Shown here piece after piece: positions 1 through 64,000 of a DNA stretch of 64,000 bases; within the stretch, counting starts at the first letter, position 1; every line of letters starts with the position of its first letter. Under the pieces are notes generated by a model, which ran no database searches, was not told the origin of the DNA, and worked only from the letters and a program-made list of their open reading frames with translations. A program made the position numbers and the translations under genes. The stretch is from Gracilibacillus suaedae (GTDB taxonomy: Bacteria; Bacillota; Bacilli; Bacillales; Amphibacillaceae): the NCBI RefSeq assembly GCF_017599345.1, contig NZ_JAGFVL010000053.1:62001-126000 (forward strand), read 5' to 3'.

Positions 1-19
1 TGAAATGAGGGGAAAATCC

Positions 20-565
20 ATGAAACTCGATCAATGGGGATTAGATCTCAAAACAATTGTGGATGAATGGATTTCACTCGAACTTCTTTCCGAAGGTGAC
101 CTTTTTGTCGTTGGTTGTTCGACTAGTGAAGTCGCTGGGGAACGTATTGGTACAGCAGGCAGTGAAGAAGTAGCAGCCATGATTTTTCGTGAACTAACTC
201 GCTTAAAGGATATAACGGGTGTTCAGTTATGTTTCCAATGCTGTGAACACTTGAACCGAGCGATCGTTTTAGAAAAGAAAATCATGCGTGAACGAAAGCT
301 TGAACAAGTGTCAGTAAGGCCAGTTCGTAAAGCTGGCGGCTCGATGGCGGCATACGCATATGACCATTTAGAAGATGCGGTGGTAGTTGAGTCGATTCAA
401 GCGGATGCCGGTATCGATATCGGCGAAACGATGATTGGCATGCAGCTGAAACCTGTAGCAATCCCACTTCGAATGGAGAAGCGTTACGTAGGTCATGCAA
501 GAACCACAAATGCACGAACAAGACCAAAATTAATTGGTGGCCCAAGAGCAGTATATCCGAGTTAA
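20..565 (+). CDS. ywlG: YwlG-like UPF0340/TIGR01440 family protein
   Basis: A 181-residue soluble protein of the UPF0340 (TIGR01440) family, known as YwlG in Bacillus; the biochemical role is not established. The length matches the family, and the DHLEDAVVVE stretch in the middle and the PRAVY stretch near the end look typical. I chose ATG 20 over the in-frame ATG 5 because AGGGGA at 9-14 gives it a ribosome site at normal spacing. The gene lies just upstream of glyA in the same direction, as in many Bacillaceae, but a terminator separates them. The family call is by recall of sequence. Confidence 0.85.
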   Translation: MKLDQWGLDLKTIVDEWISLELLSEGDLFVVGCSTSEVAGERIGTAGSEEVAAMIFRELTRLKDITGVQLCFQCCEHLNRAIVLEKKIMRERKLEQVSVRPVRKAGGSMAAYAYDHLEDAVVVESIQADAGIDIGETMIGMQLKPVAIPLRMEKRYVGHARTTNARTRPKLIGGPRAVYPS

Positions 566-574
566 CGAACGAGC

Positions 575-620
575 TATATATGCACCTTTTTTATTTTTAC
601 GAATAAAAGGTGCATATTTT
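575..620 (+). terminator. Rho-independent terminator after ywlG
   Basis: ATATGCACCTTTT and AAAAGGTGCATAT arms flank a short AT-rich loop and run into T-rich sequence. It separates ywlG from glyA. Confidence 0.75.
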
Positions 621-649
621 CTTGTTTTTATTCGTGAAAAAGTATAGAA

Positions 650-678
650 TTATTTGAAAAATGATGTTATTTTATAAT
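650..678 (+). promoter_or_regulatory. Possible sigma-A promoter for glyA
   Basis: A perfect -10 hexamer TATAAT lies at 673-678, about 65 bp before the glyA start. The -35 is weak: TTATTT at 650-655 has 17-bp spacing, while the better TTGAAA at 654-659 is only 13 bp away. No riboswitch-like fold was evident in the leader. Confidence 0.35.
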
Positions 679-742
679 AAGATCATGTAAATAACGAATA
701 ATGTAAAAAACACCTACCAAAAATTATTAGGGGGAGCAAAAA

Positions 743-1978
743 ATGGATCAAGTAAAAAATTTTGATGCAGAAATTTTCCAAGCGATGGAAGATGAAAGAA
801 AGCGCCAGAACGATAAGATTGAATTGATTGCTTCAGAAAACTTTGTCTCAGAAGCGGTAATGGAAGCACAAGGCTCTGTTTTAACCAATAAGTATGCAGA
901 AGGATACCCAGGCCGCCGTTATTATGGTGGATGTGAGCATGTCGATGTCGCAGAGGATTTAGCGCGCAATCGTGCCAAAGAGCTGTTTGGAGCAGAACAT
1001 GTCAATGTTCAGCCACACTCCGGTGCACAGGCAAACATGGCGGTTTATTTTACTGTTTTAGAGCCAGGTGACACGGTGCTAGGTATGAACTTAAGTCATG
1101 GTGGACACTTAACACACGGAAGTCCTGTTAATTTTAGTGGTAAACTGTTCAATTTTGTTGATTATGGGGTAGATCAAGAATCTGAACAAATCGATTATGA
1201 GGATGTATTAGCAAAAGCAAAAGAAGTACAACCCAAAATGATCGTTGCCGGTGCAAGTGCCTATCCGCGCCAAATCGATTTTGCGAAATTCCGTGAAATT
1301 GCAGATGAAGTAAATGCTTATTTAATGGTAGATATGGCGCACATTGCAGGGCTTGTAGCAGCAGGTTTACATCCAGACCCGGTACCACACGCACATTTCG
1401 TAACGACAACAACGCACAAAACTTTACGCGGTCCACGTGGTGGTATGGTGTTATGTAAAGAAGAATTTGCTAAGAAAATTGATAAAACAGTATTCCCAGG
1501 TATGCAAGGTGGTCCATTAATGCACGTAATAGCTGCGAAAGCAGTAGCATTAAAAGAAGCATTACAGCCATCCTTCAAAGAGTATGGTCAGAACATTATT
1601 AAAAATGCTAAAAAATTCGGTGAAGTATTAGAATCAGAAGGTATTCGCACAGTATCTGGTGGAACAGACAACCATTTGTTATTATTAGATGTTCGTGGTT
1701 TAAACTTAAATGGTAAAGTTGCTGAAGCCGCATTAGATGAAGTGGGTATCACGACAAATAAAAACACGATTCCATTTGATCCAGAAAGCCCGTTTGTAAC
1801 CAGTGGTATCCGTGTAGGTACAGCAGCAGTAACATCCCGTGGCTTTGGAGAAGTAGAAATGGAAGAAGTCGCAAAAATTATTGCACTAACGTTGAAGAAC
1901 CCTGAAGACGAAGCAACTCTAAAAGAAGCTCGTGAACGTGTAGAGGCTCTAACAGCAAAATTCCCATTATATCAATAA
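743..1978 (+). CDS. glyA: Serine hydroxymethyltransferase
   Basis: PLP enzyme that converts serine and tetrahydrofolate to glycine and 5,10-methylene-THF, the main source of one-carbon units; cytosolic, a dimer or tetramer in the family. The 411 residues are full length. The PLP lysine is K226 in the [10 protein letters not shown] motif, the active-site region [13 protein letters not shown] lies at about 196-208, and the N-terminal ELIASEN motif is intact. The start is ATG 743 with AGGGGGAG upstream. It stands between ywlG and upp with its own terminator, so it is probably monocistronic. Confidence 0.97.
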
Positions 1979-1982
1979 TGCT

Positions 1983-2014
1983 AAAAAAGCTAGACTATGG
2001 AGTCTGGCTTTTTT
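1983..2014 (+). terminator. Terminator after glyA
   Basis: AAAAAGCTAGACT / AGTCTGGCTTTTT arms with a 4-nt ATGG loop (one G-U pair) directly follow the glyA stop and end in a T run. Confidence 0.85.
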
Positions 2015-2028
2015 CGTTTTATGTGAAA

Positions 2029-2091
2029 GCGCCCGATACCCAAGAGGGAACGCCCGATAAATCATAAAAAGTGCCCGATATAACCAGAAAA
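2029..2091. repeat. Three 21-bp units with a GCCCGATA core
   Basis: The core [GAG][CT]GCCCGATA-like octamer GCCCGATA recurs in units starting at 2029, 2050 and 2071, exactly 21 bp apart. Sequence between the cores is AT-rich and not conserved. It lies between the glyA terminator and upp and does not code for anything convincing. Confidence 0.6.
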
Positions 2092-2201
2092 AGAATAACC
2101 CCTTTCTTATGCTTGCATGGTTGTCTGTTTTTCTGTACAATTTTAAGGATGAATATTGTGGGTTATTGGGATAATAATTTGAAAAAAGGAGAGTTTCCCT
2201 C

Positions 2202-2831
2202 ATGAGTAATGTGTTTGTATTAGATCATCCGTTAATTCAGCACAAATTGACGTACATACGAGATAAAAATACAGGGACGAAGGAATTCCGTGCTTTAGTA
2301 GATGAAGTTTCGACATTAATGGCTTTTGAAATAACAAGAGACCTTCCACTGGAAGAAAAAACAATTGAAACACCAGTCACTACTGCTACAACCAAAGTAT
2401 TAAGCGGTAAGAAAATGGGGATTATTCCTATTTTAAGAGCGGGGTTAGGTATGGTGGATGGCATGCTATCCCTTATTCCTGCTGCCAAAGTTGGACATGT
2501 TGGCCTTTATCGTGATCCAGAAACATTAAAACCTGTCGAATACTATATTAAACTGCCATCCGATATCGAAGAGCGTGAATTAATCGTAGTAGATCCAATG
2601 TTAGCAACTGGTGGATCTGCTAATGATGCCATTCATTCCTTGAAAAAACGTGGAGGAACTAATATTAAGTTAATGTGCTTGCTCGCAGCTCCAGAAGGGG
2701 TTGAAGTCATTCAAAAAGAACACCCTGACGTTGATATTTACCTTGGAGCGCTTGATGAGAAGTTGAATGAAAAAGGTTATATTATCCCAGGTCTTGGAGA
2801 TGCAGGAGACCGCTTGTTCGGAACAAAATAA
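2202..2831 (+). CDS. upp: Uracil phosphoribosyltransferase
   Basis: Salvages uracil with PRPP to give UMP. At 209 residues it has the usual length. The PRPP-binding loop is visible as [14 protein letters not shown] (about 127-140), the N-terminal [13 protein letters not shown] is typical, and the C-terminal [17 protein letters not shown] uracil-binding segment is complete. ATG 2202 follows AAAAAAGGAGAG. In relatives upp precedes the atp operon, as here, but with a protease gene in between. A hairpin after the stop suggests single-gene transcription. Confidence 0.97.
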
Positions 2832-2842
2832 TGATGTTTTAT

Positions 2843-2874
2843 GAAATAGCATGCATTGATTTGTATGCTATTTT
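2843..2874 (+). terminator. Terminator after upp
   Basis: AAATAGCAT / ATGCTATTT arms with a loop of about 12 nt followed by TTTCT, directly after upp. Confidence 0.65.
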
Positions 2875-3091
2875 CTGATTGAAAGCACATTGAGTGGACA
2901 TCTCGTTAAGTGTACAATTTAACCTGAATTTCCTTAAATAACAGAGTTGATCTCCGTGAAGTCACCTAAAGGAGATTGAAATTATAACGCATCAAATGTC
3001 CACAACGTCAAAAAAATCTTGCTTCTCGCTATACATATCTCCCCTCCCAATCGCAAACACTACTCCTATCCAATCAAAAGGAGTGCTTCAT

Positions 3092-5179
3092 GTGTCATTG
3101 ATTTTATCCCTTTTCTTATTTACCTCAGCTATTGCAGGTTCAACTGAATACTCCTTCATTATCGAAGTAGAAGGTGATCCACATCAGTTCGCCGAAGAAA
3201 TAGAAACTTATCATCCTAATGTAGAAATCCTAGCTGTCTACGATACGATCTTCAATGGCGTTGCAATCAAAACGGATCAGCGTAACCTCGAAAGAATCAA
3301 AAGACGCACAAACTTTCAGCAAACCTATTCTGTTCAAGAATATCAAACACAAATAGCAGAGACTAACATTAATGAGAGTGTCCCTTTTTTAATACCTGAA
3401 CCTCTACCCTTCACAGGAAAAGGCGTCAAGGTAGGAATTGTTGATACCGGAATAGACTATACGCACCCCGACTTGCGTGCAAATTATCAAGGTGGATATG
3501 ATTTGGTTGATTTTGATGATGACCCAATGGAAACAACCCCTGAGCAAGGTATGCCTACGTTACATGGTACACATGTCGCGGGAATCATAGGTGCGAATGG
3601 ACAGATGAAAGGTGTTGCACCAGATGCGGAGCTATATGGCTACCGTGCACTTGGCTCAGGAGGAACCGGGACATCTGTTCAAGTGATGGCGGCAATCGAA
3701 AAAGCAGTCAAAGATGGAATGGATATAATCAACCTATCCTTAGGTAATTCGATTAATGGACCGGATTGGCCGACAAGTGTTGCCGTTAACCGTGCTACAG
3801 AGCAAGGGGTCACAGTAGTCATTGCCAATGGTAATACAGGTCCTGATTTATGGACGGTTGGCTCACCTGCAACAGCGAATCAGGTCATTTCAGTTGGGGC
3901 ATCGACCCCTAAGTTAGAGCAACCTTTTTTGTACGATCGATTTCATGACAAAAAAATTGAGATAATGCCGATGCAAGGCTCCCCTGATTGGGAATTCCCG
4001 CGTGATCTGGAAGTAACGAATAAAGAGGAGAAAATCACTCACGATACGATCTTGATTATGGATCGAGGGGAGATCCCGTTCGCCCAATTAGCTAAAGAAG
4101 CAGAGGAAAAAGGAGCAGCAGCACTGTTAATTGCTAACAATGAAGAAGAAGGAGTCTTTGAAGGTGCAGTAGATCCGAATATTTCGATACCAGTAGCAGC
4201 AATTAGTCAAGAAGACGGCAAATGGCTAAAAGAGAATCCAGGCTATTTAAGCATAGAATATCAGGAGATTCAGGATACCGTTACCGATTTTAGTTCACGT
4301 GGCCCTGTTACTGTTAATTGGGCAATAAAGCCAGAAATCGTCGCCCCTGGTGCCGGTATTCTAAGTACAGTACCAGGTGGGTACCAGGCATTGAGCGGAA
4401 CCAGTATGGCGGCACCACATGTGGCAGGGGTAATGGCATTACTGAAAGAAGCCCATCCAGATTGGACACCATCACAACTGAAAGCAGCGGTACTTACGAC
4501 AGCAAATCCGTTTCAAAACTTCCAACCTACAGAACAAGGGGCAGGTAAAATTGATCCCAAAGCAGCAGTGGACACAGACACACTAATCCATCAGTCTTTG
4601 TTGCAATTTGGCAAAATAACAGACAACAGTGAACAAAAAGTAAGTACGGTGACCGTAGAAAATATCTCAGATCATGAAAAACAATATACTTTTGAATTAC
4701 CAGAGCAAGATACCGACATTCGCTTTCAGTTGCCGAGAAGCTTTACTTTACAGCCGGGCGAAAGGAAAAAGGTAGAAGTAAAAGCAACGATAAGACCAGG
4801 GCAAATGGAAGATGGGATCAAACAAGACTATCTATATGTAAATGAAACGCCAATTCCTTATATGTTTCTAACAGAAGAACACGATATTCCTAAAGCAATG
4901 GGATTGGAGTTAACGATAACACCGCTGGAAGATAGTTATCATTATCAATTGTACTTAGTAGAAAAGGCTGAAAAAATGACGATCGACCTGTATGATGCCA
5001 AAACCTTCGCATATGTTACGACCCTAGTTGAACGTACAGATTTAAATCCAGGTGTAATTGAAGGAGAGGTTGAACAACAAGAGCAGCTTCAAACCCAATA
5101 TATTGCAAATATAACGATCGAAACCAACCATAATCAAACCTACCAATACCAGACAATTTGGGAAGGAGGAGCAGGATAA
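3092..5179 (+). CDS. Secreted subtilisin-like serine protease (S8, with PA insert)
   Basis: Probable extracellular protease. From the proposed GTG start it has a hydrophobic N terminus (SLILSLFLFTSAIAG) that could be a signal peptide, a short propeptide, then an S8 domain with the triad D118 (VDTGIDYTHPDL), H161 (HGTHVAG) and S438 (SGTSMAAPHVAG). A protease-associated domain of roughly 120 residues is inserted between H and S, and a beta-rich tail follows, as in Vpr-like proteases. GTG 3092 has AAAAGGAG at 3077-3084; an in-frame ATG at 2996 gives 32 extra residues but its nearest AAAGGAG is 21 nt away. The position between upp and atp is not usual in relatives I recall, so it may be an insertion. 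Confidence 0.85.
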   Translation: MSLILSLFLFTSAIAGSTEYSFIIEVEGDPHQFAEEIETYHPNVEILAVYDTIFNGVAIKTDQRNLERIKRRTNFQQTYSVQEYQTQIAETNINESVPFLIPEPLPFTGKGVKVGIVDTGIDYTHPDLRANYQGGYDLVDFDDDPMETTPEQGMPTLHGTHVAGIIGANGQMKGVAPDAELYGYRALGSGGTGTSVQVMAAIEKAVKDGMDIINLSLGNSINGPDWPTSVAVNRATEQGVTVVIANGNTGPDLWTVGSPATANQVISVGASTPKLEQPFLYDRFHDKKIEIMPMQGSPDWEFPRDLEVTNKEEKITHDTILIMDRGEIPFAQLAKEAEEKGAAALLIANNEEEGVFEGAVDPNISIPVAAISQEDGKWLKENPGYLSIEYQEIQDTVTDFSSRGPVTVNWAIKPEIVAPGAGILSTVPGGYQALSGTSMAAPHVAGVMALLKEAHPDWTPSQLKAAVLTTANPFQNFQPTEQGAGKIDPKAAVDTDTLIHQSLLQFGKITDNSEQKVSTVTVENISDHEKQYTFELPEQDTDIRFQLPRSFTLQPGERKKVEVKATIRPGQMEDGIKQDYLYVNETPIPYMFLTEEHDIPKAMGLELTITPLEDSYHYQLYLVEKAEKMTIDLYDAKTFAYVTTLVERTDLNPGVIEGEVEQQEQLQTQYIANITIETNHNQTYQYQTIWEGGAG

Positions 5180-5191
5180 TTTTTCTTGTAT

Positions 5192-5233
5192 AAGCGGTCA
5201 AGGGGACTGGATAAAAGTCCCTTTAATCCGCAT
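5192..5233 (+). terminator. Terminator-like hairpin after the protease gene
   Basis: GGGGACT / AGTCCC arms with a GGATAAA loop, bounded by GCGG / CCGC. The T run is short. Confidence 0.5.
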
Positions 5234-5378
5234 AAAATCAGTTATTTCGAAACTCGAAGGAATTTTCACAATATTTTCAAAAAAGGGCTTGTTGTACTTG
5301 GTGACTAGCAGTGAAAGGGATCTGCCGAAAGGTGTGGAAACTTGTCCGTTTATTTTTGTTTTTTGTCTCTGAAATCGA

Positions 5379-5407
5379 TTGACAATAGGGGGTCCCTATT
5401 GTATGCT
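5379..5407 (+). promoter_or_regulatory. Sigma-A promoter of the atp operon with palindromic spacer
   Basis: TTGACA at 5379-5384 and TATGCT at 5402-5407 are separated by exactly 17 bp. The spacer region holds a perfect inverted repeat, CAATAGGG-GGT-CCCTATTG (5383-5401), which could be an operator. About 130 nt of leader separate it from atpZ; the region 5234-5378 shows no gene. Confidence 0.75.
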
Positions 5408-5535
5408 AATTTAGTGTGGATGATAAGGGTTACAGAGGTGTGATGAAAATCACTGCAGAAGAAAATAACATGTGTATATGTGAGATTTTCTTCCTTTATA
5501 CATAAGTAATACGTTTGTATCATAGGAGTGAAAGA

Positions 5536-5757
5536 ATGTCACCACCAAAAAGGAGCCCTTACCATGGTCTGGCGGTATATAGTGCTATTTTATCACAACT
5601 CGTTGGCGCACCATTAATTGGCTTGTTTATTGGTAGAGGTATAGACAAGTATTTATCCACATCACCACTTTTTTTAGTGATCGGACTTTTTTTGGGTCTG
5701 GGAGCCGGTTTTTATGGAACCATTCATTACGTACGAGATAAAACGGGAGACGAATAA
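5536..5757 (+). CDS. atpZ: AtpZ/AtpI-family small membrane protein, first gene of the atp operon
   Basis: A 73-residue protein with two transmembrane segments (about 14-34 and 45-66) joined by a short loop (GRGIDKYL), the pattern of AtpZ, which in alkaliphiles has been linked to Mg2+ uptake and ATP synthase assembly. ATG 5536 follows AGGAGTG; the longer reading from TTG 5515 would place that ribosome site inside the coding region. It is followed 2 nt later by atpI. Function here is inferred from family and position. Confidence 0.85.
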   Translation: MSPPKRSPYHGLAVYSAILSQLVGAPLIGLFIGRGIDKYLSTSPLFLVIGLFLGLGAGFYGTIHYVRDKTGDE

Positions 5758-5759
5758 CC

Positions 5760-6874
<1,115 letters not shown>

Positions 6875-6907
6875 AATAAAATAATCTTAATTATCTATAC
6901 ATTTTAA

Positions 6908-7129
<222 letters not shown>

Positions 7130-7146
7130 TTATACTTAATCTGATA

Positions 7147-7183
7147 GAATGGCGAAGTTCGTCTAAGACAACCTTCGCCATTC
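7147..7183 (+). other. Perfect 11-bp hairpin after atpE
   Basis: GAATGGCGAAG (7147-7157) and CTTCGCCATTC (7173-7183) pair perfectly around a 15-nt loop. There is only a short CCTTT after it, so it is more likely an mRNA-stabilising or partial-termination hairpin than a full terminator. Confidence 0.7.
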
Positions 7184-7192
7184 CTTTGTAAC

Positions 7193-7337
7193 AAGAAAAG
7201 CGATAAGTGCCGTTAAGAAACGTACGGTTTGGACTGAAGCGTAGGAGATAAAGGAAACACGACGAAGAATGAGTCGATGTTGACTTATCAACGAAGCTGA
7301 GGGAAAACCGCTAGTTTCTGGCACATAGAGCTAGACA
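7193..7337. repeat. Structured ~145-nt repeat element, copy A
   Basis: Related to 21198-21342 (copy B). Three helices can join its ends: GTGCC/GGCAC (7207-7211 with 7320-7324), AGAAAC/GTTTCT (7216-7221 with 7314-7319) and CGGTTT/AAACCG (7225-7230 with 7305-7310). Copy B has different bases in the same helices yet keeps pairing. The first 21 nt (7191-7211) recur as a truncated copy at 7338-7358. It fills the atpE-atpF gap, which has no gene. Confidence 0.75.
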
Positions 7338-7423
7338 ACAAGAAAAGCGATAAGTGCCCTATAAAATAAGGCGAACGTAGCTATAAAACAAGAATGTAAT
7401 GTTACAGCGAAATAGATGACTAA

Positions 7424-8511
<1,088 letters not shown>

Positions 8512-8526
8512 GGACGATAGGGGTGA

Positions 8527-10041
<1,515 letters not shown>

Positions 10042-10047
10042 TAATAA

Positions 10048-10078
10048 AAAAGCGAAAGTGTCCGTTTAGCGACATCTC
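10048..10078. repeat. Truncated 5' end of the structured repeat element
   Basis: AAAGCGAAAGTGTCCGTTTA followed by GCGACA matches the 5' arm of the element at 21198-21342 (AGCGCCCGTTTAGCGAC); the 3' arm is missing. It lies in the atpA-atpG gap. Confidence 0.55.
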
Positions 10079-10116
10079 GTAAGTAATAGCGTCAACCTTT
10101 TAGGAAAGGGCGGTGA

Positions 10117-10986
<870 letters not shown>

Positions 10987-11013
10987 TACAATCGTACGGT
11001 AGTAAATCTTTAG

Positions 11014-12432
<1,419 letters not shown>

Positions 12433-12460
12433 TTCGCCTTTAGCTTTTATTCCAGCCTAA

Positions 12461-12871
<411 letters not shown>

Positions 12872-12875
12872 CAAG

Positions 12876-12920
12876 GAAAAGGGGCTGCCTCAACCGACTG
12901 GTTGAGCGCAGCCCCTTTTC
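12876..12920 (+). terminator. Terminator of the atp operon
   Basis: AAAAGGGGCTGC pairs with GCAGCCCCTTTT, and inside it CTCAACC pairs with GGTTGAG around CGACT, giving a stem of about 19 bp ending in TTTTC. Confidence 0.92.
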
Positions 12921-13120
12921 AAGTTGCAAATAAATCCCTCAAGTTGCAAATAAATCCCTCAAGTTGCAAATAAATCCCTCAAGTTGCAAATAAATCCCTC
13001 AAGTTGCAAATAAATCCCTCAAGTTGCAAATAAATCCCTCAAGTTGCAAATAAATCCCTCAAGTTGCAAATAAATCCCTCAAGTTGCAAGAAGAACCCCC
13101 AAAGTTGCAAGAAGAACCCA
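12921..13120. repeat. Tandem array: eight identical 20-bp units plus two variants
   Basis: The unit AAGTTGCAAATAAATCCCTC repeats eight times without a mismatch from 12921 to 13080, then two diverged units (AAGTTGCAAGAAGAACCCCC-like) run to 13120. The period is 20 bp, so it cannot stay in one reading frame; short ORFs across it are accidental. It begins at the last base of the atp terminator. Confidence 0.95.
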
Positions 13121-13452
13121 GAAAACAGAAAGGTAAATCTAAAAGCAGTGCATCACATGCCATCCTTTCAAGATTTCAACTAAAAAAACAATTCCCTTGT
13201 CGAAAATTCAGCACATTTTTCTCAGATCTCCACTTTCTCATCTACTATATAGAGTGCCCATATTCTTATAACAACTCTTTAGTCCCATCATCTACTTAGA
13301 AATGGTACAAAATGGATTATATCCCTGTCCTCATATCTAATAAAATAACATTTTAGCTAAATTTCCCGGGAAATATCAAAGTATATCCGATTAAGGCGAA
13401 TCGTCAATATATATGTTAAAATAGAGAAAAACAAGTAAACGAGGGATATATT
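13121..13452. other. Gene-free gap between repeat array and ywzB
   Basis: About 330 bp of AT-rich sequence. I see no ORF with a ribosome site and no RNA gene; a promoter for ywzB must be near the right end but no clear hexamers stand out. Confidence 0.5.
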
Positions 13453-13686
13453 ATGATGCAAAGTTTGGCGCAAGAAGGATTGATCGGGATGTTATCACAT
13501 CTCATTTTTATCGTGATTACATGGCAAGTCCTTCAAGCTCTGAATTTCGACGAATTATTTAGAAAGAATAAAGTGTTTGAAGCACGAATATTGGTTATCT
13601 TCATTACGATAGCAATTGGTTCAACCGTGAGTAACTTTTTCTTAGACTTCTTAAAGTGGTCCCAACAATTAATCTACCTTTTTTAA
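13453..13686 (+). CDS. ywzB: DUF1146 family membrane protein (YwzB-like)
   Basis: A 77-residue protein with two transmembrane helices (about 12-30 and 45-65), matching the small DUF1146 family whose Bacillus member YwzB sits in the same place between the atp operon and ywmB/murAA. Function unknown. ATG 13453 and ATG 13456 both follow GAGGGA at 13441-13446. Confidence 0.85.
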   Translation: MMQSLAQEGLIGMLSHLIFIVITWQVLQALNFDELFRKNKVFEARILVIFITIAIGSTVSNFFLDFLKWSQQLIYLF

Positions 13687-13768
13687 GTTTACTCATACCA
13701 AAATAATAAAAAAGAGTATGAATACTTTATTTCCTGCCAATACTTCTAATAAAAAAGGAGTGCGGGAA

Positions 13769-14488
13769 ATGAAGTATTTTTTTATATTGCTTGTGACGGT
13801 TGGAATGATGTTCTCTGTAGATCAATTACTTACTGAGACAAAAACAAATATAGAGAATCAAAAGGAAATAGACGAATTGATAGAATTAGTGGATGATCAG
13901 GATCTTCAACTATCAAACTTGCAAACTACTATTAGAGAATCAATGGAAATAACGGACATAGAAAGTTTTATTTCTAAAATCAACGGGTATCAACTCGATA
14001 TACAAGAAAAAGATCAAGATAATAATCGACTGAAATTCAGTACAGACCGACAAGAAAACACTGGAATTACCGAATCAATCTTATTAGTGCGTATTAATGA
14101 ACAGGAGGAACAATTTCAGATCATCTATACGATTACGGCGAATGAAACAGCACCGGAAGTACTAAAAGTATATAAAGAGAAAATGAAAGAAATTACTAAT
14201 GGCTTATTTAAAAAAAATGCGCAATATTTTTCTTGTGTTGAAGCGTGGAAAGATGGTATGATAGATATTGTTTGTTTTATAAATTTTGTAAAATCACGAC
14301 TAGATATGACAATAACTGACGAAATAAAAGAGCCAGATTTTTATACGTGGACTGGCTATACACCAAAATGGAACAATAAATTGCAACAAAATGATGAAGA
14401 AATTAATATGCAAATCGCAGTAAGAGAGCGGATAGGAGATCGGACAACTATCACTATAGGAACACCTATCCTAATACATGAATACTAA
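13769..14488 (+). CDS. ywmB: YwmB family (TATA-box-binding-like) secreted protein
   Basis: A 239-residue protein with an N-terminal hydrophobic segment (YFFILLVTVGMMFSV), so secreted or anchored. Its place directly before murA and its length match YwmB, a structurally known protein of unknown function. ATG 13769 is preferred over ATG 13718 because AAAAAAGGAG at 13751-13760 is placed for it and because this start puts the hydrophobic segment at the N terminus. The identification leans on synteny. Confidence 0.8.
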   Translation: MKYFFILLVTVGMMFSVDQLLTETKTNIENQKEIDELIELVDDQDLQLSNLQTTIRESMEITDIESFISKINGYQLDIQEKDQDNNRLKFSTDRQENTGITESILLVRINEQEEQFQIIYTITANETAPEVLKVYKEKMKEITNGLFKKNAQYFSCVEAWKDGMIDIVCFINFVKSRLDMTITDEIKEPDFYTWTGYTPKWNNKLQQNDEEINMQIAVRERIGDRTTITIGTPILIHEY

Positions 14489-14523
14489 TAATAATGAATA
14501 TGGTCTACAGAGGAGAATGAGCC

Positions 14524-15831
14524 TTGGAAAATATCATCGTACGTGGTGGTAGGCAGTTAAATGGTACTGTAAGAATTGAAGGAGCAAAGAATGCCGTACT
14601 GCCTGTCATCGCCGCAAGCATAATCGCAAGTGAAGGAAAAAGCATTATACACGAAGTACCTGCATTGGCAGATGTACACACCATAAACCAAGTTTTAACG
14701 CATATGAATGCAGAAGTTCACTATCAAGGGAATACCGTAACAGTGGATGCAACCAAACCATTATTAACGGAGGCGCCTTTTGAATATGTTAGAAAAATGC
14801 GTGCATCTGTCCTAGTTTTAGGACCTCTTTTAGCACGATATGGTCATGCGAAGGTAGCATTACCAGGTGGCTGTGCAATTGGATCACGACCAATTGATCT
14901 ACATTTAAAAGGGTTTGAAGCTATGGGGGCAGATGTCCATGTTGGCAATGGCTTTGTCGAAGTCTCTACGAAAGATAGATTAAAAGGGGCTAAAATTTAT
15001 TTAGATATGCCTAGTGTTGGAGCAACAGAAAACATTATGATGGCAGCAGCACTTGCAAAAGGGAAAACAATTATTGAAAATGCTGCTAAAGAACCGGAAA
15101 TAGTAGATTTAGCAAATTATTTAAACAAAATGGGTGCTAATGTTATAGGTGCCGGCACAGAGACAATTAAAATTGCAGGTGTCGACAAGCTTCGTGGAGT
15201 AGAGCATACGATTATTCCAGACCGTATCGAAGCAGGAACATTTATGGTAGCAGCAGCTATTACAGGTGGTAATGTTTTAATAGAAAACGCTGAAATTGAG
15301 CATATTCGTGCCCTTGTTTCCAAAATGGAAGAGATGGGCGTTAAAATTAATGAAGAGAAAAGTGGTATTCGTGTTATCGGACCAAAGAGATTGAAAGCTA
15401 CGGATATCAAAACATTGCCACATCCAGGATTTCCGACAGATATGCAATCACAAATGATGGCATTGATGTTACAGGCATCAGGTACTGGAGTGATTACAGA
15501 AACTGTTTTTGAAAACCGTTTTATGCATGTTGAGGAATTCCGTAGAATGAATGCAAAATTAAAAATAGAAGGCCGTAGCGTCATCGTAGAGGGTCCTGTT
15601 AGCCTTCAAGGGGCAGAAGTCGCTGCGACTGATTTACGTGCCGGAGCAGCCTTAATTTTAGCAGGATTAGTAGCAGAAGGATATACCCGTGTAACTTCTC
15701 TACACCATATCGATAGAGGATATGTAGATATTACAGAGAAATTTGCTAACCTGGGAGCGGACATTGAAAGAGTCACTCAAGGAGAAACTACTATCATAAC
15801 CGAAGTACAACAACAAGTAGAAGTACAATAA
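14524..15831 (+). CDS. murA: UDP-N-acetylglucosamine 1-carboxyvinyltransferase
   Basis: First committed step of peptidoglycan synthesis: transfers enolpyruvate from PEP to UDP-GlcNAc; the fosfomycin target. 435 residues. The catalytic cysteine is C117 ([13 protein letters not shown]), so fosfomycin sensitivity is expected, and K22 (GAKNAVLP) is in place. The start is TTG 14524 with GAGGAG upstream. Located as murAA of Bacillus, before spoIID, with its own terminator. Confidence 0.95.
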
Positions 15832-15873
15832 TAAAAAGAGGACAGCTTTAATAGAAGCTTGTCCTCTTTTTAT
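15832..15873 (+). terminator. Terminator after murA
   Basis: AAAAAGAGGACA / TGTCCTCTTTTT perfect arms, with AGCTTT/GAAGCT pairing in the loop, then a T run. Confidence 0.9.
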
Positions 15874-15903
15874 TATACATTAGGAATCTGTCAACTGATA
15901 GCA

Positions 15904-15918
15904 GGACAATAATTGTCC
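15904..15918. promoter_or_regulatory. 15-bp perfect palindrome upstream of spoIID
   Basis: GGACAAT-A-ATTGTCC. Symmetric enough to be a dimer-binding operator; contains ACAA half-sites similar to those bound by sporulation regulators. No assignment can be made from sequence. Confidence 0.4.
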
Positions 15919-15968
15919 AAGCCTATTCTCTACTTAAGTTTTTCATTGTTCTAATCTCCTATTCTTCT

Positions 15969-15995
15969 GAATAAGATAGAGTAGAAACATAAGAA
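15969..15995 (+). promoter_or_regulatory. Candidate sigma-E promoter of spoIID
   Basis: GAATAAG at 15969 and CATAAGAA at 15988-15995 with about 14 bp between the core elements fit the mother-cell sigma-E consensus, about 20 bp before the spoIID start. spoIID is sigma-E dependent in Bacillus subtilis. Confidence 0.5.
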
Positions 15996-16013
15996 ACACA
16001 GAGGAGGTTAGCC

Positions 16014-17078
16014 ATGGCCAGATGGCAAAACAAAAAAACATCAACTAACTGGAAATTACCAACTATTATCATCCTTTCGACATTACTCACATTTATGTTT
16101 ATCATCCCAACCCTTATCGTGATACCGTTCACAGAGGATGATGCAACTCAAGCATCTGTAGAAACAGCAACAGCAACAGCAAGCACTGCAGAAGACGAAA
16201 CAGCCATTTCATTAGAATCTCCTTTTGATATCCATGTATTACGCACGGAAACAAATGAAGTGGAACAAGTCCCCTTAGAAGAGTACGTGACACATGTGGT
16301 TGCCTCCGAAATGCCTGCAGATTTTGAAATCGAAGCATTAAAAGCACAGGCATTAGCAGCAAGAACTTTTATTATTCGTTTTCTGATGCAAGAGAACCCG
16401 AAGGAACTTGCTGATGGCGCTGATGTGAAAGATACTGTCGAACATCAAGTATATAAAAATACAGATGAACTTAGGCAAGTATGGGGTAGTGACTACCATT
16501 GGAAAATCGACAAAATTACCGAAGCAGTCGCAGCTACTCAAGGACAGATAATCACCTATAGTAATGAACCAATCACCGCATCGTTTTTTTCGACAAGTAA
16601 TGGCTTTACAGAAAATTCCGAAGACTATTGGGAAGGTGAACTGCCTTATTTGCGATCGGTTGAAAGTCCTTGGGATGAAGAAGTATCTCCTAAATTCTTT
16701 GATCAGAAAATATTTACGGTAGCTGACTTGGAAGATAAATTAAACATCGATCTTTCTAACTCAGTAGAAGATTTCCAATTGACAAGAACAGAAAGTAAAA
16801 GGGTAGAGACAGCAACAATTGGTGGAGAATCCTTCTCAGGGCGAGATATCCGCGATTATCTTCAACTGCCATCTAGTGATTTCACAATTACTAGAAAAGA
16901 TGATCATTATGTCTTTACAACGAAAGGCTATGGTCATGGTGTGGGAATGAGTCAGTATGGCGCAAATGGGATGGCACAAGAAGGGAAAAACTATGAAGAG
17001 ATCATTGAACATTACTATCAGGGGGTACAAGTAAGCACGCTAGAACAAGCAACTCCAACCCTTTTAGCAAAAAAATAA
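16014..17078 (+). CDS. spoIID: Stage II sporulation protein D
   Basis: Membrane-anchored lytic transglycosylase that digests peptidoglycan with SpoIIM/SpoIIP during engulfment. 354 residues: one N-terminal transmembrane helix (about 15-38), then the SpoIID domain with the catalytic glutamate in HVVASEMP (E99) and the conserved C-terminal GYGHGVGMSQYGANGMA motif. ATG 16014 has GAGGAGG upstream. It follows murA and precedes spoIIQ as in relatives. Confidence 0.95.
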   Translation: MARWQNKKTSTNWKLPTIIILSTLLTFMFIIPTLIVIPFTEDDATQASVETATATASTAEDETAISLESPFDIHVLRTETNEVEQVPLEEYVTHVVASEMPADFEIEALKAQALAARTFIIRFLMQENPKELADGADVKDTVEHQVYKNTDELRQVWGSDYHWKIDKITEAVAATQGQIITYSNEPITASFFSTSNGFTENSEDYWEGELPYLRSVESPWDEEVSPKFFDQKIFTVADLEDKLNIDLSNSVEDFQLTRTESKRVETATIGGESFSGRDIRDYLQLPSSDFTITRKDDHYVFTTKGYGHGVGMSQYGANGMAQEGKNYEEIIEHYYQGVQVSTLEQATPTLLAKK

Positions 17079-17136
17079 AAAAAACATGTATAAAATTTCC
17101 TCTTTATGATCACAATGGTTGCTGAGGTGATGCATA

Positions 17137-18063
17137 ATGGAGGAAAACAAGAACGTTTCAAAAAATAGTTGGAAACGTATCTTCAAGAAAAGATGGTTTT
17201 TTCCTGCTGTATATCTAGCGGTAGCTGCTCTACTTTTAACAGGGGTTCTATGGTATCAAAATGCTGCAAATCAAGGGCCAGACTTAGCAGAAGACATGGA
17301 AAATCAACTAGATGATCTAAGTGAAGATCAAGATGCACAAGATGAAGAAGATGCAACTACTGTCATGCAACAACAGGAAGTACTAGAGATGCCAGTTTCC
17401 GAAGACTTGCAAGTGGAAATCGTGACCAAATTTTATGATTATGGAGCAGATGCAGAAGAACAAGAACAGGCGCTCATTTCACACCAAAACAAATTCTATC
17501 AAAGTGATGGGATTGCAATCTCGACTGATGACCATGAGGCATTTGATGTGACAGCGTCATTGTCTGGAACGGTAGCAGAAGTGAAGCAAGATCCATTACT
17601 AGGTAATGTGGTGAAGATGGAGCATGAGCATGGGGTTTCCACATACTATGCTAGTTTAGATGAAGTTTTTGCTGAAGAGGGTAACGAAGTCAAGCAAGGA
17701 GAAACCATTGGAACAGCTGGACAGAATACACTCGGTCAAGACAATGGTGTCCACGTTCACTTTGAAGTGAGAAAAGATGGAACACCAGTCAATCCAGAGC
17801 ATTTTATTAATCAACCAATTAATAAAATTATCGGACCTGACAAGGGTGAAGAAGAAGACAAGGAACCAGCTGCAGAAGATGAAGAGAAGGAAGAAGAAAA
17901 TTCAGAAGAAAATAATACACCGACGGAAGAAGAAAGTTCAGAGGAAAATGAAGCATCAACAGAAGATGACAGTTCAGCTGAAGATGAGAACGCAACAGAA
18001 TCAGAAGACAATTCAGATGCTGAAAATGAAACAGAATCATCGAGCGCAATGGAACATGCGTAA
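17137..18063 (+). CDS. spoIIQ: Stage II sporulation protein Q (LytM-like)
   Basis: Forespore membrane protein whose extracellular M23/LytM domain pairs with SpoIIIAH to bridge the two membranes. 308 residues: short cytoplasmic tail, one membrane helix (about 22-42), LytM domain about 125-225. The HVHFEVR zinc motif is present, but the first zinc histidine of the HxxxD motif seems replaced (FYQSDG), as in the enzymatically dead B. subtilis protein. After the domain comes an acidic, Glu/Ser/Asn-rich tail of about 70 residues that relatives generally have shorter. Confidence 0.93.
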   Translation: MEENKNVSKNSWKRIFKKRWFFPAVYLAVAALLLTGVLWYQNAANQGPDLAEDMENQLDDLSEDQDAQDEEDATTVMQQQEVLEMPVSEDLQVEIVTKFYDYGADAEEQEQALISHQNKFYQSDGIAISTDDHEAFDVTASLSGTVAEVKQDPLLGNVVKMEHEHGVSTYYASLDEVFAEEGNEVKQGETIGTAGQNTLGQDNGVHVHFEVRKDGTPVNPEHFINQPINKIIGPDKGEEEDKEPAAEDEEKEEENSEENNTPTEEESSEENEASTEDDSSAEDENATESEDNSDAENETESSSAMEHA

Positions 18064-18066
18064 ACC

Positions 18067-18103
18067 AAATCTCCTTACCTGTGAAAAAGGTAGGGAGATT
18101 TTC
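18067..18103 (+). terminator. Terminator after spoIIQ
   Basis: AAATCTCCTTACCT / AGGTAGGGAGATTT arms (one T-G pair) around GTGAAAA, then TTC. Confidence 0.8.
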
Positions 18104-18154
18104 ATTTTTCAACGCTATTCTTACATATTCTACTTACAAGCTATGAAAAACAAT

Positions 18155-18183
18155 CAAATAGTGTCGATATCGATAACTATTTG
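18155..18183. promoter_or_regulatory. 29-bp inverted repeat upstream of the AimR-like gene
   Basis: CAAATAGT (18155-18162) and ACTATTTG (18176-18183) are perfect inverted 8-mers; the 13-bp centre itself contains the palindrome TCGATATCGA. It is about 80 bp before the receptor gene start and resembles an operator for a dimeric regulator. Confidence 0.5.
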
Positions 18184-18261
18184 ACGAACGATTCTAGCAA
18201 AAAACCTATTGCATAATTTCTCGATTATGAAATAATAAGTAACTGTGAAAGGAGATAGATT

Positions 18262-19299
18262 ATGGCACAATCAAATACAAAAACAAAGATCGGGACAATG
18301 CTCGACTATTTTGAATCAGAAAAGCAACTGCAATTTCCTCAATTTTTAACCTTGATCAGTCTAGATAGTGACGAAGCAGCACAATTGGAATTAGCAAAGG
18401 AATTCCTGCATCAAAGCAATTCTGACTTAGATAAACGATTAGCTCTAGAGTATTTTTATATTAACCAATGCTACCATGAATTACAATATTTTATAGAAGT
18501 GAACAAAGAAAGTATGAATCCATTAAATCAAGGATTAGCGATACTTTATCAGTTCATGCTAGATTTAAAAAATGGTAAACCTGTTCATGAGATCAGAACT
18601 CAATCGAAAACGGTTTCCGTTCAACATCCTGAATTAAGGTGTTTAAAATACTTTTTGTATATTGAAATAGATAAAAAAGTATATAACTACGAACGAATCG
18701 GTTACTATCTAAATAAAATTCAGAAATATCTACGTCATCTAGACAATCCACTATTTATTACATTCTTCCAGATTAGAATAAAGAACTTATTATTTCACTA
18801 CTATTGGAAGAGAAATGAGTTAATTTTAGCAAGAAAGAACGCTTATGAAGCGTTACAAATGCCTCATCATATCAAATCAAAAGCACGTCTCCACCTAGAC
18901 TTAGCACTCAGTTATATATATGAAGATTTTGAATCTAGTGTCTATCATATCGAAGAAGCAAAATACATAGCTAATTGCTTAAACGATGCAGACACTTTAG
19001 AAGATATTGATTCACATATTTATCCGTTTATTTGTGCACACTTCGGAAGAGTGAAAGGGGTTTTTACTAACGATCCGATTGAACGAGCACACTTAGAAAT
19101 AGCAAAAGGGAACTACGAAAAAGCAACAAATTTGTTGGAACAATTAGACACAATAACCCCGTTTACACAATATTACTTAGGCTTAGCAACAAAGAAGCAA
19201 CATTTTTTCATATATTCTTATCAATACTTTATGGAGAAAAGGAGTGATCACTTTTTCGCAAGGTTGCCACTGAGGGCTTCAGAAGGTTTAGGAATATAA
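18262..19299 (+). CDS. AimR-like (RRNPP/TPR) peptide-pheromone receptor, lacking most of the HTH
   Basis: A 345-residue all-helical TPR-type protein. Its C-terminal half follows the arbitrium receptor AimR closely in pattern: a region ending IERAHLEIAKGNYEKAT..LLEQLD, then QYYLG, then a terminal helix with IYSYQYF and FFARLPL (AimR of SPbeta-type phages has a matching FLIRLPL). The N terminus starts about 30 residues later than phage AimR, so most of the DNA-binding helix-turn-helix seems absent. The start ATG 18262 has AAAGGAGAT, and an in-frame stop TAG at 18256-18258 excludes an upstream extension. No phage genes surround it; it lies between spoIIQ and spoIIID. A 17-codon ORF follows in the same unit. 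Family call is from recalled similarity. Confidence 0.75.
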   Translation: MAQSNTKTKIGTMLDYFESEKQLQFPQFLTLISLDSDEAAQLELAKEFLHQSNSDLDKRLALEYFYINQCYHELQYFIEVNKESMNPLNQGLAILYQFMLDLKNGKPVHEIRTQSKTVSVQHPELRCLKYFLYIEIDKKVYNYERIGYYLNKIQKYLRHLDNPLFITFFQIRIKNLLFHYYWKRNELILARKNAYEALQMPHHIKSKARLHLDLALSYIYEDFESSVYHIEEAKYIANCLNDADTLEDIDSHIYPFICAHFGRVKGVFTNDPIERAHLEIAKGNYEKATNLLEQLDTITPFTQYYLGLATKKQHFFIYSYQYFMEKRSDHFFARLPLRASEGLGI

Positions 19300-19321
19300 A
19301 GAAAATATGGGAGTGGGAGAA

Positions 19322-19375
19322 ATGTCTATGAAGTTCGTAAAAAAGTTTGATCCAGATTACGGTGATATTGGTTAA
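19322..19375 (+). CDS. 17-residue ORF behind the AimR-like gene (candidate peptide signal)
   Basis: Encodes MSMKFVKKFDPDYGDIG, 22 nt after the receptor stop and before a shared terminator, the place where arbitrium systems keep aimP. Two in-frame ATGs (19322, 19328) each have a GGGAG ribosome site at good distance (19309-19313 and 19315-19319). Unlike AimP it has no signal sequence and is much shorter, so it would need another export route, or it acts inside the cell. A basic start (KFVKK) and an acidic, Gly-ending tail (DYGDIG) are seen. Whether it is made is unknown. Confidence 0.5.
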   Translation: MSMKFVKKFDPDYGDIG

Positions 19376-19407
19376 AAAGAGTGATGGCGAAAGCCATCAC
19401 TCTTTTT
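19374..19407 (+). terminator. Terminator of the receptor/peptide unit, GAAA tetraloop
   Basis: AAAAAGAGTGATGGC / GCCATCACTCTTTTT pair perfectly (15 bp) around a GAAA tetraloop. The stem begins inside the stop codon of the 17-codon ORF. Confidence 0.95.
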
Positions 19408-19559
19408 AATTACATCGTCCAATCCTCTCTGACTCGTATGCTGACGCAAAATTTACTGTCATAATGGGATGTGCTGTTTAATATGATGGTACAAATTATC
19501 TTTTATTTGTCTAAGGTGAGGATGCTATTCGTCGGTATTGTGGATAATTTTATAGGTAG

Positions 19560-19567
19560 GACTTGTC
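19560..19567. promoter_or_regulatory. Possible SpoIIID binding site before spoIIID
   Basis: ACTTGTC reads GACAAGT on the minus strand, matching the GACAAG core bound by SpoIIID, which is autoregulated in B. subtilis. It is about 45 bp before the start. A sigma-E-like TCATAAT...AATATGAT pair lies near 19460-19485 but is weak. Confidence 0.3.
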
Positions 19568-19610
19568 TCTGTTCACACCTTGGACTGACAACTTTGGGGA
19601 GGCGAGTGAT

Positions 19611-19901
19611 GTGCATGACTACATCAAAGAGAGAACATTAAGGATTGGAAGGTACATTGTCGAAACGAAGAAAACGGTTCGAGTTATCGCCAAGGAATTT
19701 GGAGTTTCAAAAAGTACAGTACACAAAGACCTGACAGAACGATTACCAGAAATACATCCAGAGCTGGCAAACGAAGTCAAAAACATACTAAGCCACCATA
19801 AAGCAATTCGACACCTTCGTGGTGGAGAAGCAACCAAAATGAAATATCAGCTTAATGGTAAAAAAGCACCGCCGGAAACAGAAGAACTATTAACTAAATA
19901 A
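19611..19901 (+). CDS. spoIIID: Sporulation transcriptional regulator SpoIIID
   Basis: Mother-cell DNA-binding protein that switches sigma-E genes on or off before sigma-K acts. 96 residues, very close to the B. subtilis protein: HDYIKERTLRIGRYIVETKK, then the HTH VRVIAKEFGVSKSTVHKDL, then ERLPEIHPELANEV and HLRGGEATKMKY. The true start is GTG 19611, with GGGGAGGCGAG at 19596-19606; a longer reading adds 16 residues not present in the family. It precedes mbl as in Bacillus. Confidence 0.96.
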   Translation: MHDYIKERTLRIGRYIVETKKTVRVIAKEFGVSKSTVHKDLTERLPEIHPELANEVKNILSHHKAIRHLRGGEATKMKYQLNGKKAPPETEELLTK

Positions 19902-20048
19902 CCTAAATGATATCCTCTCTAATTCATACATATACCTTCAGATGAACACCATACTAATAACAGATACTCCTTGCTATCAGCTATTTTTCGCAAAAATCCA
20001 GTAAAAATATAAAATAACGACATTTTTTTATGGAAATATATAACGATA

Positions 20049-20076
20049 TTCAGCATTTTATGATATTATATATAAT
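20049..20076 (+). promoter_or_regulatory. Possible promoter of mbl
   Basis: TTCAGC (20049-20054) and TATAAT (20071-20076) with 16 bp between, about 115 bp before mbl. The rest of the spoIIID-mbl gap is AT-rich and shows no gene. Confidence 0.4.
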
Positions 20077-20193
20077 TAGAGGTATTATGTACCATAATAG
20101 AGAAAAGACATCTACTAGCAGTCTACATAAACATCATTAATTGATCGACATAAATCTCAAGTTAAGGTTATGAAATAGGGAGGATAATCGTTC

Positions 20194-21192
20194 ATGTTTT
20201 CAAGAGATATTGGAATAGATTTAGGAACTGCGAATGTACTTATTCATGTGAAGGGAAAAGGTATTGTACTGGATGAGCCGTCCGTTGTTGCGATGGATCG
20301 CAATACCGGTAAAGTATTAGAGGTTGGTGAAGAAGCACGCCGTATGGTTGGCCGTACACCAGGTAATATCGAAGCAATTCGTCCGCTCAAGGATGGAGTC
20401 ATCGCAGATTTTGATGTAACAGAATCAATGCTTAGATATTTTATTAACAAAATTAATGTCAAAGGATTTTTATCGAAGCCAAGAATGCTAATTTGCTGCC
20501 CAACAAACATTACCAAGGTAGAACAAAAAGCAATCAAAGAAGCGGCAGAAAAATCCGGCGGTAAAAAAGTTTACTTAGAAGAAGAACCAAAAGTAGCGGC
20601 AATCGGTGCAGGTATGGATATTTTCCAACCAAGCGGGAACATGGTCGTGGATATCGGTGGTGGAACAACAGATATCGCTGTACTGTCGATGGGAGATATC
20701 GTAACGGCTCAATCGATCAAGATGGCTGGGGACAAATTCGATGGTGAAATTCTTCAATATGTAAAACGTAAATATAAATTATTAATCGGTGAAAGAACAG
20801 CAGAAGATATTAAAGTTAATGTTGCAACTGTATTTCCAGGTGCTCGCAATGAAGAAATCGATATTCGCGGTCGTGATATGGTAACAGGTTTACCTCGAAC
20901 GATTACGATCCGTTCCGAAGAAGTAGAAGAAGCGTTAAGAGAATCGATTTCATTAATTGTACAATCTGCGAAGACCGTTTTAGAAAAAACACCACCAGAA
21001 TTATCAGCAGATATTATTGACAGAGGTGTTATTCTAACCGGTGGTGGTGCATTGTTAAATGGTTTAGACCAATTGCTCGCAGAAGAATTAAAAGTACCAG
21101 TTCTTTTAGCGGAAGAACCAATGAATTGTGTAGCAAAAGGTACAGGCATTATGTTAGATAACATTGATAAACTAGAGCGTTCGATTGTTTAA
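20194..21192 (+). CDS. mbl: Rod-shape determining protein Mbl (MreB paralogue)
   Basis: Bacterial actin that guides lateral wall synthesis under the membrane. 332 residues. The phosphate-binding motifs are DIGIDLGTANVLIHV (about 5-19) and VVDIGGGTTDIAVLS (about 151-165); the short MFSRDIGID N terminus is Mbl-like. Synteny spoIIID-mbl-flhO-flhP supports Mbl over MreB or MreBH. AGGGAGG precedes ATG 20194. Confidence 0.95.
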   Translation: MFSRDIGIDLGTANVLIHVKGKGIVLDEPSVVAMDRNTGKVLEVGEEARRMVGRTPGNIEAIRPLKDGVIADFDVTESMLRYFINKINVKGFLSKPRMLICCPTNITKVEQKAIKEAAEKSGGKKVYLEEEPKVAAIGAGMDIFQPSGNMVVDIGGGTTDIAVLSMGDIVTAQSIKMAGDKFDGEILQYVKRKYKLLIGERTAEDIKVNVATVFPGARNEEIDIRGRDMVTGLPRTITIRSEEVEEALRESISLIVQSAKTVLEKTPPELSADIIDRGVILTGGGALLNGLDQLLAEELKVPVLLAEEPMNCVAKGTGIMLDNIDKLERSIV

Positions 21193-21197
21193 TACAT

Positions 21198-21342
21198 AAG
21201 AAAAGCATAAGCGCCCGTTTAGCGACCCATGGACTGGACTGAAGTGTAGGAGATAAAGGAATCACAGTGACGAAGGAACTGATGATGACTTATCGTACAG
21301 AGCTGAGGGAAGTCCACTAGTCGCTGGCGCTGAAGCTAGACA
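21198..21342. repeat. Structured ~145-nt repeat element, copy B
   Basis: Homologous to 7193-7337. Pairing arms: AGCGCC/GGCGCT (21210-21215 with 21326-21331), AGCGAC/GTCGCT (21221-21226 with 21320-21325) and TGGACT/AGTCCA (21230-21235 with 21311-21316). Shared internal landmarks are GGACTGAAG, GTAGGAGATAAAGGAA, GACTTATC and GAGCTGAGGGAA. It occupies the mbl-flhO gap. Confidence 0.8.
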
Positions 21343-21382
21343 TAAACAAGTTTTTTGCGTCATTAGGAGGGAAGTTCGACTC

Positions 21383-22207
21383 ATGCTAAGAGGTTTTTAC
21401 ACAGCTACAAATGGAATGATGGCACAGCAACGTAGACAAGAGGTGCTATCCAATAATATGACCAATGCACAAACTCCTGGATATAAACAAGATCAAACAC
21501 CATTAAGAGCATTTCCGGAGTTATTAATTCAACGTATGGAAAACCGTGATATTCCCAATTCGCAGGGTACTAGTGTACCAACCATGACTGAAATTGGGGC
21601 TATTAACACCGGGGTATATGTACACGAAACGATACCTGATTTCGTACAGGGTAGCCTTCAAGAAACCGGTATTTCAACAGATATGGCCCTAGTCCAGGGT
21701 GAAACTCCTGATGAAGACGGATCAATCTTTTACACGGTCCAAAATGGTGAAGGAGATATCCGTTATACGAGAAACGGTAATTTCACTGTTGATGGTGAAG
21801 GGAATTTAACAACGACTAATGGTTATTATGTTTTAGACGATGCGGGGAATCCAATCAATACGGACAACTTAGCATTTACAGTAACACCGGAAGGAATGGT
21901 GCAACTAGACGATGGCGAAGTGCCACTTGGGATCGCTTATAGTGCCAATCCTAATGATTTAGTGAAAAACGGACAAGATTTATTTGAGCTTGGAGAAGAT
22001 GGTGAGGCATTAGTGGATGCTAGAGGTGTAGACGGCTTACAATTCAATGTCCAGCAGAATCATTTAGAGAATTCCAACGTTGATGCCGCACAAACAATGA
22101 CAGATATGATGCAAGCATACCGCAGTTTTGAAGCAAACCAAAAAGTAGTTCAACAATACGATCGTAGTTTAGACAAAGCAGTCAATGAAATTGCGCGACT
22201 TGGATAA
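21383..22207 (+). CDS. flhO: Flagellar hook-basal body protein FlhO (FlgF/FlgG-like rod protein)
   Basis: Distal-rod type flagellar protein. 274 residues. The N-terminal coiled segment MLRGFYTATNGMMAQQRR with SNNMTNAQTPGYK is the flagellar rod/hook signature, and the C-terminal SNVDAAQTMTDMMQAYRSFEANQK helix completes it. It stands directly after mbl and before flhP, as in B. subtilis. ATG 21383 has AGGAGGGAA. 18 nt separate it from flhP. Confidence 0.93.
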   Translation: MLRGFYTATNGMMAQQRRQEVLSNNMTNAQTPGYKQDQTPLRAFPELLIQRMENRDIPNSQGTSVPTMTEIGAINTGVYVHETIPDFVQGSLQETGISTDMALVQGETPDEDGSIFYTVQNGEGDIRYTRNGNFTVDGEGNLTTTNGYYVLDDAGNPINTDNLAFTVTPEGMVQLDDGEVPLGIAYSANPNDLVKNGQDLFELGEDGEALVDARGVDGLQFNVQQNHLENSNVDAAQTMTDMMQAYRSFEANQKVVQQYDRSLDKAVNEIARLG

Positions 22208-22225
22208 TAAAAGGGGTAGAAGCAA

Positions 22226-23056
22226 ATGACAAGAATGACCTTCCAAGCTGCTGTAGCGATGGGGCAATTACAACAACGATTAGATAATATCGGGAATAAT
22301 ATTGCGAATGTAAATACAGCAGGCTATAAGAATCGTGATGCCAACTTTTCTTCTTTACTGTCTCAGCAAATCAACACCGAGCCTGATCCAACTAATCCCC
22401 AAGGACGATTAACACCAGATGGATTACGAGTTGGGAATGGAGCAAAGCTAGGTCACACCAATTTTAATTTTGATCAAGGATCATTACAAGTAACAGACCG
22501 TAACCTTGATGTTGCTTTATTGGAAGACAACCATCTTTTTCAGGTAGCAGTTAATGAGAATGGTGAAGAAGAAGTTCGTTATACAAGAGCAGGTAACTTT
22601 TATTTAACTCCATTGGAAGAAGATCAAGTGATGCTCGTTACTTCTGATGGAAATCCTGTTCTTGGTGCTGGTGGGGAACCGATTGTCTTAGCTGATAATA
22701 TGGACGATCTGAAAATCGAGGAAAATGGTGCAATCAATGTGACACGTAATGGTGTGCAAGCTGTTGAAGGCCAATTGGAGATTGTCGAAGCAGTACGTCC
22801 GCGATTGTTAGAAGCGGCAGGGGGCAGTTTATTCCGCCTATCTGAACAATCACTTGATAATTATCCGTTTGATGAAATCATCAACGAAGTTGGATTAGCA
22901 GATGTAAGAATGGAAAGTGGTTCATTAGAAGCTTCCAATGTAGACCTAGCAAAACAAACAACAGATATGATCGAAACGCAACGAGCATATCAATTTAATG
23001 CACGAACAATCTCAATGCATGACCAAATGAGAGGACTCATTAATCAGTTGAGATAG
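22226..23056 (+). CDS. flhP: Flagellar hook-basal body protein FlhP
   Basis: Partner rod/hook-basal-body protein. 276 residues, with LDNIGNNIANVNTAGYK near the N terminus, VRYTRAGNFYLT in the middle, and SNVDLAKQTTDMIETQRAYQ at the C terminus. Cotranscribed with flhO by spacing. These two genes lie away from the main flagellar operon in Bacillus, as seems the case here. Confidence 0.93.
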   Translation: MTRMTFQAAVAMGQLQQRLDNIGNNIANVNTAGYKNRDANFSSLLSQQINTEPDPTNPQGRLTPDGLRVGNGAKLGHTNFNFDQGSLQVTDRNLDVALLEDNHLFQVAVNENGEEEVRYTRAGNFYLTPLEEDQVMLVTSDGNPVLGAGGEPIVLADNMDDLKIEENGAINVTRNGVQAVEGQLEIVEAVRPRLLEAAGGSLFRLSEQSLDNYPFDEIINEVGLADVRMESGSLEASNVDLAKQTTDMIETQRAYQFNARTISMHDQMRGLINQLR

Positions 23057-23084
23057 TGTAGTTTTTAATAAGGAGTCATCCCGT

Positions 23085-23378
23085 ATGTCACAGGAAACAA
23101 AAGCAACAAATAAAAAAACAAATAAAGCAGATGAACAAAAAAAAGCTCAGACACAGACGAAAAAGGAAAAAAGAGCTGATAAGAAAAAACAAAAAGAGAA
23201 AAAATACGTCCGTCGCATAATACCAATTTGGGCGAAGGTTTTGATTATTGTTGTGCTAAGTTTATTTGCTTTAATGATCGGTCTCATCGTAGGTTTTAGC
23301 ATACTTGGAGATGGCAGCCCGTTAGACGCCTTGAAATGGGAAACATGGCAACACATTATCGATTTCGTTAAAGAATAA
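23085..23378 (+). CDS. EpuA-like small membrane protein (often annotated RNA polymerase subunit beta)
   Basis: 97 residues: a very basic, Lys-rich N-terminal tail of about 43 residues, one membrane helix (about 48-70), and a short C-terminal tail with SPLDALKWETWQHIIDF. This is the EpuA-type family, frequently mislabelled as an RNA polymerase subunit; the sequence shows no polymerase motif. It follows flhP by 28 nt with AAGGAG upstream of ATG 23085 and precedes a terminator, so it ends the mbl-flhO-flhP unit. Function unknown. Confidence 0.75.
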   Translation: MSQETKATNKKTNKADEQKKAQTQTKKEKRADKKKQKEKKYVRRIIPIWAKVLIIVVLSLFALMIGLIVGFSILGDGSPLDALKWETWQHIIDFVKE

Positions 23379-23401
23379 TAACTTCGACTGATAGATCTGA
23401 T

Positions 23402-23438
23402 AAAACACGTGATCTTGCATAGGCATTCACGTGTTTTT
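23402..23438 (+). terminator. Terminator after the EpuA-like gene
   Basis: AAAACACGTGA / TCACGTGTTTTT arms around a 14-nt loop. Confidence 0.85.
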
Positions 23439-23480
23439 AAATTTCCATTAGAAGTTTTGCTGGACATCGAAAAATGGAGA

Positions 23481-23645
23481 TATCCCCGGAAGCAGAGCAA
23501 TTATTCCCGGAAGCAGAGCAATTATCCCCGGAAGCAGAGCAATTATCCCCGGAAGAGAAACTCTGCTCCGTGGAAAAACCCTTCTAAGGCGTTCCCTTTT
23601 TTTAAAATATGAAGATATCCAAGGAACTGAAGCAATTATTACTGA
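23481..23645. repeat. 21-bp CCNNGG array, locus 1
   Basis: The core ATCCCCGGAAGCAGAGCAAT recurs with cores at 23482, 23503 (one change), 23524 and 23545, and a CTCCGTGGAA core follows at 23566, all exactly 21 bp apart. Out-of-phase degenerate units (ATCCAAGGAACTG at 23617, a weak one at 23638) extend it. ORFs on both strands here are products of the 7-codon period. It lies between a terminator and fabZ. Confidence 0.85.
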
Positions 23646-23737
23646 ATGCAAAGCTTCATTGAAAGACTCTTGTCAAGCTATGATTTTTTCTCCTCTTTTT
23701 GATATACTTTAGTGGATAAAGGAAAGGAGTCATACAT

Positions 23738-24154
23738 ATGGATATTGAACAAATTAAAGATACGATCCCACACCGTTATCCATTTCTGTTAGTGGATGTG
23801 ATCACCGAACAAGATGATAAACGGATTGTCGGCAAGAAGAATGTAACTATTAATGAACCATTTTTTCAAGGACACTTCCCGGACTATCCTGTTATGCCTG
23901 GTGTATTAATTGTCGAAGCATTAGCACAAGTTGGGGCTGTTGCGATTTTGAGTAAAGAAGAAAACAGAGGCAAAATCGGTTTTCTTGCGGGAATTGATAA
24001 GTGCCGATTTAAACGTCAAGTAAAACCAGGAGATCAACTCCGCCTTGAAGTCGAAATCATCCGTATTAAAGGACCGATCGGAAAAGGAAAAGCTGTTGCA
24101 ACAGTAGACGGTGAACTAGCTTGTGAAGCGGAAATTACATTTGCCGTGAAATAA
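23738..24154 (+). CDS. fabZ: 3-hydroxyacyl-ACP dehydratase FabZ
   Basis: Dehydrates beta-hydroxyacyl-ACP in fatty acid elongation. 138 residues with hot-dog fold motifs: [11 protein letters not shown], and the catalytic pair H46 and E60 in [23 protein letters not shown]-type sequence. ATG 23738 has AAAGGAG. The position after flhP matches B. subtilis ywpB. Confidence 0.97.
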
Positions 24155-24156
24155 GT

Positions 24157-24187
24157 AAAAGAGAGGCTTTGCGGAGCTTCTCTTTTT
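24157..24187 (+). terminator. Terminator after fabZ
   Basis: AAAGAGAGGCT / AGCTTCTCTTT arms (one mismatch) around TTGCGG, then TTTTT. Confidence 0.7.
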
Positions 24188-24565
24188 AATAGTGAGAGAA
24201 AGTATAAGAAATTGGGTTCCTGTCTACATCCGCCTATCCAGAAACCGAATCGCCTTACGATCAAGAAGGCTTGACTATTGGTGAAATCAGAGGCTTAATC
24301 GCCCATTCATCGACTAATTTCGGTCACGTCCTGTGACCAACGTCGATACTAGAACATCAGTGTACCTTTAGGTGAAAGTCATCAAAATCACCGTGATTCC
24401 TTTATAAAAAAAGATTTGCATGTCTCTAATACCAGTCTCACCACATTTGAATAACCTCCTCCTATCCAAAAATTCAAAACAAAAAAATATAAATAAAATT
24501 TATGGCATATTTTGTAGATTATTTGGTTAACCTACCATTGAAGACGACTTAAAGGAGGATATCAC
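24188..24565. other. Gene-free gap between fabZ and the lipoprotein gene
   Basis: Holds a GGTCAC-gtcct-GTGACC hairpin near 24321-24337 and a stop-free stretch of about 43 codons (24208-24336) without a usable start. That stretch reads like protein in places but I cannot match it to a family; it may be a gene remnant or chance. No RNA gene recognised. Confidence 0.4.
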
Positions 24566-24871
24566 ATGGAATTAAAATACGTTAAGTATCTTTCAGCTTT
24601 GTTATTATCACTAGCTCTACTAGCTGGTTGTGCGACAAATGAAGATGAAGAAGAACAACCGCTTGAAGAAGAGCAGCCACAAGAAGAAGCTCCAACTGAT
24701 GAAGCTCCAGACGGTGGCGAACAAGGTGAGAATGGTGGCGCTGATGGCGGAACCGGAGAAGACATTGGTGAAAATGTTGAAGAGAACTTAGACGAAGCCG
24801 AAGAAGAAATGGAAGATGCTGTTGAGAATGGTGAAGGTCCAATTGATGATGAAGATAATCCACAGGAATAA
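24566..24871 (+). CDS. Small highly acidic lipoprotein
   Basis: 101 residues. A signal sequence ends in the lipobox LLAGC (Cys 22), so the mature protein should be anchored to the outer face of the membrane. The rest is almost only Glu, Asp, Gly, Pro, Gln and Asn and is probably disordered. ATG 24566 follows AAAGGAGG. Not recognised as a named family. Such acidic surface proteins are common in halotolerant Bacillaceae. Flanked by its own terminator, so monocistronic. Confidence 0.75.
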   Translation: MELKYVKYLSALLLSLALLAGCATNEDEEEQPLEEEQPQEEAPTDEAPDGGEQGENGGADGGTGEDIGENVEENLDEAEEEMEDAVENGEGPIDDEDNPQE

Positions 24872-24911
24872 TTGATCACCATCAAAAGCAGTCAACTTAA
24901 AGTAGAAAGCT

Positions 24912-24944
24912 AAAACCCTGTTTCAGTAGAAGCAGGGTTTATTG
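24912..24944 (+). terminator. Terminator after the acidic lipoprotein gene
   Basis: AAACCCTG / CAGGGTTT arms around a 12-nt loop, then ATTGTT. The stretch from here to 25124 has no gene. Confidence 0.7.
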
Positions 24945-25124
24945 TTATGGGTACACATCTTGCACTTTCACAGGGATAATAACCTAAGTTGCCAAGTCTG
25001 ACATATGTTGTGGATTGACCGACGAATTCAATTCACCCGGGACTCGTTAGGCCTGAAGAGCCATTTTCGAGCGATTTTTGATAGGTTTTTTATGCTATTA
25101 ATTAATAGCGCTTTTCCTTTGATA

Positions 25125-25168
25125 TTCGACTTGATAACTGGTATAGTATACTACTGACTGACCAGTCA
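25125..25168 (+). promoter_or_regulatory. Promoter and TetR-type operator of the efflux operon
   Basis: TATACT (25147-25152) with a possible TTCGAC -35 at 25125-25130 (16 bp) is followed at once by the perfect inverted repeat TGACTG-AC-CAGTCA (25155-25168), the kind of site TetR/QacR-like repressors bind. Repression of the whole tetR-adaptor-pump operon by its own first gene is the simplest reading. Confidence 0.65.
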
Positions 25169-25241
25169 TTCATGAAAGTTGAAAAAATGAAACATTCATA
25201 AAGGGGAAATCGTACTAGAGAAAGTGAGGCGCTACAAAGAC

Positions 25242-26084
25242 ATGGACAATAAAAAGCAGCGCATGATTGAAGTGAGTTTGAAACTCTTCTCAGAAAAGGG
25301 CTTCCACTCTACCTCTATTCAAGAAATCGCTGAAAAAAGTAATGTATCCAAAGGAGCATTCTACTTACATTTTGAATCAAAGGATGATTTGTTTGTAGAA
25401 ATTATCAAATATTATTCAGAGACAGTCCTTCAGAAGCTAAGTAACATACAACCTGAGTCAAGCGATCCTTTTAATCAATTTACGAAACAGATTAGTGCAT
25501 TTCTACAGTTGTTTAAAGAACACAAGGAATACTTAATGATACATTTTCGAGATAATATCCATCTAGGTGATAAGAAGGATGAATTAATTTTAAATCTACT
25601 GAAGCAGAGCTATGATTGGATAGAAGACCGTTTAATTAATATTTATGGTGAAGAACTTAAGCCATACATAGTAGATGTCATCATCCAAACTGATGCGATG
25701 ATGAGTGGTTATCCAAAATGGATCGCAATTCATGACATTGCTTTTGATCCAGATCAACTAGCTGCTTATATCACCAAAAATATCGATATTTTGGTGCAAG
25801 ACATTTTAATAAGGTCTGATCCTCCTGTATTTCAATATCAGGATTTGAAACGATTTAAACAAAGTAATGACCAGTCATTTCAAGCTGTCATCGAGCAAAT
25901 AAAAGGTCAAATCACAGAACTGGAAAGAGGTGAAAGACAGCAAATAACAGAAGCTTTACATGTACTTGAAGAAGAATGGCAAAAGCCAGAACCTAAACAA
26001 ATTATCATTCAAAGTATGATTGAGCATTTAGAATCGTATGCAACTATTAAACCAATTGTTCAATCGTTAAGACCATACTTATAA
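25242..26084 (+). CDS. TetR/AcrR family repressor of the RND efflux operon
   Basis: About 280 residues. The N-terminal HTH is clear (TSIQEIAEKSNVSKGAFYLH, then FESKDDLF), preceded by KKQRMIEVSLKLFSEKGFHS. The C-terminal part is a long helical ligand domain, longer than most TetR proteins. It is followed after 23 nt by the adaptor and pump genes, similar to the B. subtilis yerO-swrC pair. ATG 25242 gives the usual short lead before the HTH; GTG 25224 is a possible alternative, and neither has an ideal ribosome site. It probably binds 25155-25168. Confidence 0.88.
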   Translation: MDNKKQRMIEVSLKLFSEKGFHSTSIQEIAEKSNVSKGAFYLHFESKDDLFVEIIKYYSETVLQKLSNIQPESSDPFNQFTKQISAFLQLFKEHKEYLMIHFRDNIHLGDKKDELILNLLKQSYDWIEDRLINIYGEELKPYIVDVIIQTDAMMSGYPKWIAIHDIAFDPDQLAAYITKNIDILVQDILIRSDPPVFQYQDLKRFKQSNDQSFQAVIEQIKGQITELERGERQQITEALHVLEEEWQKPEPKQIIIQSMIEHLESYATIKPIVQSLRPYL

Positions 26085-26107
26085 AAATATTGAGAGGGGA
26101 CAAGAAA

Positions 26108-26968
26108 ATGAAGCGTTTATTATTTTTATTGATGATTGTTATCATCACATTAGTTGCGTGTTCGGAAAACAGTGATGAGGAAGAAGAACAAGTAGAACGC
26201 GTAACACCAGTTGAAACAGGAGAAGTAACGAAAGGCGATCTTGTCATGGAACGTAATTTCTATGGTCGTACGATGCCGAATCAAACGACACCTGTCATTC
26301 CTTCTGTAGCAGGTGAAATTGATGAATTAGAAGTGGAAAATGGAGACAAAGTGGAAGAAGATGATGAAATTGCGACCATCTCCAGCCCACAAGGGAACAT
26401 TACCGTAGAAGCTCCAGCAGATGGAGTTATCTCACAATTGGAAGCAAAAGACGGATCGATGGTTTCCAATCAAGATCCATTAGCAACGATTATTGATTTG
26501 GAACAGTTAACCGTTCAATTACAAGTACCTGATGTACAACTAGATTTATTTGAGAAAGGGAAAGAAGTTACCCTTCTCTTACAAAGTGCAGAAGAAGAAA
26601 CACACGATGCAGAGATTGAATATGTGGCAGACGCTGCTAATGAAGCAGGACTATTCCCGATTGACCTGTCGTTCGATAATGAAACAACTCATTATAAAGC
26701 AGGCGTTATTGCTACTGTTGTGTTAGAAGACACCGTAATTGAAGATTCATTACTAATTCCAACAGCATCATTAGTCGAAGAGAATGAAGATACTTTTGTG
26801 TATGTTGTGGAAGATGATACAGCTAAAAAAGTAGAAATAGACGTTCAAGCAACACAGTCCGAATTAACAGCTATTCAAGCAGAGCTTAATGAAGGAGACC
26901 AAATCATTACAAGTGGACAATTGACCCTTGTAGATGGCAGTAAAATTAGTGTAGTAGGGGAGGATTAA
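26108..26968 (+). CDS. RND efflux adaptor subunit (HlyD/MFP family lipoprotein)
   Basis: 286 residues. The signal sequence ends in a lipobox (ITLVAC), so it is anchored outside the membrane. Two lipoyl-like half-motifs follow (GEIDELEVENGDKVEEDDEI and PADGVISQLEAKDGS), then beta-barrel and membrane-proximal parts. ATG 26108 has GAGAGGGG upstream; TTG 26090 lies before that site. It is 2 nt from the pump gene, so the two are translated together. An adaptor beside a Gram-positive RND pump, with no outer membrane, fits the SwrC-type systems. Confidence 0.9.
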   Translation: MKRLLFLLMIVIITLVACSENSDEEEEQVERVTPVETGEVTKGDLVMERNFYGRTMPNQTTPVIPSVAGEIDELEVENGDKVEEDDEIATISSPQGNITVEAPADGVISQLEAKDGSMVSNQDPLATIIDLEQLTVQLQVPDVQLDLFEKGKEVTLLLQSAEEETHDAEIEYVADAANEAGLFPIDLSFDNETTHYKAGVIATVVLEDTVIEDSLLIPTASLVEENEDTFVYVVEDDTAKKVEIDVQATQSELTAIQAELNEGDQIITSGQLTLVDGSKISVVGED

Positions 26969-26970
26969 TC

Positions 26971-29900
26971 ATGAAACTAGTCAATACATCAGTTAAACGG
27001 CCAGTCGGGGTCATCATGATTGTCCTCGCTATTATTGCAATGGGTGTTATATCAGTTCGAAATTTAGCGATAGACCTTTTTCCGGAAATTGATTTACCAA
27101 TTGCAGTGGTTGCGACCAACTATCCAGATGCAGCACCTCAAGAGGTCGAACAACTAGTGTCAGAACCGATTGAAGGCGGTCTTAGTTCAATCGAAGGGGT
27201 AAACACGATTCAATCACAATCACAAACAGGCTCTTCCCTTGTCATCATTATGTTCGAAAATGGAACGAATCTCGATAACGCTCTACTAGAGGTACGGGAA
27301 AGCGTAGACCAAGTAAAAGCAGCACTGCCAGATGGTGCTAATGACCCGAGTGTTCTTCGCTTTAACCCGAATCAAATGCCAATTATGTGGGTTGGCTTGA
27401 CTGGTAGTGATACCAATACATTACAAACAGTAGCAGAGGATACCATTCAACCGTATTTTGAACGCCAAAGTGGTGTTGCTTCTGTCAGTATCGAAGGTGG
27501 AGAAGAAAGAGTTATAGAATTAGAATTAGACCGGGCAGCGATGATGCAATATGGTGTATCGACACAAGCGATTCAGCAGGCGCTGCAAGGTGCTAATCAA
27601 TCTGGTTCAGCAGGATCGATTCAACGTGGTGAGCAGGATTTACAATTACGTGTGGATGGTACGTTTACTTCGGTAGATGACATTGCCCATTCAATTATCC
27701 AAACACCACAAGGCGCACAAATTACAGTTGAAGATGTGGCAGATGTCAACGATACATTACAAAAAAATGGTACAACACTAGTTAATAACGAGTCTGCCGT
27801 TGTATTGAGTATTCTAAAACAATCAGATGGTAATACGGTAGAAGTATCAGACAACGTATTAGCAGCAATTGATGATTTAAATGAAGATATGCCAGAAGGC
27901 GTTAGTCTTGATGTAGTAGTAGATACTTCAGACTTTATTAAACAATCGATTAATTCTGTTATTCAAAATATGATTTTTGGCGGTATTTTCGCCTTATTAG
28001 TATTGTTGCTCTTCCTGAAAAGTATTAGAGCAACTCTCGTTATCGGGGTGTCCATCCCAATTGCGATTGTTTCCACGTTTGTACTGTTGTATTTTACCGG
28101 AGAAACTTTGAACGTATTAACAATGGGAGGTCTCGCCCTTGGTATCGGGATGATGGTCGATAGCTCCATCGTTATTCTCGAAAATATAGTCTCATATAGG
28201 CAAAAAGGCTATGGTATCAAGGACGCAGCGATAAAAGGTGCTTCAGAGCTTGCGCCAGCCGTAATTGCTTCAACAACGACAACGTTAGTGGTATTTTTAC
28301 CGATTGTTTTCGTGGAAGGTATGGCATCAGAATTATTTACACCATTAGCATTAACCGTTTCGTTTGCATTAATTGCTTCACTTGCGGTTGCGGTCACGTT
28401 AATCCCGATGTTATCATCCAAACTTTTAACGAAAGCCATGCAGGATAATGGTCGTCGTTACTGGTTCGATCGTTTCTTACAAAAAGTAGTTAATGGCTAT
28501 CAACGAGTGATTGAAAAAGCCTTGAAACTTAGAAAAACAACGATTGCGATTACGGTTATTGCCATCATCGCAAGTGTTTCTTTAATTCCGTTTATCGGTA
28601 CAGCGTTTATTCCAGAAGGTGATCAAGGTCAGATAGGTATCACGGTAGAAACACCTACGGGTACAAATGAAGAGAAACGACTGGCGATCACAGAGCAAAT
28701 TAATGAAAAATTAACTGATTACGATGATGTGATTGACGTCAGTTATGTAACGGTAGGTAGTGCTAATACGGAAGAAGCCGTAATGACAGGTGGTTCAGAT
28801 GCCTCCTATCAAATACAACTAGTACCAGCAGATCAACGTGATCAAACAACGATATCGGTTGTACAACAATTAGATGAAGACTTGCAAGATATTGCTGGAG
28901 CAGAGATTACCGTTAGTGAGGCAAGTTCTGGTGCTGGATTGGGAGATCCGATCCAAATCCAAATTTCAGGTCCAGAAACGGAAGTGTTACAGGAACTGTC
29001 AGATCAAGTACTGACAGTACTAGAAGATGTGGAGGGTGTTTACAATCCAACATCATCTCTATCTGATACACAACCAGAAATGGCGATTCAAGTTGATCGT
29101 GAGCTTGCATCGCAATATGGTCTAAGCTATCAAGAAGTGATGAGTCAGGTACAGCTTGGGTTCACTGGTCAAACGATTATGCAGTATCGTGAAGCCGGAG
29201 AAGAAATGAATGTCAAATTAATGTATCCAGAAGAGCAGCGTTCAACTATTAATGATTTAGAAAATTTATCGATTCAAAATCAACAAGGAACAACTATTCC
29301 TTTATCAACTATAGCGGATTTTGAACAAGTACAAAGTGCCGCAACCATCACACGTCAGAATCAGGAGCGACAAGTTAATATTTCATCTGGTATTGTCGAT
29401 AGTGATCTAGGTACGGTATCACAAAATGTAAAAAATGCTTTGAATCAGATCAATTGGCCTGATGATTATGACTATTCCATTGGTGGCCAAGCGGAAGATA
29501 TGACAGAAGCTTTTGTTGACTTAGGTCTGGCGTTAGTATTATCGATTTTCTTAGTTTACGCCGTTATGGCAGTCCAATTTGAAAACTTCCTGCATCCATT
29601 AATCATTATGTTTTCCATGCCTGCAACAGCAGTAGGGGTGTTTGGTGGTCTGTTCATTACCGGTCTTCCGTTATCAATTACGGCATTTATTGGGGTGATC
29701 ATGCTCGCAGGTATTGTTGTTAACAACGCAATTGTGCTTGTTGATTATATAAACATTCTCCGAAATCGCGGAATGGATCGACACGAAGCAATTGTTGAAG
29801 CCGGGAAAACAAGGCTCCGTCCAATTTTAATGACAACTTTAACAACAATCCTGGCAATGGTTCCATTAGCTTTAGGATATGGTGAAGGTGCGGAAATGCA

Positions 29901-30054
29901 ACAACCAATGGCAGTTACCGTTATTTTCGGTTTATTGACATCCAGTATCTTTACACTTGTGTTAATTCCGGTTGTTTATACGTATTTTGATAACCTATCA
30001 GAGCGTATTAAAGGAAGGTTTTCAAGAAAAGCTAAAAAAGAGAAAAAAGCGTAA
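26971..30054 (+). CDS. swrC: RND family multidrug/lipopeptide efflux pump (AcrB/SwrC-like)
   Basis: 1027 residues with 12 membrane helices and two large external loops. The proton-relay aspartate is visible in LGIGMMVDSSIVILENI (TM4), the N terminus LVNTSVKRPVGVIMIVL is typical, and the second half repeats the fold (LGLALVLSIFLVYAVMAVQF...). SwrC of B. subtilis exports surfactin. Substrate here unknown. Basic C-terminal tail. The gene ends the TetR-adaptor-pump operon. Confidence 0.93.
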   Translation: MKLVNTSVKRPVGVIMIVLAIIAMGVISVRNLAIDLFPEIDLPIAVVATNYPDAAPQEVEQLVSEPIEGGLSSIEGVNTIQSQSQTGSSLVIIMFENGTNLDNALLEVRESVDQVKAALPDGANDPSVLRFNPNQMPIMWVGLTGSDTNTLQTVAEDTIQPYFERQSGVASVSIEGGEERVIELELDRAAMMQYGVSTQAIQQALQGANQSGSAGSIQRGEQDLQLRVDGTFTSVDDIAHSIIQTPQGAQITVEDVADVNDTLQKNGTTLVNNESAVVLSILKQSDGNTVEVSDNVLAAIDDLNEDMPEGVSLDVVVDTSDFIKQSINSVIQNMIFGGIFALLVLLLFLKSIRATLVIGVSIPIAIVSTFVLLYFTGETLNVLTMGGLALGIGMMVDSSIVILENIVSYRQKGYGIKDAAIKGASELAPAVIASTTTTLVVFLPIVFVEGMASELFTPLALTVSFALIASLAVAVTLIPMLSSKLLTKAMQDNGRRYWFDRFLQKVVNGYQRVIEKALKLRKTTIAITVIAIIASVSLIPFIGTAFIPEGDQGQIGITVETPTGTNEEKRLAITEQINEKLTDYDDVIDVSYVTVGSANTEEAVMTGGSDASYQIQLVPADQRDQTTISVVQQLDEDLQDIAGAEITVSEASSGAGLGDPIQIQISGPETEVLQELSDQVLTVLEDVEGVYNPTSSLSDTQPEMAIQVDRELASQYGLSYQEVMSQVQLGFTGQTIMQYREAGEEMNVKLMYPEEQRSTINDLENLSIQNQQGTTIPLSTIADFEQVQSAATITRQNQERQVNISSGIVDSDLGTVSQNVKNALNQINWPDDYDYSIGGQAEDMTEAFVDLGLALVLSIFLVYAVMAVQFENFLHPLIIMFSMPATAVGVFGGLFITGLPLSITAFIGVIMLAGIVVNNAIVLVDYINILRNRGMDRHEAIVEAGKTRLRPILMTTLTTILAMVPLALGYGEGAEMQQPMAVTVIFGLLTSSIFTLVLIPVVYTYFDNLSERIKGRFSRKAKKEKKA

Positions 30055-30061
30055 CAAGACT

Positions 30062-30120
30062 AATCTGAACGATCATTCCAAGTTCTTTAACATAGAACTG
30101 GAATGGTGTTCAGATTTTTC
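30062..30120 (+). terminator. Terminator of the efflux operon
   Basis: AATCTGAAC / GTTCAGATT plus an inner CATTCCAAGTTCT / AGAACTGGAATG stem, ending in TTTTTC. Confidence 0.9.
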
Positions 30121-30138
30121 CTTTTAAAATATGATCTA

Positions 30139-30227
30139 CCATGGATAATGTCCTTTCCAGGGAACAAGGAGTGCTCTTCCGGGGATAAGAGGAACTGTTC
30201 CGTGGATAATGCCCTTTTTCCAGGGAA
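30139..30227. repeat. CCNNGG array, locus 2 (opposite orientation)
   Basis: Cores CCATGG, CCAGGG, CCGGGG, CCGTGG and CCAGGG begin at 30139, 30157, 30179, 30200 and 30220 (steps 18, 22, 21, 20). Flanks read TTCC..GGATAA, the reverse complement of the units at 23481 and 60898. Confidence 0.75.
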
Positions 30228-30488
30228 AGTTATTTGAAATAGGATATTATTAACTCTATGAAAAAAACTACCCACTAATTGACGAATGAATAGTATTGCC
30301 TTTTAATCTTTATCAATTGCGTTACATTTCGCTAATAACTCTTTCGTTTCTATTAAATATCGTATAAAATAGAAAGATATGTGATGAAAATGTAAAATTT
30401 TGCAGTTTTCGGTTCGCACAGTCATAAACAGATATTTTTACCGAACAAATATAAGCAGCCTGATCGTAAGCAGGAGGAAAGAAAACAG
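30228..30488. other. Gene-free leader of the glycopolymer cluster
   Basis: AT-rich. A promoter for the cluster is expected here; TATAAA near 30364 is a candidate -10 but no matching -35 is convincing. No ORF or RNA gene seen. Confidence 0.35.
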
Positions 30489-31598
30489 ATGAAAAAAGTA
30501 AACATCGTGTTCTTTATCTATCAAATGGGGGCCGGTGGAGCTGCCAGAACCTTGTTAAACATTATCAATAACTTAGATAGAAATAAATTTTCTCCCATCT
30601 TAGTCACGTTAAACTATGATGGGTCTTATGAGCATGCGCTAAAAGATGATGTAACCTTTATTAAATTGGACACGAAACGTTTGAGCAGATCCATTTTTAA
30701 ATTGGCAAAGATTATTCGAGAACAACAAGTAGACATTGTATTTAGTACGATTCCAAGGGTAAACACCATTGCGATATTGGCAAAACTAGCCTCTTTCACA
30801 AAAGCTAAAAATGTGATTAGGGAAGCGGATAATCTAGGTGGTACGTTTAAAGAGAATCTTCAATTATTAGGATTTGGAGTTGTCTATCGGTTAGCAAACC
30901 AAATTATTTCCCTATCTGAAGGGGTAAAAGATAATCTGGTCGAAAGATATAAAATACCAAGAAAATCAATTGAAGTAGTCTATAACCCGGTCGATGTCGC
31001 TAATATTACAGAACTGGCTAATCAAGAAGAAGACTTTGATCATCAGTCATTATTTGATACAGATGACAAGGTGATCATTACCGCTGGACGCTTAGTCCCT
31101 CAAAAAGATCACCACACGATGCTACGTGCTTTTGCAAAGGTCAATGAGCAATGCGCTAGTCAACTGGTGATGCTTGGAGAAGGGTATTTATATGATGAAT
31201 TAAAACAATTATCAAATGAATTAAACATAGAAGATCGTGTGCATTTTCTCGGGTTTCAACAAAATCCATATGTCTATTTCCGTCATGCCGACTTATTTGT
31301 ACTGTCATCTAAGCATGAGGGATTTAGTCATGTAATTGCCGAAGCATTAGCGACCAAAACAGCTGTTGTATCAACCAACTGTCGCTCTGGTCCATCAGAG
31401 GTATTGGACAACGGCAAATATGGGTTGTTAAGTCCTGTCGGTGATGAAGTGCAGCTTGCAGAGAATATGCTCGCTGTTTTACAAGCAACTCCAGAAGAAT
31501 TGCAAGCAATCACAGAGAAAGGTTACGACCGTGCTACATTCTTTAACTCTAACAAGATCGTCAGACAATATGAACAAATTTTCTTAGATGTGTTATAA
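30489..31598 (+). CDS. Glycosyltransferase, GT4 family
   Basis: 369 residues, GT-B fold. The donor-side signature HEGFSHVIAEALATKTAVVSTNC near 277-299 has the E-x7-E layout of GT4 retaining enzymes, and the glycine-rich N-terminal QMGAGGAARTLLN loop is the acceptor side. First gene of the glycopolymer cluster; strong AGGAGGAAAG before ATG 30489. Sugar and acceptor cannot be read from the sequence. Confidence 0.88.
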   Translation: MKKVNIVFFIYQMGAGGAARTLLNIINNLDRNKFSPILVTLNYDGSYEHALKDDVTFIKLDTKRLSRSIFKLAKIIREQQVDIVFSTIPRVNTIAILAKLASFTKAKNVIREADNLGGTFKENLQLLGFGVVYRLANQIISLSEGVKDNLVERYKIPRKSIEVVYNPVDVANITELANQEEDFDHQSLFDTDDKVIITAGRLVPQKDHHTMLRAFAKVNEQCASQLVMLGEGYLYDELKQLSNELNIEDRVHFLGFQQNPYVYFRHADLFVLSSKHEGFSHVIAEALATKTAVVSTNCRSGPSEVLDNGKYGLLSPVGDEVQLAENMLAVLQATPEELQAITEKGYDRATFFNSNKIVRQYEQIFLDVL

Positions 31599-31647
31599 TT
31601 AATGGTTGTTCCCATCAAGTTATTTGTTCAAAAGTATCAGTTAAACG

Positions 31648-31671
31648 AAGGCAAAAACTTAAGTTTGCCTT
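31648..31671 (+). other. Small hairpin between the first two glycosyltransferase genes
   Basis: AAGGCAAA / TTTGCCTT perfect arms with an 8-nt loop, 20 nt before the next start. No real T run; more likely a processing or attenuating hairpin than a terminator. Confidence 0.45.
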
Positions 31672-31694
31672 TATAGAAGTGGAGGTTTATCTAT

Positions 31695-32825
31695 TTGTCT
31701 CAATCAAGTAAAATTGTCCATATCACGACTGTACATCACCCTTATGATACGAGAATTTATCATAAAGAATGTGTATCACTGCAAAAGAGTGGATATGATG
31801 TGTCGTTAATGGCACCGATCGATGAACAGAGTGATAGTCAAGATGAGCAAAATAAAGTAGAAATCATTCCACTTAAGAAGTATGCCAATCGATGGAAGCG
31901 AATGCTCCTTGGGCCAATCCAAGCCTATAAAAAAGCAAAAAAGCTAAAGGCGGATATCTACCATTTTCATGATCCGGAATTAATCTTTGTCGGTTGGCTG
32001 TTAAAAAAGAAAGATAACACAGTCATCTATGATGTGCATGAGGACTACTATACAAGTATTATGCAGAAAGAGTATTTCCCTCAGCCCATCAAACGAATCA
32101 TCGGTAAATTGTACAATAGTATGGAACGCTTATTAATAAAGAAAATGGAGCTTTGTCTGGCAGAAAAATATTACTTTGATCGTTATCAACGTGGGACAAG
32201 CATTCTTAATTACCCGATCTTGAATGAGAAGTTAATCAATCAAGATGTCGATCGAAATAACGTGAGCGACAAATTGCTATACACCGGAAATGTATCGGCA
32301 GAAAGAGGCGCGTTCTATCATGCTGAAATACCGAAGATCATGGACAAGCATATTTATTTAGTTGGGAAATGCCCAAGTAGCCTAGCAGAACAAATGAAAG
32401 AACATGCGGGTGACAAGCAAGACCACCTTCATTTTGACGGGGTTGACCGTTTTGTTGAGCGAGAAGAGATTGATCATTATTACTTAAATGAAAATTGGAT
32501 TGCCGGTTTGGCGATTTTTCCTGCAACCGATCATTATTTGAAGAAAGAACTAACGAAGTTTTTTGAATATATGAGTGCAGGCTTGCCAATCATCTGCTCG
32601 AATTTTTCAAGCTGGCAGGCATTTATCGAGCAGCATCAATGTGGTATTACTGTTGACCCAGAAAATAAGCAAGAATGGATTAAAGCTGTTGAATACTTAA
32701 CGAATAATCCACTAGAAGCGGAGACGATGGGGTATAATGGTAGAAAAGCGGTCCTACAAGAGTTGAGCTGGGAATCCCAAGAGAAGAAGCTCTTGGCATG
32801 GTATGACCAATTATTAACGAAATAG
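31695..32825 (+). CDS. Glycosyltransferase, GT4 family
   Basis: 376 residues, GT-B fold. IYHFHDPELIFVGWLLKK and VIYDVHEDYY are typical of the N-terminal domain of GT4 enzymes of capsule and wall polymer loci, and FFEYMSAGLPIICSNF with a following glutamine-rich helix is the donor-site region. The start is TTG 31695 with GGAGGT at 31681. One nucleotide class of neighbours: the next gene begins within 12 nt, so they are one operon. Confidence 0.85.
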   Translation: MSQSSKIVHITTVHHPYDTRIYHKECVSLQKSGYDVSLMAPIDEQSDSQDEQNKVEIIPLKKYANRWKRMLLGPIQAYKKAKKLKADIYHFHDPELIFVGWLLKKKDNTVIYDVHEDYYTSIMQKEYFPQPIKRIIGKLYNSMERLLIKKMELCLAEKYYFDRYQRGTSILNYPILNEKLINQDVDRNNVSDKLLYTGNVSAERGAFYHAEIPKIMDKHIYLVGKCPSSLAEQMKEHAGDKQDHLHFDGVDRFVEREEIDHYYLNENWIAGLAIFPATDHYLKKELTKFFEYMSAGLPIICSNFSSWQAFIEQHQCGITVDPENKQEWIKAVEYLTNNPLEAETMGYNGRKAVLQELSWESQEKKLLAWYDQLLTK

Positions 32826-32835
32826 GATGGAAAAT

Positions 32836-33618
32836 ATGAATGAAATAAAAGATTACAATCTTGTTTCTGTAATTACACCAACCTATAATTCAGAAACGTA
32901 TATACGAGAGACGATAGAGTCGGTCCAACAGCAATCCTATCCAAATTGGGAAATGGTAATAGTGGATGACGGTTCAACCGATCAGACCATCTCGATTATT
33001 GAGGAATATCAGAAAGAAGACAATAGAATCCGACTGATTGCCCTTGAAAGAAACCGAGGAGCAGCGGTCGCCAGAAATACAGCAATTGAAAACGCACAAG
33101 GCAGATATATCGCTTTTTTGGATAGTGATGACAGATGGTTGCCTGAAAAATTAGAAAGACAATTAGCATTTATGCAAGAGCATGATTATGCTTTTACCTA
33201 TACAGGATATAAACGAGTCCAGGTCAATGATGAAGGGCAGAAAATAGAAAAAAATGTCAAGATGCCAGAAGCAGCAACATATAAGCAGCTGTTAAAAAGC
33301 TGTGTGATTGGATGCTTAACCGTTATGTTGGATCGTAAAAAGATACCTGACATTCGGATGGCTAACATCCGTTCACGGCAAGATTATGCCTTATGGCTTA
33401 ACTTAACAAGGCGTGGTTACACAGCTTATGGTTTACAAGAAGTACTGGCAGTATACCGAGTAAGAAGTAATTCGATTTCAAGTAACAAAGTCAGAATGGC
33501 GAAACAAAATTGGATCGTTTACAGGCAAGTCGAAGAACTGAGTCTTCTAAAGAGTTTGTGGTATTTCACTCATTATGTATTTTTAAAGGTGAAAGCATAT
33601 TTAAATTATATGAGGTAA
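32836..33618 (+). CDS. Glycosyltransferase, GT2 family (GT-A)
   Basis: About 260 residues. VSVITPTYNSETYIRETIESV and VDDGSTDQT form the nucleotide-binding half, FLDSDDRW holds the DxD metal site, and SRQDYALWLNLTRRGY is the acceptor side with the catalytic Asp. This pattern is common for enzymes that add sugars in teichoic acid and capsule synthesis. ATG 32836 has a weak GGATGG; ATG 32827 in frame has none. Confidence 0.88.
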   Translation: MNEIKDYNLVSVITPTYNSETYIRETIESVQQQSYPNWEMVIVDDGSTDQTISIIEEYQKEDNRIRLIALERNRGAAVARNTAIENAQGRYIAFLDSDDRWLPEKLERQLAFMQEHDYAFTYTGYKRVQVNDEGQKIEKNVKMPEAATYKQLLKSCVIGCLTVMLDRKKIPDIRMANIRSRQDYALWLNLTRRGYTAYGLQEVLAVYRVRSNSISSNKVRMAKQNWIVYRQVEELSLLKSLWYFTHYVFLKVKAYLNYMR

Positions 33619-33642
33619 AAAATTGGTGGTGTCTAAAAGCAA

Positions 33643-34437
33643 ATGTTGAATTATATATCGGAAATATTAAAAAGAAAAGATTTACTTATATACCTTGTGA
33701 AATCAGGTTTGAAAGCAGAAAACCGAAATAGTTATTTAGGATATTTTTGGTGGTTACTGGATCCGTTATTAAATGTTATCGTTTATTATTTCCTTGTTGT
33801 AGTTATTTTAGGGCGTGGTGGACCTGGATACCCAGTTTATTTAGTGATTGGTCTAGTAGTGTGGCGTTGGATTAGTACGACGATTAACTCCTCTGCCAAA
33901 GCCATTACTAAGTATTCGTCGATTATCAATCAGGTTTATTTACCTAAAACGATATTCCCGTTATCTTTTTCGTTTACACAATTGTTTAATTTTAGTTTTG
34001 GTTTAATTGTTATAGCTATATTTTTGGCGGTGTTTGGATATGTGCCTGGATGGCAGATTATTATGTTGCCTTTGATTATAGTAATACAGCTTATTTTTTT
34101 AGTGGCGATCAGTTTGGTTGTATCCTACATTACAGTGTTTGTTCGCGATATAGATAATGTTTTAACACACATCGTTAGATTATTCTTTTACGCTTCACCG
34201 ATCATTTGGGAAGGAAGTAGATTGGAGCAAAGCGACAAAATACCAGAACAGTTTCATATAATTTTGGATATGAATCCTGTAGCCATTTTATTAAACGCAT
34301 ATCGAGCTATATTAATGGAACAGCAAATACCGCAATTCTTGGGACTGTTCATGATTACTGTAATATCGATAATCGTAATAGTATATATGCTATATCACTA
34401 TAACAAGAATGAACACAAAATCATTAAAGCATTATAA
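33643..34437 (+). CDS. ABC-2 type polysaccharide/teichoic acid exporter, permease subunit
   Basis: 264 residues with six hydrophobic segments. It matches the TagG/Wzm type: an N-terminal amphipathic helix, YLGYFWWLLDPLLNVIVYYF, and the late ASPIIWEG and NPVAILLNAYR motifs. It would move a finished, lipid-linked polymer across the membrane, driven by the ATPase encoded next. Weak ribosome site (GGTGGTG, about 12 nt upstream). Confidence 0.9.
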   Translation: MLNYISEILKRKDLLIYLVKSGLKAENRNSYLGYFWWLLDPLLNVIVYYFLVVVILGRGGPGYPVYLVIGLVVWRWISTTINSSAKAITKYSSIINQVYLPKTIFPLSFSFTQLFNFSFGLIVIAIFLAVFGYVPGWQIIMLPLIIVIQLIFLVAISLVVSYITVFVRDIDNVLTHIVRLFFYASPIIWEGSRLEQSDKIPEQFHIILDMNPVAILLNAYRAILMEQQIPQFLGLFMITVISIIVIVYMLYHYNKNEHKIIKAL

Positions 34438-34455
34438 AAAAGAGGGTTGTCTGCC

Positions 34456-36003
34456 ATGTATACAACAAGTGAAGGTCGAGAAACACAAAAATATCAAAAG
34501 GATAGAGAGATAGTAATTAAAGCAGAAGATTTAGGTGTTGCTTTTAATGCTAATTATCAAAGAGATGATTACAAATCAATAGCGATTAAGTTTCTTTCAA
34601 AAAAGAAAAAAAAGAAAAAAGGACCAAGCAAAACATGGCCTCTTCGAAATATTAATTTTACAGGTTATAAAGGCGAGGTGCTTGGGATTGTCGGCTCAAA
34701 TGGTTCTGGAAAAACAACGTTATGCAAGGCTTTGTCTGGGATATTACAACCTGACGAAGGGAATCTAGAAGTGAATGGAAAGGTATCAGCATTATTCTCG
34801 ATGGGTATGGGTTTTAACAAGGAACTTACAGGTAGAGAGAATGTTTATTTAAATGGAATGATGCTCGGTATCACAAAAGAGAAAATAAACTTATTTATAG
34901 AAGATATTCATGAATTTTCTGGTTTAGGAGAATTCTTTGAACAGCCAATGAAGCGTTACTCAAGTGGTATGAAAGCAAGATTAGGATTTAGTGTTGCTTC
35001 ACATTTAGAACCTGAGATTCTAATCCTCGATGAAGCATTGAACACAGGTGACGCGGAATTTGGAAAAAAAGCATCGATTAAGATTAAAGAGCTACTTAAA
35101 AAAGCAAAAATGGTTATTATCGTAACTCATAGCCATAAATATGCTCTGAATAATTGTGATCGGTTAATGTGGTTAGAAAAAGGTGTAATCAAAGAAATTG
35201 GTGATCCTAAATATGTATTAGAGCAATATGAGGCAACTGTTCCGAAGAAGAAACCCAAAATGAAGAGAAAATTAAACTTAGAACAAACAAATGCTGATGT
35301 GAGAAATAAGCTTGTCATTAAAGCAGAAGACATTAGTATCGGATACCCGCTTAAAAAGAAAACGCATTGGGCTTTGAAAAATATTAACTTCGAAATTAAT
35401 GAAGGAGAAGTAGTTGGAATCATTGGTCATAATGGAGCTGGTAAGAGTACTTTATGTAAAGTCATGACACAAATATTAAGACCAGATAGCGGTAATATTC
35501 AGATTAACGGTGAAACCACTGCATTATTAAATTACGGAACAGGTTTTAATGCTCAATTATCTGGTAAAGATAATATTTTTCTTAATGGCATGCTGTTAGG
35601 CATTCCAAAGGAAACCATGCATGAAAATTATCCGAAAATAGTTGAGTTTTCAGAATTAGGGAAAAAAATCGATAAACCTATCAAGGAATATTCTAGTGGG
35701 ATGAGAGCCAGGTTAGGATTTAGTATTGCCGCAACTTTACAGCCGGATATTTTTATTCTTGATGAAGCCTTGTCTACAGGAGATATGGCATTTAAACAAA
35801 AAGCTAGTGAAAAAATTCAGGATATGATGGAACAAGCAAAAGCGGTGGTAATTGTTTCGCATAGTATGTCAATGGTTGAAAAGGTTTGTACACGAGCGAT
35901 TTGGATTGAAAAAGGTACAATTAAATTTGACGGCGATTCAAAAGAAGCTGTTAAACTATATAGAAGAGAAGTTAAAGAAAAAAAGCAAAAGAATAAAAAA
36001 TAG
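34456..36003 (+). CDS. ABC exporter ATPase with two fused nucleotide-binding domains (TagH/Wzt-like)
   Basis: 515 residues made of two complete NBDs in tandem. Domain 1 has Walker A GSNGSGKTTLC, signature YSSGMKARLG and Walker B ILILDEAL; domain 2 has GHNGAGKSTLC, YSSGMRARLG and IFILDEAL. Each starts with an Ala/Val-rich KAEDLG- or KAEDIS-type strand. TagH and Wzt normally have one NBD and dimerise, so this fusion is less usual. ATG 34456 has AGAGGG at good spacing; TTG 34447 does not. Works with the permease just upstream. Confidence 0.92.
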   Translation: MYTTSEGRETQKYQKDREIVIKAEDLGVAFNANYQRDDYKSIAIKFLSKKKKKKKGPSKTWPLRNINFTGYKGEVLGIVGSNGSGKTTLCKALSGILQPDEGNLEVNGKVSALFSMGMGFNKELTGRENVYLNGMMLGITKEKINLFIEDIHEFSGLGEFFEQPMKRYSSGMKARLGFSVASHLEPEILILDEALNTGDAEFGKKASIKIKELLKKAKMVIIVTHSHKYALNNCDRLMWLEKGVIKEIGDPKYVLEQYEATVPKKKPKMKRKLNLEQTNADVRNKLVIKAEDISIGYPLKKKTHWALKNINFEINEGEVVGIIGHNGAGKSTLCKVMTQILRPDSGNIQINGETTALLNYGTGFNAQLSGKDNIFLNGMLLGIPKETMHENYPKIVEFSELGKKIDKPIKEYSSGMRARLGFSIAATLQPDIFILDEALSTGDMAFKQKASEKIQDMMEQAKAVVIVSHSMSMVEKVCTRAIWIEKGTIKFDGDSKEAVKLYRREVKEKKQKNKK

Positions 36004-36026
36004 ATGTATAGGTGTTGTGATGAATA

Positions 36027-38552
36027 ATGAAAAAAAGAATCATTAAACTGATTTCTAACTTGGTACAGTTTATCTATGACCATATTTTTACTCATAAAGT
36101 AAGGTCTATGATTAACAATATTCTCACTGAAAAGAATAAGAAAAGAATTAAAAATCTATTAAGGAACGGAAAAAAGCAAATCAATATCCGGAAGATTAAA
36201 CGTACTAAGTACAGATTGAAGAATTTAGGATTTATTGATGCTGGTTACAACGAGATGGTTGAATATTTTAACCAAGACAAAGACCGTGATTTAAAAGAGA
36301 TGGCAGCTTTTGAATTGGCTTTGTGGCACAGTGACCAGTATACGAAAAAAGATGCCAAACAAGCGTTAGACTATTTGAATTCTATCCGAATAGACAGAGG
36401 TACGGCTGAATTCAAGAGACAAATAACGATTTTAAAAGCAGAAAATCTAAACTTTTTAGGTCACAATATAGAAGCAAAGCAACTTATAGAAAAATTAATA
36501 AATACGAAACAACATCCGGATTTGTTTTTAAGTTATGTCAATCTTCTAGAAGATCCAGCTGACAAAGTGAAATGGATCAATAAAGTATATGATCTCTATC
36601 AATTACCTGAAGTCAAGTTGGATGAAGCAGAACATAAATCTTTATATGACCAACTAACTGTTGATTATACTCAATCAAGCAGTATAAAAAGAAATGAAAG
36701 AGTTTCAATTATAATACCTGTCTTCAATGCTGAAACAGTACTTTCAACAGCATTGACATCTCTACAAAACCAAACATGGGAAAACTTGGAGATTATAGTT
36801 GTAGATGATTGTAGCAAGGATAATACAATTGCAGTTGCAGAAGAATTTGCTAAGAAAGACTCACGTATTAAAGTAATACAAACGGAGACAAATGGCGGCC
36901 CATATATTGCGAGAAATATAGCTCTTAATCAAGCTACAGGAGAATTTGTTACAATTAATGATGCAGATGATTGGTCTCACCCTTGTAAAATACAACGACA
37001 GGCCGAACATTTAATTAATAATCCGAAGATTATCGGAAATACTTCAGAACAAGCAAGACTAACTGAGGAATTGGATTTTTATCGAAGAGGAAAGCCTGGG
37101 TTATATATCTTTGGTAATATGTCTTCTTTTATGTTTAGACGTAAAGCATTTGTTGATAAAATCGGCTACTGGGATTCCGTACGTTTCGGCGCAGATTCTG
37201 AAGCCATTAAAAGAATAAAGCGAGTATTTGGTGAGAAAAGTATAGAGGAATTAAAAACTGGCCCTTTATCTTTCCAAAGACAATCAAGTGATTCCTTAAC
37301 AGGAAATTCGGCATTTGGTTTCCCTGGATACTTTATGGGAGCAAGAAAAGAATATCTAGAAGCTCAATTAGACTATCATCAAAGGGCAGATAGTATAAAG
37401 TATACTTTTCCACAAGAGAAGCGGCCATTTCCAATACCCGAACCAATGAGGCCTACTAGAGAAGTTGGAAAAGGTGAGAGAAGACACTTTGATGTTATCA
37501 TTGTCTCAGATTTTCGCTTAGAAGGTGGATCAACCTTATCTTGTCTAGAGGAGATAAAAGCACAAAAAAAGATGGGCATAAAAACTGGACTAGTTCAGTT
37601 AGCACGATTTGATTATGTTCCTAATAAAAAAATAAACCCGCTTATTCGTGACATGATAGATGGAGATTTAGTACAAATGATTGTATATGGAGAGAAAGTG
37701 TCATGTGATCTTTTAATCTTACGATACCCTCCTATTTTAGAACATTACCAAAGGTATGTCCCGGATATTCAAGCAAAAAGTATAAATGTCATTATTAATC
37801 AAACACCTATGAGTGACTATGGTGTCAGTGGAGAAAGACGATATAATATTGAAAAATGCCAAAAACAATTAATAGAATATTTTAATAAGGAAGCGATTTG
37901 GTTTCCGATTGGACCATTAGTAAGACAAGCCTTAGAAAAATATCATGCAGAGGAATTAAAGTCCATTCAGCTATCAGACAAAGATTGGGTTAATATTATA
38001 GATGTTGAAGAATGGAAATCGAATGAAAGAAAAAGAGAAAGAAATATTATTAAAATCGGTAGGCATTCTAGAGCTCAAGCAGTAAAATGGCCAGACAATA
38101 AGGAAGATATATTGCAAATATACCCGGATAAATCACCTTATCAAGTCCATATTCTAGGTGGTGCTGAAGCTCCTGAAAAAGTTTTAGGATATATCCCGGA
38201 TAATTGGATAGTAAAAGAATTCGGCGAAGTAGATCCGAATGAATTTTTGGCTAATATTGATATCTTTGTATATTATACTCGCTCTGATTGGATTGAGTCA
38301 TTTGGGAGGGTTATTATTGAAGCAATGGCTGCTGGAGTCCCTGTGGTAATATCACCGGAATATAAGGAATTGTTTGGTGGGGCAGCAATATATGCAAGTC
38401 CGGATCAAGTAACATCTAAAGTGCAAGAATTAATTTCTGATGGGAATTATTATGAGCGACAACAAAAGATAGCATGGGAATATGTTAACAATAATTTTGG
38501 GTATGCACAGCACCAATCTAGATTGGAGGAATGGTTAAATGAACAGAAATGA
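36027..38552 (+). CDS. Large two-domain glycosyltransferase (GT2 plus GT4-like)
   Basis: 841 residues. Residues about 1-220 are basic and helical with TPR-like traits (FELALWHSDQYTKKDAKQAL). A GT2 domain follows at about 225-440 (VSIIIPVFNAETVLSTALTS, VVDDCSKDN, NDADDW). The C-terminal 350 residues form a GT4-like half with ESFGRVIIEAMAAGVPVVIS near 765-785. Two catalytic domains suggest addition of two sugars or repeated polymerisation. The first 620 or so residues are paralogous to the next protein. Its end overlaps the next gene by 14 nt. Confidence 0.85.
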   Translation: MKKRIIKLISNLVQFIYDHIFTHKVRSMINNILTEKNKKRIKNLLRNGKKQINIRKIKRTKYRLKNLGFIDAGYNEMVEYFNQDKDRDLKEMAAFELALWHSDQYTKKDAKQALDYLNSIRIDRGTAEFKRQITILKAENLNFLGHNIEAKQLIEKLINTKQHPDLFLSYVNLLEDPADKVKWINKVYDLYQLPEVKLDEAEHKSLYDQLTVDYTQSSSIKRNERVSIIIPVFNAETVLSTALTSLQNQTWENLEIIVVDDCSKDNTIAVAEEFAKKDSRIKVIQTETNGGPYIARNIALNQATGEFVTINDADDWSHPCKIQRQAEHLINNPKIIGNTSEQARLTEELDFYRRGKPGLYIFGNMSSFMFRRKAFVDKIGYWDSVRFGADSEAIKRIKRVFGEKSIEELKTGPLSFQRQSSDSLTGNSAFGFPGYFMGARKEYLEAQLDYHQRADSIKYTFPQEKRPFPIPEPMRPTREVGKGERRHFDVIIVSDFRLEGGSTLSCLEEIKAQKKMGIKTGLVQLARFDYVPNKKINPLIRDMIDGDLVQMIVYGEKVSCDLLILRYPPILEHYQRYVPDIQAKSINVIINQTPMSDYGVSGERRYNIEKCQKQLIEYFNKEAIWFPIGPLVRQALEKYHAEELKSIQLSDKDWVNIIDVEEWKSNERKRERNIIKIGRHSRAQAVKWPDNKEDILQIYPDKSPYQVHILGGAEAPEKVLGYIPDNWIVKEFGEVDPNEFLANIDIFVYYTRSDWIESFGRVIIEAMAAGVPVVISPEYKELFGGAAIYASPDQVTSKVQELISDGNYYERQQKIAWEYVNNNFGYAQHQSRLEEWLNEQK

Positions 38553-40668
38553 AAGAGATATTAACTCTCAAAGTAAAACTACATTAAAAGATATAGATGA
38601 AGACATTAAAAATCTAGATGAAAAAGTAAAAGAAATAAAATTGGAAATAGCTAAAGAAGAAGCAAGATCTAAAGAATTGGTAGAAGAAATTAACCTATTT
38701 GAGAAAGAGCTAGAAAATAAACAAGAAGATAATCATAAGTTGCAAAAAGAAACAAAGCAATACTTGAAAAGAGTGCATGCAATTAAGAATAGCACAATTT
38801 GGAATGCATCCAACCTAGTTAGAAAGAAATTGTTTAAGATAAATTCCTCTAAAAAAACGTCTGAAAATAATAACAAAAAAACAAATAATAAGAATGCTGA
38901 AAGAAAAATTAGAAAAATTAAAACCAAATTGTTAAACCTTGGTTTTAATCAACAAGCCAAGCTTGAGCTAGAAGAGTTGGCCAATAGTAAAAATGGAGTA
39001 ATACAAAGCTTAGCTTCTAGAGAATTAGCTTTATGGCATGCTAATAAACGAAATGAACAAGGAGCGTTAAAAAGCCTTCATTACATCAATAAATGGTTAC
39101 GCTATGAAAAAGACATTACAAGAATTGTACAAGCAACCGTATTAGCAGCTGAATCATATATGACTCTTGGAAAGGTAGAGGAAGCGAAAAATTTAATTTC
39201 AAGAGAAATCAGTAGACACAAAAATGCAGATCTATATATTACAGCAGCAAATTTAGAAGAAGATCAACATAAACGAATAGAATGGATCAATAAGTTGTAT
39301 GAAATGTATGACGTGGCACCAATCAAACTAAGTCATTCAAGTGATAAGTTTCCTTACGACACTATTAGCTATGACCAATCACAATTAACATATTTTGAAC
39401 CTTCAAGTAATACACCAAAAGTAACGGTTATTATTCCTGTTTTTAATGCAGAGGATGTAGTACAAACAGCGATAGAATCTGTACTGAATCAGACTTGGAG
39501 GAATTTAGAAGTTATTGTTGTCGATGATTGCAGTACAGATAATACTTATAGAGTTATTGAAGAATATATTGAAAAAGACAACAGAGTAAAACTTATTCAA
39601 ACTGAAACCAATGGTGGAGCATACATGGCAAGAAATCTTGCTATTACACATGCTACTGGTGATTTTATAACCTTAAATGACTCGGATGACTGGTCTCATC
39701 CGCAAAAAATAGAGAAACAAGTTGTACATTTATTGAATAACCCAGAAAAGGTAGGAAATACATCACAGCAAGTACGTGCGACTTCTAACCTTTTTTACTT
39801 TAGAAGAGGAAACTTTAGATTAATGTTTACCAATATGTCATCGTTTATGTTCCGTCGAGAAGTTGTGTTGGACAAAGTTGGTTTTTATGATTGTGTACGG
39901 TTTGGTGCTGATGCTGAATATCTCAGAAGAGTTAAAAAAACCTTTGGCAAAGATGCAATTGTGGATTTAAGAACAGGTCCACTTTCATTCCAAAGACAAT
40001 CTGATTCCTCTTTAACAGGAAACTCCGCATTTGGATTTCACGGTTACTTTATGGGTGCTAGAAAAGAGTATGTTGAAAGTCAATCACATTATCATAGTCG
40101 CGCAGAATCATTGAAATATGACTTTCCACAACAGAAGCGTGTTTTTCCAGTTCCAGAACCAATGTGGCCGAAAAGAGAACAAAAAGATAAACAAGGTAGA
40201 CGTTCCTTTGATTTAGTTATAGTTAGTGATTATCGAACTTTTGATAATGAAATGTGGGAGTATATCAATAACCATGTTGAACTCCAAAATAAAAAAGTTG
40301 GCTTCGTTCAAATGTATCAATATGAGGTAGATCCGTTACAAAAAATAAAGAGTGAGTTTAGAGATCTAATTGATGGCGAGCAATTTCAAATGATTGTATA
40401 CGGTGAAAAGATTAAGTGTAACAATCTTGTTATTTATAATCCGAATATATTAAAAGAGTGGCAACGATTCATTCCGAAAATTGATGCTGATAATGTGTCA
40501 GTAATAGCTAACAATATAACTACAGAAGATGAACAAAATGTAATAGAGAATATCCAAACTTATTACGAACATTTATTAGAGTACTTCGGTGAAGAAGCAA
40601 TTTGGTATACAGATTCTAATGTTTTACGTGAAGCGATGGAAAACATTAGTTATATAAAAACGGTATAA
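38539..40668 (+). CDS. Glycosyltransferase (GT2), paralogue of the preceding protein without the GT4 half
   Basis: 709 residues. An added N-terminal coiled coil (about 10-75) ends in NSTIWNASNLVRKK, a motif often seen next to polysaccharide glycosyltransferases. Then come the same helical region (ELALWHANKRNEQGALKSLHY) and GT2 domain (VTVIIPVFNAEDVVQTAIES, VVDDCSTDN, NDSDDW), and the shared FPVPEPMWPKRE and GEEAIWY segments, but the chain stops where the paralogue continues into its GT4 half. GGAGGA precedes ATG 38539, inside the previous gene. Likely a tandem duplication. Confidence 0.85.
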   Translation: MNRNERDINSQSKTTLKDIDEDIKNLDEKVKEIKLEIAKEEARSKELVEEINLFEKELENKQEDNHKLQKETKQYLKRVHAIKNSTIWNASNLVRKKLFKINSSKKTSENNNKKTNNKNAERKIRKIKTKLLNLGFNQQAKLELEELANSKNGVIQSLASRELALWHANKRNEQGALKSLHYINKWLRYEKDITRIVQATVLAAESYMTLGKVEEAKNLISREISRHKNADLYITAANLEEDQHKRIEWINKLYEMYDVAPIKLSHSSDKFPYDTISYDQSQLTYFEPSSNTPKVTVIIPVFNAEDVVQTAIESVLNQTWRNLEVIVVDDCSTDNTYRVIEEYIEKDNRVKLIQTETNGGAYMARNLAITHATGDFITLNDSDDWSHPQKIEKQVVHLLNNPEKVGNTSQQVRATSNLFYFRRGNFRLMFTNMSSFMFRREVVLDKVGFYDCVRFGADAEYLRRVKKTFGKDAIVDLRTGPLSFQRQSDSSLTGNSAFGFHGYFMGARKEYVESQSHYHSRAESLKYDFPQQKRVFPVPEPMWPKREQKDKQGRRSFDLVIVSDYRTFDNEMWEYINNHVELQNKKVGFVQMYQYEVDPLQKIKSEFRDLIDGEQFQMIVYGEKIKCNNLVIYNPNILKEWQRFIPKIDADNVSVIANNITTEDEQNVIENIQTYYEHLLEYFGEEAIWYTDSNVLREAMENISYIKTV

Positions 40669-40695
40669 TCAATCTCAAATATGGAGGTGAAACAT

Positions 40696-43071
40696 TTGAA
40701 AAAACACGTTTTTCTAATTGTACGATACAGTATGTTAACAGAAAATGGGTCGGGATGGAGAATTGGTGAACAAGCATTTGAAGAGTACAAACAAGAAGTA
40801 TTTGAACCACAGCGTTTAGAGATAAGAGAAAGACTATTTAAAAATATAACACTGCCATCTCTATCAAACCAAACATTATTGAACCCTGATGAGTTTACTT
40901 TACTAGTAATTACATCGGATCAATTACCTGAAAAAAATCTCAAAAGTTTACAGCAAATGTTGGAGCCTTATTCCTGGGCTAGAATTATTCCAACAAACCA
41001 TAATGATTCCATGAAAAACTTAATTGACCAAGTTATAACTAAAGAATTAAATGAATTTAATGAACCAGTCTGTTATTGTACCGCTAGATTAGATGATGAT
41101 GATGCATTAGCTAACAATTACAATGAAAAGCTGTATCAGTATCTTTCTCATGAATACTCGGGTTTTTGTATTTCATTTGGAAATGGATATACTGGTATAT
41201 ATAATGTTCAGTTGGATGCATTCCAATCCTTTCATACAAATTATTCACCTAAGATTGCTCTAGGTTTATCTTATATAAATACCTATGATCCAAAAAATCA
41301 GTCATTTGAAAATCCGTTTATTTCCATCTTCAGTAATGGTTCTCACACAAAGGTGGATCAGCAAAGTCCAACTATTATTGACTCAAAAGATCAACTCTAT
41401 CTGAGGACTATTCACGCTGTCAGTGATACAAACAGTAAAGAGCAAGTTAAAAGAGTAAAAGCAAAACCTGTAGTGGAACCGAAAATTATTTATAATAATT
41501 TTTCAATACAAACTGAATTTAAAGAAGAGCAATTAGTAGATGAACAATTTTTGAATAAATTAAAGGAAGAGAAAGAAGAATTAATGTTGAAATATAATAA
41601 TGAATATAATGATTTATTGGATCAACTAAATAAAGTGAAAGAATATAATAATAAGTTGGAAATAGACTTAGAATTACTAAAAAATAATATCAGTTTTGAG
41701 GAAGATAAAATAAGGAATTCTACCAATGATCGAGATAAAGCATTAAAGCAACTAATCCAAATTGAAAATAGTAAAGTGTGGAGATATACGAATGGATTGC
41801 GACATGCATTAGATATTGTGAAAGGTAAGTCAAACAATCAAAAAAATTATACAGCGAAAATGACCGTAAATGATAAAGTTGAAGAAACTAATACGAAGAA
41901 AGTGAAAAAAACTGAACACCCCAAAAAAGCATCAAAACAGGACAATAATAGTGAACCAAAAAAAATTACTATTGAGAAAAATATGGTTTACAGAATTAAA
42001 AAGGCAAAAGAAAATGGCCAAGTTATAGAATACTTAGAGGATTTAGCCAATAAAAGAAAAGAAGTTGATCAATTATATAAACGTGCCTTTAAATATGCAG
42101 CTATGATTTATAGACATGATACGACAGAGACTCGATCTGAGGTTTATAAGAAAGCTTTAGAAGTATTAAAAATTGAAGAACTACCACATTCAATTGTAAA
42201 AGATTCTGATCCGTTACCTTTAAAACAAGCAGCTTCTTTTAGTGCAAGTCTAACGATGAGGTCTAGAAAGTCACAGTTGATGGAACGTACGCTACCTGAA
42301 TGGCAGTTGAATGATAAAACAGACGCCTATAAATTTATTGATTCGATTAATGTAACTAGGCCATGGAGAACAGAGGATTCTTATGAACTAGAGATGGTTC
42401 CATTCTATGAGAATTCAGTAATAAAGCCGACGCAAGGAGCGGCTTCGAGAGGCGTATATTTTGTATACAATAAAGAACGTATTTGGGATGTGAAACGAGA
42501 AAAGTTTCTCTCGACTTGGGACGACCTTAAAGAAAGTATGAGACTCGATTTAAAAGATAAATGGGTAGCAAAAGATAATTGGTTTGTAGAAGAATTGTTA
42601 AGTGAAGATAGTCAAATGAAACAACCTGCTCGAGATTTAAAATTTTATTGTTTTTATGGCAAAGTAGGTTTGATTTTAGAAATAGTAAGAAAACCAGAGT
42701 TGAAATATTGTTGGTTACTACCAGATGGAACAAGGATTAATACTGGTAAGTATGAAGATAAGCTTTTTGAAGGAGAAGGAGCAACTAACGAGCAATTGCA
42801 TTTAGTTTCATCGATAAGTTCAAAAATACCAGCTCCATTTATGCGAATAGATTTTCTAAAAGCAGAAAAAGGATTAGTGTTTTGTGAGTTCACACCAAGA
42901 CCTGGTAATTACACGGAGTTTAATGAATCAGTGGATAAATTATTAGGAGACATGTTCTTGGAAGCAGAAGAAAGGTTATCTAATGATTTATTAGTTGGGA
43001 AAGATTTTGAAGAATTCCATCAATATCTTAAAAATATCAATCAATATGAAAAGAAAAATATGAATGAATAG
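40696..43071 (+). CDS. Rhamnosyltransferase-like domain fused to a TupA-like ATP-grasp domain
   Basis: 791 residues. N-terminal part (about 1-240) resembles the putative rhamnosyltransferase family: FLIVRYSMLTENGSGWRI, then CTARLDDDDALA. A coiled coil follows (about 270-370) with SKVWRYTNGLRHAL, then a Lys-rich linker. The C-terminal 260 residues look like TupA-type ATP-grasp: VIKPTQGAASRGVYFV (ATP loop), DLKFYCFYGKVGLILE, MRIDFLKAE and FCEFTPRPGN (metal site). ATP-grasp enzymes make amide or similar bonds, so the polymer may carry an amino acid. TTG 40696 is chosen since GGAGGTG 40683-40689 precedes it; ATG 40681 overlaps that site. Confidence 0.75.
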   Translation: MKKHVFLIVRYSMLTENGSGWRIGEQAFEEYKQEVFEPQRLEIRERLFKNITLPSLSNQTLLNPDEFTLLVITSDQLPEKNLKSLQQMLEPYSWARIIPTNHNDSMKNLIDQVITKELNEFNEPVCYCTARLDDDDALANNYNEKLYQYLSHEYSGFCISFGNGYTGIYNVQLDAFQSFHTNYSPKIALGLSYINTYDPKNQSFENPFISIFSNGSHTKVDQQSPTIIDSKDQLYLRTIHAVSDTNSKEQVKRVKAKPVVEPKIIYNNFSIQTEFKEEQLVDEQFLNKLKEEKEELMLKYNNEYNDLLDQLNKVKEYNNKLEIDLELLKNNISFEEDKIRNSTNDRDKALKQLIQIENSKVWRYTNGLRHALDIVKGKSNNQKNYTAKMTVNDKVEETNTKKVKKTEHPKKASKQDNNSEPKKITIEKNMVYRIKKAKENGQVIEYLEDLANKRKEVDQLYKRAFKYAAMIYRHDTTETRSEVYKKALEVLKIEELPHSIVKDSDPLPLKQAASFSASLTMRSRKSQLMERTLPEWQLNDKTDAYKFIDSINVTRPWRTEDSYELEMVPFYENSVIKPTQGAASRGVYFVYNKERIWDVKREKFLSTWDDLKESMRLDLKDKWVAKDNWFVEELLSEDSQMKQPARDLKFYCFYGKVGLILEIVRKPELKYCWLLPDGTRINTGKYEDKLFEGEGATNEQLHLVSSISSKIPAPFMRIDFLKAEKGLVFCEFTPRPGNYTEFNESVDKLLGDMFLEAEERLSNDLLVGKDFEEFHQYLKNINQYEKKNMNE

Positions 43072-43105
43072 ATCATAATAGGTTGATCACAGTAGATCCA
43101 GGGAT

Positions 43106-43149
43106 AACCGCCTATATCTATAGTCTCTAGATATAGGCGGTTATTTTTT
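43106..43149 (+). terminator. Terminator of the glycopolymer cluster
   Basis: AACCGCCTATATCTA / TAGATATAGGCGGTT perfect 15-bp arms, loop TAGTCTC, then ATTTTTT. Confidence 0.95.
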
Positions 43150-43306
43150 AATGAATTAGCTTGACGTTGATAGATTTAGAGATTACGATATTACTAGGAG
43201 TAATTTTTTGTAAGAAGGGGTGTGACTTTATTAGGATAATTTTACCAATTAAATCCTTACTTATTCTGGTTGAACAATGAGTTTCTATTACAGGAGGAAA
43301 TACTTG

Positions 43307-46300
43307 ATGGAGTTTAAGAAAAAGCTAATTACGCTTGTAGCCTTTTTCACTTTTGTTTATTATGTGCCTATCAGTGCAACAGCTGAAGCAGAACAAGAAA
43401 CTGAAAATTCGGATCAAGCTGAGGAAAGAACAACTGATAATGAATTAAACGAAACAAGTGAAGTGGAAGAAGAAGTGGAATCGTCAGATGATGTAGAATC
43501 AAAGGAAGTTACTGAAGAACAAGAAGAGGAAGTAACAACAGATGAAAATCAAGTAACGGAAGAAACTAATAGTACAGAAGCAGAAGTTAGTACTTTATCA
43601 GTAGAGGATACTTCGGCTTTAACTGTTGAGGATGCATCGTCAGTTCAAGATGATCTAAAGCAACTTGGTTTTGAAAACTCTGATATGGAAGATGCACTTC
43701 TATATTTTCAGTCTTATTATGGATTGGAAGAGACGGGAGAAGTTAATGAAGCAACACAAAATAAAATAGACGAAATTCTATCTAGTCCTTTAAGAAAAGG
43801 CCAATATCATAATGATGCTATCCAGTTAAAGAAAGACTTAGCTAGATTGGACATCCATATTTCCAATAGTCCTACTGAACATTATGGTCCTTTAACAGAA
43901 GCTGGAGTAATGAATTTTCAAGAACAATATGGTCTGCCAGTGAGTGGAATAGCAGATTATAAAACATTAGATAAGATTAATGAATTATTGACTGGTCCTA
44001 TGTTTAATGGTCTACATCGTGATGATGTTGTGGATTTAAAAATTGACCTAGAGAAATTAGGATTTCATGTATCAAGTAACCCTACTTATCACTATGGACC
44101 GATAACTGAGTCTACAGTAAAAGAGTTTCAAAGCTATTATGGCCTAGAAGCTGATGGAGTAGCAGGCCCATCAACTTTGAATAAAATAGACGAAGTTCTA
44201 AATAGCCCTTTTCAAGATGGAGAATATAACGAAGAAACTATTAAGTTAAAAGAAGATCTCGAAATCTTAGGCTATAAAGTTTCCAATGACCCTACCACCC
44301 ATTATGGTCCGATAACAGCATCTAAAGTGAAAGAATTCCAAGAGGATCAAGGGCTTAAAGCGACTGGGATTGCAGATTCTGTAACTCGTGCCAAGATTCA
44401 AGAATTGCTTGATAAACCACTTGAAAAAGGTATGGAAAGATTAGACGTAATAGATTTGAAATTAGATTTAGAGAAATTAGGATTTCATGTATCCAATAGT
44501 CCTACTACATATTATGGACCGATAACGGAATCAAAGGTTAAAGAATTTCAAAAATATTATGGTCTTACAGCTGATGGAAAAGCAGGTCCAGCGACTCTAG
44601 ACAAAATAGAGGATATAGTCAATAGTCCATTTCAAGATGGAAAACGGCATGAGGATACTATTCAATTAAAGGTAGATTTAGAAAAACTAGGATTTCATGT
44701 ATCAGATGATCCAACAACATTATATGGATACATCACTACCAAGAAGGTGGAAGAATTTCAGGAATTTTACAATCTGAAAGTAACAGGAATTGCCGATCCT
44801 GTAACAAGAAATAAGATTCATGAATTAGCGAATGCCCCGCTGGAAGATGGTATGTATCGAAATGATGTAATTGATTTAAAAATTGACTTAGATAAGTTAG
44901 GGTTCCATGTCTCAGACACTCCGACTACCCATTATGGACCAATAACAGAATCTAAAGTAAAAGAATTTCAAAAGTATTATGGGTTACCTGTTACGGGAAT
45001 TGCAGATAGCGACACAGTTGACTTATTAGAGGAGTTAGCGTCTACGCCTCTTCAAGAAGGTGGTCATCACGAAGATGCTATACAACTTAAAAAAGATCTT
45101 GAAACATTAGGATTTAAAGTTTCAGACGACCCAACAGAGTATTATGGACCAATTACTACTTCAAAAGTAAAAGAATTTCAATCTTATTATGGATTGAAAA
45201 CAAACGGTATTGCAGACTCTAAAACATTAGAAAAGATCCAAGAGATCTTAGAAAGTCCATTACAAGATGGTGCGAGAGTAAAAGAAGCAATACAGTTGAA
45301 GGAAGATTTAGATACATTAGGTTTCCATGTGTCTGATGATCCGACCAACCACTATGGTCCTATTACAGCGTCAAAGGTTGAAGAGTTTCAAGAATATTAT
45401 GGTCTTCCTGCAACGGGAATTGCCGATTATAAAACACTAGAAAAGATCGAAGAAATTTTAAATAGTCCATTTCAGTATGGGAAAAATCATAAAGACACGA
45501 TCCAATTGAAAAAGGATTTATCTAAATTAGGTTTCCATGTGTCTGATGACCCTAACGATTACTATGGTCTTATTACTACAGAAAAGGTAGAAGAATTCCA
45601 AGAACAATATGATCTTCCTGTAAGTGGTATAGCAGATGAAAATACTTTTGCTAAGATTAAAGAGCTATTAGAAACAAAAGTAATCTATCATTATACCAAT
45701 TACGATTATTCGTTGCAAAAAATGCTAGATATTCAAATGGGTGTATCACCACAGACTGATAAATATCGAAATGATCCGGCATATGTATTAGCATCTGATA
45801 TTGAAGTTTATAGTAGTCCAACTGTATCAAGTGGCGTGTTTGTAAGAAGTGCACCAAGAATTGAAGAAAGTACAAAGGAATTCAAAACAATAAGTACAAT
45901 TAATGTTGAAATTCTTTCGAAAAATATCTCAGGTGATTCTTACAACGGCAGTACAGAGTGGTATAAGATTAAATACAATGGCGAAGAATATTATGTTCAC
46001 AGTTTATTAGTGAATGAATCTAATGGTGCTAAGGTTAAAACGGCTACCGATGTAAAAGCAAAAACAAGTACAGGGAGTCATACATTTGGCCGACTTGCAG
46101 CAGGATCTTCAGTTTCCGTTAAAAGGAAAACCGGTTCTTGGTATGAAATTAGTTATCAGAGTTGGAGAAATGCAAAATCAGGTGATGTGATGGAATATTT
46201 AGACCCTGAGAAAAACAATAACTTCCAGCATCTTCTTTTATCAGGAACTGCAGGGTTATCCGCAAGTCAATTAAGAACCATTATAGACGGAAAGGGAACT

Positions 46301-46828
46301 CTAGATGGACAAGAACAAGCTTTTCTTGACGCAAGTAATTCAAGTAATGTAAACGAAGTATATTTAGTTTCTCATGCATTATTAGAAACTGGACACGGCA
46401 CATCTGATCTAGCTAGTGGTGTTTATGTTGACAAGAATGGAAACACTATTAGAGACAGTAATGGTAATTTAATTTTAGATAAATCAAAAGTCCCTAGTGG
46501 ATCAACTAAGGTTTATAATATGTATGGTATCAATGCAACAGATAATAATGCAGTTAATGGAGGAGCAAAGTATGCTTATGAACAAGGCTGGACTACTCCT
46601 AGTAAAGCAATAATTGGAGGAGCTCAGTGGATTTCGGGTCGATATATTAATCATAGTAGTTACCAACAGGATACACTATATAAAATGCGTTGGAATCCGC
46701 AATCACCAGGTACACACCAATATGCAACAGATGTTGGTTGGGCGGTAAAACAAATCTCTGAAATCCAAGATTTATACGAACAATTACCGGATGCCATAAA
46801 ACAATTTGACATGCCTCGATATAAATAA
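43307..46828 (+). CDS. Secreted wall N-acetylglucosaminidase with nine peptidoglycan-binding repeats
   Basis: 1173 residues. Signal peptide (FKKKLITLVAFFTFVYY...ISATA), an acidic Glu/Thr/Ser linker (about 25-110), one degenerate and nine full PG_binding_1-like repeats of exactly 70 residues (about 165-795; consensus LKxDLxxLGFHVSxDPTxHYGPIT, then KVKEFQxYYGL, GIAD, KIxELL), two SH3-like segments, and a C-terminal LytD-type glucosaminidase with the catalytic Glu in SHALLETGHGTSDLA. AGGAGG at 43292 decides the start (ATG 43307 or TTG 43304). It should cut glycan strands while held on the wall. The repeats match those of the amidase at 50215. Confidence 0.92.
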   Translation: MEFKKKLITLVAFFTFVYYVPISATAEAEQETENSDQAEERTTDNELNETSEVEEEVESSDDVESKEVTEEQEEEVTTDENQVTEETNSTEAEVSTLSVEDTSALTVEDASSVQDDLKQLGFENSDMEDALLYFQSYYGLEETGEVNEATQNKIDEILSSPLRKGQYHNDAIQLKKDLARLDIHISNSPTEHYGPLTEAGVMNFQEQYGLPVSGIADYKTLDKINELLTGPMFNGLHRDDVVDLKIDLEKLGFHVSSNPTYHYGPITESTVKEFQSYYGLEADGVAGPSTLNKIDEVLNSPFQDGEYNEETIKLKEDLEILGYKVSNDPTTHYGPITASKVKEFQEDQGLKATGIADSVTRAKIQELLDKPLEKGMERLDVIDLKLDLEKLGFHVSNSPTTYYGPITESKVKEFQKYYGLTADGKAGPATLDKIEDIVNSPFQDGKRHEDTIQLKVDLEKLGFHVSDDPTTLYGYITTKKVEEFQEFYNLKVTGIADPVTRNKIHELANAPLEDGMYRNDVIDLKIDLDKLGFHVSDTPTTHYGPITESKVKEFQKYYGLPVTGIADSDTVDLLEELASTPLQEGGHHEDAIQLKKDLETLGFKVSDDPTEYYGPITTSKVKEFQSYYGLKTNGIADSKTLEKIQEILESPLQDGARVKEAIQLKEDLDTLGFHVSDDPTNHYGPITASKVEEFQEYYGLPATGIADYKTLEKIEEILNSPFQYGKNHKDTIQLKKDLSKLGFHVSDDPNDYYGLITTEKVEEFQEQYDLPVSGIADENTFAKIKELLETKVIYHYTNYDYSLQKMLDIQMGVSPQTDKYRNDPAYVLASDIEVYSSPTVSSGVFVRSAPRIEESTKEFKTISTINVEILSKNISGDSYNGSTEWYKIKYNGEEYYVHSLLVNESNGAKVKTATDVKAKTSTGSHTFGRLAAGSSVSVKRKTGSWYEISYQSWRNAKSGDVMEYLDPEKNNNFQHLLLSGTAGLSASQLRTIIDGKGTLDGQEQAFLDASNSSNVNEVYLVSHALLETGHGTSDLASGVYVDKNGNTIRDSNGNLILDKSKVPSGSTKVYNMYGINATDNNAVNGGAKYAYEQGWTTPSKAIIGGAQWISGRYINHSSYQQDTLYKMRWNPQSPGTHQYATDVGWAVKQISEIQDLYEQLPDAIKQFDMPRYK

Positions 46829-46832
46829 AATA

Positions 46833-46868
46833 AATAAACCGAACTATTTTACAATAGTTCGGTTTATT
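46833..46868. terminator. Bidirectional terminator between convergent genes
   Basis: AATAAACCGAACTATT / AATAGTTCGGTTTATT perfect 16-bp arms with a TTAC loop; T runs on both strands serve the glucosaminidase gene and the minus-strand GT-C gene. Confidence 0.92.
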
Positions 46869-46869
46869 T

Positions 46870-48720
46870 TTATATGGCATCAATAGAAATAGAATCCCCA
46901 TCATTGTCAATCTTAAAGATACCACTTTGTATCACACTATCCGTATACTTTTTCAAGTAATTCTCTAGGCTCTCATTTGAATTGACTATAACTAAATAAT
47001 CTGACTTAGATAATTTGTTTTCAAATTCATCTACTTCCTCATCTGAGGATAGTTGTGTAGTTATGCTGTAATTATCAGATAACTGTTCATAGTACAATAC
47101 TTTATCTAGAAAACCTTTATCGTCTTTGCTTTCAGGGCTATAATAAGCTACCTCAATGTCTTCAAAATTTTCGCTTGGTACATTACTCACTAATTCTTTT
47201 ACTTGGTATCTGAGACTTGATTCGACTTCTGGTTTCGAAAACATTTTTAATGTATTGTCATGGAAAGGAAATAGAGCCATCACACACATAATAAATAACA
47301 GAGGTGCCTTTATAACTTGGTCACGAAAACTAGTCAATAAAGTTGATATTTTATAAGCATTCACTAACATAAGTAAGCCAGTTATATAGATAATAGCAGT
47401 AGATTGATAACGTTTAAATCCTGCTAATCGGGATGCCTCATTTTCTGGCATCAAGAATACATACATTAAAAATAATGAAAAAACATAGATAATATAAAAT
47501 ACATTGGTTAACAAGAGAGTCCCAAATAGTAATGTATCTGTTTTTTTATTTTTTAAATAAATCAAGAAAAGCATGATTAAAGTAAATATATTTAATAATA
47601 TCAGCAATAAAACATTAGGGTTTTCAATATTAGTTGCAACCTCAATAATATTAGGGACTATATTATTCATAAATTCTGGGGATTTATCTATATCCGTAAT
47701 CGTACTTAGGCTTACTTCAAATTTATTACTTTCATACGTTTCTTCTACATAAGCTTTATCTACATATTGTCCCCAAAGGAAATTAAAAAATAAAGGTAAT
47801 GCTACAATGGAAATTAAGAAATACACCATTACATTAGGTTTTTTTACCGGATAATCTTGTTCCGATTTGGTATAGTAATTTGAAATCATTAGAATGATTA
47901 TTACGGCCACATTTAATATAAAGAATAACTTACCACTATCTTTGATTAGAAGTAAGAATATCAATAAAGGTGCAGTACTGATAAATAACTTTTGCCAATC
48001 ATTTTTATAATAATAACTAATAATGGATATACTTAGCGCTGTTAATCCAAGCAAAGTATCCACTAATAAGTGATGGAGACTTTGGGTAATAATAGAAATA
48101 AGTACAACACTAGTTATTAAAGGGATTATAATAGTAACTGGTCTTCTCCATTTAGAGAAAGCAAATAGAACAGAAAGATTTGCTCCAATAAGTAAACCTT
48201 GAGCCATGAGAGTGTGGCTCTCGGTATAGCCAATAATTTTATTGACAAAATAGATGAATATTGCACTTCCTGGTGGATATGTGGTGTAGTTGACCATAGT
48301 AGAATGATCAGGCAATCCCTCAATCCTAAACATTTCTTTTATAATTAATGCCCAATGACTAAAATTGTCATAGTGTAGGTAAATGATCCCTTTTAAATGA
48401 AAAACAACAAACAACCCAAATAACACAAAGAAAAAAATACCAGGAGTTGCTATGTATCTCCAATATAAAGGTTCTTTTTGCTTAAATGTTTGAAAAGTGT
48501 AATAAATCAATAAGAAGAATCCAATTAAAAAAATAACATAGACTACTTGCGTTAGAATATTTAATATTCCTGAAATAAATAAAACGCAAGTAACTACAGA
48601 AAATAAGAAGATCGGTATGAATGTAGGATGTAATTTAAGCTTTTTGTATACCAATACACTCCATCCTATTAAAGATAATAAGAATATTCCCGATAATATA
48701 TACGTTAGCATAAAATTCAC
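46870..48720 (-). CDS. Polytopic GT-C-like glycosyltransferase
   Basis: 616 residues with about 13 hydrophobic helices and a C-terminal extracytoplasmic domain of about 110 residues. The loop after the third or fourth helix contains YLHYDNFSHWALIIKEM, an acidic-histidine motif like the catalytic loop of GT-C enzymes that use polyprenyl-phosphate sugars. It is preceded by the GT2-GtrA gene with 6 nt between them, giving the three-function set (Und-P-sugar synthase, flippase, GT-C transferase) known for glycosylating teichoic acids outside the cell. The exact family is not certain. Confidence 0.7.
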   Translation of the reverse strand: MNFMLTYILSGIFLLSLIGWSVLVYKKLKLHPTFIPIFLFSVVTCVLFISGILNILTQVVYVIFLIGFFLLIYYTFQTFKQKEPLYWRYIATPGIFFFVLFGLFVVFHLKGIIYLHYDNFSHWALIIKEMFRIEGLPDHSTMVNYTTYPPGSAIFIYFVNKIIGYTESHTLMAQGLLIGANLSVLFAFSKWRRPVTIIIPLITSVVLISIITQSLHHLLVDTLLGLTALSISIISYYYKNDWQKLFISTAPLLIFLLLIKDSGKLFFILNVAVIIILMISNYYTKSEQDYPVKKPNVMVYFLISIVALPLFFNFLWGQYVDKAYVEETYESNKFEVSLSTITDIDKSPEFMNNIVPNIIEVATNIENPNVLLLILLNIFTLIMLFLIYLKNKKTDTLLFGTLLLTNVFYIIYVFSLFLMYVFLMPENEASRLAGFKRYQSTAIIYITGLLMLVNAYKISTLLTSFRDQVIKAPLLFIMCVMALFPFHDNTLKMFSKPEVESSLRYQVKELVSNVPSENFEDIEVAYYSPESKDDKGFLDKVLYYEQLSDNYSITTQLSSDEEVDEFENKLSKSDYLVIVNSNESLENYLKKYTDSVIQSGIFKIDNDGDSISIDAI

Positions 48721-48726
48721 TCCATA

Positions 48727-49779
48727 TTACGCACTCTTAAAAACCCAAACACGTTGTATATAATAACTCATTAGAAACAATATAGTATCCACAAATATCT
48801 TGATTACTACTTCGCCACTTCCAATTAACGTATAAATCAAATAAACCCCATAAGATGAAACAAGCATTTGCGTTACACTAAGGGTATAATATTTATATAG
48901 TGTCCTTTTAGATGTGTTTTGAAAAACAAATGTTTTATTTACAACATAATTAAACAATGACGATAGAACCCTTGCGCCAATAGTAGCGTAAAAAATAAAA
49001 GAATTAGGAAATGCTTCTTTTAAAAGAACTGATAACAAAGCAAATAATAAGATATCAATTCCAAATGACGACAAGGATGATATTGCGTATTTGATAAAGA
49101 TTGTATAGATCTTAAATGAATCTATGATAGGGTTAAAATGAGAAGATTCATTCTCATTCAGGTAAATGGTTTGGATTGTGACTTCTTCTATTTCGATACC
49201 GTACTTGCGTGCCTCTAAAATCATATTCATTTCGTATTCATATCGCTCACCTTTGATATCCAGAAGACTAGGTAAAGTGCTAATGTGTATTCCTCTTAAA
49301 CCTGTTTGAGTATCTGAAATTTTCATACCAGTAGCAAGATAAAGAACTTTAGAAGTTAATTTATTTCCAAATCTGCTTCGGAAAGGTATGTCTTTTTCAG
49401 AGAAATCACGAGAACCTAGAATTATCTTTTTCTCTGTATTTAATAGTCGATCAGCAACTTTTTTAATATCATCAGGTGCGTGCTGACCGTCTGCATCAAC
49501 TGTAATAACACCATGTATATCTTGATAGTTACTTAATACATGATTAAAGGCATTTTTCAGCCCTCTTCCTTTACCCAAGTTTATCGCATGTTGAAGTATT
49601 TCACATTCTTTCATCTGTTCAATGTGGTCAAAGATGTTATTGCATTCTTTCTTGCTTCCATCATTTATAACCAAAATATTATTAAATCCTTTTGAAATGA
49701 GTTCATTTGTGAAACCAATTAGCTCATTATCAGGATTGTAAGCAGGTATGATAATTAGTATATCTTTGTATTTACTCAT
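48727..49779 (-). CDS. Polyprenyl-phosphate glycosyltransferase (GT2) fused to GtrA flippase domain
   Basis: 350 residues. Residues about 1-225 are a DPM1/CsbB-like GT2 domain (ILIIIPAYNPDNEL, VINDGSK, the DxD in VDADGQH, LGSRDF, RSRFGNKLTSK). Residues about 230-350 are four membrane helices of the GtrA type (FIKYAISSLSSFGIDILLFA, NYVVNKTFVF). One protein can thus load sugar on undecaprenyl phosphate and help flip it. Good ribosome site (GGAGGGG) before the start. First gene of the minus-strand pair with the GT-C gene. Confidence 0.9.
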   Translation of the reverse strand: MSKYKDILIIIPAYNPDNELIGFTNELISKGFNNILVINDGSKKECNNIFDHIEQMKECEILQHAINLGKGRGLKNAFNHVLSNYQDIHGVITVDADGQHAPDDIKKVADRLLNTEKKIILGSRDFSEKDIPFRSRFGNKLTSKVLYLATGMKISDTQTGLRGIHISTLPSLLDIKGERYEYEMNMILEARKYGIEIEEVTIQTIYLNENESSHFNPIIDSFKIYTIFIKYAISSLSSFGIDILLFALLSVLLKEAFPNSFIFYATIGARVLSSLFNYVVNKTFVFQNTSKRTLYKYYTLSVTQMLVSSYGVYLIYTLIGSGEVVIKIFVDTILFLMSYYIQRVWVFKSA

Positions 49780-50010
49780 TTTCCCCTCCGCTGCAAGATG
49801 TAAATTTTAATCTGACCCTATCCTAAATATTCGATATAACCATTTAAAAAGTGACTACTATTTTGGATTTTTAACATATTGTTCGCTCGTATTTTACAGT
49901 TTGCCCTAATAGAAACATTTTACACATTTCAGATAATTGGAAAACAATCATCAAAGTTTCTGAATTTAATAGATTGTATTTTTTAGTCCTCCCTTTTAAT
50001 AGCAAAGTCA

Positions 50011-50040
50011 ATTATATATATAGAAAGAGGGTAATTGCAA
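50011..50040 (-). promoter_or_regulatory. Candidate sigma-A promoter of the minus-strand glycosylation pair
   Basis: On the minus strand, TTGCAA (50040-50035) and TATAAT (50016-50011) are 18 bp apart, about 230 bp before the GT2-GtrA start. The rest of 49780-50214 is AT-rich and has no gene. Confidence 0.5.
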
Positions 50041-50077
50041 CATTTTAGGTATATTATTTTTGATAAGAAATATTAGT

Positions 50078-50095
50078 TTATCACATTAGTGATAA
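50078..50095. promoter_or_regulatory. Inverted repeat in the divergent region before the amidase gene
   Basis: TTATCAC-ATTA-GTGATAA, perfect 7-bp arms. It lies between the promoters of two divergent wall-related units and could be an operator. Confidence 0.4.
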
Positions 50096-50214
50096 AAAAG
50101 ATCACGGAGTTAATTGAGCAACTTATAGTAACAAAATGTAAAATGTTTATCAATATAGTTATAATTCCTTTTTTATATCCGATATAAAGTATATGGCTTG
50201 GAGGAGGTGAAATG

Positions 50215-52821
50215 ATGAAATTAAAGGTTTGTACTCTTTTCTTCGTGTTTAGCATTTTTACTGTCCTTTTCTCTATGTCTGATTCATTGGCCACAACTGA
50301 AGAGTTAAGTGAAGAAGGTTCTCAAGCACAAGATAATGAGGTCATCGAAGACGTATCTTCAGAAAAAGAGAATAATGAAGAGCAAAAGGTAAACGATCTC
50401 AGTTTACAGGTAGAGGAAGATGCTGAAGAAAGTGTTGAAAGTGACCAGACATCTAGTCTAGCAGAAGAGGAGAATAAGCTAGAGCTCGAAGATTCAAATG
50501 AAGAGAAGTTAACTGATGAGCCAAATGTAAAAGACGAAGAGGTAAAGGAAGAAGCTGAACAACAAGTAACAACTTTCTCAGTGGAACAACCAAAACAATT
50601 ACAAAATGGTACATATGATGAAGATGTAATCGAACTAAAACTTAATCTAGCAAAAGCAGGGTTTAAGGTTTCGGATAGTCCAACTGATTACTTTGGACCA
50701 ATCACTGAAAAAGTTTTGAAGGAGTTTCAATCATATTACGGATTAACCGATTCTGGTATTGCTGAAGAACAAACATTGGACAAATTAAATAGTATTATTA
50801 ACAGTCCATTGCAAAATGGTAATAGAAATAATGAAACAATAGATCTGAAGCATAATCTAGCAACACTAGGATTTATAGTGCCTGGTAATATGACAGAACA
50901 CTTTGGCGATTTAACGGAAGCTACCGTTAAGGATTTCCAAAAAGCTTATGATCTTGTTCCTTCTGGAATAGCAGATGAAGTAACAATGCGTAAATTAAAT
51001 GAATTGATCGAGAAACCATTATCTAATGGAATGCATCATGAAGACGCAATTGAACTAAAAATTAACCTAGCTAAAGTAGGCTTCAAAGTATCTAGTAATC
51101 CTACTGATTACTTCGGACCTCTTACGGAAGTAGCTGTGAAAGATTTTCAAAAATATTATAATATAGCTGTTACAGGTGTTGCTGATCAAACTACATTAGA
51201 AAAATTAGCTGATATTCTTAGCAGTCCATTACAAAACGGAAATAGAAATAACGAAACCATAGAGCTTAAATATAATTTAGCAACACTAGGGTTTGTAGTA
51301 CCCGGTAATATGACAGAACACTATGGTGATTTAACGGAGGCTACCGTAAAAGATTTCCAAGAAGCATATGGTCTAGTATCCTCCGGGATAGCAGATGAAG
51401 TAACATTACGTAAATTAAATGAATTAATCGATGAACCGCTATCTAATGGAATGCAACGTAAAGATGCCATCGATTTAAAAATTAACTTAGCTAAAGTAGG
51501 CTTCAAAGTATCTAATAATCCAACTGACTATTTTGGACCGCTTACGGAAGCAGCTGTGAAAAAGTTTCAAAAATATTATAATATAGCTGTTACAGGTGTA
51601 GCTGATCAAACCACTTTAAAGAAATTAGATGATATTGTCAGCAGTCCATTGCAAGACGGAAAACGTAATAAAGAAACTGTGGATTTAAAATATGACTTGA
51701 AAGCATTAGGATTTGTAGTGCCAGGTAGTAATATGACAGAATATTATGGTCCGAAGACGAAGAAAACTATAAGTGAGTTTCAAACGTACTATGGTTTAAA
51801 AAGCAATGGAATAGCAGATGAGAGAACGCTTAGCAAGATCGAAGAGTTATTATCAAGTCAGTTACAGAACGGGAATTATAACCAAGCAACAGTGCAATTA
51901 AAGTATGATTTGAAATCACTGGGCTTTGTAGTGCCAGGTAATATGACAGAACATTATGGTCCAAAAACAGAAGAAACAGTTAAAAATTTCCAAAAACATT
52001 ATGGATTAACACAAAACGGTATTGCGGATTCATCAACATTAAAGAAAATACAAGATTTATTATCAAGTCCTATGCAGAATGGTAACTACAACAGTAAAAC
52101 GATAGAATTGAAATACGATTTAGCTGCATTAGGTTTTGTAGTGCCAGGCAATATGACGGAACATTATGGACCTAAGACAGAAAAGACTGTAAAGAGCTTT
52201 CAAAAAGCATATGGTTTACCTGTAAGTGGTATAGCAGACGAAGTTACTCTGCAAACAATAAAAGATTATGTTGTAAGAATCTTTTTAGACCCTGGTCATG
52301 GTGGTACAGATCCAGGCGCTGATGGTTACGGGATAAAGGAAAAGGATGTTGTACTGGATATAGCCGAAAAAACATCCTATTACCTAACTAAAAATTATCT
52401 AGGAGTACGTACATTTCTTTCAAGGGATAGTGACAAATTTATTTCTCTTGATGACCGAACCAAACATGCAAACTCTATCGGTGCAGATTACTTTGTAAGT
52501 ATTCATAATAACGCTTTTACGGGTAGTGCCAGCGGTTTCGAGTCTTATATTTATAATGGGTCTACTTCCGCAACTACAAAAAACAATCAGAAAATAATTC
52601 ATAATTATTTAATCAATAAATTGAATGTAAACGATCGAGGTATGAAGGAAGCTAATTTTCATGTATTAAGAACTAGTAATATGCCATCGATCTTGATTGA
52701 GTATTTATTTATTGATAATAAAGCTGAAAATGAAAAGCTAAGAGACAGCAGTTATCGACAATGGCTTGGTCAAATTACAGCAGAGGCGATCGCCAAAGCA
52801 TATAATTTGAAACAAAAATAA
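50215..52821 (+). CDS. Secreted N-acetylmuramoyl-L-alanine amidase with eight peptidoglycan-binding repeats
   Basis: 868 residues. Signal peptide (KVCTLFFVFSIFTVLFS...SLA), acidic linker to about residue 125, eight 70-residue PG_binding_1-like repeats (about 130-690), then an Amidase_3 zinc domain: DPGHGGTDPGA (His ligand), SIHNNAF (His ligand) and ILIEYLFIDN (catalytic Glu). It cleaves the bond between muramic acid and the peptide stem. Repeat units alternate in type, and units 2-3 are nearly copied in 4-5. ATG 50215 suits GGAGGTG (50203-50209) better than ATG 50212. Closely related repeats occur in the glucosaminidase at 43307. Confidence 0.93.
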   Translation: MKLKVCTLFFVFSIFTVLFSMSDSLATTEELSEEGSQAQDNEVIEDVSSEKENNEEQKVNDLSLQVEEDAEESVESDQTSSLAEEENKLELEDSNEEKLTDEPNVKDEEVKEEAEQQVTTFSVEQPKQLQNGTYDEDVIELKLNLAKAGFKVSDSPTDYFGPITEKVLKEFQSYYGLTDSGIAEEQTLDKLNSIINSPLQNGNRNNETIDLKHNLATLGFIVPGNMTEHFGDLTEATVKDFQKAYDLVPSGIADEVTMRKLNELIEKPLSNGMHHEDAIELKINLAKVGFKVSSNPTDYFGPLTEVAVKDFQKYYNIAVTGVADQTTLEKLADILSSPLQNGNRNNETIELKYNLATLGFVVPGNMTEHYGDLTEATVKDFQEAYGLVSSGIADEVTLRKLNELIDEPLSNGMQRKDAIDLKINLAKVGFKVSNNPTDYFGPLTEAAVKKFQKYYNIAVTGVADQTTLKKLDDIVSSPLQDGKRNKETVDLKYDLKALGFVVPGSNMTEYYGPKTKKTISEFQTYYGLKSNGIADERTLSKIEELLSSQLQNGNYNQATVQLKYDLKSLGFVVPGNMTEHYGPKTEETVKNFQKHYGLTQNGIADSSTLKKIQDLLSSPMQNGNYNSKTIELKYDLAALGFVVPGNMTEHYGPKTEKTVKSFQKAYGLPVSGIADEVTLQTIKDYVVRIFLDPGHGGTDPGADGYGIKEKDVVLDIAEKTSYYLTKNYLGVRTFLSRDSDKFISLDDRTKHANSIGADYFVSIHNNAFTGSASGFESYIYNGSTSATTKNNQKIIHNYLINKLNVNDRGMKEANFHVLRTSNMPSILIEYLFIDNKAENEKLRDSSYRQWLGQITAEAIAKAYNLKQK

Positions 52822-52822
52822 A

Positions 52823-52860
52823 AAACACCGATCTTCAAACTTCGAAGATCGGTGTTTTTA
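52823..52860. terminator. Bidirectional terminator between amidase and LCP genes
   Basis: AAAACACCGATCTTC / GAAGATCGGTGTTTT perfect arms; T runs on both strands. Confidence 0.92.
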
Positions 52861-52865
52861 CCATT

Positions 52866-53918
52866 TTATTCAGTAGCAGTATTATTTTGATTAGCTTCTG
52901 ACGACGATTCAGACTCATTATCCAAAATATCCAAATGAGTTTGTAAGATCTGCTTTGTTTCTGCAAGGTTTTGTTCATCAAGACCATAATAATAAATATT
53001 ATCTAACCAAAGGTCACTACCTTCAAGGTTCAATGTTTCAATATCAATGCTTCCAGATGTACCATATGATAAGAAAGCTTTCATTTCATCAAAAGATAAG
53101 TTTGTTGTCATGTTGTTACCGACAGCTTGAATGGCATCATCTAGTTTAAATACAGAATTAACAGATGTTGCTTTATCAATAATAGCTTTCATAATTTCTT
53201 GTTGTCTTTTTCCACGTTCTATGTCATTATCCATTTTACGTGTTCTTGCTAGTGCTAATGCCTCTTCACCATTTAAATTTTGTTCACCAGGCAGTAGGTG
53301 AATGGAATCACGTTTATCATCTGAGTTCGATTCGGTAAATTCAAATGGAACTTCCATTTCAACACCACCGATTGCATCAATGACATCTACGAAGGCATTA
53401 AAATTCAATTTCACATAGTAGTCAACAGGGACATCTAAAAAGGTTTCCACTGTTTTAATCGTTGCATGAACGCCACCAAAGGCATGGGCATGCGTAATTT
53501 TATCTTCATAACCGACTTCTGGGACATAAACATAGGAATCACGAGGAATACTTAGCATTTTTACACTATTATCATTCTTATTAAGCGTAGCTAAGATTAA
53601 GGCGTCAGATCGAACAGGTTCATTCTTTTCCCCTCTGTGTTCACTATCGTCTACACCGATAAATAATACGGAAACATGATCTTCTGTAGGATCGACCTCT
53701 TTTGCACGCAGTTCTGATTTATTATCTTCACGCCCATCGCTTTCATAAGATTCTGATACAGCTTTTTCTGCTTCATTGACCAAATTGATCGCATATGCAG
53801 AGGCAGCTCCAATTAATATAATTAAAGGTACGAAAATAAAGAATAGAATTTTCCTACGTTTGCTCTTCTTTTTCTTTTCTTTTATTTGAATTCTCGAATT
53901 CACATCTTTTTTTGACAT
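52866..53918 (-). CDS. LytR-CpsA-Psr (LCP) family glycopolymer transferase
   Basis: 350 residues. Basic cytoplasmic head, one membrane helix (about 25-47), then the LCP domain: VLFIGVDDSEHRG, DALILATLN, the arginine-bearing MLSIPRDSYV and the later LARTRKMDNDIERGKRQQE. LCP enzymes transfer undecaprenyl-linked teichoic acids or capsule to peptidoglycan. A Ser/Asn/Glu-rich tail ends it. The start at 53918 has GGGGGAAAG; the longer reading from 53951 lies upstream of that site. Near ugd, tagO and galU, which fits a role in anchoring wall polymers. Confidence 0.92.
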   Translation of the reverse strand: MSKKDVNSRIQIKEKKKKSKRRKILFFIFVPLIILIGAASAYAINLVNEAEKAVSESYESDGREDNKSELRAKEVDPTEDHVSVLFIGVDDSEHRGEKNEPVRSDALILATLNKNDNSVKMLSIPRDSYVYVPEVGYEDKITHAHAFGGVHATIKTVETFLDVPVDYYVKLNFNAFVDVIDAIGGVEMEVPFEFTESNSDDKRDSIHLLPGEQNLNGEEALALARTRKMDNDIERGKRQQEIMKAIIDKATSVNSVFKLDDAIQAVGNNMTTNLSFDEMKAFLSYGTSGSIDIETLNLEGSDLWLDNIYYYGLDEQNLAETKQILQTHLDILDNESESSSEANQNNTATE

Positions 53919-53944
53919 CGTCTTTCCCCCGATTTCTAGAATAA

Positions 53945-53982
53945 CCCACACTATATTACATTTTACTATGAAAATGTGTGGG
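53945..53982. promoter_or_regulatory. Bulged inverted repeat before the LCP gene
   Basis: CCCACAC (53945-53951) pairs with GTGTGGG (53976-53982), and ACATTTT (53958-53964) with AAAATGT (53971-53977). It overlaps the place where a minus-strand promoter (TTTACG, 17 bp, TAAAAT) can be drawn, so it may be an operator. Confidence 0.4.
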
Positions 53983-54101
53983 CGTAAATTGAAATTTATA
54001 AAAATTTTACAATTCTTTTTTGCTTTATGCTATTCAATTAGACGTAATAAAGGGGTGAAATGTTTCAAAAATAATAAAATCTATGTTACTGGACACAATT
54101 A

Positions 54102-54110
54102 TGATATAAT
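54102..54110 (+). promoter_or_regulatory. Extended -10 promoter of ugd
   Basis: TGATATAAT, an extended -10 with a perfect TATAAT at 54105-54110 and no good -35; 58 bp before the chosen ugd start. Confidence 0.55.
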
Positions 54111-54168
54111 GTGTATGTTTTGAAGTTGGATAATAATGCAAATTTCAATATTGAAAGGAAAGATGATG

Positions 54169-55335
54169 ATGAAAATAGCTGTAGCAGGAACAGGCTATGT
54201 TGGATTATCAAACGCGATCCTATTAGCACAACATAATGAAGTATATGCTTTAGATATAGTAGAAGAAAAAGTCAAACTTATAAATAACCAAAAATCTCCC
54301 ATAATTGATCAAGAAATTGAAGACTTTCTGGCAAATAAAGATTTAAATTTAACTGCTACAACAGACGCAAAGCAAGCATTTCAAGGTGTTGATTATGTAA
54401 TCATTTCAACACCAACTAATTATGACCCTGATAAAAATTATTTCGATACTTCATCTGTTGAAAAAGTTATAGATACAGTTTTATCGATTAATTCTGATGC
54501 AACAATGGTTATTAAATCAACGATACCGGTGGGGTACACATTAGAATTGCGTGAAAAGTTTCAAACAGAGAATATAATCTTCTCACCTGAGTTCTTAAGA
54601 GAAGGAAAAGCTCTATATGATAATTTATATCCTTCCCGAATTGTTGTAGGAGAACAATCAGAACGTGCCCGAGTTTTCGCTGATTTATTAGCAAAAGGTG
54701 CTATCAAAGAAAATATTGACATTTTATTCACGAACTCAACAGAAGCAGAAGCAATAAAGTTATTTGCGAATACTTATTTAGCAATGCGTGTGGCCTTCTT
54801 TAATGAGCTAGACACATATGCAGAAGTACGTGATCTTAATACGAAACAAATTATTGAAGGGGTAGGTTTAGATCCGAGAATAGGAAGTCATTATAATAAC
54901 CCTTCATTTGGTTATGGTGGCTATTGCCTACCAAAAGATACTAAACAATTATTGGCAAATTACCAAGATGTACCAAATAATATTATGACTGCTATTGTAG
55001 AGGCTAACCGTACGCGTAAGGACCATATCGCATCAAGAATCTTAGCAAAAAATCCTGAAGTAGTAGGCATTTATCGTTTAACGATGAAAACAGATTCCGA
55101 TAATTTCAGGCAATCTGCTATTCAAGGTGTTATGAAGCGACTAAAAGGTGAAGGTGTGGAAGTAGTTATATATGAACCAAATCTTGAGAAAGAAACATTC
55201 TATAATTCCAAATTAATCAAGGACTTTAATACTTTTAAAGAAACAGCCGATGTCATTGTCGCGAATCGATTAACTGATGAATTAAAGGATGTAAGAAGTA
55301 AAGTATATACACGTGATTTATTTAGTAGAGATTAG
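54169..55335 (+). CDS. ugd: UDP-glucose 6-dehydrogenase
   Basis: Oxidises UDP-glucose twice with NAD+ to UDP-glucuronate, a precursor for teichuronic acid or capsule. 388 residues: NAD-binding [35 protein letters not shown] in the middle, and the catalytic cysteine in [11 protein letters not shown]. Three ATGs in a row (54163, 54166, 54169) follow AAAGGAA; the last gives the family N terminus. The short type resembles Ugd of capsule-forming bacteria. Substrate from galU downstream. Confidence 0.93.
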
Positions 55336-55348
55336 ACACAAGGAAGTG

Positions 55349-55373
55349 CTCAATTCTTATTGGGCTTTTTTGG
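55349..55373 (+). terminator. Terminator after ugd
   Basis: GCTCAAT / ATTGGGC arms (one G-U pair) with a short loop, then TTTTTT. Confidence 0.7.
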
Positions 55374-55505
55374 TTAGTAACGGACAAGATATATACATGT
55401 AATCCGAATATAATTAGTATACTATTATAAAATCGTGTTATAATGGATCGAAGTAAATAGATTAAAATTAGTAAAAAGGATTCCTTTTTATAAGTAGGTG
55501 TATGT

Positions 55506-56579
55506 ATGTTTAATATAATGGAGTTAATCGTAGCATTTCTAATTTCTGCTATCGTAGCTTTTGCATCAACTCCTCTAATAAAAAAATTAGCTATTAAAGT
55601 AAATGCTGTAGATCTACCTGGTGATAGAAAAAAACATGATGGGGCTAAAGCAAGGCTAGGGGGTCTTGCCATTGTTCTAGGGGTAACTGCAGGTTTATTA
55701 TATTTACAACCACAGCATCCGCACATGTTAGAGATCATCCTTGGTGGTATCATTATTGTTATTACTGGGGTTATTGATGATATAGTCGGATTAAAAGCAT
55801 ATCAGAAATTAATTGGGCAACTTGCCGCTGCGCTGGTTGTTGTTTCTTCTGGGTTAGTAATAGATAAATTAACAATGCCATTTGTAGGAACAGTTCATTT
55901 AGAAGGATTCGGCTTAATTCTTACAATTATATGGGTTGTTGGTGTCTCTAATGCCATTAATCTTATCGACGGATTGGATGGACTTGCGGCAGGTGTATCA
56001 GCGATTGGTTTAACAAGTATCTTAATTATTGCGATCACAGATTACCGTTTGATCGTCGTTTATTTGGGGATGGTTTTAGTCGGAAGTTGTCTTGGTTTTC
56101 TATATCATAACTTCTATCCGGCCAAGATTTTCATGGGGGATACGGGTGCTTTGTTTTTAGGGTATGCGATTTCCGTTATATCCATGCTCGGTCTATTTAA
56201 GAATGTCGCTTTTTTTAGTTTTATTATACCCATTATTATTATAGCTGTACCAATTTTTGATACGCTCTTTGCCATTGTCCGGCGTATGATCAATAAACAA
56301 AATATAGGTACTGCTGACCGCAAACATATCCATTACCAGTTAGTTGAGATGGGTTATAGCCATCAAACTTCCGTGCTAATCATTTACGCATTTAGCGGTT
56401 TCTTTGGCGTTATGGCGATCATCTTTAATAGTGCAACGATGTTGACGTCTCTGATTATTTTAGCTTTAATTATTCTTGGGATTCAGTTAATTGCTGAATT
56501 ATCTGGAATTGTTTTGAATGGGCAACAACCAATATTAAGCAGTTTGAAGAAATTAATTGGGAAAATACAAAAAATATAG
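55506..56579 (+). CDS. tagO: Undecaprenyl-phosphate GlcNAc-1-phosphate transferase (TagO/WecA, MraY family)
   Basis: Starts wall teichoic acid synthesis by moving GlcNAc-1-P to undecaprenyl phosphate. 357 residues, about 11 membrane helices. Family motifs: DLPGDRKKHDG, GVIDDIVGLKA (Asp pair), NAINLIDGLDGLAAG, KIFMGDTGALFLGY and the cytoplasmic HIHYQLVEMGYSHQ that marks WecA/TagO rather than MraY. ATG 55506 has TAGGTG. Followed after 39 nt by galU, probably one unit. Confidence 0.93.
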   Translation: MFNIMELIVAFLISAIVAFASTPLIKKLAIKVNAVDLPGDRKKHDGAKARLGGLAIVLGVTAGLLYLQPQHPHMLEIILGGIIIVITGVIDDIVGLKAYQKLIGQLAAALVVVSSGLVIDKLTMPFVGTVHLEGFGLILTIIWVVGVSNAINLIDGLDGLAAGVSAIGLTSILIIAITDYRLIVVYLGMVLVGSCLGFLYHNFYPAKIFMGDTGALFLGYAISVISMLGLFKNVAFFSFIIPIIIIAVPIFDTLFAIVRRMINKQNIGTADRKHIHYQLVEMGYSHQTSVLIIYAFSGFFGVMAIIFNSATMLTSLIILALIILGIQLIAELSGIVLNGQQPILSSLKKLIGKIQKI

Positions 56580-56618
56580 ACTTTATTTATCGAAACTCAA
56601 GATATTTGGAGGTGCAGA

Positions 56619-57497
56619 ATGCAAAAAGTAAAAAAAGCAATTATACCAGCAGCCGGACTTGGTACACGATTTCTACCAGCAACGAAAGCAATGCCAAAGG
56701 AAATGTTACCAATCGTAGATAAACCGACTATTCAATATATTGTTGAAGAAGCAATTGAATCAGGAATTGAGGATATTATTATCGTCACTGGTAAAGGAAA
56801 AAGAGCAATCGAAGACCATTTTGATAATAATTTCGAGTTAGAAGATAATTTAATGAAAAAAGGGAAATTTGAGTTATTGGAAAAGACAAAACATCCTGCT
56901 AAAGTGGATATTCATTACATCCGTCAAAAGGAACCTTTAGGATTAGGACATGCAGTATGGTGTGCACGTAAATTTATTGGAAATGATCCGTTCGCTGTGT
57001 TACTTGGAGATGATATTGTACAAGCTGATACACCTTGCTTAAAACAACTAATTGATCAGTTTGACCAAACCGATAAATCTGTTATTGGTGTTCAACAGGT
57101 TGGTGAAGATGAGACAGACCGATATGGTATTGTCGCTCCTCAGGAAAGATTCGATAGGTTATACTCAATTGATCATTTAGTAGAAAAGCCAAAAAAAGGT
57201 ACAGCACCCTCAAATTTAGCGATTATGGGTCGTTACGTACTAAGCGCAGAGATATTTGAATATCTAGAGAAACATGATGTAGGATCTGGAGGAGAAATTC
57301 AACTTACTGATGCAATCCAGCGCCTAAACGAATCAAGTAAAGTCTATGCTTATGACTTCCAAGGAAATAGATTTGATGTAGGGGAAACATTAGGTTTTGT
57401 TAAGACAACGATTGAATTCGCTCTGCAAAATGAGGAAATTGGCCATGATGTCAGAGAAATTATAGAAGATTTGTTAGAGAAATATAATCAACAATAA
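56619..57497 (+). CDS. galU: UTP-glucose-1-phosphate uridylyltransferase
   Basis: Makes UDP-glucose for wall polymers and glycolipids. 292 residues. The nucleotide loop is [20 protein letters not shown], followed by [18 protein letters not shown]; the metal Asp is in LLGDDIV, and [10 protein letters not shown] is typical. GGAGGTG precedes ATG 56619. Its product feeds ugd upstream. It ends at a strong terminator. Confidence 0.96.
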
Positions 57498-57512
57498 AGA
57501 AATATTACCTTA

Positions 57513-57543
57513 CCTGAACAAAAGTATTTGTTCAGGTTTTTTA
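57513..57543 (+). terminator. Terminator after galU
   Basis: ACCTGAACAAA / TTTGTTCAGGT perfect arms with an AGTA loop, then TTTTT. Confidence 0.92.
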
Positions 57544-57613
57544 TGTGTTCGTTTTTTTAATGACACCTCCCCACCTCTCATTTTGATTATAAAGATGAAG
57601 GGAGGTGGCACAC

Positions 57614-57838
57614 ATGGCTATTGCAGAAAGAATTGATTCCAGACTTCAATTAACATTCGAAGAAGGAACAGACCCAGTTTCTGGAGATCCGATTTATAAG
57701 ACCAAGTCTTTTAACAACGTGAAGTTAGATGCGACAGCAGACCAGCTGCTAACGATCACGCAAGGGCTTGTTCCATTACAACAAATGGACTTGTATTCGG
57801 TGAAACGTAATGACACAGAATTAATTACAGAGGATTAA
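57614..57838 (+). CDS. DUF1659 family small protein
   Basis: 74 residues, soluble, with RLQLTFEEGTDPVSGDPIYKTKSF, the usual pattern of DUF1659 proteins. In Bacilli this gene commonly stands with DUF2922 and YvrJ genes, as here; function unknown. ATG 57614 has GGAGGTGG at 57601-57608; the GTG at 57605 overlaps that site. The ribosome site can pair with CACCTCCC at 57564-57571. Confidence 0.85.
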   Translation: MAIAERIDSRLQLTFEEGTDPVSGDPIYKTKSFNNVKLDATADQLLTITQGLVPLQQMDLYSVKRNDTELITED

Positions 57839-57872
57839 TGGAAAAATCATAAGAACCAGGGAGGTGTAAGTG

Positions 57873-58085
57873 TTGAAGAAGATCGAATTAAAATTCGAAA
57901 ATGAAGAAGGGAAGACAGTTACTTTCTCATTGGATAATCCAGTTGAGCCAGTTGATCCGGCGCAAGTTAGTGCAGCAATGGATACCATTCTTAATGAAAA
58001 TGCCTTCTTTTCTTCTGGCGGTGATTTAGTTGCCAAGAAAAGCGCCCGCATTGTCGAGCGAAATGTTAGCGAAATTGAAATCTAA
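57873..58085 (+). CDS. DUF2922 family small protein
   Basis: 70 residues with KKIELKFENEEGKTVTFSLD at the start, the DUF2922 pattern, and a C-terminal VAKKSARIVERNVSEIEI. Second of the DUF1659-DUF2922-YvrJ trio. TTG 57873 is at better distance from GGGAGGTG than the GTG at 57870. Role unknown. Confidence 0.85.
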   Translation: MKKIELKFENEEGKTVTFSLDNPVEPVDPAQVSAAMDTILNENAFFSSGGDLVAKKSARIVERNVSEIEI

Positions 58086-58092
58086 TGAAACA

Positions 58093-58120
58093 AAAAGGAG
58101 AGCAGACCAGCTCTCCTTTT
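58093..58120 (+). terminator. Terminator after the DUF2922 gene
   Basis: AAAAGGAGAGC / GCTCTCCTTTT perfect arms with a 6-nt loop, 7 nt after the stop. Confidence 0.85.
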
Positions 58121-58208
58121 CATTTAGGTGATGTAAGCACGTTTCAAGGAGAAAGCATTCTGAAAATTTCCGAACAAAACAACTACTTTAAGGAGAGGAG
58201 TTCATCAC

Positions 58209-58346
58209 ATGGAGCAAACATGGATATCGTTAATCACAGATCTCGGTTTTCCAGTTGCGGTAACTTTTTATCTGTTACACCGTATCGAAACAAAGCTCAA
58301 TACATTAATTGAGTCCATTGTTGCTTTACCTGAAAAAATGAGGTAG
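58209..58346 (+). CDS. yvrJ: YvrJ family membrane peptide
   Basis: 45 residues: MEQTWISLITDLGFPVAVTF then YLLHRIETKLNTLIESI, one hydrophobic segment plus an amphipathic helix, the YvrJ pattern. AAGGAGAGGAG precedes ATG 58209. Completes the trio with DUF1659 and DUF2922. A longer ORF in another frame (58085-58312) overlaps it but lacks a ribosome site. Function unknown; some small phage-holin-like traits (short, one membrane helix) can be noted but not more. Confidence 0.85.
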   Translation: MEQTWISLITDLGFPVAVTFYLLHRIETKLNTLIESIVALPEKMR

Positions 58347-58357
58347 TAAATGATTTA

Positions 58358-58388
58358 ACCTCAGCTAACCCCCATAGTTAGCTGAGGT
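58358..58388. terminator. Hairpin between convergent yvrJ and the DUF1540 gene
   Basis: ACCTCAGCTAAC / GTTAGCTGAGGT perfect 12-bp arms with a 7-nt loop. The T run is poor on both strands. Confidence 0.7.
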
Positions 58389-58403
58389 CATTAAAGAAGG
58401 CTG

Positions 58404-58559
58404 TTAGACGGTCGGTTCGAATGTTTGGCAATCTGTTTCTTTTTCATTGGCAGCACTTTTTCCGGTATGGCTGACAACATAGATAGTATCTGCATGACAT
58501 CTATTGCCCTCAGCCCAGAACTTACAGTTATTGACCTCACATTTAACATCTTTCGCCAT
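58404..58559 (-). CDS. DUF1540 small cysteine-rich protein
   Basis: 51 residues: MAKDVKCEVNNCKFWAEGN then CHADTIYVVS and DCQTFEP. The four cysteines (C-x4-C...C...C) and the N-x-C-x-F-W pattern are typical of DUF1540, thought to bind a metal. AGGAGGTGTGTCAG stands directly before the start. Last gene of the minus-strand group with the XRE-TPR regulator. Confidence 0.85.
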   Translation of the reverse strand: MAKDVKCEVNNCKFWAEGNRCHADTIYVVSHTGKSAANEKETDCQTFEPTV

Positions 58560-58620
58560 CTGACACACCTCCTATATGGATATTCTGATTCAAGAATGAA
58601 AAATCATGTGTGGGAAAATT

Positions 58621-59883
58621 TCACTTTTGTGGGTACTTAGCTAGCAATTCTGAAATGTAATAATTTTTAGGGAAAACATAAAAGTTATCTGCTGCCTCTT
58701 TGTATACACGTTTTTTGTAATAAATATCTCCTAGAATAGCATGGCAATATTTCACGTCAAGTGAATTTCCTGTCAACTGGAAATAGGGGATGATTTCGTT
58801 TATTATTTTGTTGCGATAACTTTCAGAGCCATGTATCCTTTGAATAATGCCTTTTAACAAGTAAAAATAGTAGTCATACTTTTTATTTTTGTTAAGCGAT
58901 TTTCCGCCATCAATTAAATCTAATGCCATCTCCTTATCTTCAAGCAATGCGTATATAAAAGCGTTAAAAAAGATATAGATGACTTTTAATGGAATCATTT
59001 TTTCATTGTAGATTGCTTTTCTACAGTATTTTAATGCGCTTTCAAAATCGTTATTTTTCAAGTAAGCAGTCCCTAATAAATAAAAGATGTAATTTCTATG
59101 TATGCTTGTATAATTATCCAGAATGGTATGTAACTCTTGAAGGATATCCTGTATGGGTAGTTGCGAGCGAAGTGAACTTTTAATCTTTATGATGCGAGAC
59201 AATAAAATGTTGGGTTGGTTTAACGTTGACTGAAATATTGATAATGCAGTAGAGGCATAGGAAACAGAGCATAAGGTTTGTCCGATTTTATCATAGGCAA
59301 GAGCATAATATAAGTGAATGTCACCATCTTTTTCATACATATTAGGATTCTGGTTAGTGGCTATATTTAAATAAGTGAACGCCTCCTTTATATGGTCGAG
59401 TAATAGATAATATAAGCCGATTGATTTGTGAAAAGGATAGTTATTAGCAGGGGTAAGTGTATCAGCATACTTCTGAGCACTCTCTAAAAACTTTCCGGCC
59501 ACATCAATTTGAAATTGGTTAAGGGCATGTTGGAAATTGCACCACGTATATGTGATAATTTGACTATAAAAATGAGTGATAGGAAATTTTTTGAGTTCTT
59601 TGTAGTATTTATTGGCGGTCGCATAATTTCTACGATTAATGCTTTGTTTCCAGGAGGTTAATTGAGTATTGAGCAGATGGTATTCTGGATGGGAAAGTTC
59701 TTTAATTTGCAAGACTTTTTGGATCCTTGACATTAATTCATCAGAAGGGTAGGATTTACCTGATTCAACCCTACTGATTGTTGTAACACTCGTATTTACT
59801 TCTTGGGCCAATTTTGTTTGTGTCCAATTAAGTTCTTTTCGGTATTTACGGACTAATTTGCCTTTATCATACACTGATTTCAC
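58621..59883 (-). CDS. XRE-family HTH regulator with TPR domain (RRNPP-like)
   Basis: 420 residues. Residues about 7-62 are a Cro/C1-type HTH (VRKYRKELNWTQTKLAQEVN, TTISRVESGKSYPSDELMSRI); the rest is helical with TPR-like pairs (e.g. FYLLGTAYLKNNDFESALKY near 275-295). This architecture is shared by NprR, PlcR and other regulators that bind secreted peptides. No typical exported pro-peptide gene follows; instead a 52-residue hydrophobic ORF lies upstream in the same direction, and a DUF1540 gene downstream. Peptide sensing is inferred, not shown. Confidence 0.85.
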   Translation of the reverse strand: MKSVYDKGKLVRKYRKELNWTQTKLAQEVNTSVTTISRVESGKSYPSDELMSRIQKVLQIKELSHPEYHLLNTQLTSWKQSINRRNYATANKYYKELKKFPITHFYSQIITYTWCNFQHALNQFQIDVAGKFLESAQKYADTLTPANNYPFHKSIGLYYLLLDHIKEAFTYLNIATNQNPNMYEKDGDIHLYYALAYDKIGQTLCSVSYASTALSIFQSTLNQPNILLSRIIKIKSSLRSQLPIQDILQELHTILDNYTSIHRNYIFYLLGTAYLKNNDFESALKYCRKAIYNEKMIPLKVIYIFFNAFIYALLEDKEMALDLIDGGKSLNKNKKYDYYFYLLKGIIQRIHGSESYRNKIINEIIPYFQLTGNSLDVKYCHAILGDIYYKKRVYKEAADNFYVFPKNYYISELLAKYPQK

Positions 59884-59967
59884 ATCACTTTCCTTATTTT
59901 ATTTAGTTCAATGTATATAATACTATAGAATCATTATAAAATCCATATATTTTCAAAAATATTCAAT

Positions 59968-60126
59968 TTATTTACAAATTATCTCGATTGAAAATAAGAG
60001 TATTAATAAAACCATTAAAATGATGAATGTTTTTAAACCGATCAATGGCACAATAAATAATAACCAGATAATAAATATGGCGAAACCAACAATCATGATG
60101 AAGCAAAAATAAAGAAACCTTTTCAT
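59968..60126 (-). CDS. 52-residue hydrophobic membrane peptide upstream of the XRE-TPR regulator
   Basis: Begins MKRFLYFCFIMIVGFAIFII and ends FSIEIICK; two predicted membrane helices with a short PLIGLK turn. AAAGGAGATAACATC before the start is an excellent ribosome site. It lies 84 nt before the regulator gene on the same strand. It resembles no family I know. It could be a membrane partner, a signal peptide precursor or an unrelated small protein. Confidence 0.65.
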   Translation of the reverse strand: MKRFLYFCFIMIVGFAIFIIWLLFIVPLIGLKTFIILMVLLILLFSIEIICK

Positions 60127-60187
60127 GATGTTATCTCCTTTAAGTATGGTTACTATAAGTTATGACATTTGCCCAAAATCGTGATTT

Positions 60188-60216
60188 TTGAGATATCTTC
60201 CAAATTAGCATATAAT
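60188..60216 (+). promoter_or_regulatory. Sigma-A promoter of the nitroreductase gene
   Basis: TTGAGA (60188-60193), 17 bp, TATAAT (60211-60216); 26 bp before the start. Confidence 0.85.
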
Positions 60217-60241
60217 GTGAGGTTAAAGGGGGAAATATATC

Positions 60242-60814
60242 GTGAAAAACATTAATATTAATGATTATCGTAAACCAGACTACCCAATTGATGATATCTT
60301 TTTAAAGCGCTGGTCACCTCGTTCGTTTTCAGAACAAGCAGTAGATGGAGAAACATTGATGTCAGTATTGGAGGCATCACGCTGGGCACCATCTGCAAGT
60401 AATAAGCAGCCATGGCGTTTTATCATTGCGAGAACAGAAGAGGACCGCAAGAAGTTTCAATCTTTTATTATGGATGGGAATCTTGCTTGGTGTGAGAAAG
60501 CACCTGTATATGTACTAATTATCTCTGATACAGAAGTTGGGGGAACTCATGGTTTTGATACTGGTACTGCTTGGGGTTATTTAGCTTTACAAGCCATGCA
60601 AAAAGGGCTCATCACTCACGCAATGGGTGGATTTTATAAAGATAAAGCTCGTGAAGTATTAAACATCCCAGAGCAATATGCAATTCATGCAGTCGTTGCA
60701 ATCGGCTACCAGGATGAAAAAGAGAAATTAGAGGAAAAATTCCAAGAACGTGAACAACCGTCTGATCGTCGACCACTAACGGAAACGGTTATGGAAGGTG
60801 AATTTAGAGGTTGA
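60242..60814 (+). CDS. Nitroreductase family flavoprotein
   Basis: 190 residues, FMN-dependent oxidoreductase fold. RWSPRSFSEQAVDGETLMSV and EASRWAPSASNKQPWRFII hold the FMN-contacting Arg/Ser/Asn residues; HAMGGFYKDKAREVLNIP and VAIGYQD complete the family pattern. GTG 60242 has AAGGGGGAAA. Physiological substrate unknown; possible roles are quinone or nitro-compound reduction. Monocistronic between promoter and terminator. Confidence 0.92.
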   Translation: MKNININDYRKPDYPIDDIFLKRWSPRSFSEQAVDGETLMSVLEASRWAPSASNKQPWRFIIARTEEDRKKFQSFIMDGNLAWCEKAPVYVLIISDTEVGGTHGFDTGTAWGYLALQAMQKGLITHAMGGFYKDKAREVLNIPEQYAIHAVVAIGYQDEKEKLEEKFQEREQPSDRRPLTETVMEGEFRG

Positions 60815-60826
60815 TTTTCTTCGGGT

Positions 60827-60858
60827 ACACGCACATTTTATAAGATGTGCGTGTTTTT
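60827..60858 (+). terminator. Terminator after the nitroreductase gene
   Basis: ACACGCACAT / ATGTGCGTGT perfect arms with an 8-nt loop, then TTTT. Confidence 0.9.
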
Positions 60859-60897
60859 ACTTGGGTAAGTATCTCTCTTCTTAGGATACATACTAAT

Positions 60898-61118
60898 ATT
60901 CAGGGAAGAGAGGCAACTATCCCCGGAAGCGGAACACATATCCCCGGAAGAAAGCTCTCTGTTCCATGGAAACAGTCTTCGCTTCCAGGGATACATGCTG
61001 ATATCCAGGGAAGAGAGGTAATTATCCCCGGAACCGAAACACACATCCCCGGAAGAGAAGTAGCTATCCCCTGAAGCGAGACAATTATCCAAGGAAGGGA
61101 ATCCTATATCCATGAATC
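60898..61118. repeat. CCNNGG array, locus 3: eleven units in 21-bp register
   Basis: Units with the core [AT]TCCNNGGAA begin at 60898, 60919, 60940, 60962, 60983, 61003, 61024, 61045, 61066, 61087 and 61108; steps are 21 bp with one 22 and one 20. The centre varies (CCCCGG, CCATGG, CCAGGG, CCAAGG), and the bases between cores vary more. Long ORFs on both strands here only reflect the 7-codon period. Confidence 0.9.
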
Positions 61119-61235
61119 GAATGTTTGAATCTACGAGTAACCAGTTGTCCCGAACTTAATAATTTTAACTATTTTCTTTCGGCATGCAACTTTCACGAAT
61201 AGATACACAAACTACTACCTGATGAGGTGGTTTTT

Positions 61236-62231
61236 TTGGTACAAGGAGCTATTAATCAAAATACAAGGTTAACTAAAGAATGGCTACAAAATTATGTGGA
61301 TGACTGGGTGGATTTTTATTTGAAGCATACGAAGGAAGGGGAAGTTGCTTCCTACATACCACTTTTAAAGCAAGCAGAAAAGAGTCACTTGGGAATTTCA
61401 ATCATGGGTATTAACGGAGTTACGATTGAGTCTGGAAATGTTGATATTCCTTTCACGCTACAAAGTATATCCAAAGTTTTTACCTTTATTGTAGCATGTA
61501 TGGAAAGAGGCGTTTCCTATGTGTTAGATCGGGTTGATGTGGAGCCAACAGGTCAGGCTTTTAACTCCATTATGCATCTAGAAATGAAGCAGCTCAAAAA
61601 GCCATTTAATCCATTTGTGAATGCAGGCGCAATTACCGTAACTTCGCTATTGAACGGCAAAACATCTGATGAGAAACTGGAGCCTCTTTTAAGTTTGTTG
61701 GAAAAAATTCTAGGGTACTGTCCTCCATTAAACATGGATGTATTTGAATCAGAAAAGGAAACCTCGATGCGAAATCGAGCTATTGGATATTATCTAGTCG
61801 AAACTGGCTATTTGGAATCAGAGCTAGAACTGACATTGGAAACGTATTTCAAGCAATGTTCAATCGAAATTTCTCTTCAGGATTTGGCTCATTTAGGAAC
61901 GGTATTAGCAAATGACGGTAGGGATCCAAAAACGGAGAAAGAAATTATTCCAAAGCAATTTGCTCGGTTAGCAAAGTCTTTGATGTTGACTTGCGGGATG
62001 TATGATGCTTCTGGAAAATTTGCTGCATATGTCGGGATTCCAGCCAAAAGTGGTGTCTCTGGTGGAATCGTTGCCGTTTCTCCTCCTAGAGCAAGAAACG
62101 AAGATCTTCCTTTCCTTGAAGGGTGTGGAATAGGAGTCTATGGTCCTGCGCTCGATAAACAAGGCAATAGCATCGCAGGAATTAAACTTCTCCGGCATAT
62201 AGCAAAACAATGGGATTTAAGTATATTTTAA
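61236..62231 (+). CDS. glsA: Glutaminase A
   Basis: Hydrolyses glutamine to glutamate and ammonia; beta-lactamase-like fold. 331 residues. The catalytic Ser and Lys are in LQSISKVFTF, with PFNPFVNAGAI, AIGYYL and SGVSGGIVAVSP also conserved. TTG 61236 has GAGGTGG at 61225-61231 and gives a family-like N terminus (VQGAINQNTRL); GTG 61227 lies within that site. The ribosome site can pair with ACTACCT just upstream. Probably monocistronic. Confidence 0.93.
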   Translation: MVQGAINQNTRLTKEWLQNYVDDWVDFYLKHTKEGEVASYIPLLKQAEKSHLGISIMGINGVTIESGNVDIPFTLQSISKVFTFIVACMERGVSYVLDRVDVEPTGQAFNSIMHLEMKQLKKPFNPFVNAGAITVTSLLNGKTSDEKLEPLLSLLEKILGYCPPLNMDVFESEKETSMRNRAIGYYLVETGYLESELELTLETYFKQCSIEISLQDLAHLGTVLANDGRDPKTEKEIIPKQFARLAKSLMLTCGMYDASGKFAAYVGIPAKSGVSGGIVAVSPPRARNEDLPFLEGCGIGVYGPALDKQGNSIAGIKLLRHIAKQWDLSIF

Positions 62232-62282
62232 AGATGAAAGGTGCACTTTGTATGAAATGCCACGAAATAGAATTAGAAAAGG

Positions 62283-62311
62283 TTTACAATACACTGTAAA
62301 ATTTGTTATAT
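62283..62311 (+). promoter_or_regulatory. Promoter of the methyltransferase leader
   Basis: TTTACA (62283-62288), 17 bp, TTATAT (62306-62311). It places the RNA start about 25 nt before the leader ORF. Confidence 0.6.
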
Positions 62312-62342
62312 TTAACCTAATCTTTCAAATGGAGTGAATGGA

Positions 62343-62372
62343 ATGTCTAACCAACTTGTTCGAAGTATCTAG
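62343..62372 (+). CDS. Nine-residue leader peptide
   Basis: MSNQLVRSI, with GGAGTG at 62331-62336, 6 nt before its ATG. It is followed by stem-loops and a terminator before the methyltransferase gene. Such mini-ORFs before resistance genes sense ribosome-targeting drugs by stalling. Its use is inferred from layout. Confidence 0.55.
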   Translation: MSNQLVRSI

Positions 62373-62505
62373 GTTTTCGGGCTGGAAAAAACGCGTACCA
62401 GCCGTCTAGGGGGAAGTATACCCTTTTTTAAGAACCTATATTTTGAACAGTGTTGGTAGTCATTGATATTACGATGAAAACAAGGCACTGTAGTCTTGTT
62501 TTTTT
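62373..62505 (+). promoter_or_regulatory. Attenuator region: hairpins and terminator upstream of the methyltransferase
   Basis: CGGGCTGG / CCAGCCG form a first hairpin near 62378-62405. GGG...CCCTTTTTT follows at about 62410-62429. Then AAAACAAG (62477-62484) pairs with CTTGTTTT (62495-62502), with a 7-T run at 62499-62505: an intrinsic terminator ending 23 nt before the gene start. ACAGTG (62447-62452) can instead pair with CACTGT (62486-62491) in its loop, a possible antiterminator. Confidence 0.6.
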
Positions 62506-62527
62506 ACATTTGAAAGGTGGCAAAAAA

Positions 62528-63268
62528 ATGAATTATGATAATTTTTACGATAAGGTCGGAAAAATAAATGGTTGGGATTTTAGTCATATAGAGTCCTTCT
62601 CTGAAGGTGTTAAGTGGGATTTTTATGAAGAAGTAATGAAAAGATGCTCGAAAACAGACATACTATTAGATATTGGTACTGGTGGCGGTGAAAACTTATT
62701 AAGAATAGCCCCTTCGTTATTTTTCTTAATTGGAATTGATTTATCCAACTCGATGGTGGAAACAGCTCAATCTAATTTACAGAAATCAACATTACAAAAC
62801 GTAAAGTTCTTTCAAATGTCGTCTGCTGAGTTACAATTCCCTGCTCGTTTTTTTGACATTGTTTCATGTTGTCACGCCCCATTTTCGGCAACAGAAATAG
62901 TTAAGGTACTAAAAAACGATGGTTGGTTTTTGACAGAACAAGTGAGCGAGGCAGACAAATTAAATGTAAAGAAAGCATTTGGCAGAGGGCAAGCTTATAA
63001 CCAAACCGACGGAGCATTAAAAAAACGATATATTGGTGAACTGAAAAAAGCGGGTTTTTCTGACATTCAATGCTTTGAATATGATGCAATAGAATATTTT
63101 AACAGACCAGAAGACCTTCTTTTTTTGCTGAAACATACACCAATTATTCCTGATTTCGGTCAAGATCGAAAGGATTATGAAATATTGAATGATTTCATAG
63201 AAAATTTTGGAAATGACAAAGGAATTCGAACAAACTCTAAAAGGTTTCTACTCGTGGCTAGAAAGTGA
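62528..63268 (+). CDS. Class I SAM-dependent methyltransferase
   Basis: 246 residues. Motif I is ILLDIGTGGGENLLRI (about 47-62), the acidic motif II region is IGIDLSNSMVETAQ, and the following FFDIVSCCHAPFSA is motif IV-like. Substrate not clear; the upstream leader peptide and terminator suggest drug-inducible expression, so methylation of an antibiotic, a nucleotide or a small molecule is possible. ATG 62528 has AAAGGTGG; the longer frame from 62450 passes through the terminator and is unlikely. Confidence 0.85.
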   Translation: MNYDNFYDKVGKINGWDFSHIESFSEGVKWDFYEEVMKRCSKTDILLDIGTGGGENLLRIAPSLFFLIGIDLSNSMVETAQSNLQKSTLQNVKFFQMSSAELQFPARFFDIVSCCHAPFSATEIVKVLKNDGWFLTEQVSEADKLNVKKAFGRGQAYNQTDGALKKRYIGELKKAGFSDIQCFEYDAIEYFNRPEDLLFLLKHTPIIPDFGQDRKDYEILNDFIENFGNDKGIRTNSKRFLLVARK

Positions 63269-63357
63269 TGATGAATTTGTTATATCAAGCATTCGGAAAT
63301 TCAATATGTAGATCGTCAATCTGGTGATCGATAAATAAAACAAGGGGTGGAGATTAC

Positions 63358-63562
63358 TTGGATAATGAAAGTCCCTCGAAATTAACAAAGTGGAGAGAGA
63401 AATATGGAGCATTAGTTATAGCGGTAAGTTGTCTATATAGTGTCATCAGCGGCTGGGGGGGGGAATTGGTTTCTTTCCGGTCTTTTAGTGTTAGGTGTTT
63501 TGACTTGTGGAACGATAGGATTTTTTGATATAAAGAGAGCTATTTCACAAATGAATAAATAA
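63358..63562 (+). pseudogene. Small two-helix membrane protein gene, frameshifted at a 9-G run
   Basis: Starts at TTG 63358 (AGGGGTGGAG upstream) and reads DNESPSKLTKWREKYGALVI... into a first membrane helix, then reaches nine G at 63455-63463. With eight G the frame would continue as NWFLSGLLVLGVLTCGTIGF and end at 63562 (67 residues, two helices). With nine it shifts and stops at 63528 after unrelated sequence. Either a real slipped-strand variant, a phase switch, or a sequencing error. Family not recognised. Confidence 0.6.
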
Positions 63563-63625
63563 TAACTACTCTATAACGTCATACTTAAACGATGGATCGT
63601 AACATACTTTAAGGAGGTCTATGGA

Positions 63626-63742
63626 GTGAAAAAAGGAAATAAAATAGCTATTGCTATAAGTGTAAGTATAGGATTTTTAGTTGGATATGCGCCAAGAATT
63701 GGTTCCATAGCGAATGATAAGAAGAACAAACAAAAGAAATAG
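63626..63742 (+). CDS. Small single-helix membrane protein
   Basis: 38 residues: MKKGNKIAIAISVSIGFLVG, then YAPRIGSIANDKKNKQKK. One membrane helix with a basic tail. GTG 63626 has AAGGAGG at 63611-63617. Not a family I recognise; part of a run of very small ORFs after the methyltransferase. Confidence 0.6.
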   Translation: MKKGNKIAIAISVSIGFLVGYAPRIGSIANDKKNKQKK

Positions 63743-63809
63743 AGTTGTTCCTTATAAGATAACTTTATAAACAGAAGGGGTATTCGCTTGTTACTAAGGG
63801 AGTGAAATT

Positions 63810-63863
63810 TTGATAATAGAAAATGTTATAGAATTCCTATTTAACAAAAGAAAACACAAATAG
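63810..63863 (+). CDS. Possible 17-residue ORF
   Basis: TTG start, MIIENVIEFLFNKRKHK, with AAGGGAGTG upstream (63796-63804). Only the ribosome site supports it. Confidence 0.25.
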   Translation: MIIENVIEFLFNKRKHK

Positions 63864-63956
63864 ATATATCAAATTTCTTAGATCACCTTTTTTTAGAAGC
63901 CCTTTTCCATAGTTTTGTAGATTTCAATTAGGATCACATTTTGGAGGTGATAAGTT

Positions 63957-64000
63957 ATGAGTAAAGTTCATGCTAGCATATTTGGGTGTTTAATTTTGGC
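63957..64000 (+). CDS. Start of a gene cut by the window edge
   Basis: ATG 63957 with GGAGGTGA at good spacing; reads MSKVHASIFGCLIL before the window ends. The hydrophobic turn after residue 7 suggests a membrane protein or signal peptide. Too short to identify. Confidence 0.5.
   Translation, partial: MSKVHASIFGCLIL

Follow-up and report, generated by a model that had tools for sequence, protein, structure and literature searches.

A host-encoded, HTH-less relative of the arbitrium receptor and its candidate signal peptide between two sporulation genes of Gracilibacillus suaedae

Introduction

Phages are known to use AimR, a DNA-binding activator, as a switch between lysis and lysogeny. In the salt-loving spore former Gracilibacillus suaedae, the gene for an AimR-like receptor lies between two sporulation genes, which raises the question of whether it belongs to the host or to a phage and what it may do in such a place. 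The initial annotation, made from the letters alone, had described a pheromone receptor that starts late and lacks most of its helix-turn-helix (HTH) domain, followed by a 17-codon open reading frame (ORF) in the position of aimP, and it had considered a host version of arbitrium tied to sporulation timing. We followed up this reading in the window (the whole stretch of DNA analyzed, 64,000 nucleotides) and in related genomes.

Results

The genes of the locus follow one another on the plus strand in the order SpoIID-domain protein, M23 peptidase, receptor, 17-codon ORF, terminator, spoIIID, and mbl (Table 1). We call the M23 peptidase SpoIIQ on the basis of its domain and position, and a homologue of it lies 5' of the receptor in most loci of this kind. 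The receptor frame opens with the ATG at 18262 and closes with the TAA at 19297-19299, and an in-frame TAG, the second codon before the ATG, bears out the earlier statement that the gene has no N-terminal extension. The short ORF begins after a gap of 22 nt, its coordinates agreeing with the first description, and a single terminator indeed ends both genes: its hairpin, scored over 19368-19412, folds at -28.3 kcal/mol (z -10.7), a value that none of 200 shuffles equals, and it is not among the matches of a pattern scan for terminators. No known RNA element reached the gathering threshold between 17900 and 19700. Pfam scans of the adjoining genes found no phage genes, and with an M23 peptidase, SpoIIID, and Mbl as flanks, the receptor lies between spoIIQ and spoIIID and away from phage genes, as had been claimed. 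Elsewhere in the window, two large proteins (43277-46828 and 50212-52821) carry nine and seven tandem PG_binding_1 stretches, respectively, and the second also has an Amidase_3 domain.

Table 1. Features of the receptor locus, in window coordinates
Feature	Position	Strand	Basis
M23 peptidase gene in the spoIIQ position, upstream flank	17137..18063	+	Pfam PF01551, E 4.3e-22
Upstream element TGTCGA ... TTTGACGAACGATT, two 0A-box-like sites	18162..18193	+	conservation in the genus
Candidate promoter, TTGCAT and then extended -10 TGAAATAAT	18209..18236	+	read by eye
HTH-less AimR-family peptide receptor, 345 aa	18262..19299	+	NF038310, PF22871, phrog_1728, AlphaFold2, Foldseek
Leaderless peptide ORF MSMKFVKKFDPDYGDIG, 17 codons	19322..19375	+	conserved C-terminal motif, pN/pS, hydropathy
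Predicted mature signal DPDYGDIG, 8 codons	19349..19372	+	no other part of the ORF is conserved in the genus
GAAA-loop hairpin and T-run, terminator common to receptor and ORF	19369..19412	+	folding
spoIIID, downstream flank	19611..19901	+	PF12116, E 7.5e-40

That the receptor belongs to the AimR family is agreed on by family models, a profile search, and a fold search. NF038310 matches it with 136.2 bits (cut-off 70, E 1.4e-39), the Pfam AimR model PF22871 with 194.1 bits (cut-off 26.7, E 4.1e-57), and phrog_1728 with an E value of 5.3e-35. A PDB search with the single sequence gave a weak match (E 0.013), and a profile built from the window protein and 36 relatives, 37 sequences in all, found the solved AimRs at E 9.6e-20. 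The AlphaFold2 model (pLDDT 92.7, pTM 0.88) predicts a TPR-like fold nearest to AimR, with a poorly predicted helix at residues 5-17 followed by 18 helices in nine pairs. All 16 PDB matches of this model in Foldseek at E<=0.001 are AimR structures (E 1.5e-9 to 7.6e-8, TM to query 0.75-0.85), and RapF matches weakly (E 4.9e-3, TM 0.50). The closest named orthologue, in G. lacisalsi, is 92% identical. In the receptor of G. boraciitolerans (L012 and L178), the C terminus deviates at the last residues in a frameshift-like manner, by decay or sequencing error.

Across the family of the host, NF038310 matches 134 of 159 genomes at E<=0.001, 125 of them over its cut-off. At least 156 distinct receptor frames, nearly all from this family, could be placed among the matches listed, and of these 156, 113 lie at the spoIIQ-spoIIID slot, 31 at speE-speB/ywiB, and 12 elsewhere; a frame was counted for the slot also beside spoIIQ or spoIIID alone where the partner gene fell outside the retrieved stretch. 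A FastTree phylogeny of 155 rows, with some long branches, places the slot receptors in a single clade (local support 97%), which also includes 6 frames from other places, and the speB-type receptors in a separate clade with 99% support. Within the former, the Gracilibacillus slot receptors form one clade of 16 (support 100). The phage-type AimRs and one further receptor (L147) fall outside both host clades. In another family, f36, both slots are present. With the window protein as the query, tblastn at 1e-5 found no match in 50,697 phage or 72,556 plasmid records, while the same search with L034 and L045 found 25 and 3 phage records, respectively, which are Bacillus phage AimRs; we label these two queries as phage type for this reason. 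By these comparisons, the window receptor is encoded by the host and is not phage cargo. Some loci hold several receptors: L256, L257, and L258 of family f36 have three to four AimR-like receptors in tandem at speB-ywiB, recalling the expansion of Rap paralogues, and L091 (in G116) has two identical tandem copies between spoIIQ and spoIIID.

The late start of the window protein proved to be shared. Three AimRs from related genomes, L034, L041, and L045, carry an extra HTH-like stretch at the N terminus, which the alignment places outside the window protein and which is missing from all remaining 21 rows, every one a host receptor, the window protein included. Pfam HTH_3 gave a match in L034 (E 3.8e-6), a weak one in L045 (0.007), and none in L041, and no Pfam HTH was found in the five host receptors scanned. 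In 97 of the 113 slot frames listed, fewer than 45 residues separate the preceding stop codon from the first repeat; the other 16 frames are longer and by eye have no HTH-like stretch. A truncated gene was considered for the window and rejected because the stretch is missing in 20 other aligned host receptors too. Judged from the alignment, loss of the HTH is thus a trait of the host clades, which goes beyond what had been claimed for the single gene.

The contacts between AimP and the AimR of phage SPbeta, as given in the portion of PMC6458997 available to us, were mapped onto the window protein through the alignment of the 37-sequence profile to the solved AimRs. Contacts E300, F276, D360, and F362 correspond to E274, F256, D329, and F331, which do not vary among the 37 aligned orthologues, and N206 and L205 are replaced by K183 and W182 in all 37; the AimP anchors N202, R228, and T236 are not retained. 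Ten of 27 mapped contacts, compared with 55 of 345 positions overall (hand count), fall in columns conserved at >=90% (P 0.0046). K183 and W182 are less constant across the 113 listed slot receptors (56/113 and 69/113, respectively). An acidic peptide beside the lysine K183 would fit. When a Gracilibacillus receptor was modeled by AlphaFold2 as a fusion with its own in-frame peptide, the receptor was folded but the octamer was not placed, with a mean pLDDT of 37 over residues 361-365.

What follows the receptor is conserved at one end. In all 16 loci of the genus with a receptor, the downstream ORF has 15-35 codons, varies in its head, and ends in DPD[YF][GD]D[IV]G; DPDYGDIG or a close variant occurs in all 17 Gracilibacillus genomes, and the rest of the ORF drifts. 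A genome scan with the exact degenerate pattern of the octamer found a single site in each of 16 of the 17 and two in G004, where the second site, considered as an extra peptide gene, lies inside a long ORF that is alpha-amylase-like by eye. The 17 sequences comprise 15 distinct DNA versions that encode 4 versions of the heptapeptide, with a pN/pS of 0.08; pN is lowered somewhat because the sequences were found by pattern, and the locus-based view agrees. The peptide end is therefore under purifying selection, as a signal next to a receptor had been expected to be. Going by this conservation, the 17-codon ORF is real and an adjacent propeptide with a C-terminal mature peptide is present, the mature form being a prediction.

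In many relatives, too, the spoIIQ-spoIIID slot contains both the receptor and the short ORF. When we required the motif in a short ORF on the same strand before spoIIID, 67 of the 113 listed slots had one (15/16 in the genus and 52/97 outside), and the reverse strand, the complement, and the reversed sequence gave 0/113 each. Looser criteria, used without a control, added 14 slots, one of them in the genus, for a total of 81/113; the remaining 32 listed slots had no peptide by either set of criteria. More than one copy of the motif, and up to nine, occurs in 9 of the 67 strict-motif loci, for example five of DPVMGDLD in L161 and five of DPGYGDIF in L137. The precursors carry at least four copies of the signal motif in L036, L106, L137, L161, L032, and L150. 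A peptide ORF was found in 3 of the 12 listed loci elsewhere and in none of the 31 listed speB-type loci, where the stretch searched was short.

In other genera, the octamer-type end is the C-terminal motif of precursors of the signal-peptide type. Taking a 10-residue mean hydropathy of >=1.8 in the stop-to-stop frame upstream of the motif (a threshold of our own) as a signal-peptide-like stretch, we found one in every strict-motif locus outside the genus (52 of 52) and in none within it (0 of 15), one of these 15 frames being too short to score. The 10-residue maximum was <=1.07 in 15 of the 16 receptor-bearing loci of the genus, again with one frame too short to score, and since whole stop-to-stop frames were scored, a signal peptide hidden by an extension of the frame is excluded. 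The missing signal sequence noticed at the outset is hence upheld, and by hydropathy it is particular to Gracilibacillus, which had not been part of the original claim. A single loss of the leader is the simplest account, as the genus forms one clade.

Upstream of the receptor lies an element whose two sites we call Spo0A-box-like by comparison with what we take to be the 0A-box consensus. TGTCGA and CGAACGA are kept in the upstream regions of all 17 genomes of the genus, including one without a receptor, and the exact 14-mer occurs once in its own genome, with three other sites within one mismatch. The 0A-like pattern is its own reverse complement and so says nothing about the strand; it was found in 15/17 upstream regions of the genus versus 7/25 of other genera (shuffles: mean 0.96, at most 5/42), and control of the element by Spo0A is possible. 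At the candidate promoter, TGAAATAAT and the TTG are each present in 17/17 upstream regions of the genus; a sigma-70 scan did not have this promoter among its matches and showed no excess over shuffles.

The receptor also keeps company with SpoIIID at the level of genomes. NF038310 exceeds its cut-off in 125 of 151 SpoIIID-positive genomes versus 0 of 8 SpoIIID-negative genomes (Fisher 2e-6, uncorrected for kinship and not a test of independent cases, as the 8 come from only three genera; five AimR-negative genomes in the comparison were counted by subtraction). The 125 may include phage-type copies, and 26 SpoIIID-positive genomes have no match over the cut-off. RapH_N is scarce, with 13 of 159 genomes of the family, ten of these in one genus, and 0 of 17 in Gracilibacillus. 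Given the slot position, the conserved 0A-like boxes and promoter-like elements, the co-occurrence with SpoIIID, and the scarcity of Rap, our best guess from the sequences compared is that the receptor helps to time sporulation in a Rap-like way.

One Gracilibacillus genome, G007, has lost the receptor. Neither profile nor tblastn (E 2.1 or worse) found one in its slot (L202, G007:C10:271500-278500), which keeps the upstream element and a peptide ORF with DPDYGDIG as its last residues. At the DNA level, a short stretch of this slot resembles the end of the receptor gene and the peptide region in a sibling (E 4e-7). As no similarity was found at the protein level, we take the receptor to be gone. 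The speB-type paralogue is present in this genome. An intact peptide in the absence of its receptor, in this one genome, makes another listener possible. The genome of G. suaedae has another AimR-like receptor without an HTH (L080, G000:C50:39196-40197), which lies outside the window (G000:C50:62001-126000), about 41 kb upstream. Its neighbors, named by eye, are speB and a ywiB-like gene, no peptide ORF was found next to it, and the speB-ywiB slot recurs in other genera. Paralogues of this type keep W182, K183, E274, D329, and F331 in 30 of 30 frames.

Discussion

The family, the fold, the missing HTH, the conserved slot, the conserved peptide end, and the lack of a leader in Gracilibacillus are established here by sequence comparison and a structure model. 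The locus probably encodes a host relative of arbitrium, in which an HTH-less receptor and a short ORF with an octamer signal act through protein contact, most plausibly on sporulation timing. In this proposal, the AimR-family receptor and the very short ORF would form one unit, and the last eight residues, DPDYGDIG, would be the signal peptide. The octamer would be cut from a product of 15-35 amino acids, enter the TPR groove, and switch the shape of the receptor, which, having no DNA-binding domain, may then act in a Rap-like way by binding a protein. The likely purpose would be to decide when, or at what threshold, the cell sporulates, as suggested by the neighboring sporulation genes, the 0A-like boxes in the genus, the joint absence with spoIIID, and the rarity of Rap in the family. 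In most relatives the peptide resembles a Sec-type secreted pheromone, whereas in Gracilibacillus it may leave by a leaderless route or act inside the producing cell. Several observations speak against this proposal: 32 of the 113 listed slots had no peptide by the criteria used, the 0A-like pattern is infrequent in other genera, the SpoIIID-negative genomes represent only three genera, 26 SpoIIID-positive genomes have no match over the cut-off, the peptide persists in G007 without a neighboring receptor, several AimP anchors are gone, and the fusion model left the octamer unplaced.

That same G007 locus, with peptide ORF, upstream element, and paralogue intact, lends weight to a different reading, by which the peptide serves the speB-ywiB paralogue also or instead, so that one signal would have two receptors. 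The listed speB-type loci have no peptide of their own and the paralogue retains the shared pocket residues, but G007 is a single genome, contact positions 205, 213, and 216 differ between the clades, and the stretch searched behind the speB-type receptors was short; we regard this reading as possible, if somewhat doubtful. It is rather improbable that the receptor still controls transcription, through the helix left at its N terminus or with the help of a partner protein, and has no Rap-like protein target. AimRs of phages do activate transcription by binding DNA, and the model retains the short helix at residues 5-17, but this helix is predicted with low confidence (block means of 40 and 52 within the N-terminal 20 residues), and neither the slot frames, most of them short before the first repeat, nor the Pfam scans of five host receptors gave any sign of an HTH.

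The short ORF might instead be a leader or attenuator, conserved for reasons of RNA or translation and not as a signal, since it adjoins the terminator and its stop codon lies inside the hairpin. We consider this very unlikely: conservation is at the level of amino acids, with 15 DNA versions reduced to 4 of the peptide, relatives have a like end behind a signal-peptide-like stretch and in some loci repeat it, and the RNA of the ORF has no more structure than expected by chance, with 186 of 200 shuffles folding at least as well. Strongly disfavored, and to our minds hardly credible, is a degraded prophage remnant, in which a decaying AimR of phage origin would have shed its HTH, as the missing HTH and the lysis-lysogeny receptor name of NCBI model NF038310 might suggest. 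An open frame and a conserved pocket in the same slot over many genera, a second HTH-less clade at speB-ywiB, with both slots occupied in family f36 too, and the absence of phage and plasmid matches in a search that finds phages with L034 and L045 all count against it.

Returning to the proposal of a host unit with an octamer signal, we can imagine a wider version, in which Rap-poor spore formers time sporulation by an HTH-less arbitrium receptor that predates the split of at least two families, and in which the pheromone of Gracilibacillus is intracellular, private, and read by both its neighbor and the speB-ywiB paralogue. This version as a whole is unlikely. Were the host reading true, arbitrium would include an ancient cellular lineage, no longer able to bind DNA and seated in a sporulation locus, and the lysis-lysogeny label that the NCBI model gives in 125 of the 159 genomes of the family, some perhaps for phage-type copies, would be wrong for most of those 125. 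Filters that rely on signal peptides would miss the Gracilibacillus peptide because it has no leader.

Comparison with known systems

Chromosomal relatives of AimR have been described before. Section 8 and Table 4 of PMC9765709, in the parts available to us, report a propeptide for 11% of the AimRs in class 'Other' and treat the rest as putative eavesdroppers, compared with 81 of 113 listed slot receptors here. The RRNPP surveys PMC10075063 and PMC12700828, likewise in the excerpts available, place a chromosomal subfamily 21 near AimR in a sequence tree and report a DPG motif. The chromosomal AimR homologues and subfamily 21 of Alkalihalobacilli (PMC9765709 and PMC12700828) resemble the present receptor in being AimR-like and on a non-prophage chromosome; those available parts make no mention of the spoIIQ-spoIIID slot, of HTH loss in AimR, or of leaderless AimP-like peptides. 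Among the matches listed in a search of open-access PMC titles and abstract beginnings, excluding preprints, we found no AimR-like receptor at spoIIQ-spoIIID and no leaderless AimP-like peptide, and supplementary RRNPP tables may include some of these loci. As far as we searched, the slot, the HTH loss in the host branch, and the leaderless AimP-like peptide are new to print.

Leaderless peptides paired with an RRNPPA receptor are known for RopB, where, according to the excerpted text of PMC10518010, export proceeds without canonical machinery. RopB belongs to another receptor class and is a transcription activator, while the receptor here is of the AimR and not the Rgg/RopB type, and the RopB peptides are mostly 8-10 amino acids long, hydrophobic, and encoded in mature form, while here a charged octamer follows a variable head.

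Arbitrium itself, as described for SPbeta-group phages in the available part of PMC6458997, shares with our locus the family models, the AimR fold, several AimP-contact residues, and a short peptide gene directly 3' of the receptor gene. It differs in being carried by a phage or mobile element, in having a propeptide with a Sec signal peptide, which by hydropathy the Gracilibacillus peptide lacks, and in the RGA-type endings of its major peptide families; here the acidic DPDYGDIG is encoded in a fixed, inherited slot between sporulation genes of the host chromosome, with no phage or plasmid matches and no HTH. Rap-Phr of B. subtilis differs from our system in its fold, to judge from the weak RapF match, and in RapH_N, which is absent from the window protein and from the 17 genomes of the genus. 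Rap-Phr nevertheless resembles it, by the Rap features given in the available part of PMC9765709, in combining an HTH-less TPR receptor with a small peptide gene, and in acting by protein contact, the mode of action that would also apply to the receptor of G. suaedae.
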